Below, piece after piece: positions 1 through 64,000 of a stretch of DNA of 64,000 nucleotides (position 1 is the first letter of the stretch; each line of letters opens with the position of its first letter). This DNA comes from Ectocarpus siliculosus (lineage: Eukaryota; Sar; Phaeophyceae; Ectocarpales; Ectocarpaceae), in NCBI GenBank assembly GCA_000310025.1, contig FN649742.1, positions 937,692-1,001,691 on the forward strand, read 5' to 3'. Position numbers and translations under genes: made by a program. The notes beneath the pieces were generated by a model. That model saw only the letters and a program-made list of their open reading frames with translations, had not been told where the DNA came from and ran no database searches.

Positions 1-264
1 TCCCCCCCCCCCCCCGCCCCCCGGATCTGGTCCTTAATCCAGTTTGTGGCGTACGTCCATAATTTGGCTCCGCGAGTCCTCTTGCCTCCTTGCGTGATAG
101 GAACCTCACGAGCGCACTCGTCCCCACCGTGCACTTCTTCTACCGATCGCTCCACACACGCCATCCACCCATCACGCCGAAGTCAGACTGATTCGAGGGG
201 GGGGGGGATTCCGGCGCTACACGTATTCATTGTTTCCAATCCCATGCCACCTTTCACATCTGAC

Positions 265-266
<2 letters not shown>

Positions 267-324
<58 letters not shown>
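267..324. repeat. (CT)n microsatellite
   Basis: Uninterrupted CT dinucleotide run of about 29 units. It lies just downstream (in gene orientation) of the last visible exon of the reductase-like gene on the minus strand, so it is probably intronic, where it reads as (GA)n. Translations across it give long Ser/Leu or Arg/Glu runs, which are artefacts. Confidence 0.95.
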
Positions 325-328
<4 letters not shown>

Positions 329-361
329 GTCTTTCTTGGTGAAAACAAAGCACAATCGCAC

Positions 362-2137
362 CTGCAAGCCCTCACGGATCATGGCTGCCCACAGCAGCCG
401 GGCGTGTCGATCCCGCACAAGGTCTCGCAGCGGGCCCCCAGCCAGCGCCGCGGCAGCATGCACGGTGTTGAAGATGACAACACCGTGCGTGTAGGCTGTC
501 GTAGATGGTTAGTAGTCAAGGGCGACGGACGGCTTTCGTCATTGTCGTGGCTGGGGGGGGGGGCGGGGGGGGGATGCGGCATGATTTGGTGTGGCGACGA
601 ATCCAGTTTTCTTGCTCTGCGTACAATGAAGTGCCACGCGTACTGTAACGTACCACGGCAGTAGACGTGAATACCTACGGTGGCAGGTCAAGCACAGCAC
701 ATCAACGCCAGGTAGCCGCAATATGGTAGCCTTTCGGAATGGAAGAGAGCAGGTGTGACCTTAACGTGTGCTGTATAGCGGCAAGCTGGTGGACACGGGC
801 GCTAAATGCAAGAGGACGAAATTCCTGCCGACGAAGAAAGACCACTAAGCACCCAGCAGCAAAAAACATGCGTCGCGGACTGCATCCCTCGCGCATGTCC
901 GGCGGCATCATGCGGAGACAACAGCAGCAACGACCCGAGCAACAGGGCCGACGACGGCAACAGCAAAACAACAACGACACTCACATCTGACGTTCTTGCA
1001 GTGCAGCACGGGGATCCCGCCGCTTCGCAAGAGGTTGACGAACTTCACTCCGCGCTTTGACTGCTGTTTGGTCAGCCGCTCCAGCACCAGAGATCCCCCC
1101 CCCAAGCATCGTAGGTGGCCGTCTACGGGGCTCCTTGCTACGCTGATCCCTACTGCCCCCCCCAAGAACACGAGGTTGTGGTTGCCCAAGCTGTACGCGT
1201 GAACGGCGGTGGGCGGGGGCGGGGGAAGAGGCTGTTGGTGTTGTTATTTACATCACGCTAGCTCATGTCAGGGTTGTCGTTGCCGTTGTTGATTATTGTC
1301 GGTGTTATTAATACGTCTCAAACGGGCACGCCTCAAAATAGGGGCCTGCGCAATCAAGCCAAGGCGCCGTTTGCGTAAACGCGTTCAGAACCGTCAGAAC
1401 GAAAACCTCAGACGACGGGTTATTGTTCGCACAGCTACCGGGGAGCCCAACGCTGAGCATTGAGGAATTTAGCACAACCAAACGATGCAAGAACGACACC
1501 TCACGTGTGTAACACGTTCCTTTACGATCATGTAAATCGAGCCCTTCAAGGATAGTTTGTCGAATAGTAACGTGACGGGGGAGAGAAACAATGCTACGAG
1601 ATCTCCCCGTCGATGGTGGAAGGCCTAAACAGCACGGCCACGCACGACATCGGGCACGGCCTAACCCCCCACGAGCCCAACCCTTTGTCATGCTTTGGCA
1701 ACTCTGTGGTGGCTCACTGCTCCTCGACCGCCATGTGGTTCTTGATTCCGAGGTCGAAGCTGATGATGGCCTTGTCGCTGCCCCTCTCCACTGCCGATGA
1801 CAGGGCCAGGGCGCACGCCGACGTGTCCGCGGGGTCCACGCAGATGAAGATCACGTTGCACTTCGACAGCGACTCCCAAGTGTCACGAAAACACTCTGCA
1901 TGCTGTTTGTTGGTGTGTTGTTGTAGCGTGTGTTTTTGGCAAACATTCACGGGAGGTAAGAAACATTATATGGCACGTAGATATTCGGTTGGTGGGGTGT
2001 GTTGGTATTTCGTTAACGAGTATCTCGAGCGAGGCAGGGTCGCAACCTCTACGGCTTCGGCGGCTAAAGCTCGTCGTCGTCATGTTGCACCAAGACAAGA
2101 GGCTCAACGCTCTCACCCACGAGGTCGAAACGCTCCC
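362..2137 (-). CDS. 2-dehydropantoate 2-reductase-like protein (ApbA/PanE family), partial, multi-exon
   Basis: The family reduces ketopantoate to pantoate with NADPH in pantothenate/CoA synthesis; relatives include uncharacterised reductases. Exons on the minus strand, 5' to 3': 1718-1895, 985-1190, 362-495, with phases closing exactly (donor CA/GTGAGC to acceptor, then T/GTGAGT to CAG/CC). Segments seen: a hydrophobic strand VIFICVDPADTSACALAL followed by IISFDLGIKNH, matching the NADP-fold strand and the 'NGxxN' loop position; VKFVNLLRSGGIPV, the family's 'aGi.v' helix and strand; and TVHAAAALAGGPLRDL, the start of the C-terminal helical domain. A 21-bp piece (2117-2137) with a good GTGAGA donor probably belongs upstream. 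The N-terminal GxGxxG exon was not found, and 3' exons lie beyond the left edge. A TGA just after 1718 is intronic in this model. The usual W.K..N segment reads YTHGVVIFN here, so the enzyme may be divergent. Family call fairly sure, activity not. Confidence 0.6.
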
Positions 2138-4333
2138 CTCACAAACCAACGTGGTGTTTACTCAAAACCACGCAACTCACCAAAGATGAAACTGCAAGTA
2201 CCGAGACACGACGTACGGGACACCGAAAACGCCGACCACAATCTACATGGCCGTTTCGGTTGAGCCTGAATGCACCACCATGACAAAATACAGTGTGGGA
2301 ACGGTTACTTTTGGAGTCGTGTCGGCAATCATAGCCGCTATCACGTTGATCAGCCAGTGTGCTGACCTGCTGTGCTGGCATCGTATGACCGATTGCCAAC
2401 CAGCCTTCCAAGTGTGCGACATAGCTGCGTCTGGTGACATTTGTCCCCAAAGCTATGTCTCACCTTTCAACTCTGTCTCCCCCCCCCCGCTCCCAATCTC
2501 TTACACAGCAGTCGTGACCTTACGTTGGGATACTTGGGCTTGTCGCCGGCGTAAGGCACCACCAAAAACCTCCCGCTCTGTTTTCGCTGCTGCCGCTGCT
2601 GCGGTGGGACACCACCGACATCGTCCGCATCGCCATGCGCCTTGTTCGAGCTTCTGGGTGTTTTTTTGTCGCCGTCAAAGCCTACGATGCGCACGTCGGA
2701 GTATCCTGCGCGTGTGGGTGTCGTTGTAAAGATGGAGGGTGCGCACGGGGTCGGGTCAGTTCTTGAACGCGTAGCCTACAACAGTAGCAACAGCCCGCCC
2801 CCAAACGGCGAACGATTGGCCCCGTCGAGTGGATGAGAGAAGGACCATGAAAGACGCAAGACTAAAGTAGACAAGCCGCACCAGCAAACAACGTGTACGT
2901 GTTTCGTATCCACGCATACATGCGCATTGTGCCGGGTGATCCCGCAAGCAGAGATGAAAAAAAGTTGTTGTAATAATATTGCGCGCATTGTGCGGGGTGT
3001 GCAACAATTATGTTGCAGAGGCGTAGCATCAGTGCCCAGCAGTGCGCAACACGTAGTGTATGTATCGAGCAGTACTGAGTCTCGAATGTCTGCTGTGACT
3101 GCTGTACAGCAGCATTGCTCCGCACAACCTGCTCTCCTTTGTTCCACTTCAACGGCGCTCACCTCCCAACTGCAGACAAACACCCAAAGTAAATTGCCAG
3201 ATCTTCCCCAGCTGACGTGCTCTTGGACGAGGCAGAGTGAACGACGGCCACCAAAGGCTTCCTCCGCAAGGCCATCCTCCATGCACAGCACGTCAACTCC
3301 AACTATGTATTAACCGTTGTCCCGTGTGTTGTTGGTGTTGTTTGTGGTGCCGAATGCGGCACAATAACCAGGCTCCGGGAGTGACATGTGCCCTGGTTGG
3401 CTTTCGTGTGGCGACGGTTGCATTTGTGGCACGCAGTTCGCTGATTGGTCAAAGCACCTGCGGCGGAATTTCAAAGTTTCCAAAGAATACAGGCACGACC
3501 CAAGATTCTTGTTTGGCGGGTGGCGTTATCCACGGTGAAATCGAGGATGGCACCTCAGGAAATCTTGGGAACATCGTGTCTTCTGATGATGATCTTTCTG
3601 CCTACGGCCGTTCAATGTTTTCTTCGCAGCAGCGATTGAGGTCGTATGTAAGCCACTGCTGGAACAAGTGCGGCGGGCGGTATGGGGAATGTTGCACGCC
3701 GACGGCAAGCGGGAGTCGTAGCGAAATCATCCGAAGGGTTGGCGAAGATGATGATGATGGCCGTTACTGCAGAAGCTTTTTTTGTTAGGCCTTTGGTCTG
3801 ACGACGTCAGAGAAAACAGAGACTCTACGGATGCGGGTACTGGAATACCAACCGAAGCAGCCAATAATCAGCCGAAGAAAGGGGAACCAACGTTAGCACG
3901 GACAGTTCTGTACAGCCGTCTTGTGCACCACCAGCTGTACCGGGGACACCGTTTCATTCGAAGAACCTCCAAATAGATGTGTAACGGCGGACTGTACAAA
4001 CAAGGGCGCGGAGTGACCCGCTGGGAAGAAGAAGCTCAATCAAGCATATGCTGCGGACTACAACCGAACGAAGACGACCCTAGCTTCATGTATGTGCAAC
4101 AACCACGATGTCCTTCTGCCTTCAGAACGAGGGAGTTGCATCTCGCCGGCGACTGTCACCCGTAGTAGCTGACACATTCATTTATTGTAGTAGAACATTA
4201 TCGAATGGTTCGCATTTGGTTGCGGACATGCAACAACGAACGAGGGGCAGACGGAAAAGACTGCTGCTGCGTGGGGCCATACACCTCTGTATGTCAACAC
4301 AAAGGACAAAACAGGAGTCCAGGATCAATGTCG
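2138..4333. other. Unresolved interval with possible minus-strand exons
   Basis: No complete gene could be built. Two minus-strand stretches look partly coding. One is at about 2500-2700, containing RFLVVPYAGDKPKYPN before a GTAAGG donor. The other is at about 2335-2440, containing SYVAHLEGWLAIGHTMP before a GTCAGC donor. They could be N-terminal exons of the reductase-like gene to the left or a separate small gene. The rest (about 2750-4330) has only short unconvincing reading frames on both strands and probably holds introns or intergenic sequence. Confidence 0.4.
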
Positions 4334-7300
4334 TCACCAGAATGCGCCCGCGCCACCTCGATGGTGGCCATAGCCATCACCATAACCACCAGCAGATGCG
4401 TTCTGTTCGCATCTCGTAGGTCTTGACCATGACCTGCTTGTTCTGCCTTGATTGTAAGAGGGTTCCATCTCGCCACCGACCGTCGCCACCCTGGCTGGGA
4501 GAGGGACGTTGGTCAGGACAGACCCTGTGATGGCAGAAAGGGGCTTGGCCAAGATCATGGGGTCTCGAGTTGTGTGGCGTTTTGTGGCGGCGCTCATGTC
4601 CTTGGCCCTTTCCCGAGCGCTCTGGGAAAGAGGACCGAAAAACTCTTCACGGACCCCGGAACGCAGTTGTCGAGCGAGAGTCTCCACTTCCTTTTTCAGG
4701 GAGGCTTTCTGTGCGAACAAGAGGAGCCGGTTGACAACGAGACGGTCACGTCAGCCTTTTGAGTATCGAGTGAGCGGATTGTAGGGTTGGCAGGGAAGCT
4801 TTCCGGAAAAATTGTCCTCGAAACAAATGGGTTCAGGACATGCTTCGAGACTGGAATCATTTTAGACGAACACGCACCTCTTTTCTGCCCCTCCTGTCAC
4901 ACCGTTTCTTGGCCACCAGATCCACACCTATCCTGTTTCTCGCCCGACTTTCGCACCCAGTCGATGTTCGGGGCCGTGCGCGGGAGAAATCGTTTTCTCC
5001 ACCATTTCTTGCCCCTGCGACCCTCTCCTCCCCAGCTGTCAGCAACGCGGCCGCCGATGCTGACATGGCCGGCCCTTTTCGCCGCGCTGAGGCTACCGCA
5101 GCAACAACCGCTGGGGTGTTCTCGATGGTATGCGTAGGAACCAAAGCCACCGAGGAGAGCGTGGTCGTGTCGGTGACGACCTTCGCCCCCTGGTGGTGTC
5201 TCAGGCCACCACCACCTGTGATGGCCCATTCCCTCGCCTTGCCCCGTCCATACTTGGGGTTTGTCGGCTGCCCGTTTGCTGTTACACCTGGTGGTCCGGC
5301 TGTGTGGACTTTTCTTCGGCGAGGATCGTGATCGCTCTGGCCGCCGCCACCACCACCGGTGGGCAAAGACGGGACATGTGTTGTTAGTGACCGCAGCGGC
5401 TGCTGAGTGGAAGCAAATACGCACCAGGAGATAGGGAGGTGGAAAGGGTGGAACAGGACGGACTAAAGTTGCCGCAGATAGGGAGGGAGAGGGTTGAAGC
5501 ATCCGGTGAAGGGCGTATTCTACGTAAGTACCGGAAGCGCCTCCCCTACCAGCGCTGTGCGCCACCATTTGGTCCGTGCGTTGGACGAGTCTCGCAGACG
5601 CGGACGTTGACAGAACAGTACTATCATTAGTCGTGAGGCAAAAAACAGTGTGGTATAATTGAGCGATCATCGAAAGCGAAAACGACTGTAAACACGAACA
5701 AAACGTGAAACCAGGACAGTGGACCTCCTGCAGTACACACGCACCTGAGCGTCGAGTTCTGCCAGCTGCTGGAGCAGTGTTCGGTTCACCTCGTACAGTC
5801 GGCCCCGCTCACGGCGATAGCGTTTGACGAGCACAGCCATCTCGGCCATCAGAATCTCGTGAGATCGCGACTTCAAAGCCATTTGGGCACGGTCACGCTG
5901 AGCCTGAATGAGGTGATTCGAAACAGAACGAGGGAGGAAAGCGTGTGCAAACCCGCACAATCCGTAAATCTCCCCACGAAGCCTACACGCTCGCGCACTC
6001 CCCCCCTTTCCCTCTCCGACTAAGGACTGATTCAAACGTAGATCGCACGCCAGAAAGAAGAATTCTGGCCAGAGTACGAACATGGAAGCGATGCCCCCCC
6101 CCAGCAAGCACGGGTATCGCAAACCTGCGTCTCGGCTTCGGCGAGTTGCCATTTGATGTACTGTTGTAGTTTCTTTGCTCGCTGCTTCCACTTGCCGCCG
6201 TCCCCGCAATCCACTGCGCCACCAGCTGTGCCACTGTCACCGTTGAGGCCATTGGATTCGCTGTCGTTGATGGAAATGTCAGCGAGGTTCTCGAACTCGG
6301 CTTTGAATTGTGCGAGCCTCTGTATGTCGTACTCCAAGCTGGCCTTTTCCTAGATGCAGAAGGGTAAGATTGTACAGCAAGTAGAATACGATGGTTGGAC
6401 GATACACACGCACGAAGAATTTTGTGGGTGGCACCGGAATTGCACCACAACGTCCAAGGCAATCGATTTTTTGGGTTACTTTTCTTGTGGTTCTGATATT
6501 TGTTGTGGTATTGCCGACTGCCACCTTCACGTTGTTGTTGCTTGGGTTTGTTTGAATACTGCTACTTTCGGCTACAGTTCGAACAAGGGGTTGATTCTGA
6601 TGTATGTGTGAAATGCATATGAGGGGAAAGATTGGTGTCGATTGTCAGCCACGACGACGATGATTTTGATCGATGACAACGGTTATATCGAAAGGGTCGA
6701 TCGCTGAAACGTTGAACTCCCGAATAGGCAAGACAACGATCGGCTGTAGGTTTGGCACCACGTTTCGTTTCGGCGGTGGAAAGTTAGGTTGGAACCGAGG
6801 TCACCTGCTGGTGCTGCCGCTCCAAACCAGCAATCTTTCGCTCGAACGATACCCTCTCGGCTTCAACCTGTACCAGCGGGACGCTTTCATCTTGCGCCTT
6901 TGCGGCGGCCTTTTCCATTTGTCGGTGTTGGTATATCCGCCAGAGAATGCGTGTCACCAGGAGAGAGCATGGAACGGGAATGGGAGCGTTGCCTTATTGA
7001 GGATAGAGCGGCATAATTTGTTGACGGTCAGTTCTTAGGGTGTCACAATCAAGCTGGTGACGGCGGCAGTGGGCAGGCCGCGCACATGTTCAGCACGGCA
7101 ACAAGCGATCTGTTCTGAAGCACTTGAGGTCTGACACAATATCCAGCGCCATCGAAGTGACGGGCAGGGTATCTGATACAGGATTGATGCTGAACATCAT
7201 CAAGTCTGGGGTGCGATACCGGCACTAAGCCCAGAGTAGATAATTGAGTCTTCCTCGTGAACGAACTCATTCTCCACCTGGACACGTGGCTGGAGTGAAG

Positions 7301-10300
7301 AAGTAGGTTTTTCAACAAGGGTGCGGCTGGCTGCTGGTAGATATACTATTATAGTGCAACAAACAAGAACATGAAGTTCCATCCCAGTCGAACGTACCTC
7401 AGTCATCATAACCTTGTCATTCTGGAGCGCGGCCACTGTCCCCCTGAGGCGTGATACCTCGGCCGCCTCCAGCTCGAGTCGCTCCCGAAGGATCTGGAGG
7501 TCGTTCGATACGCCACCTATGTTGAGCTTCAGGGTCGTCCGCTCGATCGCCTCGAGTCGTCGTCGGAGGAAGCTGTTCTCATCCGATTCCACCTGCGACA
7601 ATCAAACAAGAGAGGTAACTTCTTGTATCTAGACTAAATCGAACAGACTACATGGCGTTGCTTCGTGGAAATAAAACTACAGACATACGGCAGAGGCTCC
7701 AGACTGGTTTGAGTGGAAAAGTAAAAACGGTTGGAAAGTGACAGCAGTGAGAGCACCTGCATTTTGGCGATCTTCGACTCGAGATCTCTCCGAACTTCTT
7801 TGAGGTTTTCGACTTCGAATTTAATTGAGGCGAACCTCCTGTCGGCGAGCGTCTCTTCTCCGGCGTTTGGGGTCCCCCCGCTGGTGTACGCGCGTTCTTT
7901 GCCACCGTCGTCGTTCCTTGCATCAAAGGAAATGAGGAGAAGGCAGCGAAGATCTCTTTCATTCTACAACACACCACGAAGGCTTCCCGCAGTGGCGTGT
8001 GCGTGAGTAGCGTTTGCGTGGTTCGGCTAGATGCTGTCAGCCTTGACCCCTCGTTTCCTAGGTCCAACATGATACAGCACAAAATGGCTGAAAAAGTATT
8101 GACACAGGCGACGAACTATTTGTAGTGGAATGTGAGGGAAGTAATCGAGTTCGCCAGCGACGTGTTCGGGCTGAAAAGGGGAAACACCCCCTCCCCGCCC
8201 CGTGCACCGGAAGTCGTCCATGTCCGAGCGGAGCCCAGCAGCCCCCGCCACGGGAGCCCTCCTCTCGTCTTCGAGCGCCGAGATCTACATCGGCCGGTGT
8301 TTACGGACAGGGAGGAGAGCCAAGGGGGGGGCACGCAGGAGAACGCGTGTATTGGCTCTTGGAGGGAGCACAAGCAGGGGATGTACTAAAGCAAAGGTCA
8401 ACAAATAGCGTGGCGCACCGCGTGAGCGTCCGTTGCCAGCCTGTGGCATGTGTCACTTAATCGGTAGAAGCATGTGGATACCAAAATGTAGACGAGAATC
8501 AAGATCCCCCGAGAACTCGCGTTGACCAATGCCGAACGACTGTTTCTGTACTACTTCGAAGTGGGTTGAGCCCGCCCCCACTGTTCTATAGGCAATGAGC
8601 CAAAGCTGTAGTTTCGAACAACTTAGTGTCGCTTTTGGGAGTATCAACAAGGCAGTGCGGTGGTCCCCAAACGCGATCTAACAAGGTGTGGTCTGCACTA
8701 AGAAGGAATGAAGACGTGCAACACCCAATCGATGGGTGTCGAACTTACGGTAGCGGGTCGCACTGACCAACAAAATAAGTAAGCCGAAGACCATACAGAC
8801 AAGCGTCGAGTGTGTGCTCGCTCGCCCCTGGGAACATGAAAAGAGATAACCATGTATACCTGAACGAAAGGAGGCGTGAAATTGAGCGCCGTTATGCCCT
8901 TCCGAAGTAGACCAAATCATTAGACTACGCCATTTCGAAAAATCGAGGAGGCCTTGAAGAAACCAGATAATCTGTACCTAGTTGGGTAGACTTTTGACTG
9001 CCTTCGTCCTATTGTTTGGGGAGAACTGCAAGTTAAGGAGTGGTTGTCGCCTTTCAGTACCTGCCGTTTCAGCTTGGACACGAGCTCTCGATCCTCGGCA
9101 CTGTCGTTGTCGTCGACCGGATACTCCTCCTGCTCCCCCTCCTGGCGGCGAACAAGCATCCAATTAGTCGACGCGGGCGGCAGGTGAATTGGCGTTTATA
9201 GTTCGCGGTAGAGGAAGGTGTGTCGACCATTAAGTATTGTCTACTCTACGGACAGAAGCGACGTTTCAACAAAGCAACGTACAGGTGCAAGTGATCACAC
9301 ACCCCGAGGGCTACGAGGGGATAGCCCGACACATCATATGATTCGTATCCATGCCTCTTGGTCGAGTTTACCGAGATGCATCCAACACCACAGGAGAGGT
9401 TCGATTTGGAGTACCGGTGATGGAAGACAGACTACAGTCGGAGAGAGCAAGCGAGAACGGTGACCAGCCTTGTTTTTGGAAGGCACAGTTGTGTTTGGGT
9501 GGCACACTATAATATTCAGTTTGAGCCGTGGCTGCCCCGGTACCTTAGTTGTGTTGCGAGGAGGGGGGAGAGGAATGAAGAGATAGTGGAATTTCCATCT
9601 TGCCCGAGAAGCTTCAGCTACACTTGCCCCCGTGGTAAAGCAGGGCATGGACAAGCATCCGCACACAACAAGCAACGGGACTGTCGCCGTGCAAAGAAGA
9701 ACACACCCGCGAGGCGGGAAGCCTGGAAAATTCCATCTCCTGGGACGTCGACACCAAACTGAATGGCACTCACACGTCTTATCTTCATTGGTCCCTCTCG
9801 GTTGTCGCGTAATGATGCTAGATGAAGAATAAAAGACAGATAGACACACCCACCTGGTGCTCTTCAGGCGGATTTTGGACCACCCACTGGCCCATCTCTT
9901 TCGCCTTGCGGAGGGCGACGGTGTCCTGCTGCTGTGCGGGCCCTGCCCGTGGTTCGCGGCCGGCCCCTGCTAGCTGGCGGGTGCTGAAGCGAATCGCCCC
10001 GACCACGGCGCCGGCGGCGTGCCGAAATGATGGGGCGCCTCCGGCCACGGCAGCGGCGTTTCCGATTGGGTGGTCGCGCAGCGTTGTCTCGGCTTCCCGA
10101 ACGGCCGCGGCGTCCCTTATCCTGACTTGTCCTTCCGACGAGGCAGCTTGCGCCAGGTCGGTCGTCATCACGGTGTTGATTTTCCGTAGCTCGTTCGTCT
10201 GCGTTGACCGCGGCAGGGGAGGGCATAGGAACGGCGGCAGCAGGGCGTAGTGGGAGAGAGATACACGAATGTAAGAGAAGCGAGTGGCTACAACTCGTGG

Positions 10301-13300
10301 TGCGTCAATATTCTCACCAACATGATACATACTTCACTGCTTGCGTCAGCGCGGAGGGTGGGTGTGTGGGTGCTGAGCAGGCCTCGGCTTAAAGAAAAGC
10401 TGCATGAAAACCTTGTGAACACCAGCAGAGTGTTTCGTTGATCTACTACCACCTCCTGTTTTTGTCGAGGTGAGCGGAAACAATGCCAACCTGATCTTGT
10501 TTACACTAGGGACCTGCCTTTCCGCGAGTGGTGGGACGTTTCGCATACAACATGTGTACACGCAACCTCAAGTTAACTTGTGACAACGGGGAACAGTACG
10601 AAAACGAAAGAAGAGGAACCGCGGAATGATCAGACCGGTTCATGTGGTGCGAAGAAAATGACAACATTCGACAACGACATTTCATTTCTATCCCTCGGTC
10701 GTGGTTTCAAAAGAAGTGTCAGACGAAGGGTTTGGATGTCAAAACCAAAACGATTCATTTGCGAAATCTGGCCAACGCGGCAATTGGAGGGGGAATGCAG
10801 GGTGCTGGATGCACGTAGTGCCTTTGTAAGACATCGCGCGACGAGTGTCAACCTCTTCAATAAGGCAGCAGGTATGTGTGAGGTGAGACCTGTTGTCTTT
10901 GCATCGAACGGGCGTAAGAAGAATATAGGTGCGTGGTGCTTCAGGATGAAGAGCTCCGCGTGTCAGGGTACGCGGTCAACAGAATCCACCTCTGCCCCAA
11001 TGTTACTTTCGACTCATTTCGGTAGCTTGACGCTTCTCCACACAATTGTTTCGCCATTTCAAGGGTGAATCGGTTTTGACTCTTGCCCTCTTTCCTGTTG
11101 TGAAGAACACACGCCGCATGTATCGGCTCAGTGGGTATGAGGGAGGCGGCCGCTCAAGGCATGTACTGCTGCTCCTACCTCCATCCTAGATTGCACCAGC
11201 TGGGCCTGCACGTTTTTCAGGTCTTCGTGCAGCTTCGGTATCACTTGCTCCATCATCGCCAGGCGAGCGTTTGCCGCCTCCCGGTTCTTGATCTCGTCAG
11301 CAAGTTCTTCCTGACGGGAGGTGTGTTCGGGAGGGGAGGGAAGCGGAGTTCCTTGGACTGGTCCAATGCATGACATGTTCTGCAGACACCTCCAAGGTTT
11401 TCCTACTTGTCTCTTGCCTTGGTCAATAGATCATTGACGGCACGTTAACTGCGATAAATACGGGAGGGGGGCGGCTATTCCACAAAATTCAAATGCCGAA
11501 CTCCCAGATAGAAACCATCTGTGTGTGTTCCTGCCACCTTCCTACAAAGCATCTGCACGACGCGCCGAAAGCATGCAGAAACATCACACACCAGGTACGT
11601 GACTTGTAGTTCAGCAAAAGTCCCCCGCCAAAGGACTACTGCATGTAAAACGCCCATTTACTTTTTCGAGAAACTTCCGCCGTATAGCGTCATATACGCG
11701 GCACGAAACGTCTCGGCAAACAAGGGCCCGCGCCACTAACACAGATCCACACAACAGAAAAATGAAAGGCTAACAACCTGCGAAACGAACCTCGAGGTTG
11801 GCAAGCTTTTTCTTCTCGATAACTTGCATCAGTTTGCTCGCCACGTCGTTCTCGAACCTCTGGCGAGCCTCCTCGTGCCGCGCCGTGGGGTTGATCAGCT
11901 GCCTGCTACTGTTGTTCCCCCCGTTGTCTTCGCATGCTAGGAAAGCGTTTCGGCCGGTGTTCTGCCCGCTCGCCATGCGGCCGGTGTTCTGCCTGCTGCC
12001 TATCCCGCGGCCGGTGTTGTGCGCGCTACCGGCGCCACGCGGCGATACTGCGGCTTCCTGTGTTGCCCCCACGCCGACGCCTCTACCAGTCTGGCAATCA
12101 GGGAGGGTTGAGGCGCCGCCTTTTGAGGCCCCTCGAGGAGACAAACGCCCCCCCGCGTGACCACCGGCGGCGAGCATGTGCCTAGGGGACCTGGGGCTGC
12201 CGCTGGCCCCGTTCCCCGCGGACAGAAACGCATGTCGAGATGGGCTTGTGCCGGGGTTTAAACTTTCCTGGCGCTGCAGCATGTGGTGTGAAGGGTGCCG
12301 CGAGTTTTGCGCACTGCCGTTCCGCGAGGCGTGCCGCGAGTGCCCCCCCCCACGAGGGCTCCTTCCTCCGCGAGGGGAGTGCTTGTGCGATCTGACGCTT
12401 CCGTCCTCCGAGTGGTTGGGTGCCCCGTCTTCTAGCGCCTGAGAAAGCTCGGGACAACAGTAAAATGGGGTGCAGGTGCATCTTCGTGAGTGAGTGGCAT
12501 CAATTTTGGGGCTAGGGTGGTTGGTAACCCGTCCAGGGGCCGGATTGGGGTAGATCTACCCGCGAGTAGAACCTCGAATCACACACATTTCATGCCCACG
12601 GAGAGTTAACCCGTGTCATGTTCCCTGAACTATCGGCTGCTGGTGGAACCGACGCTGGATCTTGTAGAATGGGGCCTCTCGTTCTTCACAGACCTATACG
12701 GTCGGATCGCAATCTTAAGGCACGTCTTAGTCTTGAACAAACTGGTGCCAGAGAGCGGGTGGAGGGAGGGGAGTCAAAGGGTAATAACGTACTTCATGCA
12801 CAACACCAACAGCAGCTTATCATGTGCTTCTTTTTAAGGCAAACGTTTGATTTGGGAGGGCACGACGGAGCCACAGGTTTGTTCCCTTGCGCGGTGCTCG
12901 ACCGAAACGAGACTGCAGGCTTTTTTTCTAACAGTGCTCAAGGAACAGCCTCCTGTCCTCCAGGAACTGCAGGATTGATTTTAAAACTTACGTCCCTATG
13001 AGGCCCAAAACGTGCGTCTCATGGACCGGTAGGGCCGCACATCTTCAGATAGGGACATTCTTCCCACTACCTCATATTTCCCGGGACACGCCTGCCCCTT
13101 CTTGCTGCCCGTCGAGCACGTTATTGCACGTCGATCTCGGCTTCAAATTGCCTGGCGTGTCGCAGAAGACCTACCCAACATGCTCCGCTCCGGGTGAACT
13201 TTGTGAAGGTGCACAGCAGTGCGTGCAGGTCTGTGATGAGAGCATGCTTTGGCCATGAAATTTGCAGGTGCAACCCGTCGTGGGGTGCGCTCGTGTAACC

Positions 13301-16300
13301 CCGCCTGGAAAAATGACATTTACTCCCGCTCGTGTTGAATGTACATACACTCACACCGTTCGGAACCTCAAATTGATCTCAAAAGGACCTCAAATGGCTG
13401 TCGAATGGATGTCAGACCCGTTGGGCCCAACGCCAGAGACACAAGGGCGTCCTGCCTACCTCGATATAGCGATGTGCCTGAAGAGCATCTTCTTCGGCTT
13501 GCATCTTTTCTAGCCGTAGCACTTCTACCGATTGCTCCAGCTGATCAGGCAAAGAGAGAGAAGGAGCAATCGCGAATCATAGGCGGGTAGAGGGGGCAGG
13601 GGGCGCAGCAACGAAAGATGGGGATCGAGCTGCTCCTAATGCTTGGTTGTGAGAGAGGGAGAGGGCACAGAAACGTCATCGAGCCGTACACATGGATCTG
13701 TGTCTTCACACAGCCTGTCCGAACCCAAAAGCAACCAACCAGACTCAGCGATGTGTTCTGGGGGAAAACTTGCGGCTCGATGCAAACCGCCGTCAGCAGG
13801 TGGGTTGGCCCGATCGTGATACCATCCATTATCTTCCTCTTTGACGAATTTGACCACTTCCGCAAGATAACATAACGACTTAACTTTGTCCTCCATGTTT
13901 CATGATCCATCCGTACAGTTGTTTCAGGTCGAGTGGTGACCAACATAACCCGATATTACTTCGCCACTTGCTGTATCTGCGGAGATACAATAAGATAAGA
14001 ACAGGGGCAACCAGTACTGACCTCTCTGCACTGCTTCCGTAGGGTGGACCTCTCGAGTTGAAACTCTACCCTCAGGCGACCAACTTCTTCCTTGTACTGA
14101 TCACGAATCTCCTTCGTTTTATCCTCAAGGATACACTTGTCCAAAAGAATTGTGTCCTGTTGTCGTCGGCAGACAACAAGCAGCATAAGGAGCGAGGCGT
14201 GACAATCATAGGTGGATCGGATCGCAACCACATTTCATCGACAAAGAGCGACCCAACAACTCGTCGAAAGTCCAGCCGTCCCTTATGGTGTAAGAACTGT
14301 TTACTACCGGGTTGACCCCCCACCTTGAGTTCGATTCTGGAGGCAGCACGGTTGATGTCGATCTTTTCTCTGTACCGCCGTTTCATCCATCGGAAGTTTT
14401 GCTTGGTCGACGCAGCAGAATCTTCCAGGTGTCGATCAAAAGCGCTTACCATCTCATCAATCGTTTCCTTCATCCTGCGCTCTATTGCAGCGCGTTGGTC
14501 CTGCGCCGTTAGTAACAGAGCCGTCATGAATGTTGAATCTTCGTGAAGTTGTAACAGTTATAGCTGATGCATCCGAACAACGAAAATCACAAATAACACG
14601 GAATGTTTCTTGTGCAAAAGAGGTGGATCAGCCGATTTCTCTCATCCACCCGGCAAACCGCCGTTGTAGACGTGCGCGCGATGAAACAAATGGATGATAC
14701 CCACACTCCAAGGAACCCGTAGCACAAGACGCGTTCAAACCTGGAAGGCTTTCGCTACGGAGGCGAGACACTGTGTGTCGATACCGGCTAGACGGAGCTC
14801 AAAGGCTTGCGATTGGCCTCGGTCGAGCCCCCTTGCAGCCTGCTGCTTCAGCCACGTACAAGCCTCGCCGGACAACTCCGGCTGGACGCTCTATACGTGA
14901 AGGTTACGAAGGGTTTGAGGGTGGCGAGGGGAGGCATAAGAGTAAGGGTCCTGGTTTTCCAACACGTATGTTCGATAGATGCAACTTGCGTTGCTTCCAA
15001 GAGGGGACGAAGTGCAAGTCACCGAATGGCCAGCACATGTCATCTCTTTCCGCTGCTATCCCTATGGGTAGAAAGTAGAGCGACTTTTGATGGGCCAACT
15101 CGCGCGTTAAATATGCACATATTTGCACCAACACTTTGAAGCATGCGTTTCTCTCCTTCGGCGAGCCTCTCAAGTTCACGAGAGCATTAGGGATGACCAT
15201 GATGGGTGAACACTCGAGAATGTGTCCCGTCGACATCACAGAGATCCAGACTTGCCGCAACATTTGTCGGTGAACGACTTGAACGCCTCTACGGAAGACG
15301 TCTAAATTTCTGGCTAACATGTTGCGTCAAGATCCCAGCGAACACAAGACTCTATGAAGCAATCAACAACGTGCGAATATACCGGAGTCTCGTGTTGCTA
15401 CGATTTTCAGCAATGTGCCGCACACAGAACACACAATAGCGAAAGACGGGCATCTACCAATAAAGGCGGGCTCGTCATTATGCCCTAGTTTTCAATTTTC
15501 CACTCTCGAAAATGACGAGCGTACCTGGAGCTGCTCCGCGACTGTTCGTTCGGTGTCCTGAACGTCGAGCACTAAACACCGCAGAACTTCGCCCGCTGAT
15601 TCTTGGAGTAGACCCGAGGCAACGTCAACAGAACTTGCTATCCCATTCATCATCATGCGGCAGTGGGTTTCCATCGCTTGTGTTGTTGGGGATTGTGATC
15701 GACGACTGTTGGTGGTTGTCGTCTGACCTCCTTCCATTCCCCTGGCTGCTAATTGGGCCAGGCCGGTGGTGCATCGCAGCAGTGACAAAATGATGCAAGG
15801 ACCAAATGGAATAATCATTTTCACAGAAATTCGTTCCAATGATACTTTTCTTGCGTATTTATTCGCGATGCACACGAGGCGGGGGACATTCGTGACTCTG
15901 AGCAACACAGCCCTGTGAAATGAAATCGCCAAGTTTAATCACAGCACCACGTTGAATCACAGCGACAAACGAAACATCCGCAGTACTAAGCCAAGTTACA
16001 GCCTCCGCCACAACCATAACTACAGTGCAATGGCTCTTTTTTGCTGCCAATAAAATCTTTACGCATGACTACCTGAAGAGCGTGCTTGCGCCTCTTGCTC
16101 GTGGTTATCCTTGCCCTGCTCCTCAATGCGGGGCCCTTGGGCTTCCGTAGCAGTCGTAGATGCGGCTAACGCACGATCACTGTGGTCATCTTCGCTGTCA
16201 CTTACGACGTCGTCTTCGACCCCAAGAGTAAACAGCTCGGTGAGTACAAGCCCAGCCTCTTTCTCCTCCTCCGTCGCATCAATCTGTAGGTACATTATTT

Positions 16301-16835
16301 CAGCATCAGCAACAGCCGTAGGGCGAAGCCCAACTTGCGAAGCCAAATGATAAATATAGAAGTACTAACCAAAATTCAGAAGATCTCGGACGAGTTTTTG
16401 AAAGCTGTGACCACCAGTACTCTGTCCTCTTCACATCAGCCTCGTCACCGAAGCACTGGACGTCTACATTGTACAAGCCTCAGCACGAGCTTGTTTGTCC
16501 CAACGTCCCTATGAGAATGTCGACTCCAGAGTATACGCTCTCGGTGACTAAAAGTTTGGACATACAAAAGTTATGGACTACTCATCACCCACTAGAGACG
16601 ATTCCCAAAGTGATCCTCAAAGGTATAGACTATGTTGAAGTTTTTTCAGTGAAAATTGAGTGATGCCTGGTGGATATTGGACTTCATTTACTGTGTAGTC
16701 TGCTACACTTGCCGTTGGTTCATCATGTTTAGCTGTCAATGATGCTTTCTCCTGGTTGATGTCGGTGCGCTCCTCGAGCCGCTGCGACGTCTGCTCTCGG
16801 CCGACGTCCTCACCCCCTGTGCCGATTTCATTCAT
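4334..16835 (-). CDS. Large coiled-coil protein, 18-19 exons, function unknown
   Basis: Unrecognised. Exons 5' to 3': 16692-16835, 16073-16283, 15525-15745, (possible 36-bp exon 15133-15168), 14741-14881, 14324-14500, 14022-14156, 13460-13540, 11791-12438, 11179-11310, 9854-10198, 9061-9141, 7757-7963, 7398-7592, 6805-6909, 6125-6349, 5745-5903, 4878-5336, 4334-4708. All phases close, giving about 1,350 residues. Most exons encode charged heptad-like helix, for example EIRDQYKEEVGRLRVEF, FLRRRLEAIERTTLKL and IPKLHEDLKNVQAQL. The 648-bp exon is different: Ser/Arg/Gly-rich with clusters of SPRG and three NTGR motifs, probably disordered. The second exon is acidic. The C-terminal exon ends in a Gly/Tyr/His-rich tail before TGA. 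No enzyme motif, membrane span or signal peptide is visible. A cytoskeletal or scaffold role is guesswork. The start Met at 16835 is the first ATG in its frame; a start in the third exon is possible. Confidence 0.72.
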
Positions 16836-17280
16836 GTTAGTCCGGACATGAGCATCCCCAGAATGAGCAAGAGCCAAGACCGCAAAGGGCAGGAGGAAGA
16901 ACGAAGAACGCGGTCACCCTGTCGCGCGGCAAAGCGGTGGAATACACGCGGCGAGATTGCAATCGTTTCGAACTTGATTGCGCCGCACTATTGGACTGTA
17001 CTGCTGTATGGCAAGGAGCACGGGGAGGAGGAGAGGAGGCAGTGGAAAGCCGGGTTGGGTGAGAGGGACGGGAGTTACGTACAAGAGAGAGCCCCACTCA
17101 ACAGAGGTTGTTGGGCACGTAAATGTTGATGCCCCATTCTGTCAAGACCCTTTCATAGACTGACGATATCAAATTATATCCTGACAACGGATACGATCTA
17201 CATCAACAGTCTCGACTCGGGGTCTCTATTTGCTCCTGCAGCATGTAAGATTTGCGCGACACATTCCTCCTACATCAAGA
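16836..17280. promoter_or_regulatory. Divergent intergenic region, likely shared promoter
   Basis: 445 bp separates the inferred start codons of the coiled-coil gene (minus) and the pseudokinase gene (plus). Both 5' UTRs and both promoters must lie here unless upstream non-coding exons exist; a CTGCAG acceptor-like site just before the plus-strand ATG would allow one. No clear TATA or repeated motif was recognised. Confidence 0.4.
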
Positions 17281-19795
17281 ATGGTTACAAATCCACAACT
17301 ATGCGAGCCTCGTACGAGATCAGCGGGCGAGGCCGAACGAAGTGGTGATGCGGTACATGGTCCAACAGGTGGTACGTCGACGCTAGGCAGCCTATCAGAG
17401 AATGACTTCGAGGGAGTGGTGGGCGCAGTGTTTGGTTCCTGTCCGATTGTACCATCACCACGACGCTTCTCCATGGAGGACATGGTAAGAGTGGATGATA
17501 AAAGCTTGGGCTTGCTCCAGGTTTCATCACTCTGGAAGAGTTCATTGCCGCACATCAAACGTGTCGTCGAGACGGAGCGTTTGGCATCGACAGAAAAGGC
17601 TGACTTCGTCGCGAGGACGTTCAGGCAACGGCCGGGCGTTGTCTATGCTGTCAGGTACACTCTTGGGAAAACGGCGTTTATCGTAATGGTTTTGTTGCTC
17701 TGTGCTGTGCTTCAGCTCTTCCGGGGCTGGTCTCTTCCGGAGGGCATCACTCAGTGCGTGATTGCTGTACTGTTAGTGCTGAAACCATCTATAGACTATC
17801 ATGCTGCCCGCTACACGTGCAAAAACACAGCGCTCACGTTTGTGCGTACCGGTTTGTACAGGTATTGGGAAGGACTGGCGGACACTACCGTCCTGACATT
17901 AGTGTTGAAGAACATTCGAAACATGTGGTGCTCGTCTACGCATTCGATGTGCCAAGTGAGTTCAAACCAAGGCGCAACGAGGTACCAAGAGGGTAAAGAC
18001 GACGACCGCGACCGTGCGACTACGGAGGATACACGTGAGGCACGCAACAAATCACTGGAGCCACCTGAAGGTCAAGCACCCGCTTCTGTCGATCAACAAC
18101 GTTTTCCTGAGACGCCTGTGAACGTTATGCCGGGGAACTGTCGAGGTCAGGAGATTCAGGGAGAAGGGTTATCTCCCACGGTGCCACAAACGGTGGAGGC
18201 AGACGGTGCAAATCGTGGTGCCATCGGAGGTACTCGGTCGGATGCCGGGAGTGGGGGTTCAGCAACAAGAGACGGTCCTGTTGGTTCAACTTTTGAGGCT
18301 TCGGTTTCACTACCGGAGGATACCCTTGGACAAGGGTGCACCCCAGCTAACCGAAGCTCTCCATTGCGGATGCTTGGATTTGCGGCGAAGCTAGACTCAT
18401 CGCTGAAGAAGGCAAGCGTAGCTCTCGTTTCCGAGTGGCCAGGCATCGGTTCACTACACGACTTGCTTTCAGGGAATGTCCAGATTGAGCATCGAGCTTC
18501 GCAGGAAGACCTACTAAGGTGGACGCGGCAGGTTGCCGAAAGCCTATTACATGCAAGCCGAAGCGGCTGTAGTGATCGCTGTGGCGACGGAATGTCGCTG
18601 AGGATGTCAACAAGGAACGTGTACCTGTTTCGGAGGCCGCGGGATGAGCTCCAGGAGGGTGCTGATGTGTTAGATGTTAGGGTGAGATATGTTCGGCAAT
18701 CGTTTGGAGGGTATAACAGTCAGACTAACCTAGGTTGCAACCGGGAGAGATATCTTGTTCCAATCACAGAGAATTTCAGTTTAGCCCAAGGGAAGGTGCG
18801 AATTGCAATGAAACTGAACTCTTCCAGTTCATCATTTTGTTCACCTACTGCACGAATCCACAACTAGTCTATACACCGCCGCCGAATCAAGCTGTACCTA
18901 GTTTATTGTCTAGCCCCATCAATGATGTGGCCACCGTTTCTATTTCCGGAAAGGTGGCGACGTTTTTTGGAGGGTGTTCGATGCCGGACGTAAAAGGGAG
19001 CTATGAGGAACGAGGAGCACCATCCCGTTGTGTGTTGCCGCCGGAAATAATCTGGGCAACACCTGACGCAGGCGTATCGATAAGCCCGACCAAGTTCCGA
19101 ACAGGGAGAAGACAGACCAATTTCGATAGGGAGGCTGCCGATGTTTGGGGTATAGGAACTCTTGTCTTCGAACTCGCCACAGGACGGGTGGCAGGTGATT
19201 GAACTCTTTCGCCGGGGTCTTGATGGTAGTTGCAGAACGTTACTCTACCGTGGCCGCTCCATGTGATGCGTTGGCGGCACTTTCCTCCTTTTTTTAGCAT
19301 ACCAGACAAACGAATTTCGTCGCTCGCACTCTCCTCGCAACTTACGCCGCTGTTATGGTTGAGAACGGAAGGACATGGTAACATCATGAATGAGGCTGGC
19401 TGGTTGACACGCAAGTGCTTTTGGCACCCTCGTAGTCCGAAGCTTGTGAGTCGCTGCGGGGACTTCCAATCAAGCTATAAGGGCAGGCTGTCGTGTGTCT
19501 CCGAACTTCGGTCATTCCGTTAACACTCTAGCCACCACAATGTTTTTAAGCCCAAACTAATTCGTCTTTTAAAACGATACTGCTAGCAGGTCCGGTTCCC
19601 GTAGCCTTCCGACAGCTGCGAGATCTTCTTCGTGACGTACCCATTGACCCTCGCTTCATCTTTGGCGACATAGCCCGCGGTGTGATGCGGCTTGCGCTGA
19701 AAAACCAGCCCGGAGAGAGGGCTAGGGCGTACGAGATTACGGCGGCGGTGGAGCAAATTGCGGCTAGGTATCCAATCCGAAGAACCGTATGTTAA
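17281..19795 (+). CDS. Two-pass membrane protein with C-terminal kinase-like domain lacking catalytic motifs (pseudokinase)
   Basis: Three exons, 17281-18681, 18780-19194 and 19590-19795, with phases closing exactly, give 673 residues. The first intron (98 bp) has a GTGAGA donor and a CTAAC branch-like site. Two hydrophobic segments at about residues 130-147 and 154-170 look like membrane helices. A Ser/Gly/Pro/Glu-rich linker follows. From about residue 375 the chain resembles a protein kinase C-lobe: a hinge-like ALVSEWPGIGSLHDLL, a helix E-like VAESLLHASRSG, an APE-like LPPEIIW (about 553-559), DVWGIGTLVFELATG (588 on), the helix F signature, and a terminal ALKNQPGERARAYEI. The N-lobe Gly loop and lysine are not evident. 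The HRD loop is unrecognisable and DFG reads FFG at about 529-531. I infer a catalytically dead, membrane-anchored kinase homologue, perhaps a signalling scaffold. Confidence 0.78.
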
Positions 19796-22780
19796 ACTGG
19801 TTTCGATTTGCAAGAGGCACCTTAGACTTGCCGAACGCTACGCAACGTCGCGTTTTTCTCGGAAAACATTGACCCGTGGTGTGCAGGATATATGTTTCTA
19901 TTTGTAGCTATTTCATAGATGACTTGATCAGTTTTGGAGCTTGAGATTCATGATGAACTTGGAAAGCGGCCCTCTTCATCACCGCGTCCAGAGGTGCCAA
20001 ATATGAACAAAGCCGGAGACTAGGGACCCTTCATAGCTGTTTTCAACGCAGAGATGCCTGCAGATTCGATGAAGCACTGAAGGGTGCCAACAAGGTGTAC
20101 ATTCTGTGAAAACGGTGGTGCACCTCGACTCGACCACTTTGCAGTGCTTCAAGACACTCCATACGCAAAGTACACATCTTGCGCCAGATATTCCGCCGGT
20201 TGCTTCGCCACTGTCGACGTTCCCTTGATCTCCAGCAGCTCAAGAAACAAACAGTCATGAACCTCTCGGGTCTGTCGCCTCAACCTACAATACTACATCT
20301 CCGTTGTTTGTTGGTAAATGCAGGACACTACGGCGCGCACACACGGCACACGATCGAATTAGTCGGCAACGCCGAGCAGCAGTAGCAGCAGCAGCTGCAG
20401 GAGCCGGGACAACTACTGGGGAGAAGGGAACAGACGAAGACGATGGCTACGGGCTCGCTCTCGCCCAGTGGAGGATCAACGAGGCAGTCGAGCGAGCCGG
20501 AGGCCGAGCGAGGGCATTCCTTCGACAGCTGTGGTATGTACGCGTGTATTTCTTTCTCCTTGTAGCAGGATGGTGTTGCTTTGGTTAGAGTGGGACCTGG
20601 GCAAGGACCACGGCCAGAGGATCTTGGACGAGCGTGGGGTCTGCTCGAGAACTCCAATCGGCTTGAATTCAACGACAATGTTGAGAAATGGGGCGTGAAG
20701 ACTCAAAACCGTCGTTTTAAGAAGAAGTGCTGCAGATAAAAGGGTCTGGAGAGAATGTCATGGATCAGCCAGACATGCGTGGCACCTTGTAAGGACATGT
20801 TCCGACGTTTGAATAACCGTTCCACAGGTTCAACTCCCTCACAGAGGACGACAAGCGACGGATCAGGCACAGACGTCGACATCGGAAGGTGTGGACGCTC
20901 TTTGCCACAGTGGGGGGAAAGCCTGAGCAACGTAGGTCAAGTTGGAATCTCGATTGGATACCTCAATACAGACTCTTCAGCTGTGTATTGGACATGAGTG
21001 TATGTATTGCCGTTTTCACGAGTATTGAAAGTTGAGACGACGTGCCGTGCAGAAACCATTGATGCTATTGGAACATATGTGGAACAAGCACCAAATGAAC
21101 TGCACCAGGCGAACCGGGAAGCCAGAGAGTGGAGAGGACGGCGCGTGCGTGCGGCAAAAATGCACCATTGGACACCCGTCGAGGTGGCAAGCTGGATCTC
21201 CCATCTTCTCCGGAAAGCAGAGGTACGGAGGCCGTCGCAGGGAAAAGGAGGGCATGGTGTTTGGGAGCATGGTCTGCTCAAGGCTGATCGTGACATGTAT
21301 CGCAATAACAGAAGAAAACACAACGAAAGAGGTAGTGTGAGGATATAGGTCGCGGCACACGACCGTACCAAACCGTAGTTTTGTGTGGGGTTAGAACCTC
21401 ATGATGTTCACCCACCAACGAAGGAAGTTAATCGGGGATCAAAGATTCTCGTATGAAAAATTAACAGTTCACAAGACGAAATCGGCGTGCGTCAAAGCTT
21501 TGGTCCGCCAGGGCTCAGTTTCCCCCGGCGTTGCTCTGCAAGCCATTTTTTCCTTGGTTCTATACCTTGCACCTGAGAACGCCTTTCGGCTCTTGTTGTT
21601 GCTGGTGTTGCCGGATTTTCGCCCGTTCCGCGCCCTCTTGGCCCTGTTCCGGAAAAACGAAAAAGACATCGGGGAAGCTCCCGCTCCTCTTCTCCGGGGA
21701 TGCCAAGGGTGGTACGACTAGTATGGGAGGAGATGACACCGGCCCAGGTGCTGTGGAAAATCGGGTGATCAACCCTACAGAAGAAGATGCGCAAGAGAGC
21801 GGTACTGCAGCCAACCCTACACCGGAGGAAGGGGGGGGAGTGGTCGACTCTTCCGATACCACCCCGGTGAAAACGGAGGGGTCGTCGTCACCAGCAGCAG
21901 CACCCCCTTGTGACCCCGCTCCCTCTCTAGCCGACGAAGTGAAGAAATGCTCCGGTGTACTCGCTGACGCTCAAGACAGCAGTATCGCTGGCGTGGGTCA
22001 AGCCCAAGGCGATGATAACTTTGACAAGAACACCGACGATGGTGGCCATGGGGACGTCAACAACAAAGACGACGATGACGACGACCTTAGCAGTAGTGCC
22101 GAAAACAGCAACAACGGATGGGCTGAAGTGGAAGCTGGCGAGCGTACGGGCTACTCCGGAGCCGCGGTGGAGCCCTTTGCCGTCAAGGAAGGGATAAATG
22201 GGTGCTGCATTATGGAGGTTTGTGGAATTGCCGGGCGAGTGGGGATAGAGGGGCAGCAGTAGAACCACACTAAGGAGCGCCCGCGCCCACGGGTCGCACG
22301 GGGATTATCACTGTTGACGCTATCAGCCCATGAGATGTGTGATGGTCTTCTGGTAGAGGTCTCACGATGTTGAAACATGGTTCTACTTACTCCCCACCTT
22401 AGTTCATTTTGTAATCACCAACCTGCTTTCGTGCCTTTCCCGCAAGGTTCACTTCGTCTTGTACCTGCATCAGCCAGAGGTTGCCGACGAGGAGGCAACA
22501 GAGCGTTCGTTTGCGGGTACATGGTAGTCTCCGCCCCACGAAGGCATTTTGCGTCCTGCTACTCACCCCCCTTGCACCAGCTCTTGTGTAGCCGTTCAAG
22601 TCCACAGCTCTACATGTGCGCTCGCTATCAGGCTGACCATTGTGGGTTACCGAAACGCGCAAACTTGAACCTTGGCTCTAACCCGGCGGAGTGATGTGAT
22701 TGAGAGCGGAGGTAGCGCCTAGCATCCGGGTTTGTGCTAGACCGAATACCGCAAAGTGGCTTTGTGCTCGGTGGCCTCAG
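19796..22780. other. Interval with weak plus-strand coding signal
   Basis: About 3 kb between the pseudokinase stop and the first well-supported exon of the IQ/FN3 gene. Weak candidates on the plus strand: an Ala-rich then helical stretch at about 20360-20535 (LALAQWRINEAVERAGG) followed by a possible 35-bp intron; a Leu/Phe-rich stretch at about 21480-21720; and the acidic frame listed separately. None has a recognised domain. The remainder, including 19800-20300 and 22230-22780, shows nothing I can support. Confidence 0.35.
21723..22217 (+). CDS. Possible acidic, low-complexity exon upstream of the IQ/FN3 gene
   Basis: Open frame rich in Asp, Asn, Gly, Ser and Glu, with a run of six Asp encoded by GAC/GAT and no recognised domain. 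It begins near an ATG at 21723 and can end at an ATG GAG/GTTTGT donor in phase 0. That matches the phase-0 acceptor at 22781, so it may be an exon of the IQ/FN3 gene. An intron joining it to the preceding Leu-rich frame was not found. The composition is typical of a disordered acidic segment. It could also be a chance open frame in GC-rich sequence. Confidence 0.35.
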
Positions 22781-25700
22781 GCAATGGAAGACGCGTTGGG
22801 ACATACGGAAGATGCCTTGACCCGATTCATCAAGAGCTCGACGAGGCTGGCACGCCCTGCTGAGGTCGAGCAGAAGAGAGTAGAGCTCATGGTGAGGGAG
22901 CTGCTGACGATCCGGCCGTACTCGACGGCCAGCCAACTCAAGCTCAGGTCAGGGGCATGAATGCACGTCGTCAGCGAACCCGACGAAGCGCCACTACGAT
23001 ATATGCAGCGAGTAGTCCCAGGCTCGATTGTTGCAATTGTGTGTGGAGAAAGACACGCAAGTATCAACTCCTGCAGACTTTCTTGCAGTACTCTCTGTGG
23101 TTTAAGCAAACCTGAACCAGTTACTGTATTTCCTATCTGTGAATTCACGTTGACTTCTATTTTGGAATTCGATAGCGTTGGTGCAAATAGTTGTAGTTGT
23201 AACGTTCGTATTTGGCCCTGCAAACGTTCTAAGCAGGGATTTGAACGGGCACAAGCAAGCACGAAACCCATGAATAAATAAAAACTCCATACCCTCCACC
23301 CTACGCCCTCCACCCATAAAACCCTTCATTGTGCCGCAAACTTGCCAAGGGCGTTAGGCGTCGTCATCGTGCGAAGCGCTGAGGCTCCCCGAGATCCAAC
23401 CAACGACGAAATTAACGCACAGCTGCCGTCGTTGGCAAGAGTTTTGACTGCGGGTTACCGGCGTCAGGTGAGACGGCCAATAGTTTCTCGGGGACTCTCA
23501 AGCAGCGTGCAATGTATTCCTGTTCATTTTTATCGAAACCAGTACATCGACCGGCTCGAGAGAGAAAGAAGGCGTTCGGTAACATACGACACGATCAAGT
23601 ACTCGATGTGACGGAACGACTGCCTTTCCTTTCCCTGGTACTTTGTAGTTGAGGTGTAACTACTTGGTCAGATTATCGCCGTGTGAACGTTTGCACAGCT
23701 CGGACTGGAATCATGCCATGCACGTATGTACAAAGATGGAAAATTTTGTGGAGGTATTTTTTGAAAGGATTTCACCTCCGTTCGTTTCTCGCTTCCTCTC
23801 GCTCGAAGTCGGGTGACCTCTGTTGAGAGGCTGTTCTCATACTCTCCGCTGCAATATTTCCAACCGGTGGCGGTCACCTCTTATAAGGCTCGCATCTCTC
23901 CAACGTCTGTGGAGGACGATTACTGCCCTTCACATTGGTGTCGGCGAAGAGATGTCTGCGTTTGGTGACGGAAGACCCGGGTTCAAATGCCGTCAACCGA
24001 GGAACATTCCACCATCCAGCAAAACAATTGTGATAGACCAAGCGGATCTTCAAACTTGTTGAACGTCTGGTGACGTGGTGGAACCAACACACTTGTGCAG
24101 AAATAAATCAACTCGCCGACAACCGGTCGGGTGCCGGTTACCCCTAGAAGTCTTCTTCTTTTCTAACAACCAAGAAAACGGGGGGGGATTGTGGGGGGAC
24201 CTTTAGGATGGGTCGCATCTCACCAACGTCTGTCGAGGACGCTTTCTCTTGTCATCATTCAAGCAGTTCATTCCACCTCACCCATTGAAAAGCTCACACG
24301 TGTGTCCTATTCCACCATCGATCGTATGAACCAACGATTGGGTGCTATACTGTTGAGTGACTATTTCCTTTGCCGGCAAGTAGAGTTAAGAAATCCTATC
24401 TACACCAACAGTGTACATAACCATTGTTTGCCGGAATCAATGATACTTGTTTCAAAGGCGGCAATGGTCGAGCAAGGGTTAGAGTTCGCGGCTGCGAGGA
24501 TCCAGGGCCTGGCCAGGGGCAAGAAAATCCGCAGGGTTATATCTTCCATCTGGCAGCAAGCCAATGAGTATGCCCGGGATATCGTCCAGGGGGAGAGAGA
24601 GGCTAGAATGAAGAGGGAGAAAGAGCAAAGGGCCAAAGAGAAGGTGTGCCTAGGGTCCCTAGAGTTTTGCTCCTCTCGACCGGAACTCGATAAACAAAGT
24701 GTATATAGATGTGGACACACATATTAGCTACACTACATACGAAAATCATGCTATTTTGTTGATTCCACCCTTCTTGACTGCATTTGCGAGAAAAACAGGG
24801 GAGGGTACGGGTTCAGTCCCTCCGCAAAACGGCTGGGGGCAGAGAAGGCGTGCATGTATCTCAGCAATCCAACTTTTGTTGGTTGGTGTCAGCAGGAAAA
24901 GAAAGAGCTTGATCTCCGTCGTTTCTCGCTGGAGAAGTCGAAAGCCCGGGGCTTCAACGTGCAAAGACATGCGGTACCTTTGGGTATTGTTCTTTGTTTT
25001 TTGTGTAATCTCGGCAGGAGGAAGCCTTGGAGCGGGAGAGGGAAGAGGCCAGGCGGTACCGGCTGCGGTTGGTACCACGGGCCTCCTCGGTGACCTGCAG
25101 GAGCATGGTCGTGTCCTTGCCGCTGTTTCTTGTCGCGGCGGCCCGGGGGGCCAGAAGGTGGCAGGAACCTTCCCCACAGATTGTTGACATGAGTTGTTGT
25201 TGCTAACAGCTGATGCTGTTGCTGTTGCTGTTGCTATGGTTGATGACGTTGTTGTGGTCGGTGGCTGTCCAAGTTGATGCCTGAGCTCCTGTTCTTAGAT
25301 CAATACTACTGATCGGGATGCTGCGGCGTGCGCAGCGAAGGACTTCCACCGCCCGCAACCGCAAGTACATTCCGACACGACTTTTTCTCTTGAGCGATCA
25401 ATCCCGTATCCCTTAGTCGATTGTTAAAAAGCAAAAATTTAGAGCAAAAATGCTTTCGGTGGGCTCCCATCATCAGGCCATGCCAACCTACACGAAACGA
25501 GTAATTCCCCTCGGCTTCGGCCCTGCCCTCCTTCCCGCATAACAGACTCGGACCCAACCACCCGCAACAGGTTCCTTGTGGTGGAAACGACCGTCGTGCC
25601 CCCTCCTGCGCTCCCGCACTACCCATCGTCCTTTTCGCACCGGCCGGACCAGTCGAACGAAGTCAATACAAACGAGGATGACAGAGAATACGAGGTTGAA

Positions 25701-28700
25701 ATTTCTAGCAGAAGTGTAGGCGGGTTACCGGAAGCAAGCGGCGACGAAGGTTGCGGGCACGTCCGTGTGCTGCTAAGACAGGTAGGTGCGGGAGAAAATG
25801 TCCGGAGAACGTGTGAGCGTATTACATGCATAGCTACGCAAATATCGAAGAAGCTGGAGGTGAAAGTGAAGAGAGCCCTCGCGAAAATTCCACTCTTCTT
25901 CCAGCGCATTGTTTTCCTCCGCCCTAGCGCCGTGTAACTTCGCAGCGATCGTGTGTGACTGAGAAATAGCTCTGTGGCGAGGGTATGCGCCTTGTTTCTT
26001 ACCACAAGAGGTGAAAACAGGCTGTGCGGTCACGTCTTTGTTTTGCCTGGTCCACAACAAACACACACCTCCTCCCCCTCCCCCTCGGAAATCGCGAACC
26101 TCGCAAGGGTGCGGCAGTGGAACTCGAATCGCCCCCAAACAGCAGGTTTCTCGCCACGCAACCACCGCAATGTAAGACGACGACGACGACGACGACCACA
26201 ACAACGACAACAACACCGGCAGCATTTGCGGCAGCAGAAACAAACGTACGCGAACGGACTGGCACGGAGAATGACGGGGCAAGAGAGGAGGCTTTCCAAG
26301 GACCTAAAACGTTCTTGCACGCGGTGGGAACCAGCCTGTCGCTTTCCGAGCTTCGCCCGTGCACCACGTACCGCCTGGCGCTAGCGATACCGCCAGTCAT
26401 TCGGAACGAGCTCCTCGAATCTGCAAGGTGCGCGGTCGGCACCATTGTCCGTTGGATGTGCTTTGGTAGTGGAAGGGGTACGTGTACATAACCACACAGA
26501 ACGTGTCTTTTGTGCCGGAATGATCAGAGGCCGGAAAAAGCGATGTTTCTTTGCAGGGGTAAGTTACAGCCGATGAACGCACAGCGGAGCCTGCGTGTCG
26601 CTGTTTGCGTAGTGCATGGTCTTCACTTCACCACCCGGCCACCACGTCACATTCGCCAACGATTTGGAGTTCCACCACCGAGAACTTTCGATATCGCCCC
26701 ATTCCAATTGATCGGGTGCTAGTCGTGTGTGTTTGCAAAGTGCCCCGTCGAGATAAACAAAGCCGCCCCTCAAAGCCGCCCCTCCACCCCTCCCGCACCC
26801 ACTGTGTCTTCGTTCACGGAGTACTTATCGCCAACGCCATCGCATCGCATTCTGCCCTTGTTGTCCACGAACTTTAGCCCACCATTCCCATGTCCTTGTT
26901 TGTCCACGAACTTTGGGACCAGGTCGCTAGGAGTTACGGAGGCCATCCGCTCCCTCGAGACACCGACGGAATCTGAGACAAAAGACAACAACGGTGGCAG
27001 CGACGGTGTTAGTGGCGGGGATGGTGACGTAGGTGCAGCTTCCACCTCAGGGCACTTGGACGTGGAGACCCTCCCTGATGTCCCCGGCGAGGTGCCACTA
27101 TTGAAGTGCAAGGTATGAACTCCCCGATACTGCTGTTGCATTGGTAGTATCAAAGGGCGATGCGCTTGGTGTCCACACGTGCCGTGTTGCTTAGGTATTG
27201 TGTGCCTGGTCGGGTGCACTCTGTCGTTACTTCGGCATTAACTTGATATTTTTCTTGTGAGCAGCAACGAAGTTGTTGTGCGATACAACTATACTCCCAG
27301 GAGGATATTTGCATGCACTGAACTTCGTCCCTCATTCTGCCCGCCCCCCCCTTTGCCGTAATGGCCTAAAGTGTAGTGATTGTCAAACAGCCAGGAAGAA
27401 GAAAATCAATTACCGCGTGAGCATACCCCGTGCCACAACGACCCTTACGAAGGATACCAATTCACGTTGTCATTTCAGGTTTGCCATGAAGGGAAGAACG
27501 GCTACCGTTTTTACGTTGCGACGCACCCAGAGAGTAATCCGTGCCAGGGGCGAGCAGAAAATCAAAATTAAAGTGTGCGTGAGTACGTCGATACGCTCAT
27601 CCGTCCGTTTCCGTCGTGTGCGTTTGGTAGGTTCTCACGTCGGCCTCCGCCGTCGATCCGCGCGATCCGTCAGGCGTCCTTTCGTTGCGGCGGTGGCAGT
27701 CACCGTACCCTGCTATTGCAAGTGAGTATATATGAAGACTGATTACCGCGACAACTCCATCCCTTGCAGAGCAGATGTCTCTATTTTCTCCCGTCATGCA
27801 GGGAGGTTGATCTTCAGGAGAATCTTATGTATCTCATCGCAGTCATGCGTGTTGATTTGAGGAAGTGGTGTACGTGTTCGTCATAACGAATTTGGTCCTG
27901 AGGGTTTCCGCAGGGGTCGACTATTGGTGCTTGTTGTATTGTCTTGTTGTGTTTTCGGCCCTGAGAAGACAGGGGAGTGGCGTCTTGCGGGCAGTAGGCA
28001 CTCAACTTTGCTTCGCCTCAAAGATGGCGCTTGTTTGTTGCGCAGGACTCGCCGTCATACCTGTGTATCCTCAACATGCGTCACTCTTCGACTCCCTGCA
28101 TGCGTGCCGTGTCTGTCATCTTGGGCTATTCAGACATGGACGGTCCTGTACCCGAAGACTTCGTCGTCCTTGCCCCGGGTCGCCCTGAACCCGTAGTTTC
28201 CCTCCAATGGCAGGGACCCGAGAATAATGGGCTCGATATCTGCAGGTATATTGACTTGCAACGGTGTAGCGGTAGTACACCACCAGCCCCGGAGCTTGAT
28301 TCAAAGGAGAGCAGGAGTTGGTGATCAGCATCAACTTGTGTAGTCTAAATGCCGGAAACACCAATGCCTGATCACACATACATAATGGAGTTGTCGGGGT
28401 AGCTCTCCCTCACCCTCTGCGAGCGGGCATACTTCGCCCCTGGCTACGTTGCCCGGTAGAAGTCACCCATACATACTCCGATATGCTCTTCAAAACATGC
28501 CCGTTCAACTCAAACAACAACCACATCCAGCTATACCGTCGAGAGAAGGATTGGGCGTACAGGAGCTTGGCAAAAAGTTCGTTCGCGAGGCGGCACCTGG
28601 AGGCGTGGAGATGGAGGTGGAGAAGACGGAAGGCAACCACTGACTTTCGACGAGGTGGACGCTCCACTGAGGACCATCTCCGTCGACACCCTGAGGGCGG

Positions 28701-29936
28701 TCGCCGTCAACGGGCTTGCGCTTTCCTACAGGTAGAGGGGTAACGGTAGAGTACATCCGGCGCAGGTAAGGAGGAGTTCCCTGTACAACGGCTGGCGTCA
28801 TGTGTGTAATGCACAGACCTCTCTCTTTCGCCCCCCTCCCTTCCCCTCGAAATACGCACATCGTCATTTTGTTCCTGTCCACCAGCAGCTCCGGCTTTAA
28901 CCTCTTCTAATAGACTCCCTTCCCTGTCATCGCTTTTGTGGGCAGAGTGCACGCAGAAAACGTGCTCGGGGCTGGCGCTCCTTCGAAGGCCGTGGAAGTC
29001 AACCTGGGAGCGTTTCTGGGACACCTGCGAGCACAGGACGGGGGGGGCAGGGCGCTGAAAGCATCACAGGAATTGCCAGCGGCAGTAGGACATCAACAAC
29101 AAGTACCATCATCATCTCTCGACCGCCCCGCTCTTCCTTGTTTGGGGTGTGTCGATGCCTTTGCTTGCACGAGCTCCCCTGCGGCCGGTTCCGCTGACGT
29201 CCCTCTTGTCTTGGATACTGATGACTCGTCGTGCTCAAAACCGCTCGGTGTTTTGACGGAGGGACGCGAAGCTCCTCAGCTGGCGGACCAGGAAGAAGAT
29301 GAGAACAGAGAAAAGCCCGACGAAGTACTCCGAGGAAAGGGCATGGAACAGGCACACACTGGCACGCAGGCGGCGGTGACTCGACACCACGCTCCTCACA
29401 CCACAAAGGAAGACAAGTTGCCTTCTTGCAGTTGTGCGCCATCTCCTTCGTCTCCAGCTTTCGGCGGCAACTTCATGGGACTAGAAGGGTTCGGGGAAGC
29501 ACGAGTTCACAACCTGTTCGCGCCCCCGTCTTTGTCTTTGCGCCGAAGAAACCAACGTCGCCTACACGCGCACGCTTCAGCAGGAGTGCCAACAGAGGGT
29601 CGTCAGCTTGATTGTGACGGGGTCGGTGGCGGCGGTGGTGGTGGACATGGGCAGTATCCCTTACCACCGCTCGTGCTCGTGTCGGGAATTTCCGGGGAGA
29701 GTCACGGTCTCAATGCCACCTCAGCGAATAGGCGGAAAGACGGGCGAGGAGACTGGGATGATCAACATGCACCTGTTGCTGCGAGGGGGGCGGAAGATCG
29801 GAGAGAATGTGGTGGTGGAGGCAGGGACAGTGGTGGGACTAGCACCGCCAACAATGACGTGTTCCATGCGTTCATTAACCTTGGTAGGCGATTGCCGGGC
29901 CGCTTGCGCCGCCATGGGCAGGAGAAGCAGAATTGA
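22781..29936 (+). CDS. IQ-motif and fibronectin type III domain protein, multi-exon
   Basis: Supported exons: 22781-22947, 23350-23467, 24458-24643, 24896-24973, 25018 to about 25070, 25571-25781, 26021-26427, 26923-27112, (27.1-28.1 kb unresolved), 28134-28245, 28531-28731, and 28946 onward. N-terminal helical exons lead to a perfect IQ calmodulin-binding motif (RIQGLARGKKIRR, about 24505-24545), then a charged coiled coil, then FN3 modules. FN3 evidence: LSLSELRPCTTYRLALAI joined in phase to SLGVTEAIRSLETP across the 26427/26923 intron. Another module is assembled across three exons, with VVSLQWQGPENNGLDIC, SYTVERRIGRTGAWQKV and, after phase-matched junctions, RVHAENVLGAGAPSKAV. The last frame stays open to TGA at 29934-29936 as low-complexity sequence, and a different frame from about 29500 also looks coding, so the 3' end is open. 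The start is uncertain (ATG at 22784 or further upstream). Role inferred: calmodulin-binding scaffold. Confidence 0.62.
23889..24241 (+). repeat. Direct repeat pair in an intron of the IQ/FN3 gene
   Basis: A 29-bp word, TCGCATCTCnCCAACGTCTG followed by TnGAGGACG, occurs at 23889-23917 and again at 24213-24241, 324 bp apart, with two mismatches. Both lie in the intron between exons 23350-23467 and 24458-24643. The sequence after each copy diverges quickly, so this is either an old tandem duplication or two copies of a dispersed element. Confidence 0.6.
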
Positions 29937-31274
29937 TACAATAGCCTCGAAAGAGCTTTCAAGTTCCTCCGAATGCGCAAAAGTTGTAGTGACTGGTAAT
30001 AGTTACATGGTTTTCTCGAAGACATGTTCTTTGAGGTCGTCTCCACACCCAACAAACCAAACACGGCACAACAAAGAACGCGAGACGTCGACGTTGTTCC
30101 CCCGCAACTTTACTCCATTCCCTAGTTGTGGTCCGCGGACAATTTGTCAAGTTTGCGTGTAACCTCAACCGCTTCCTCAGCTATTTTAACCAACAATCTT
30201 TCTTCCAACCGACATTTACGGCAGCCATTGAGCTGAGCATCAGACTTCCGATTTGTGGAACAACGGAGCCAAAAGGGTAAACTATCATCTGTTGCGAGAA
30301 ACACTGTTGCCGTAGACAGTCACGCTGGAGGCAGTCCGTAACCAAAGTGCGTACGGTACCAACGCTGGGAACAAAGAACTCGAGCGCCTTGGCGAGACCC
30401 ACGGTACGGGAGAGATTGAACTACACTGAGAGTCCAACAACGAAATAAGCAAGTAAACGAGGCTAACTCTTTAGCCTGAACCTCTTTTCCCTCCCTGTGC
30501 GTGTGGCCACGCGTCGCCAACGCCAGTACCGCTACACGCCGAAAAGCGCTTTAAGCAGTGTCGTACGAAGAAAACACAAACGACAATCTAATAGGCAAGA
30601 GTGCAACTTGGACAAATACAAAACCCAAAAAAGATGGAACCAACCTATAGGAAAACCCTAGAACGAGGATTTTTCCAGCACATCACACAATGGACGGCCT
30701 CTCCCTAGAGTTAGTTGTCAACCTACCTGGTCCTAAAGCAATCAAGATCAGCAGGTACTTGCCGATGTCACCGAAGCTCCACGGCAAGAACTTCCCAATA
30801 GATCATCTCTGGGTCCTTGGCCTCATTACCTTTTCGTCTAGAAACGACGAAACGCAGAAAACTACTTCGTACAAAATAGATTTTTATGCATTACGTACCA
30901 AACTTACACATCTTCGAAAGGATTGGTACCCTCTGCATCCTCTCACTAGAGCACCAAGGCGACAAGCCGCCCAGACGCCAAGTCGCCAAGAGGCCCATGT
31001 TGAAACACCCAAGGCTCTAACGTGAAAATAGGGCACGAACTCCCACCGTGGCTTTCCCCTGCGCTCAACAACATACAGAACCCGGACAGAAATCTATTCG
31101 TCGATGTGGGGTTACAACCATACACGGTCGGGCTACCTTCTCTCTAAGTGACCTTCCCCGCCGTCAAACTAAAACCCTGACCACATCGTCAGTCATGACC
31201 GCTAGTGTCGTGGCCATGTTTATCGGTGGAAAAGATGGTCCCTCTCTCGACTTGATTGCCCTCGCGGATCACAC
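29937..31274. other. Convergent intergenic region
   Basis: About 1.3 kb between the last open frame of the plus-strand IQ/FN3 gene and the stop codon of the minus-strand annexin gene. It should hold both 3' UTRs, or further 3' exons of the FN3 gene if its last exon splices. Only short frames without recognisable similarity are seen. Confidence 0.5.
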
Positions 31275-31731
31275 TCAGCAGCCGCTCTCGATCTGCCACT
31301 TGAGGTACTTGATCCTTTCCTGCGTGCGGTTAACCTTGGCGGCGTCGCCGGAGTACATCGCTTTGGTGCGGAGGCGCGCGAGACGCCTGAGCTCCGTCAT
31401 CTGCGTCGGGGGTAAGTACCGCGCACAGGAGCGATACAAGACTGTGTGAGATTTTCCGCGTGGACCACCAATCTTCAGCTTCGCGAGTGAGAGGCACGAA
31501 ACATGGGGCTTCGGCTTTCGGTGGTTTAGGGCAATCAACGTAGTTGTAGATCGTTTTTTTTTTGCATGTTGCCTTCAACGGATAGTGTAGACAACAAATA
31601 CCAGTTGCAAGAGAGTGATCGGCGCGCATCGCTCATTCCTTCCCACCCATGCGTTTCCCCCCTCAATTGTTGATGGCCTCTTTACTTGTACCTGCTCTGC
31701 CGAAGCGCCGACCATGGGCACGCTGAAGTCG

Positions 31732-31763
<32 letters not shown>

Positions 31764-34700
31764 CTCGTCGTCCTCAGCTGAAACATGGCGACGGAAGTCA
31801 TCGTATCATATGATACGCATGGAAAGAGCAACAGAGAACGGTGGCGAACCGAGGAAACTGTGATAATTATGCCGAGCACGACGGGATTCGTTGCTCTTCG
31901 GGGAATCTCTCCAGTAACACGACTCCAGGGTTGTTCGTTGCTGCCTGGACAACCACCGCCACCACGGATGCTGGGCATGTCCATATCTTGATATCTTTTG
32001 AGGCTCGACAAAACAGAGAAAGAAAACAACGGTGCCTCTTCCGGCCCTTACCATACGGCGGGGGAGGGGCGCGGGTGTGGTTCTGCGGGGGTGGCGCTTG
32101 GTGACCCTGAACCTGGGCCATCATCCCCCTGCCTAGCATTCCCATGCCGGCCATCAGGCTTGCCATTGGGTCGACCGGGGGAGCGCTCGACACGTAGTAC
32201 ACTTGGGGGGGGGGCGGGGGCGCCCTGGTACAACTGCGGCGGCGGTGCCCCCCCGTACTGTCCGGCGAGGGGGGGCTCCGCCGCCTCCTCCTCCTCCGTC
32301 ATGGAATTCGTCGTAGGATGGCGGAGGCGGCATCTGCGCCTTGGCCTCTTCCTGCCGGTCCTGGCTGTCCACGACTACTTCGTCTTCGGCGCAAGGCTCG
32401 TCCTCGGGGAGCCCTTCGAACGCCTCCGCCAGCTTGTCCCTGGGAGTCAAGACGAGGCATGGAGGAGGTTAAAAATACGGTGTCAAAATATTTTTTTCCC
32501 ATAAACGCGTGTGGCGGGCACGATCTCACCCAGGCTTTGTTCTGGGTGTACGTGCAACACCATGGTACCAGCGCGAAGGACGAGGATGCGGAAGTATCGA
32601 GCGTCGTCCCAAGAAAACCGCTCGCTTACACCATGCAACACGGGCATCTTCTCGTGTGTCTGATCTCACCCGGGGTGCACGGGGTCAGAGGAGCACAGCC
32701 AGGTGAGCACGGCGCGGCGGAACTTTCCGCTGGTCTCGGTCTTGAGGGCCGCCATTAGGCTCTCCCCGTAGTTGGTGAGGAAGAGCTCGGCGATCTTTTC
32801 GACCATCGGCTTGTCATTGCCGCCGAGGACCCTTGCGATCGCGCTCTTGTCGGACGAGATGCCCTTGAAGGCCGTCTTGAGCAGGAGGGCGTAGTAGGCG
32901 ATGGGGTCCTTGATCATGGCCAGGAGCATGGTCTCGAAGCTTCCCGAGCACTCCTTCTTGATGGCCTTCTCGAGCGACATGCCGTGGTTGCGCTCGTAGT
33001 ATTGGCGGATCAGCTCTATCTGCGGGCGGGAGGCCTGCGTGAGGATACGGATGAAGGTCTTCTTGTCGGTGCCGAGCCTCTTCCCGATGCCCGCGGCGTG
33101 GAGCTCCTGGGCCTGCTGCACCGCCAGGCCTTCGTCCACGACGTCCTCCTGCCTCTCCCCCCGGATGAGAGCCAACACGACGTCCTCCATGGCGCCGCTG
33201 AGCTCCGACTTGAGGCGGTCGATCAGGGGCTTGGGGTACTTCTGGTCGTGGCGGGCCTTTGCGGCCAGGATGCGGGCGTTGCTCAGGGGGGCGAGGGTGG
33301 AGATGATGAGGCCTTCGTTAGTGCCGAGACCATCCATGGCTTTCTTGAGCATCAGGGCGTCGAAGTCGGCCTCGGGCAGCAGCACGTACGACAGGAAGTC
33401 CCTGTTGCCATTGGCAGCAGCAACAAAACACACGAGCAGAGAACAATTGATTGATCGATGAAGGGGGGCTTCCGCCAACAAGAAATGAAGCGTACAGTCG
33501 TTCAGTTCAGTCCCTGCAAAAGGACACGTCATAAAGGAAGAGAAAACATGTAAGGGTTGTGGCGGATCGTTGCGGATCGTTGTAGGCTAAGCAAAACCTT
33601 GCAGCCACCAACAAAAGGAGATACAACAAGAACCGAAGACCGAACACGCCCAGGCTACTGCTGATGCTCGAATTGATGCTAACAGCTATCTGGTGCGAGG
33701 TTTCCCGAACTCCTGTTGCGGCCTACAACGTTGCTGCTGAAGCAGGTAGACCACTCAATTTTGCATCAATGTTTACGAGTGGAATCTTCTCTTTTGGAAC
33801 GGCAACAAAAACAGGTCCTCGCCAGGAGAGGTATCAAAGCTGAACGAGGTTCTCTGTCAGAATGCTAAACAGCTCTAAATACCATACCACCGACAAAACA
33901 AGCGCCACCGCTCTCGCCAAAGGGAAGGGGAAACAGACGAAAAAAGTGATTGAGCTCACTTGTAGACCCCGAAGCACTCGTACTTCACTTGCGCCTCTAC
34001 CGACATGCCGTAAAGGGAGTGGTAGTACTGGTCCACGCGCGCCAGGTGCTTCTTGGTGCGGCCGCAGATGATGGAAACCAGGCGGGAGTCGTTCGTGCCG
34101 AGACCCTTGCATGCCTCGCGAATGTCTCCGCAGTCCGCCTATAGCAACAGAACGACAACGGGAATAGCGGCGCGGGGGGGGGGGGGCGTACTCCTGTTTC
34201 CAATGCCTTAACTGTAAAAACATTGGACCACGCAACCTTGAGAGGCAACAGGGGTATAGCCATCACTACATACTGGCCGTCACGGGGAAACGTCAGGCAA
34301 CAACCCCAACCTGACAGATGAAGTCCTTGATGTTGGCGCGCTCTTGCAGGAGAGCCTTGGCGAGGTCTTTCTGCTTGGAAGGGTCGTTCTCGGCTAGCGC
34401 CTTCTCCGTCACGTACTCCATGCCGCCGGTGGGGTCGGGGCCAGCCACCCAGCAGAGCGCTGCCTGTTCGTCCCGTGGTTCAAATGCCGCGTCGTTCCGT
34501 GTTTGGGATGAGAAGAGAGAGCAAGAGAGAGAGAGAGGCAAGGAGAGAGAGAAAGAAGAAATCAGACAAGAGACACAAGAGAGGCAGAGAGAACAGAGAG
34601 AGTAAAGGGCAACAAACCTAACAACCACCCAATCGTATGCACGGGGATTGTACAAACGCAGCTAAACAAAACAAAATACTCGAATACAAGCGTAAAAAAC

Positions 34701-37700
34701 ACATCAATAGTAACATAGTACGCAAACTTGCGATGTGCATCCAACACGGCAAGATGCCGCCCCCACCCGGACAATAAACACATGCTTGCATACACGCACA
34801 ACCGACGGACCTTCAAGAAAGTGCCGCTGAGCTCGTCCTTGAGGTCCTCGACCAGAGAGTTCCCGTAGGTCTGCAGGTAGTAGGCGGCCACCGCGCCCAT
34901 CTTCCTCTTGTCGGTGCCGCCCAGCAGCCGCGTGACGCGGTCGTTGTCCGTGCCCACACCCTCGAAGGCCTTGAAGAGAGCGTACGCCGTGTACGCCTGT
35001 CGCGTGTAGCCAAACGTGCGTGCGGCGGAAGGAGGTGGGGGTTTGAAAAGCGAGGAGGCTGATGCTGTGAATTTCATTTCGACCTGGCCATATTCTGCCA
35101 CACCCCTTTCCATCCTGTCTGTCTCCAAGTCCTGTCTGTCTCTAGCGCTCTATAATATTGTTTACTGCCTCTATAATAGGCTACTTTTTCAGCTAAACGA
35201 ACTTGGTCTCTGGCTGCCCATTCTTGGACGGGATATCAAGACAAGCCGTGCCTAGCACCCCGGTTAAGCCGTAGGCGTGCACGGAAACAAATGGACAGAA
35301 GCCCGAGGCCACACTTTGCTTACCTCAGACGTGGGGAAGAGACAAGCCAGCAGGCACTTCTTGTAGGTTCCGCTGCACTCCTTGCTGACGGCCTTCATGA
35401 GAGACATGCCGTGGTTCTGCTCGTACGCCGCCTTGATGGCCTAGAAAAAACCCAGAAAGGAAAGGAAAAACTCCCCGGATAAGAGAAAACATCGTTCCCC
35501 GTCATGTCTGTACGCAGGCTCACCCAAGGACGATATCAGCAGTCGGGAGGACCAAGACAACATGGGTTGCAGTTTTGAGCGGCAGTGCAATATTGTTCAA
35601 GGATATTTGACGGTGGCCGAGAGATCGAAAGCAGTGGGAGCAACAAACCATGACCTACGAACACGTTATCTGCACCTGTTAACCCCTTTGGGTCTAGCTG
35701 GGTTTTTTTGTTGCGGCAAAAAAAAAAAAGGAGGAGAGAGTGCGGGAGAGAGAGACAGAAGTACAGCAGAAAGAGACGAGTGTACTTCTGTAGACGTAAC
35801 AGCTATCTCCGCCCATAGGCCATGAGGGCTGCCCGCGACAGGACGGTGGGCACAGACAGGGTCATAGAAGGGTTGATGCGTGGTCGCGGTGCGGTCGGCA
35901 GGGCAGGTTAGGCTTGTAGACCTTGAAAAGATCAGTCGTCAAGCCGCCTAAACTACTCTTTTTTCAGTAATTCAAACTATCAGTGAAAATGATCATTGAG
36001 TGGGCCTGTAGACCCATAGCTGGTTCTTCTCTGTCCCCTCCCCAATGTGAGCCCTGCCGGCTCACTACATACAGCTCCTGTGATTTTCCCACAATTCCCA
36101 CAAACACGCAAGCACACCAGCACACACCTACCTTTGCATCAGTGGCTCTCTAGGTTCGGGCGAGGGTATGTGTGGGGCTATGATGATAGCGTATGTGTTA
36201 CTACAGTACTGCAGTATGTTGGACTCGTCTACATATGCTGCTGCTGCTGTGTAGCATAGCTGCTGATATTATGACTGCTGGATCTCGGGAGTGTACGATT
36301 TTCAAATTTGGAGGATATGCAGCATAACACGATATCCTGGCCTGGTTGGGCTTGAAGTGCCCCTTTTCGCTGTCCTCCTTTGTTTGCGTTTGTGGCTTGC
36401 TAGATTCGGGCGAGGGCATGTATGTGGAGCTATTGATGTGTGTCTCTGCGAAAGGATATGGGGAGAGATTCATGGTGGCATTCGCATTTATTTAGAGCAG
36501 TGTGCATTTTTCGAATTTTGGCCGTTTCAGAGACCTTGATAATACCCGCTGGCACTGTAACGTATTTTCATTGATCACCGGGTACGCGGTCGATGGGAAG
36601 AATATAGGCACACCTACCTATTGACTTGCCAACACCTGGCGTGGAGGGACACAGGGCGGCAACTCCATGGCATGCCACAGCACCAGCATTGCAAATGATC
36701 AATCAATGATCTGTCAGGACGCCTGTAGACCCAAAAGGGTTAATAACAACCAGATTTCACGTACTGCGGCATCACCGACGCCTTGCCAAACGTGACAAAA
36801 CTACCAATATCATAAGCAGCAACAACAAGCCCACCTGGATCTGCGCGCGCGACTGACGTCCGAAGATGTCGAGGAACACGTCGTCGTCCGTGCCGATCAG
36901 CTTTTGGACGCCTGCCGCGTGCAAAGCGGCCGCCTGTTCATTGGCCAGGTCGCAGTCCACCTGCAAGCAAAAAAAGCGCCACGGGGCCCCCGAGCGCCGT
37001 AGTATTATAGACCGTGCCGCAGTACACCAACAGTTTCATGCGTTTGCTTGTCGATAAATCTTGGGTTGTGTTTGTGGTGGTCGTTGCTTCTCGAACCCCA
37101 GGGTTTGCCAGTAGGAACAACGCCAAAATGAAACGTTAGTCCTATCATTACGAGATTGCCGTATCCGACCAAAAACAAAAATGACACGTTGTAAATGTTG
37201 TCCGTGTTTGTTGGACGGGAAACGAAGCAGCAGCAACAACAACCAGGACTGCATGCATATCTGCCGCGACTCTGAGTCAACTTACCTCCTCCGACTCGCT
37301 CTTGTGGCCCATGAGCATCATCACCAGGATCTTGCGAGCGTTGCCGCTCAGCTCCGAGTTCAGGTTGTCGAGCATGGACTTGTTGTTCTGCGTGCACGTA
37401 TTATAGCAGGTTGTGTTTCGAATCGGCCGTGGATTGGTCACACACACAAAGGAAGGAAGGACAAGGACGAGGTTCGGATCAAGGAACGGGGAAAGAAAAA
37501 GGAACCAAATTTGAGATGCCGAGCGAGGACGGTAACAAGGACGATGAGGAGAATCACGAGGGGAAAAGGATACGACAATTGGTTGTTGGAGGCGACCGGT
37601 GGCGAGACACGCACCAAATCAAAACAAAATACCGAAAGCACACAATGTTTGACACGAAAGAGGCCCATATTTTGGAGTAGAGGGCAAGAACAGCAGTGGC

Positions 37701-40700
37701 GTCATAAACATCACGCAACAAGGCGAATTGGTCGATTTAAGATAGAGAAACAGAGAAACATGGTATGAAGTGGGGAATAGGAAACTAACAATGGCGCCAT
37801 ACTGTAGTGCTGGTGACACCGCAACGAACTGGGAATGGTGAGAAATCTAGCAAACAGCAACTAACTGCAAAATGGGTCTGTTGCGATTATGTTATGGGCC
37901 AAGCTTTTCGTGCCCACATTGTACGGAGCTCCCACTGGGTAGGAAGGTCCCCGACGCGTATTCGCGGAAAAGGGGGTTGATTCGAGGCAACGCGCTCAAC
38001 AGAGCACAGACACTCGCCCCATCGTATTGTAAAAGCGAATCTCAATTCACTCTCGGTTGTTTGGTGCTCTTCTCCTCTTGTTGTACGTGTGTGTGATTTG
38101 GTCCCATCGATTCTGGGCGCCAGTCTACACTATTCGGTGGTATATGTTTCACGCACCAGCCAGGGTCACACAGGGAGGAGGGTAAGCACTGGCGATTTTC
38201 AAGCATGGCAAAATACTTACACAAGTACGGGACAAGAAGAGAAGGCTTTCGCTATCAACAACGTACGAGCAACCGAAACGAACATCGTGATACGGCACGT
38301 GTTTCGTCGGATGGGGCGTGAGTATTCTCTCTTGTCGCACCTTGGCCTCCCATTTCTTCTTGATGGCCGCCAACTGAGCGTTGGTGTGCGTGTGGACGAG
38401 GTCGATCAGAACGTGGTCTTTGGTGCCAAGCCCTGAGTGGAGTTCAAGACACGGACAGAACCGGCGAGAACGCGGAACACAGGCATGTGAAGAGAAAACG
38501 AATGCGCGTGTGAGAGAGGCGCGCGTGGGGGTGGAACACGGAGGCGAAGAAGCGAATACGGGTCAGAGCGTGCGTGCGTGCGTGCGTGCGTGAGAGAGCA
38601 ACGCCAACAATCGCGACTGCACAGCTTCCGCAACGACCACAAAAAACAACACGCAAGATTCGTTCGCTTCGCTTCAGTCGTGCCTGTCTGCCGCACTTAC
38701 CCTTAGTGGCGATGGTGTACGCTTCCGCTCCGAAGGCGTCCACCTCGAGGAGGGAGTACGTGATCATCTTGCCGAAGTTGCCGCTGACATCGCTCTTGAC
38801 AGCCTTGAGCAGGCTGCTCTCGTGCTGGTGGTTTCATGCGCGTTCGGATCATTGGCACACGGTTCGGGTTCAGGAAAACTTGGAAGAATGCGCTTCGTCA
38901 CCACGAGGTGGCTGCTTGCTCTCGCTCGTGTTTGGCTGTTTTCACTTGAATGGGCTCGTTGTTATATGACAGACCTTTTTACCACTAACCCCCGCTCTTG
39001 TCTCCGCTTAGGTCAAACGAGAGACAAGCACGTGCAGGCAGTAGAAAACTGGCGATGGTAAAAAAAAGACCCAGCTCCCGAACTCAAAAGGACCCCCCCC
39101 CCCCCCCCAAATCCGATGACTCCCAGAAAAAACGCCCAACTTGAAAAAAGGAACGAAACAACACGCAAAGCCAAAATATCGATTCCCATGTCAATCCCCT
39201 TGCCGTCTCGTGGTAGAGCAAGTCCACGGCGTCGATCTGCTTCTTGGTGCGGTTGCACAGCGTGTTGATGAGGTTGCCTTCTTTGGTGCCGATGCCCTTG
39301 ATTGACCGATGAACGACGTCTACATCTCTCTCGGCCACGAATCCCTGTTGCATCGCGACAAAGACGAGTGGCGGCAGTAGTAGTGATTAGACTAGGTGCT
39401 GGTGCATGTGGCCGAAACGGCAGATTTTCAGTCTGGGTCACCAGGGCAATCGATGAACCCATCTACTCTATTCAGTAGTATTACTGTAGATTACTGCTGT
39501 AGATAAGAGGCTGAGAGATGACACCCCCCATAGACCGACCTTAAAAGCTCGATTGCTCCACAACCACGGTGTGTGTGGAAAGAGCTCGATACTTGAAGTT
39601 CTACGGAAATCCCTCGACTAGATGTTTCGAAAACCATCGTTTTTGGTGTTGGCACAACCATGGTTAGGGAGCAATCGAGCTTTGAAATTCGGTGTAGAGG
39701 GGGTGCCATCTCTCCGCCTCTTACGGTACTTCATCCCTTTGGAGTCTCGACACACTCTTCGTTGTCCACGAGAATATTTTCTTGGACGCTCTTCCACTAA
39801 ATACATGTAGCACATTGTGGCCTAGAAGACGAAGATATGTTTTGCTGTTTCAAAAAAAATATGCTTGGCATCTCAGATAGTGAGTATTCAGCGAATTGGC
39901 CGAACTCAGCCCATCGGTCAGGAACAGAACACCGGCCGTAAATTGTACCGAAACAAGGAAGCACCCGTCTCCAATCTCCGATGACTGATGGGGAATGGTT
40001 GTGGTCTGAGGAACCAACAACCGTATTGGAGACAAGCACCATGCGGCTATTCTCTCAGAGGTGAGGTTGATAACCGACGAGGAAAACCAAGAACGCAGAC
40101 ACCATCCATGCGGTGGAACTAGAGCAGTAGTACCTACGCAACAGCAGTTTTGCTTTCACCCTCTCACACGGCACAGCATTACTGCTGTGCTATGATACAT
40201 AAGTTGTCAGTGCTTACTGCTGGGGCGTGCACGCAACTTTTTGTTAATGGTCTCCACCCATCTTCCCGGTTCTGTTGGGGAAAAAAAAACACCACCTGAC
40301 GTCGTTCGTGATGAAAAGATGGAAGAGGACTTGTCCCGTACATCCATCTTATACTAGAGCTAAAATCGATATTGTATTGTACAAAGGCAGTGGATCGTCC
40401 CGCCAACGCAACATGGTCGACATGTCACACTACACACACCAGCTGTTGACATCACACCGGTGTTCTTCGCGGATGTGGGACGTTCGGAGCAGCTGTTTGT
40501 GATGAAATGACCCGTACACAGATGCATGCAAACTTTCTCTCTTGCTTGCCATAGACATGTACCCACGAATTTCAGTGGCGTAGAGTCATCAGTTGTGGAC
40601 ATCTATGCCCTCTACGCGCCGACGCTGGTGTGTGGTGGCTCACCGCCGGAAATGTCGAGAAATTTTACAAATCTATCTGCTGGTATTTATCTAGCAGCGG

Positions 40701-40947
40701 CGCCTGATGCGGTCTCGCCGCGGGATGTTACCGTTCCTGCTGCGGGTGTGGAACGCCCGACGCCGAGAATATTGCTCATGCGCACGATAGCACGAGAGCG
40801 CGCCTGAGTTGCAAAGCAAGGTCTCCCTGCTTGAGACTGAAGAAGCGAACGCACCTTGAGGCAACTGATCTCCTCCTGGACTACCGCGATGATCTCGCCA
40901 ACGTTGTTGGCAGTGTCGATGTGCTCGGGGGTGTATTCGGTCGTCAT
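31275..40947 (-). CDS. Annexin with eight repeats and an acidic/proline-rich C-terminal tail
   Basis: Annexins bind acidic phospholipid membranes in a calcium-dependent way. Fourteen exons, 5' to 3': 40855-40947, 39204-39344, 38701-38824, 38341-38432, 37286-37387, 36835-36960, 35324-35440, 34811-34996, 34311-34463, 33960-34138, 32670-33401, 32052-32439, 31692-31777, 31275-31400; about 880 residues. Eight annexin repeats are seen through their type II calcium loops, in order: GIGT, GLGT, LIGT, GVGT, then GLGT, GLGT, RLGT, GISS. Repeats 1-4 and 5-8 form two cores, with a short linker exon (34311-34463) between, as in vertebrate annexin A6. Repeats 6-8 sit in one 732-bp exon, whereas repeats 1-4 are split over seven. 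The tail has Pro/Gly/Tyr-rich sequence, a run of Asp and a basic C-terminus. The second exon needs a GC donor, and the tail exon shows two one-base frame offsets in C tracts. The family call is secure. Confidence 0.9.
34515..34605. repeat. GA-rich simple sequence in an annexin intron
   Basis: Imperfect GA/GAAA-rich tract on the plus strand (CT-rich on the coding strand) inside the annexin intron between exons 34811-34996 and 34311-34463. It lies just upstream of the latter's acceptor in gene orientation and could act as an extended polypyrimidine tract. No gene content. Confidence 0.8.
35683..36739. mobile_element. piggyBac-like non-autonomous DNA transposon (MITE-like)
   Basis: A 1,057-bp element lies in the annexin intron between exons 36835-36960 and 35324-35440. 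It is bounded on both sides by TTAA (35679-35682 and 36740-36743), the target-site duplication of the piggyBac superfamily. Its ends are inverted repeats starting with CCC, as is usual for that family: left CCCCTTTGGGTCTA, right (reverse complement) CCCTTTTGGGTCTA, 13 of 14 bases alike. No transposase frame is present, so it would need enzyme from elsewhere. A word shared with the right end recurs inside at 36004-36016. The near-perfect TTAA and ends suggest no great age. Superfamily assignment rests on ends and target site only. Confidence 0.72.
36146..36446 (+). repeat. Internal direct repeat of the piggyBac-like element
   Basis: Two similar segments of about 45-50 bp begin near 36148 and 36400, each carrying a TTCGGGCGAGGG core followed by a TATG-rich stretch. 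They lie about 250 bp apart inside the transposon-like element and are probably part of its original structure. Confidence 0.55.
38568..38592. repeat. (GCGT)n microsatellite
   Basis: About six GCGT units in the annexin intron between exons 38701-38824 and 38341-38432. No coding meaning. Confidence 0.9.
39093..39108. repeat. Homopolymer C tract
   Basis: Sixteen consecutive C in the annexin intron that follows the second exon. Similar C/G tracts recur through the window (about 547-574, 34172-34186, 46894-46915, 57100-57115, 57299-57308, 62226-62240). Length calls of such tracts are error-prone, which matters for the C tracts inside the annexin tail exon. Confidence 0.9.
39544..39683. repeat. 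Inverted repeat (27-bp arms), possible small MITE or hairpin
   Basis: Left arm 39544-39570 and right arm 39657-39683 are reverse complements at about 24-25 of 27 positions. Both share the 16-bp word AAAGCTCGATTGCTCC (right arm read in reverse), with an 86-bp loop between. The structure lies in the first intron of the annexin gene. No clear target duplication was found, so it may be a short terminal-inverted-repeat element or a chance stem. Confidence 0.6.
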
Positions 40948-42872
40948 GATTTGTCCGCCTTTTCGTATCTTTCTGACGAGTGTGCCGAGAGGGTTCAGCG
41001 AGCAGACGAAAGTAAGGTGTGAGTTTGTGGAACAGCAGCAGGTAGTAGAACCGGGCAGGGTAAGTACCAGCTGTGGGCATGCGCCTGTCTCCGTGCACCG
41101 GAGAACTTCTCGGCAGTAGCGGTATGCAGTGTCGACGTGTCGACTGCCCACGCTACATTGCTGTTTCATATGCATATGTACGGGTATTCCTCTTGGAACC
41201 CTTTGCAACTTTCAACGTGCATATTGTACGACGGACAGGTCTTCACCCTCCTTCTCTAACCTTCTACTTCTACCTCTACATCCTGCCAACTTATCATCAC
41301 CAGATAGGCCTGTGCTCGAAGGCTTTGCTGCGAGGTTCAGTGGGAGCGCCAGCTCTACACATGCAACGCGCTCGCTCTATGCGTTGCCGTGAACGGATGT
41401 ACTGACAACAGAAAAAACGCGGTGAAAAATGGAGGGTCTTTGCGCAGCTGTGAATGCACAGCTAGTGCACAGCTTCATGGCTGGGGTACACATCAAAGCC
41501 AAGCAGCTCGCTCTCACCTGACGATCTTAGTATTTCAAGTGCAGGTTATAGCGTAGGTCAGCGTGGGGTCGCTCGTTGTTCAGTGCAGTGCAGCTCTGCT
41601 GTGAGATGTGAGATATAATGAAGGTGTGGATGGTGCCTGGTCGCGCGCGCGAAACTACTGTTCCTGTTCGTGTGCAAAAATCACAGGTGCCTGTTGGGAG
41701 TTGGGAATGGCTCGCGAACGCACGATACACCAAGGAAACTTCTTGGCAAAAAATACATCAAACGAAAGACTCCCCGCTCGAGAAGAATTAACAATTAACC
41801 CCGTCGGTTCGTAGGTTCGCAGGGGGAAATGTGTCGCAGGGTTAAGGAATAATAAAGGGGGAAATGTGTCGCAGGGTGCACCAGTGAGGGTTGAGGGACA
41901 CGTGATTTTTCTTGGAGAACAACATGCGTCTAGAATACGAGTTGCCGGCCGAGCCCTTGACAGCAGTATGGTGGTAACAGAGAGTTCCTGGGAGAGTTCT
42001 TTCGCATGAAAAAAAACGTCCACGCGCGTACAGCAGTACGCGATGTGTCGTGATTTGGGGGGCGTTCTTCTTGCCGATTGGCCAATCCGTGTGTGTGTTC
42101 GTGTTCGTCCAATACATCTATTCTGGCGTCAGTCTACAGGCCTCTCTGCTGCTTGAATGCACAATCCACATGAATTTTGACTATTTTTTAATGTTGATTG
42201 AGTCCAAATGAATTCAAACACTGCCTGTGCACCGGTCATCATGGCAGCAAAACGTCGCTCACGACAGAGCCCACACACACCTCCGTTCAGTTAATCAAAA
42301 TGGGCGTGACGAGGGCTGAGGGCTGCTCTCACCCTCGTGCATCTCGGGGGCTGTCTACGTAGTTGTACTGCTTCGTCCCGCCAAGTAGGGAATCCTCAAT
42401 ACACCATCCCCCGGGCTGAATACCCCGGATGAACGAGTAGGTACCTGATTCCCTCCCAACATGCAAGAAGCTTGGAAGCAACAAACGAATACGTACAGAA
42501 CGAACAGGACACAAGAGAAGGACACATCAAACAATCTGAACAACAATACCGAACTACAATAAGAGAGGGGGCACAAACGATACTCATTCGTAGCTCACGC
42601 CCCAAAGCCTTTTTACTACTGCTGTGCTCGTGCAAGTCCACCAAGATCTAGACACTGAAACCACGCCCACGAAAGCAACAAGTTCTTTTCATTCCACATC
42701 ACCTACAACCTCCCCAAGAGAGAGGGAGAGAGATAGAGGCGGGCAATACGAGGATACCTGCACTACACACGAATGAATTTGCTCCTCCCGAACGAGGTAT
42801 GAACAAAACACAAAACACTGTACTAGCCCACCGGCCTGGGCGCACCAGCCGTGGAGGTGGGGTGAAAGGAGC
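40948..42872. other. Intergenic region between annexin and beta-hydroxylase genes
   Basis: About 1.9 kb between the annexin start codon and the stop codon of the next minus-strand gene. It should contain the annexin promoter and the hydroxylase 3' UTR. It includes a short direct duplication at 41820-41877. No convincing reading frame or RNA gene is seen. Confidence 0.5.
41820..41877 (+). repeat. Short tandem duplication
   Basis: The 18-bp word GGGGAAATGTGTCGCAGG occurs at about 41823 and again at about 41859, separated by an A/T-rich spacer with AATAATAAA. It lies in the intergenic stretch upstream of the annexin gene. Confidence 0.7.
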
Positions 42873-45397
42873 TTATCGGAAGGCATCAATGAAGGCGTCG
42901 AGCTCGGGTGTGTGTTCCCCGTCCGCTGTTCCAAGAGGTACCCCTGGCGGTCGCAGGATGTCGACGATCAAAACTAGCCTCTCCTCCGACGATTCGTTGA
43001 ACGCCTTGTGCAGCTTGCTGTCGTCGAAAACGATAATCTCGCCTTCAACATGATGCCGTACCTGATGTCGAGAACAGCAGAGCGATTGAGCAGGACACAG
43101 GTTTGATGCAAGCAAAGCCTGGGTCAGTGAAACCTCGTCCTTGGATCTGTCGATTCGTCTCGTGGGATGGAATCGACTGCATGGGAGTCAGTCCTTGTGT
43201 CACTCGTTTACATTGAAATCACCATGGACTACTCTTAACCGCCACAAACACCGTCGTGACTAATGCGAGGCGTGCGGCACAGGGTGAGTGTCAACTGAAA
43301 CCCCCGCGAGCGCTTGCCGTGATGCGCAAAGTGGCTACAGATCATATGATATGGCATACTGACGACGCGGTCCTGCCGCCACTTGCTGGCGAGATCGTGT
43401 ACGAGTATATCCAGCCTGTTGCCGCCGCTATGCAAGTGATACCTTCAATGGCGTTTGTTTGCTGCAAGCATTTCGCCTACTCCCTATTACTGTGTCAAAG
43501 ATGCCTGCATTGAACTACCGTACGTCACACAGTTGTCCCACGGCAACACCTAGACTAAATAGCAAGACCACACACACACAAGAATAGCTTTGCTAACGTG
43601 TGCGGTCAAGACTGGGCCTATCATGGTCATACAGAAGACCAAGCATACGAGATAAGCCTACCCTTCTTCCTTGGTCTATCCACGATGTGGATGTTGTAGA
43701 ATGCACACGGTTTGCAAGAGGGAAATGAGGCTGTTTGTGTTCGACGACCAAGAGCTGGGAGTACAACAGGTTGTCGAGTTTCAAGTGGTCATCGTGCATC
43801 CGGAAAGTCTTTCAGATTCCTACATAGCTCCCATTTGCTGGGAAACGAAGGCAAAGACCGGCAAGTCGCTACACGATCAAATAGCAGTCAAAGACAAACA
43901 TCAAATCGAACACAAACGAACCAAACACGCGTGCGCACTCCGTGAACTCGGGGGGTTGTTGATCACTACCCACATCACAAGACGTCGTCGATTCCTATCT
44001 ATATGTAGCACGCAACACACGCATGGGGCACAAATGCGTGCACAAAAATATCGCAAAGGCACCGCAGCCTTCAGGCACACAACACGCACGCACCTCTTCG
44101 TTCACCCACAGTCCGCACGGCCCATCCGAGGGTACCTTGAGCGGCAGATGGCACCGCAGGACGTGGTTCGCGAGGTCCGCCCACCCCCGGTGCCCCGAGA
44201 TCCGGGAACCTCCCCCGAGCCGAGAAAACAGCGCCGTTCGGATGTTGGGCAGGCGACGTAAGATGGCAGCCGTCGCAGGGCATCGACCGCAGGTGCTGTC
44301 TATCCATGTTCGCCGGGCCTCGTCGTACGCGGGGAACGTGTGTACGAACGGGAAGACCTTCAGTTGGCGGGGGGTGGGGCAACGTCCGGGTCGTGGGATG
44401 CCAAGGACAGCGGCAAGGGAGGGATGCGGGAACGTTGGGGGAATGGGCAGTGGGAACAGCAGTAGTGTGGCGAGCAGTCCATGCAAGTTTTGCGGGCAAA
44501 GCTGTATCGAGCAACTCCACCGGTGCTCATTCGTTTGACAATCACAGAAATCAGTCGCCGCGACAGCAGCAGCATTGGTCACAGCAGTGCGCCGTATTCG
44601 GAGTGGGCACACCAATTGGCTGCGGTCGGTTTGGACGGCAATGGTCAAACCCCGCCTTGACCGTGTCCGGAGACGCAACGCTATGCTCCTCATCCCTCAA
44701 CACCGATGACTTTGCGTGCTACCAGCTCTTTGCAATTGGCGAGGGATAATGGCGCGGTCTGAGACACAAGGCTTGTGAGTATGGCCCTCCAACAAACAGA
44801 ATCATGAGAAAACGTGGTGGGCAGCCGCATCATCCTCATAGCGTAGTTTCAGTGGACGTGACATCGTGCAGATTGACGTGCCGCAGTCAAACACGAAAGT
44901 GCTGGACCACCCCACACCGGAGTGGCAACAAACCGCCGACCGTAGTTGCAGCTCTACGAATAGAGCGGACGCGATAAGCTGAAGCAACGTCTTCGCCTTC
45001 ATGAGAGTGCGTACAACAGATGCCAATCATAGGTCGCGCGACCGAGAACTGGCAGACTAAACCCAAACGTACCCTTTTGCATCCCATGCGTCCAAATCGC
45101 ACCTTCCAATCTTGCCCCCCGCCCTCGTTGTAGTGCTTCTCGGGCCAGGACTTCCACGCTGCCACCTGTGTGCACTCCGCCGCTATCTCCGACAACCCAT
45201 GTACCAAAACCTTCAGCTCTGGAAACAGGTCTTGCCAGTCGTAATAATTTGGCGTGTCGTCCTGGGGTACCTCCCCCGCCGCTGCTATCGGCACCAGTTC
45301 TTCCGAGAGGTTGAGCGCTTGCCCAGATCCCGAAGTCCTCGCCACAAAACCCCCCTCCTGCGCCGTCTGGGCCTCGTCTATCTGCCGGTCTCCGACC

Positions 45398-45428
<31 letters not shown>

Positions 45429-45912
45429 AGGCCTCTATGTCTTGGTTCGGAACAACGCGCCCACCGAGACTGCTGTTCAGAGGCGGCGGCGGCGGCGGCG
45501 TAGGCCGTGGCGGCACCGCCCCAACCGGCTGTGAGGGATTCTCGAGGACGGCCTTGGGTGCTACATCTTCCACGCCCCCCATCGCAGCGGGATCACACAC
45601 GGCGAGATTGACCTTTTGAGATGATGTTGTATGTAGAGACAAGCTGGAGATGGAGGGCAGGAGCTGCTGTAGCGTCCCTGCTGTGAAACCTGTAGCCGCA
45701 ACTAATTTGCAGCCGGTGTCACACCAGTCGTAGCACTGGCAGAGCTGAGGTAGCAGCAGTAGGAGAAGCACAGCCAATGCGAATGGCAAAGCGAGATAGA
45801 GAGAGAGAGAGAGGTCAAGCACTAGCAGGGAAAGCCCCCAGCCAGACCAGCGCGTTGGTTGTGGCATCATCACGCCGGCGCGCCAGCGGCCGGCCGTATC
45901 ATACGGGGCCAT
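42873..45912 (-). CDS. Aspartyl/asparaginyl beta-hydroxylase family protein with N-terminal membrane anchor
   Basis: Fe(II)/2-oxoglutarate-dependent oxygenase family that hydroxylates Asp/Asn side chains. Three exons, 45103-45912, 44094-44357 and 42873-43061, all phase 0, give 420 residues. Residues about 20-55 are strongly hydrophobic (LLVLDLSLSLYLALPFALAV and onward) and look like a signal anchor or signal peptide. A variable region has Pro, Ala and Ser runs from trinucleotide repeats. The catalytic domain occupies about residues 271-420: a CPATAAIL segment, FSRLGGGSRISGHRGWADLA with the first iron His, RCHLPLKVPSDGPCGLWVN, then IIVFDDSKLHKAFNESS with the second His, and the Arg of ERLVLIVDILRP that binds 2-oxoglutarate. 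All expected ligands are present, so it should be active. Lumenal or secretory location is inferred from the anchor. Its start codon lies 113 bp from that of the divergent NUMOD3 gene. Confidence 0.88.
45400..45428. repeat. Coding trinucleotide repeat (poly-Ala)
   Basis: A CTG run on the plus strand reads as Ala codons (about nine Ala) in the first exon of the beta-hydroxylase gene. A second GGC run at about 45485-45499 gives Pro. Both are in the variable linker between anchor and catalytic domain, so length changes there would probably be tolerated. Confidence 0.8.
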
Positions 45913-46025
45913 GCACAAATGCCCAGAAAAAATTATCCCGCGTCACCCCCATCGCATGATGCTTGCTTTCGGACCGCACACACCACTGCACCTCTGTCTT
46001 GCTCTATCGTACACGGCAGACTACC
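45913..46025. promoter_or_regulatory. Very short bidirectional promoter region
   Basis: Only 113 bp separates the inferred ATG of the beta-hydroxylase gene (minus) from that of the NUMOD3-repeat gene (plus). If both starts are right, both transcripts start within or very near this stretch and share promoter elements. No standard core element is obvious by eye. An upstream start for either gene would shrink the gap further. Confidence 0.5.
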
Positions 46026-49000
46026 ATGCGACGGCCTAGGCCTACTGCCGCGAATGAACCTGACTACCTCGTTCGGTCTCTTGCTTGCGCGACCCGGCTG
46101 AATCGCTCGTGGACACTGGCGGTGCTGCTGACTGCAGCTCTGTTGGTGGTCAGTCCAGACGCCGCATCATCTGCCGAAACGCACGCACGACGTGGGAAAG
46201 GTCAGGGTGTTGGCCTCGCTGCGTTCACTGCCCCTCTATCCTCCCCAGCCGTGTGGGCCTCCTTGCGAAGAGAGAATGAACAGCTTCATCGAGTGTGCGG
46301 CTCCACAGGTCGTGGTCCTGGCGGCGCGGCACATCGTCGCTTTGCAACAACATCAACAGCAGGCACGCTAGCGGGGCTTCAACACGACGACGACAGCAGC
46401 AGCAGTAGGCGGCAGCAGGGCGTGGCGCGGTTGTTACAGCTCCAACGTCGTCACTGCAGTAGCAGTAGCAGCAGCAGCAGCAGCAGCAGAAGGGTGTCGA
46501 CGTCTTGGCCGCTGTTTCAAGCCGCCCGTGCCGTCGGCGTCGGCGTAAACTCGACCGCGGCGGGCACAGAGGTAGCGGGAGAGGTTCCACCATTGACGAC
46601 GACAGAGATGACGAACAAGGAACAAACTCTACGGCCGTCCAAAGGCAAGGAGTCTACGAGCGTAGAGGGCAAGGAAGCCACGGTCATCATCACCGAGGCC
46701 GGGGGCAGGCCGCACACGGTGGCGAGCAAGGCCAAGATCTCGGCCGCCAACAAGGGCAAGAAGCCGTGGAACGTCGGGGTGGGGCACTCGGAAGAGACGA
46801 GGCGCAAGATTGCGGAGGGGGCGAGGAACGCGGCGAGGAAGAGGAGAGAGAAGACCGCCGAGTCTCTGGTGAGCGAACCCTGCTGCTGCTGAGGGGGGGG
46901 GGGGGGGCGGGGGGTAAAGCTCCCGTTTGTTGTTCTATGTGGCTGGCTGCGTGTATTGGTCGTGTGCTGGCTTCCTCCAGAAACAAAAGGATCGCATATA
47001 GGTCGTTGCGTGCCATGTTTTGGGACGGTGTCACTGGTACGCATATGCGTCATGTTCCCACCAGAGCGGTACTCCGTGAACCGCTCTGCTGGTGTTTGGT
47101 GGCCTTGGTATCGGGGTCGGTATCGACCACGCTGCCCTGGCCTGGCCTTGGCTTTGCGACAGGTAAATGTTTGTCGAGGCGATCAGGTTTTGGGGTGCGT
47201 ATTGCGTTTGGGCTAGGAGTTTATTCCGACCGCCTCGCGAGCGAAGCGAGCCTAGAAATCGCCCAAGTCGTACGTAGAATAACGGTGGTGTCATCATCGT
47301 GTATTGTGCGTCCAACTTGGTCGATATACTGCGCCTCTGCACGGTAAGTGTTTTTGGGGGCTGGCAAAACCAAGCGCTGGGGAATTACCTGTGATAACTT
47401 GGCCACGTTCGACAACGGTCTATCCCTGGTGTAGCGGTGCCCATGGGACGGCAGGCATTTGTCTATCCAGTGTGAGCGCGAACCATGCAACCACTGCTGG
47501 CTCGTGCACATCAGACGGCACCATGGCCTTCCCCCGTCAACAGAGCTCACAGGCATCTCACCCCGAACAAGGGGCGGAAAATAGCCCGCTAGACCCCTCT
47601 CCCCCGCATTCCCCTCTCCCTCACGGCACGTACTCTGTCGCTCTCGCTCGCTTCGGTCGCCCCGAAACAACGGTATAGGGCATGACCCTGGAGGAGTACG
47701 AGGAGATGAAGCGGCGGAAGCCCGCCGGGAAGCGGGACCCGACGGTCACCGAAGAGACGAGGAAAAAAATCAGCGCTCGGCTCAAGGCCAAGTGGCAAGA
47801 CCCAAGCTACCGGGAGCGGCGCAAGCAGTGCATGCCCAACCGCAAGGGCGTCCCGCACACGGAGGAGACCAAGGCCCGCATCTCGGCGGCGGTCAAGAAC
47901 AAGTGGAACGACCCGGTGTACCGAGAAAAGGTTAGGCGGGGAAAGGATGAGAGAGGTTGGGGGGCGCTCATTTGCTGACAGGCTCGGAATTACGGCTTTC
48001 GCGTGCTTTTCGTCTAAACGGGGTGCGCTAGCTTTCGCGAGGGACGCAGTGCGGGAGGGGGTGCAGCTCCTTCGCGCGCTGGTAGGGTTGTCTAGTTGTG
48101 TGGAGCCACAGGAGGTCTTGCTTCATGTTGGCACGCGTGTTCTGTACGCACTACGGCAGTGTTTCCTTTGCCGACGTGTAGCATTGGGTGAGCAACTCGC
48201 ACGGACGCCCCCCTGCTCTATTTGGACAAGCACCCCTGCTGTTTTTCGGGCGTGCACAGTTTTTCGCCGCTGTCTTGCTCTCTGGCTCTGTCTCGCCTGC
48301 TCTGCACTACCTCAAAAGGACGTCGCCTGGTCGCAACGCCTAACCTTAGCCGAATCTCTGCCGCCTCGGGTGTTGTCGTCTGTTGTTGTCGTGGCCAAAA
48401 ATGATGGTGGCGGCAGATTACGAACATGGAACGGACCGAAGAGACACGGGCAAAGATCGGCCGAATCATCCGTGAGCAGTGGGCCAACCCAGTGACTAGA
48501 AAGGTGAGCGATCCCTCCAGGGTAGCCCGCAAGTGTTCACCTGAAAAGTGGAGGGCGAAACACCAGGGCGGCTCCCTTGCCCTGCACCATTGACGAAAAC
48601 AACGAGTGCATCAATCGCCCCTTTTCTGGTCCCAAGCTGGCTCTGACTTGTTTTTACTCGTCCAAACGTCATGAGTCCATTTCCTGATATTCAACAGCTG
48701 TATGGTGCCGTGCCGTGCTCTGCACAAGCCTACTGCTGCGCACTTGTTTGTGGTGGCACACCTGCCCACTCCTCAACACTGCTCGTATTTTGTCTGCCCC
48801 CCCTCCCCCCCTACCCCTTTAGGAGCGCCTGAAGAACATGGCTCCCCGTACCGAGGAGCACAACCAGAAGATCGCGGCATCGGTGAGGTCCAAGTGGTTA
48901 GACCCGGAGTACAAGAAGAGGACCTCCGAGGCGATGAGGAAGGCGGCCCACGACCGCATCATCGCCAGCGGTGGGGTGCCGAAGCCGCCCAGAGTGCGGC

Positions 49001-52000
49001 GCCCCCGGGTCCCGCGCGCCCCCGGGGAGCCCGGCAGTCGCGCGTCTAGGATAGAGGGGGTGGGGATCTCCCGCGAGGCGCAGAGGAACCTGAACAGATG
49101 GGCGAAACAGAGAAAGGATGCTGAGGTCAGTGCTCGAGGCGTGGGTGCTTCCGAGTCGGAGAGAGGCGTTTTTTTTTTTATCCGCGAGCGAGAGAGGGAG
49201 TCGACGGAAAATTAGTCCAGCGAGACAGAGAACAGGAGGGTGGAATCTTTTTTGCCGAGGTTTCGGTTTTCGGCGAAGAAACAGGCGTCTTTCTTGTCCC
49301 CGCACTCCCGCGTGTCTCTAGCCTTGTTCGTCGGTGATGGTCGAAGATACCCTCAACATTTCTCGGTTTTTCGAAAGATGCGGCCGCTTTTTGAGGGGGA
49401 CGTTGTGGTGGTAATGGCGTCGGATTGTGGTTTCATGGGTTTTTTGTGGATCCTCCTTTACTCCTGGGGCGTCTTTTTTGGCCACAACAACCTGTGCCCG
49501 TGGGGGCGCCGGGGGGGTAACAGGGGCTACGCAAGGTGTCAAGAGAGTGTAAGGCGAGCTTGTGCGGAAGTCCTGTCTGACTGCCTCATCTTCGTGCCTG
49601 TTGTTGCCTAGGTCGTTCGCTGGCGAGCAAGCCTGCCACAGCCCCAACCTGCACGCGTCGTATATACCTCTAACTCGTTGTGAACTTGATCGTCCCATGC
49701 TCTGGCCCCTTCGAACGACGCGTATTGACCATCCTGTGTAGCCAAAACTGGCGATTACAGACGCAAATTGCACCAAGACACATGCACGTCATCCAGTCCA
49801 CTTGTGTCCATCAAACGAGTGGCCTCCCTTCCCCTCCCCTCGGCGCTGCCTTGTAGCTGACTGATATTCTCCGCGATATGCATGGCTGGTTCATCTGTGT
49901 GTAGTTCCTGCCTGCCGCATTATACGGCAACGCCTGAGGGGTGAAGTGTGACGAGTGACAATGCTGTTGGAGGTGTGTAATATACTCAACCTTTTGAGCT
50001 ATCCAAATCACACCTGCATTCTTCGGGGCACGCAATCTACCACCACCCTTGTGACTTGAAACAGGTGAGATTGATGAGACAAGCGAAGAAGGAGGAAAGG
50101 GAGCGGGAGGCGGCGACCAAGCTGGCCATCAGGGAGGCCAAGGCGGAGGCCGAGCGGATTGCGCTCGAGGAGGAAGCGGCTCTGACGGAGGGCCTCGACG
50201 ACCTGGAGAAGGTCCTGATGCGGTCTACCATCCGCGCCAAGGTGTGTGTGTTTTTTTTGTTGTTATTGTTAGCATCGACCGTTAAACAATGACAAGGCGT
50301 CAGTTTCAATTGCTGCTGAAAAGCAGAAACCGTTTCTAAAGGTGATGATATGGGACACCCCGTGAGGGGGCGTCAAGGGGACTAAAGATTTGGTAGCAAC
50401 AGAAGCAAACATGTGTGTCTGAGAGAGAGAGAAAGAAAGAGAGGCGTTATGGGTTGCGACATCGATACCTGTGCAATCTGGGCACGGATGAGAGCCTTGT
50501 TCCTAAAAAGCACTACCAGGTACATGAGGATGTCCAGTTGTCTGCTGATTAGATCTTACATCAGAAGTGCCATGAGTTTTTGTTTTCGGTGTGAAGTTGG
50601 TTGGAAGTGTATTTGGCCACATGTTGACGTTCTTTGTGGTCTTATCCGGCACAAAGCGGCGAAGTATACATATTTGGAAGTGTACCTGCATCGTCGAGAG
50701 CCTCAACGGCGCAATAACACCTTTAGGCACGTTGTTGGTCCTCTCTGTTGGTCAAGACTCGGCGGGTGTGAGACTCGTTCCACACCATTTGGTGCAGAGT
50801 AAGGTTTCTTGGGGGTGCCACCGAGCCGTGCCTTTTCCGTGCCCGGCGCCATCGGCGCTGTAGCCGGGTGGGACTAATCGCAGATGCGCTTCTCGGCAGC
50901 ATCATTATCAATCATCATGTTTGTAGGCACAAGATTTAAGCGCGAAGCCCCGAGAACAAGGTGATATTTTTCCCTGTCTTCGCCTTGAGGAGTTTGTCCC
51001 GTGAGTGCACACGTCGACTCAGTTGCATACCTGATGAGGGCCGTGAATTAGGCAACAACGACGTTAGAATAGCAGGGTGAAAAGTTCCGCATGGCGAGCG
51101 GTGAACAGCGATTTTTGCGCTCGTTCACCACAGCAGCAGCAACGTTTCTATCTTTTTTTTATTATCCCTTTTATTTTTGGGTAGATGGAGGTAAAACGTG
51201 GCACACCACAAGACGGCGTTCGTGTGAACAGGAAGGCTAGGCAGGCCGAGATACGCATGCGTATTTTTTTCATGCCGAGCTCCCGAAACTCTTTCGTTTG
51301 TGTGTGATGGAATTTGCTCAATGTGAGCATGTCGTTTAGTGTTTCTTGAGACGCCCGAATGAATGCTGCCTTAGCGCTGTTGTCGTTGGTGCTGTCTCTT
51401 TCTTCTGTTGGCATTGTTCACCGCTCTATCCAACCCAGCGCGATCTGTATTTTGTGTGTCGACTCTGGCATCGATTGTGCGGGCTGATCGACTTGGACCT
51501 TAGTTTGGGTGCTGACCCTTGTATTGCTCTCCCCCGCTCTGTCTGTTGTCCGTGCTGATGAAACGGTGGTACGATACCGTGCTGTTTTGCGTTGTCGCAT
51601 CAGAAACAAGAACGACTGGAGAAGGTGGCAAAGGTAAGCGCGCCATGGGGTTTTCCAAGGAATGCTGTTAGGGGACGATTCAAGGGGATCGGGGGGTGGG
51701 GGTTATTATATTCCATTTCGTCAGAACGTGCAGAAGCAGTTATCCCCGCTCCTAGGACCCTTCAACATTGTGTTGTACCAATTGTCACCTCACCTCATTC
51801 AAATCACGGAGGCACGCCGCCGGTATGTTCTTTTGGCGTCGGCCTCACAATTGTAGTGTCGTGACAATTTCAAGGTTTCTATGCACATACGATCGACAGA
51901 GGAATGAAAAGTGTTGGCAGTAGGTTCCTCCTCTCTCGCGGTTACAAAGAAGCCATCGTGTTGAGGAGTAGAGTCAGCGAACCGAAGGTAGCAGCAACAA

Positions 52001-52191
52001 CGTTCTTTGACACCGCTTGTCCCGCGCTTTCCGTCTTGTTCCTCTAGGCGGCGGCAAAAGCAAAGGCAGCCGCAGCCGCAAAGGAGGAGCAACCAGCACA
52101 GCCAGTAGAGCCAGTGGAGCCGGTCGAAGCTGTGCCTGATGGTTTCGAGATGGTGGAGATTAACGGGCGCATGGTCTTGAGGATGAAGTAG
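46026..52191 (+). CDS. NUMOD3-repeat protein with N-terminal signal or plastid-type leader
   Basis: Seven exons, 46026-46868, 47679-47930, 48417-48503, 48823-49125, 50065-50241, 51604-51633 and 52048-52191; every junction is phase 0, giving 611 residues. NUMOD3 is a small DNA-binding motif known from the modular tails of GIY-YIG/HNH homing endonucleases. Here about five copies follow one another, with the pattern S/TEETrxKI...W.DP.Y: HSEETRRKIAEGARNAARK, TVTEETRKKISARLKAKW, HTEETKARISAAVKNKW, RTEETRAKIGRIIREQW and RTEEHNQKIAASVRSKW. No endonuclease catalytic motif is visible. The first exon encodes a hydrophobic leader (WTLAVLLTAALLVVSPDAAS) and a Ser/Arg-rich stretch with a Ser run. The C-terminal exons form a Glu/Lys/Ala coiled coil, then a Pro/Glu tail ending VEINGRMVLRMK. 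An organellar DNA-binding role is inferred. One exon is only 30 bp. Confidence 0.88.
46455..46490. repeat. Coding (AGC)n tract (poly-Ser)
   Basis: A run of AGC codons in the first exon of the NUMOD3 gene encodes about ten Ser, in the low-complexity segment after the hydrophobic leader. A further CAG/AGC run lies in its presumed 3' UTR at about 52384-52413. Confidence 0.85.
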
Positions 52192-54004
52192 ACGCAAGCA
52201 GCGGTTTTAGAGCTACAGTAATATTTTAGAGGCGTGGTTTCGTGTGTTTCGGCGTGATGAGGGTTGTGACTGACGAGTCGTGGAGTCCGCGTGTTGTCAT
52301 GCGATTTTTCGCTGGTCTAGCTGATTGCGTGATAGACTTTTGATTGGGTTTCTGAGATGAGCTGGGGCGTCATCCTTCGGCGGCGGCAGCAGCAGCAGCA
52401 GCAGCAGCAGCGTTCAGGCGTTTTAGAGGATTGATCGGTTTGTGTGTGTTTTGAGTGTGTTCCTTCTGATCACTGGCAACAGGGTCGCGCGTTCGGCTGT
52501 CTAGGAAAGGGGGGGGTTTCTCTCGCACCCGGACTTTATTTCAGCTCTCGTGTTCGTTTGTTCTTCCTCTTACCTTTGCGTGCTGGTGCTCTCCGCGGGC
52601 ATGCCACGTGGCTTTAGAAACAAGTTTTAGTATGTGCTCATCGAGTTGTTTTCCAGCAGGCTTTAGAATCAATCCACAAACGCGCCCGGGACCCCTGCCT
52701 CTCTTGGAGTGACAGGCGATAGGATCACAGGTAGTGTGCTAACCCGTCATGACACATTTGTAGACACGCGGCTTGAGATTGGGAAGAATACCTCGACACT
52801 ACCGGTGCCTGGGTTTTTATTTTCGGCGTCGTTTTTGTTTCGGTCCGGGGGAGAGGAAAGAGCCAAGCGCGCTGACGAGAACGCAAGCACGCACGCGCCG
52901 CGGTCCGCTAAGGACCACGTGCGATGGCAGTGCAACGGCGGTAGAATCGGTGGGGGGGCTCAGGGACGTTTGAAGGATCATTTTCCTGCGGAGATGGAAA
53001 TGGAGGCCGGTGCCGACAGCAGTGGGCATTTTGTCCGACGATGCGGCGGAGGCGTGTAAGGGTGCGTGCGAACAAAAGTAGCTTGCGGACGAAGGGGGTT
53101 AAGATACGATACAGATGGGCGCGTCTCATGGCCATGAATAACTCTTGTTGTCTTCGTTTTCTCCTGTGCTGCTACGAACGCGCCACGTACCTTCGGCCAC
53201 GACGCGGGAGAGAGGGGCTGCACACTTTTTATCAGAAACGTGCTCAAACCAATGAGAGGGAGGGGACGGAGGGAGTAGAGAGGGTTTCGGGAGTGGTTAT
53301 GCTTGGCAGGCACCCGTGTTTCTGCTGCACAGGCCCGGGTTGTTGGTACATTGTTCGACGAATGTGTCGTCGTATTCACGCCTTGACTTTGGCGATATTC
53401 TTGCTGCGCAGGTTGATTCAGGTCGTGGCGATACGGATGATAAAAACAACGAAAAACGCCTCAGAAAAATGTTTGTATTTTTTTTTCTCCCATACTTCCT
53501 CTTTTGTGTGTTCGACAAACATGCATTTCCTGCCCATCCTGATTCTTCTCGTCAGGCCGCGATTGGCTCGTACGCAGAGGTGTGAGTGGAAAGCATGGCC
53601 GCGGTATGGGTTCTTTAGCCCTCGCGTAGTTGTGGTTTTGCCACAGAATGAGATCCCTACTTGGAGGTTTGGCCCATGGACACGCCTCTGCAACACCTCG
53701 TAGTTTCTTTGGCCGAACAACATTCAAACTACCATCCGCAAAACAACAACGGTCGCGACACGCCACAACTATAACCTTTGTAACTCGTCGCGGCGTCAGA
53801 GAAACACTAAGAGACACAGCGCTGACAGTTGTGAATAGAAAATATAGATCGGGTTGCGCTGCGTTGTCGCACAGGTCCACGAGGCGAGACAAAACACGAA
53901 ACAGGGGAAGTTTTCACCCCACAACACTACTTCACCCCGCTGCCCCCCTCTTCTGGATCAAAGTTCGCGCGACGAAACAAAACATAAGCCTCGGCTCATT
54001 CCGG
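52192..54004. other. Convergent 3' region of the NUMOD3 and OSCP1 genes
   Basis: About 1.8 kb between the two stop codons. It carries a GCA trinucleotide run (about 52384-52413) and otherwise unremarkable sequence. A 220-codon open frame at 53041-53703 has no family resemblance and odd composition, so I treat it as chance. Confidence 0.5.
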
Positions 54005-57000
54005 TCACTTCGACTCGGCCGTTGAATCCATCAAATCCAGCAGATCGTCCAAGCCATCGTCGTCGCCTGGTCTCCCGCAGTCTTCACCATCCCCACCCTT
54101 CGCTCCCGCTGTGCCGTTGACCCCGCCACCAGCCCTCCTTGTTGTGTCTACCCCTTTCCTCCCACTGCCGTTGCTGTCGTCGATGTCGTCGGACAGGTCG
54201 AGTTCCCGGAGCATCTTGGCGCACCCCGTGTGGCTCGAGGCGAGGTCGATGGTGACGGTTTGCCCCTGACGGTAACGTGCATGCGCATGCCGTTAAATAT
54301 GCGAACGACGATAGACTGTATGGATGGCTAATAACCGCACAGTCCATAACAACACCCATGCACGATGGCCAACCGCAAGGTCTAAAATGTGCATGCACGG
54401 AGCACGGTGCAAGGAACCCGAGAGCATCCATGGACAGGGATAGGTGCGATGCCGTCGTTGTGGTTTGTAGCTGCTCGCTTGGTGTTTGTGGTTCAGGGCA
54501 CGTAGGTCAAGCATGCCGTCATTTCTTCGGAGCTATCGATGTACAGTCCAAGAAGTTAAGCCTCCCCGTTCGAAAATTAATCGCATTTCGTCGTCTCAGA
54601 ATACGAACGTGGAGAACGATCCACCCATATATAAAAGCAGCATCCAAGGTCCGTTCTGAGAATACGCACGCCCTTGCTACTCCCGAAAGCTCGCCCACAA
54701 AAGCAACAAGGCGCCACAGAGGGACACAAACCTATTTACCTCCAAATCGCCATCATCGCCCCCCTTTGCCTGAGCCGCGTCGAACGGATCTTCGGGAAAC
54801 AGATTGATCTTGAACGAATCTCTCTGCCCACCCCGCCGTTTGGCGCCTCCCCCTCCCCCCCCCCGGTCGTCGTCGCCACCTTCGTCCTTTGCTTGTGCCC
54901 CCAGTAGGGCCGCCAGAAGGTTAAGGCCGGCCGTTGCGGTGCTGGCGCCCTCTCCTTCCTTGCTCTCACCTTTGGAAGTCACCAGTCCGGGGAGGGGGTC
55001 GCAAGGGTCGGGACAAAGGGGGGTGCGGGGGGCGAGATATGAGCTTTGTCCAAGGGTGGGGGCGAGGTGGCGACGGGTTGGGGACGGAGGATGTTCCCTG
55101 AAGCACTGCGGTATATAGGTAGTAGGTCTAGGCGTTTTATCTCAGCCGTGTGTGTAAGGGGATGTTCTACACATGTGATGGGCATACGCACCCCCCCAAC
55201 ACCCGGTGCCAACAGCCAAAGGCTTGCCAAATACATGCACAACCACCACCAGGTCCACTCCTCACGTTTGTCATCAGACGTAGTTCTGCCAATTTTTCTC
55301 CTTGCTGCCTCTGCCACCGCCGCCGCTGCCGCCTTCGTGGCTGGCGTTTTCATGCCAACAGCACCGGGATCCAGAGCACCGTTCGGGCTCTGTTGGAGGT
55401 TATCGCAACGATGCGCGAGCACGGGGTGATTTGATCAGTTGGACAGGGAAGTGGAGAGGAAAAACAGCAGTGCGCGATATTATTATGACCTCTGCCCTTA
55501 CATTTTCTCGTGGGCTAAATTTACCGTTATATCGCCCCGTAGACCGACCGCGGAAGCGAGAGGGTGGTCGGGTGGTAGGTTCGAATTGAATGCGTTCATT
55601 CCCGGGCAGAGCATGCGATGATGACTGCGAGGTTGGAGGTCGTGTTGTGGCCATATTTTGAGTAATGTACTTGGCGCGGCTTCCCTGCTGCTCTGAACGC
55701 AAGCACACAATGTGCGGCAGCGGCGTTGCCCCACACACACATATAGACAACGTCGGAGAGAGAGGTGGGGTGGTCATGCAATATTACGCTGTCCCGAGTG
55801 CTGTGTTGAGCTACTGCGTGGTAAAAGGTGAACGTGTGCTTAGCACCGAGTTGAAGGCCTCACGTCTACCTATCTCCCGTCACACGCACCGGCTCATAGA
55901 AGTTGGTGCCCATCGGGCTGTCGAAGTCAACGTAGGTGGTCAGAGATCCGTGGACGGTATCAGCGGCGGCCATCGGAAGCAACACCACGGCCTCGTCCGC
56001 GTCTGGCACACACGGCGCCGCCCCGCACGCAATGTTCGTTTCGATGTTTCCGAGATCGGGGGACGGGGATTGATGCGCGAAGGTTAGGAAGTGGAGTTTA
56101 AGGGCTACAGGAGGACGTGATAGTCGGGTTGCGGATTTCTGTGTAACTGCCGCTTCACTACATCTCACTTGGCTCGTTTTAGCCTCTGCTTGGTTCTCCC
56201 CCTCCCTCACCCTACTACGTTGTTAAACCTGCCTTTGTTGCCGTCTTTCCTCTCCCCCTGCTTTCTCTCTCTCTCTCTCTCTCTCACCTCCCGACCCAAG
56301 GTATCGAATCATCCCTGGGGTTTCCGCCCCGACAGGTAGTTTTCCCGTCGGATCGAGGACCAAAGTTCCGTTTGGCAGCTGCACTCCGTGCTGCAGAAAG
56401 AGAGATATCTGTTGGATAGTGGTGAGAACCGTGGAAGACCGGGGGCGACGTGGGTGGGAGCAGTTGTTGCGAACAAGGCCTTAGGGTGGTACGTACAAAA
56501 CTTGACAGGAACCAACGTTGTCTGTGTGGGACTTGGGAATGGCTGCTTCGAACATTGCTTTAGATACGTTTCCTTAGGGATCTTCCGTTTCCATAGGTCT
56601 TTTCCGGAAGAGCTGTTTTAGAAATCGGCGCTCTTATGATCTATTCTGTATCAGTTCTCCTCGTCGATGGTTGGATGCCTACACTTATCTTTCGGCTGCA
56701 CGGGAAACTTGCTACAGGCTTGACTTGGGACCCTATTAGTATGACGAGCACAGGATACCGGGTCTACCGCTGCGCTCCAGGTCAGAGAAGACGCTTCCGG
56801 TAGGTGGTGAGCGATGTTTTCTGGTGCCATTGCTGCTTTTTCTGCAGAAAGTGGTGGCGCACGAGGTCTGCCACACAAACGTTTTGGTCGTTGCAATCTC
56901 GCAGTGGGGTCCAAGGTGGTCGCCCCCCCGCCGCCTACCCTCAGATGACACCTCGTGTCTTGCGTCCAATGTCCAATGTGTAGACTATGACCCCATGCAT

Positions 57001-59772
57001 CCGGCGTGAAAAAAGAGGCAAAGATCCGGTTCAGATTAAATGCCTTGCTGAATCCGAACGACCGACAATTCAACCAGCACTAAACATGGGGCCCTCGACC
57101 CCCCCTCCCCCCCCCAAGATGCCGAACACCCTTAGCAGGATGCAGCGCACCCTTCATGCAACTCGCCGAATACCTCACGGTGATTCGCGTTTGGTAATGT
57201 GAGAGCCTGGTCCGTAGAGAACCCGGCGTGCTCCGTCCCGGCTTTGCAGGGATGCGAGGTAACTGGTCCAACGACTACGGCATGCACGACTATGAGTACC
57301 CCCCCCCACCCTGCGGCGCCCCCGCCGTACTACGCCCCCGCCTGGCCAATTTCCTGCTTGTCCCACCTTGACGCGCCGGCCTTGAAAGAACTCCAGCAAG
57401 CGTTGCCTGAGCTGCATCCAACCAAAAGTGTCCAGGTGCCGGTATGCTGCGATCGTCGTCTTGCCGGCAGGGGCAAAAACATTCGTGTCATGGATAGCGC
57501 AGAGCGAAAGAAGGGAACAGTCTGTCATGAGCTCACTGTTCCTTGCTCGGACGACCGCACCTTTCGGTGGGAGTGGGGCTGGGGTAAAGCACCGAAAACC
57601 CATTGTGTGTTCGTGTTTCTGCTCTGGGCTGTGCTGTGAGTATACGTGTGCGATTGTAGGAAGCCACCTTGGCCCGCCGCGTTCGAGACTATCTTCTGCG
57701 GGCGAGGGACTTGTTCGAAGTCTTCCGATGTTTTTCTCTAGAATCTCCACGAATCGGATTGAAGATACGCTCTACCGTACTGCGCCACGCTCATAACTAT
57801 CACCAGCGTCACCACGACCCCGTCTCTGTTCTCATTGGCCAAACATGCTCCCTTGCGTGCACATCAGCAGGTCCGCAAAAACAATAAAAACACAGTAAAA
57901 GAACACAGCACCAGGGTTTGGTCGCAGGCCTCGGCGGCGTCTAAAACTCGCCAACATCCAAGGGGAAGTGCGATTTTCCCAAGTCTTCGTGTGTATGAGT
58001 TCTCCATGTACACCCCAAACTTTGCAGCTTCTCGAAAGACAGATGATGAAACAGACATCAGTAGCTTGGTCAATACTCGAGCTGGTACAGTTAGCAATTA
58101 CGAAGACGGGCCAAACTTATTTGGCAGGCACCAACCTCGATAACTGCGTCGACTCGGGAAGCGAGGGGAGGCACCATTTCTTTTATAGTCTCCAAGTGGT
58201 TGAGCGTCACCTGCAGCAACTGCTGAGGCTGGGCACAGGACAAAGCCTGCCAACCAAGACAACAAGAAATAAAAATTAGTCGGTGGCACACATTATTTAA
58301 TGTAAGGTGGTGTTCGTGTTCGGTCGTAGTGCGAATATCGTGTTGAAGAGCCACATCTGGGTACTGTTGTTGCTTCAAATCATGAAGCGCTCTCACCTGG
58401 GTACCATCAGGCGCATTCTACCGAGTACCATGCCGAGATATTCGAATCAGCTACACAAAGTGCACATGCGGCCTCGAAACGAGAACCTCTACACTACATA
58501 AAATCTGTGGTCGCTTTCGCCCATGCCACCATTTACCGGACGCAAACATGCCGTACGATCTATTACGTTAAAGATGGTGGGGCCCCGTGAGACACCATAG
58601 CGTTGTGTGGTACCTGGTACTTGACGCCCATGGTGACGAGGTCGAAGAGCTTGCTCATGCTGGATTCGTTTAGCCGCATTATGGAAGAGTGTGCAAGCTG
58701 TCCTCCCCGCAGATCAGTCGCATGCGAAACGGGCAACAACAACAACAACAAAAGCGGCATTAGCGGTACTTTTAGCTAATACAAGTGTAATGAACGAGTG
58801 CTACCTTTAGGTTCTCAACCCCGAAGCCGGGAGCAACATCCGGGAAAAAATGAGTCCTCACAACATGTAGCTGCCAACAGCATCCAAGTGTAGTTTTCAA
58901 ACACGTGCCATTTGTTATCTCGCCCACGCTTCATCGAGCAACACGCTTCCCAAAGCGTATATACGTGTGGCGTGTACATACACGTCCCTCTACTATGGCC
59001 AATGAAGAAAACACACGCGTGATTTCTTCGTATTTTCGTTTGATCGTAAGCGGGCAGCACGTCTGGAACCATGCATCTAGATAAATAGTCTAAAGCTCTG
59101 GACGGAAAACAAGTTGAGTCAATGCCCACGAGTGTACGCCCTTTCACACACCTTGTAGAAGACCTCTTTCGTAGCCTTTTCGCTGTACATGTCCTGCGGC
59201 TTGAAAAGCTCTTCCACGAACTACCGTTTAGTAGGAGCGACGAGGGGAGGAAGGTGTGAGCTTTGTGTGGGCGGTGGTAGCGATGCTTTGAGCATGCTCA
59301 GCCATCTGCTGTGTAAGAGTGTTACGCTGTCAAAGATGCGGGGGCTATATATCTTGCTACAAATCTGCATGCCGATGTGTCGGCCGCACAACACTCCTTC
59401 AAGGGTATTGGCCATACCTTGAGCACATGCAAACGTCGCAAGGAGCAGCGCAATAATCTGACTGCGAATTACCCCCGCGCACCGCGACTCTTTGTTGTAG
59501 CGGCAACAATATCCAAGATCTTTACGGCGACGGCCGACCGGTGCGAAACCCCAACTCGTTCTCCGGCGGTAGTTACTCTTGACGGATAAGAACGAACATA
59601 GGGCAGGCGGCACCTGGTGAGCATACATGGTGCCGATAACGTCGCGAAGCACCGCGGTTCTCTTGTCTTCGACCACGTTCTGCGCGTTCAACCGCTGATG
59701 GAGAATATTGACCATCTCTCCACCCATATTGAGCACCACCATTGGGAGAACGAGCTTCATCCCACTCGTCAT
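54005..59772 (-). CDS. OSCP1: OSCP1 (organic solute carrier partner 1 / NOR1) orthologue
   Basis: Exons 5' to 3': 59614-59772, 59152-59220, 58614-58697, 58136-58246, one unplaced, 57367-57411, 56288-56390, 55890-56104, 55266-55389, 54740-54969, 54005-54265; at least 466 residues against about 380 in human. Human OSCP1 was described as modulating organic solute uptake; its molecular role is unclear. Shared landmarks, in order: LPMVVLNMGGEMVNILHQRL (N-terminus), FVEELFKPQDMYSEKA, LAHSSIMRLNESSMSKLFDL, VTLNHLETIKEM, LRQRLLEFFQ, GKLPVGAETPGMIRYL, DSFKINLFPEDPF and DDLLDLMD near the C-terminus. All placed junctions close in phase. About 15-20 residues expected between VDAVIE and LRQRLL are missing, presumably in a small exon between 57412 and 58135. 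Extra length comes from Gly/Asp-rich inserts near the C-terminus. No membrane span is seen. Confidence 0.88.
56265..56285. repeat. (CT)n microsatellite at a splice donor
   Basis: CT run on the plus strand, immediately downstream of OSCP1 exon 56288-56390, so the intron begins GTGAGAGAGAG on the coding strand. Length changes here would leave the donor intact. Confidence 0.85.
57115..57299 (+). repeat. 185-bp dispersed repeat, copy 1
   Basis: The segment from CAAGATGCCGAACACCC to CGACTATGAGTAC is matched at 62041-62225 at equal length, with about 14 mismatches by eye and no gaps (about 92% identity). This copy lies in an OSCP1 intron and is flanked on both sides by C tracts. No reading frame, terminal inverted repeat or pol III box was recognised, so the class is unknown. 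Confidence 0.85.
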
Positions 59773-62347
59773 TGTGTCCTGCCGCCTATGGTGATTCTTC
59801 TTCTCCCATGTACCTCAGTACTTACGGCTCAACCGCTTCGCACGCGTGAGGATACAGGAGTAGTGGCAGAAGCAGGGATGGATACAAACCGAGCAGAGAG
59901 CAGAGGCGGCGACACGGCGACGTCAACAAATAAATGCGGCGCAATCCGTCGATGCGGCGCAATCCATCGTCATCAGCGGGGAAAAAAAATATCTGCGTTG
60001 CTTCGTTGCTTCGTGACTTTGTGGCTTTGTGAACCCGCGGCCCGCGGCCCCAGTTATGCGGTAGTGCGGCGTCCAAACATAAACATATACCGAAAGGTGT
60101 AGACTGGCGTCCAGATTTATGCTGTAGATAGAATGATAACTAACTGTTGAGGCCTTTGATGTGGTGGAGAGCGGAGAGTGCCTCACTGGCAGAACCTGTC
60201 ATGCTTCGGTGCGCGCACACGCGGTGTAATTTTCGACGGGGGACGCGGGCCGCGGGACTATACGGCTGTGGAAGTACTGTGGGATAGCATTGCGGGCCGG
60301 CCCCCGTTTGTTTCTTTTCCGGCTGTTCTCAACCACAAATCTGTTGTGTATCATTAACGTTTGAAGATGAAACGAAATTGCGGCTTCTCCGTGATCAATT
60401 GACTACGCATCGCTGCGACTGTTGTTCGTGACCAGAAATAAACAATGTAGACTAGTTCCGGTATTATTGTAGGCTGCTGCTGGCGTATGATGTGTGTGCA
60501 CGGAGTGGACCACATGTGTGCCATGGCAACCAACCTACCGACAAAATATACATTGAAACAAATGGCAGACTGAGATACAAGAACATGTTGTCTTGCAGTC
60601 CGTGACATGGGAGTCGGTTATAATCGAGTGGGAAAAAAGTACTTCGCTTGTTCTTCGTAAAATAAATGCAGTGCTCCGCTATCTGTCACCACGCACCAAG
60701 TATCGTAAGTGAAATCTACATGATATTGAGTATACAGTAGACAACATCGGATTGAATGGCGGACACGGTTCGTTGTTCATTTGTTCGCGCTTGGAAACCG
60801 CATTTTTGCTTGTCTCCTGGAGCAGCACCAACAGCCGCAGCGGACGACGAACAAGGTCCATGGTCACCAGGACTAAAGATACTTAAGTATATCTATTTAG
60901 TCTAGCACAGCTCTACTAGTGCTATAACTCAAACGGCCGACGTGCTCATCCAAACGGCCCTATCCATCCTGGATCGGCGTAAGATAGGGCGGTGGTACGC
61001 CACATTATTAGAGGAGTGCAAGACCGAAACACCATGTTGTACACACCTGTGAATCAAACGAAGCAGGACCAGCGCACACGGGTGAGCCCGAAGGCCAGGG
61101 GGCGAGCAAGCAGAGTGTGCGTGCAAAACAAGCTGATTGATCCACCATGCTGTAGTGCATTCGAACTTTGATTGGGGTACAGTGCGCGCCCGCTGACAAG
61201 AAACGTAAACATGGGTTAGGCTCGATTTCTTATTTCGTCGGCACTGACTGGTTGTCGAACGTGTAGGGCTTTGAAAAGGCTTTAGTCTAGAATCGAATAT
61301 GGAGCCATGTTTCTTGGCCCGATTTCCTTGATTTTCGGGGAAAATTGGGCCTCATTTTCTTTTGAAACTTTCTTAAGAGCGGGCGCCCACACTGTATGTT
61401 TTTCAACGTGTAGGGCGGCATTTTCGTGCAAGTATACAACTCGAAAACTCTACACAAGGTTAAGGTGTGACCCCAATGAGCATGTCCAGCACGTGCCAAA
61501 CGTATATATCAAGCAAAGCGTTTCCAGGCCCCCCAGCGTCTACTGCTATGGAGTGTTTTGTTTTTGCTCATAATACATATTCGATTGAACCCGTGTTGGC
61601 CACATCTGTCAGTGTTGCCGACGCCAAGACGACGGCTCGAACGTGGGACCCCAGGCGAAAGCTGGCGTCGGTTGTTCCTCGGGTGCCCGTTGCCTTTTGT
61701 ACAATTCAAGGTTCCAAGCTCGTTTCTTGAACCCCTGTTTGACCCTGTTTTTCTCTCCTCCCCCCACTCCCTTCTTGAACTCGGCAACCAGGTTACCGTC
61801 TTTTTTTTTTACCTCTGTTTTTTTTTTGGCGGTAACCATAATGGTGGTCGAGTAGATCATGTTGTGCGGGGTCGAGAACCCTCACTCCGCGCAACGGGGG
61901 ATGATCGCACCACGTTGTGTTAAAATGGTCAAGCTTCCTCGAGGCAGTTACACAGTGCTTACAACTGTCTCTGGAAGTGAAAGCACCAGAAAATAAATTA
62001 AGTCATACGTAGCTGTCATCCGTACGCAAGGAAGTAAGCACAAGATGCCGAACACCCTTAGCAGGATGCAGCTCACCCTTCATGCGACTCGCCAAATACC
62101 TCACGGCGCTTCGCGCTTGGTGATGTGAGAGCCTGGTCCGGTGAGAACCCGGCGTGCTCCGTCCCGGCTTTGTAGGGATGCGAGGTCAACGGTCAAACGA
62201 CTACGGCATGCACGACTATGAGTACACCCCCCCCCCCCACTCCCTTCTTGCCTTGTCTCGGGTCTGGACTAGTCTTTGTATACTCGACCGTTCAGCTTCC
62301 TATTCCGGTGTTGTTGTCTTGTTTCCCGACTTCCTCGAAAAATGCAG
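59773..62347. other. Intergenic region
   Basis: About 2.6 kb between the OSCP1 start and the first supported exon of the right-hand gene. It contains a two-unit tandem repeat of about 17 bp (TGCGGCGCAATCC core) at 59934-59968, T-rich tracts around 61800-61825, and the second 185-bp repeat copy. No gene could be supported; the first exon of the right-hand gene may lie in its last few hundred bases. Confidence 0.5.
62041..62225 (+). repeat. 185-bp dispersed repeat, copy 2
   Basis: Same length and orientation as the copy at 57115-57299. A long C tract follows directly on the right side. It lies between genes, just upstream of the right-hand gene. Confidence 0.85.
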
Positions 62348-63981
62348 ACATGGTGTGGCAGGCCTGGGCGATACACAACACGTATGACAACCCAAGCACC
62401 CGGATCGCAGTTACGGTAGGTCGAACGTAGTACTTTTTTTTTCCCGCCTAGTCTACATGATAATGTGCCTTCATGGGATTGATCGTATTGAAGCCGTTGC
62501 CCATATTGGTACACATAGCAACCGCTCTTCTCTGAGGTTAATTCTGTTGAAGATTTCCAAACTTGGGCGCCGCTGTTCGCCGTCACTCTTGAGACCTCGT
62601 TCAACAACGCACTGGCTGGCGGGAACACGGAATGCCGCAAGTAAGTGTGGTACCGATCCGTTGAACGATATGGTCCGATATTTGCCTCAAAAACTTGGAC
62701 CCATCGACTCCCAGGAGCCCGGGGTGCTCGGTTTTCCCCAGCAAAAAGGTCTGACACCGAGCGTCCAGATGAAGTGGCACCTACACCACACTACTTGTAC
62801 CTGTGACATAATCAGCCATGCGCAAAATATGTTCACCCTAAGATCCCGAGTGGATTCGGGTTTTGGTGGGGAGGTTTTGCGAGTACTGGTATGAACAGCT
62901 TTTGCCGCCTCCAGTAAAATTTCTACTAAATCCCTTGTTGTCTAATAGGTCCTACGAATGATCCATGGAAGCAACCTGCCAGACCCGAGGCGTACATGCC
63001 ACAATGCCGTCGGCTCGTTGTTTTTCCTGGCTCCAGCTGTTCTGCCGCACCTGCTCATTCTCTAGGTAGATCGTTCAACGCGACCGCACATCGCCCCTGC
63101 TGACACGTCCCGTCCATGCTCGGCCCCAACTCAGAATGATCGGTTCGAGTTCCCGTTTATTTCAGTGTGCGTCTTCCCCGGTGAGGGGTGCGACTGGTCA
63201 GATGGAACCGTCGGCATATGCGTGGAAGACGCCCTGGGTTTCTCAACCGTTTTTTATCACGACGGCGAAGAACATCCCACCCTTGTTGTAGCAAGCCAGG
63301 TACGTTCGTTATCCAACCAGCAGGAAACTTTGTCATCGCCAGTCGACTCCCGACGGTCTGTGGGGAAAGACGCGCCCAGGCGCGGCTGGAAGAACGGCCG
63401 CGGTCAGTCGGAAGGCCTAGAACCGCCCCCCACCCAGCTGTTCCGCGATGACCAGTACCGTTTGAAGTGGCATGGGTCTCAGAATGCAAGCTGAGGCTCT
63501 TAGTTTCCTTCCCCTGCTGTGAATAAGGAGGTATTGTAGCGCATGGTCTGCGGCAAGCATTTCTATCGGTACTCGCCTGGATTAGGTAGAGGATCTGTCG
63601 TCGTTTTCTTTCTGTTTCCCCAAAGTTCATCTGGATCCGGTGGTGAGAGGTGGGAGCGAGGTGGAGGTCGCCAGGCTTTGGGAGTTTTGTGTAGGGAGTT
63701 TTGTCAATAATTTACTTGTTCAAGAAGTTTTGTCAGTTCACATGTAACCGGCATCTTGCTCTGCTTGCTGCGCGTGGGTTTGTGCCAATGTCAGCATTTG
63801 ATGATGTTTTGCTTGCCACGGGCGAAAGGTTCCTGCCTTTAGAAATTCCGTGTTGCTTTATCCCTTGGGTGTCATTATGGGTGGTTCTGAATCGACCAAC
63901 TCAATCTTGAGCGGCGGCATTATCAGCTGGACACAAATGCGAACTCAATATCTTCGAACCTTGGAATGTGCCGTTGCTCAG
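62348..63981 (+). CDS. Unrecognised multi-exon gene, runs off the right edge
   Basis: Exons with matching phases: 62348-62415, 62537-62640, 62816-62865, 62949-63065 and 63166-63299. A less certain one ends at the GTACGT donor after 63981 and begins somewhere after about 63840. The donors include GTAAGTG and the acceptors have good pyrimidine tracts. The encoded pieces include MVWQAWAIHNTYDNPSTRI, FQTWAPLFAVTLETSFNN, CRRLVVFPGSSC and CDWSDGTVGICVEDALGFS. I recognise no family. The composition (Trp, Cys and buried hydrophobics mixed with polar residues) suggests a folded globular domain. The 5' exon, the junction after 63299 and the 3' end are unknown, so product length cannot be judged. Confidence 0.55.
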
Positions 63982-64000
63982 GTACGTTCGTGCAGCGGAC

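Follow-up and report, generated by a model that had tools for sequence, protein, structure and literature searches.

A 64,000-nucleotide stretch of the Ectocarpus siliculosus genome (contig FN649742.1, positions 937,692 to 1,001,691; hereafter the window) was found to carry a gene for an annexin with eight repeats in two four-repeat cores. The evidence indicates that this brown-algal protein is probably real, and that it probably stems from a four-repeat core that was duplicated independently of the lineage of vertebrate annexin A6. The eight-repeat layout is already known; of interest here are that it arose separately and that it seems to be the only annexin form in this genome.

The gene lies on the minus strand and was modeled with 14 exons, from an ATG at 40947 to a stop codon that ends at 31275 (Table 1). 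Of the 13 introns, 12 are bounded by GT-AG; the one after exon 2 (39204) has GC-AG, and the length of exon 2 after joining agreed with the repeat alignment. Exons 1-11 gave 681 codons without a stop. When the spliced protein was searched against Pfam, the Annexin family (PF00191) matched in eight stretches with an E value of 1.8e-117 and 383.9 bits, compared to a cut-off of 25 bits, the best stretch falling in exon 11. Three other families were matched at E 0.1 to 0.7 only. The annexin match is far beyond chance, and the eight repeats placed here by the first-pass annotation are confirmed by the spliced model (40947-31275) together with the eight Pfam stretches.

Table 1. Exons of the eight-repeat annexin gene (positions in the window)
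Feature	Position	Strand	Content
Exon 1	40855..40947	-	N-terminus, 31 aa; ATG, donor AAG|gtgcgt
Exon 2	39204..39344	-	Most of repeat 1 (KGIGT); acceptor cag, GC donor ACG|gcaagg
Exon 3	38701..38824	-	Repeat 1 end and repeat 2 start
Exon 4	38341..38432	-	Repeat 2 (KGLGT)
Exon 5	37286..37387	-	Repeat 2 end
Exon 6	36835..36960	-	First part of repeat 3 (KLIGT)
Exon 7	35324..35440	-	Second part of repeat 3
Exon 8	34811..34996	-	Repeat 4 (EGVGT)
Exon 9	34311..34463	-	Repeat 4 end and inter-core linker; paralogue linker similar in length (alignment)
Exon 10	33960..34138	-	Repeat 5 (KGLGT)
Exon 11, 732 bp	32670..33401	-	Repeat 5 end, repeats 6 (DGLGT), 7 (KRLGT) and 8 (KGISS); one open frame
Exon 12	32052..32439	-	Pro/Gly/Tyr-rich tail with PPSY; codon scores in three frames, alternative donor
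Exon 13	31692..31777	-	Acidic run (EDDEDDDDDDDDDDDD); one entry phase only keeps exons 13 and 14 open
Exon 14	31275..31400	-	Basic C-terminal segment, end IESGC and stop

The genome (189 Mb, 492 contigs) was searched for further annexins. At E 0.001 the annexin profile gave nine matches, of which seven lie in the window gene and the other two on contig C11. When the protein sequence of repeats 5-8 was used as the query with E values of up to 1 allowed, 15 matches were obtained, all of them at these two loci. The C11 paralogue runs from 4108360 down to about 4095200 and has eight repeats in the same order, spread over 19 exons, with one GC donor. After correction of two paralogue splice sites its protein was collinear with that of the window gene and 41.9% identical over 656 aligned residues. 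In the exon model, repeat 7 of the paralogue (locus L009, about 7000-5950, minus strand) is without its GT loop, either because a short exon escaped the model or because the repeat has truly decayed. Three further exons after the repeats encode a long acidic and then a basic tail. Downstream of that tail, open stretches were observed on the minus strand (L009, about 1910 to 200) with no Pfam match; they are either further paralogue exons or a neighbor gene. No four-repeat annexin was found in the genome by this search, which runs exon by exon and which a diverged one could escape.

Two observations concern the genome and the rest of the window. EsV-1-7 repeats, which are greatly expanded in brown algae and are a hallmark of the group, were positive at 150 of 150 scored places in the genome (150 of 880 candidates scored), and 0 of 14 control genomes had one. 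This abundance lends indirect support to the stramenopile host named in the first-pass annotation and makes a brown alga likely. On the plus strand of the window, an open frame at 45960-46889 has a NUMOD3 motif at residues 249-285 (E 2.3e-17), the only hit among 10 long open frames scanned. NUMOD3 is linked to homing endonucleases, and its presence in an algal nuclear contig is unexpected.

To place the two halves, a tree was built from 12 four-repeat cores: four algal, six animal (both A6 halves, A4, B12, PDB 6b3i and PDB 6tu2) and two plant (D1 and Gh1). The non-algal cores were taken from PDB chains, and the second core of the paralogue was entered without its last helix and with the incomplete repeat 7 of the model. 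In the best tree the four algal halves were split from all eight animal and plant cores at 100/100 support. Trees pairing each algal half with a different A6 half, the arrangement that would have contradicted the first-pass proposal, were rejected (AU p 2.4e-5 and 5.9e-6) at a cost of about 168 log-likelihood units; since this constraint also separates the animal cores from one another, the 100/100 split is less confounded as evidence. Trees sending one half to the plants and the other to the animals were likewise rejected (AU p 7e-11 and 5e-7). Common descent of the algal halves with the A6 halves, by which membership of the A6 subfamily was judged, was found neither in the AU tests nor in the tree.

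These findings bear out the earlier proposal of two four-repeat cores formed by internal duplication apart from A6, and the suggested comparison of the halves with each other and with vertebrate annexins brought the algal halves together. Because the algal cores split off at 100/100 and the A6 pairing is rejected, the doubling took place independently of A6 within the limits of the animal and plant sample. As the tree sets animal and plant cores beside those of this one alga, with annexins of other stramenopiles, of oomycetes and of fungi outside its sample, the doubling may be older than the brown algae. Searches with the four algal cores confirmed no relative in viral contigs (72 pattern matches) or in prokaryote genome contigs (32 pattern matches), negatives that say little because these collections are not composed of algal nuclear genomes.

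The timing of the doubling relative to the split of the two algal genes was less sharply marked. A single doubling before the split gave an AU value of 0.44, and the branches among the algal cores were weak (43/53 and 51/63). We consider it unlikely that each gene doubled its own core after the two had separated. That history was not rejected (AU 0.20), and the identities between N- and C-terminal cores within a gene (38% and 41%) are near those of the N-N and C-C comparisons between genes (41% and 44%), but it requires two events with an identical outcome and the identities tilt slightly against it. It is very unlikely that two adjoining four-repeat genes were wrongly merged into one model: each half is indeed a complete four-repeat core, but the exon carrying the linker between repeats 4 and 5 (34463-34311) is in frame at both splices, and the second locus has eight repeats in the same order, also with an in-frame linker. 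That the window gene belongs to the lineage of vertebrate A6, whether inherited or transferred, can be practically discounted: the algal halves stand apart from both animals and plants at 100/100, and the A6 pairing carries the cost given above. The A6 chains are the best PDB match of each half by total score, but for the first half this lead comes from two cores summed (per core, 134.7 bits for 6b3i vs 102.1 and 101.0), and for the second it is about nil per core (144.6 bits for an A6 core vs 143.0 for 6b3i).

A duplication separate from that of A6 remains the preferred reading, and two further signs once considered for duplication were set aside. The first-pass annotation had paired repeats 3 and 7 (LIGT/RLGT) and repeats 4 and 8 (GVGT/GISS); these motifs are present where claimed, but fail as evidence of duplication, as each repeat position has its own signature across annexins. 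The stretches before repeats 1 and 5 of both genes looked alike by eye; in shuffle tests p was above 0.2 in five of six pairs and 0.03 in one, and a common pre-core helix was dropped as a sign of duplication.

The calcium-site motif GxGT was kept in five of the eight repeats (1, 2, 4, 5 and 6) and was absent from repeats 3 (LIGT), 7 (RLGT) and 8 (GISS), which leaves the second core with two clear calcium-site motifs only. The capping position approximately 38 residues after GxGT, as in a type II calcium site, was D or E in all eight repeats. By eye, in the alignments, the third repeat was also without GxGT in all eight non-algal reference cores, so that repeats 3 and 7 are ordinary in this respect. 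Repeat 8, unlike these two, is not.

Judged from the sequence, Ca2+-dependent and possibly two-membrane binding is the function best suggested, since GxGT is kept in five of eight repeats and the acidic residue in all eight. Upon a rise in cytosolic Ca2+, repeats 1, 2 and 4 of the first core and repeats 5 and 6 of the second would bind acidic phospholipid, the convex core loops presumably forming the binding face as elsewhere in the family. By analogy, the inter-core linker may allow both lobes of one molecule to grip a single membrane, or each lobe a different one. Such a two-core bridging model, with membrane constriction and repair, is proposed for A6 (PMC5696365). Candidate roles in the alga would include vesicle docking, wound sealing and, at the plasma membrane, regulation of wall synthesis, and the Pro-rich and acidic tail would bind partners. 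That the protein mainly regulates wall glucan synthesis rather than bridging membranes seems rather improbable. According to a review (PMC4656261), the annexin of the oomycete Saprolegnia is purified together with (1,3)-beta-glucan synthase and makes the enzyme more active, and oomycetes are stramenopiles too, but that annexin is reported at 34-35 kDa, about half the size of the algal protein.

The exon pattern of the gene is ordinary. Introns 2-8, seven in all, interrupt the span of repeats 1-4. Two of the seven (5 and 7) lie in inter-repeat linkers, so that the six described at first as cutting these repeats is about right. The single exon for repeats 6-8 was found as described (33401-32670). 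When ten introns are placed at random, an intron-free run of 732 of 2045 coding bases has a probability of about 0.13, and the lopsided exons therefore need no special cause. No exact intron position was common to the window core (10 introns) and the paralogue core (18 introns). Two window introns lie within 9 bases of a paralogue intron, compared to a chance expectation of about 1.7 by our own arithmetic. Because the paralogue, the one comparable gene, matches none of the 10 window positions, no ancestral intron is demonstrably lost, and the earlier suggestion that the second half lost introns or came from reverse-transcribed sequence is not supported.

The probability of zero overlap between 10 and 18 retained introns was 8e-8 for 28 ancestral introns, 0.0008 for 40, 0.02 for 60, 0.12 for 100 and 0.38 for 200. 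Complementary loss is improbable for all but a very intron-rich ancestor; independent intron gain, or near-complete turnover, appears to fit better than loss in one half. Introns common between repeats were also considered as a sign of ancestry and rejected: with the corrected paralogue there were three exact coincidences among 27 introns compared to a null mean of 2.35 (p 0.40), and before the splice-site correction two compared to 2.33 (p 0.68). With introns restricted to positions after AG, the null mean in the uncorrected paralogue model was 4.9. No other copy of intron 10 was found in the genome. Intron 1 holds a short element of about 223 bp with terminal inverted repeats (39504-39726), which looks like a member of a MITE family. 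Besides its own copy, the 39 best near-full-length genome matches were 77-83% identical; scoring covered 40 of 425 candidates and gave a total of 137 matching stretches.

Beyond repeat 8 the protein is encoded by three exons, the first Pro/Gly/Tyr-rich, the second acidic and the last basic. The PPSY motif of exon 12 is one that we take to be a WW-domain ligand. No single frame of this exon is open as far as its strongest splice donor. When codon scores were taken in ten-codon steps, one frame was positive over steps one to five, as far as about 32295. A second frame was positive in two of the next three steps, and the third frame in three of the final five, with a negative score at the end. 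The apparent changes of frame lie near runs of C (seven from 32275 and ten from 32214) in a Pro/Gly-rich segment (32295-32201). Assembly errors in the length of these runs are the simplest reading, and a real frameshift is possible. A form of exon 12 ending at 32201 passes in one frame into exons 13 and 14 with no assumption needed, from a donor that looks weaker. The reading frame of the tail is uncertain; the eight-repeat part is untouched by this problem. A genome-wide search for another copy of the tail in which the C-runs could be compared found none, and the 41 residues of exon 14 match nowhere else in the genome. In the paralogue, too, the tail turns from acidic to basic, so both genes may share this arrangement.

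The two-core annexin is usually told as a vertebrate peculiarity. If the separate origin is confirmed, this layout arose at least twice, and a comparison of two independent doublings would make visible the properties borne by the layout itself, such as the bridging of two membranes. Two paralogues with collinear proteins and no common intron positions also make a compact case for intron turnover in brown algae. With slightly less than even confidence, we propose further that every annexin of this genome is double, the four-repeat form having been replaced, and that both genes have since acquired entirely different intron sets.

That annexins occur in stramenopiles was already known (PMC3894181). 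Among the open-access literature matches listed, none described an eight-repeat annexin of brown algae or other stramenopiles; both genes may well be annotated somewhere already. The annexin of Saprolegnia monoica is likewise a stramenopile annexin and was found with a membrane-bound glucan synthase, but its 34-35 kDa fits four repeats, a comparison by size and not by sequence (PMC4656261). Vertebrate annexin A6, or annexin VI (PDB 1m9i, 1avc), shares with the algal protein eight repeats, two cores and a linker between them, and is the best PDB relative of each algal half by total score. In contrast, the algal halves fall apart from the A6 halves in the tree, the algal cores are only 24-32% identical to the A6 cores, and the algal protein has an acidic tail after its second core. 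Annexins A7 and A11 have a four-repeat core with an N-terminal Pro/Gly/Tyr-rich low-complexity segment. The algal protein resembles them in combining an annexin core with such a segment, but here the segment, of uncertain frame, is C-terminal and follows two cores with eight repeats instead of one with four.
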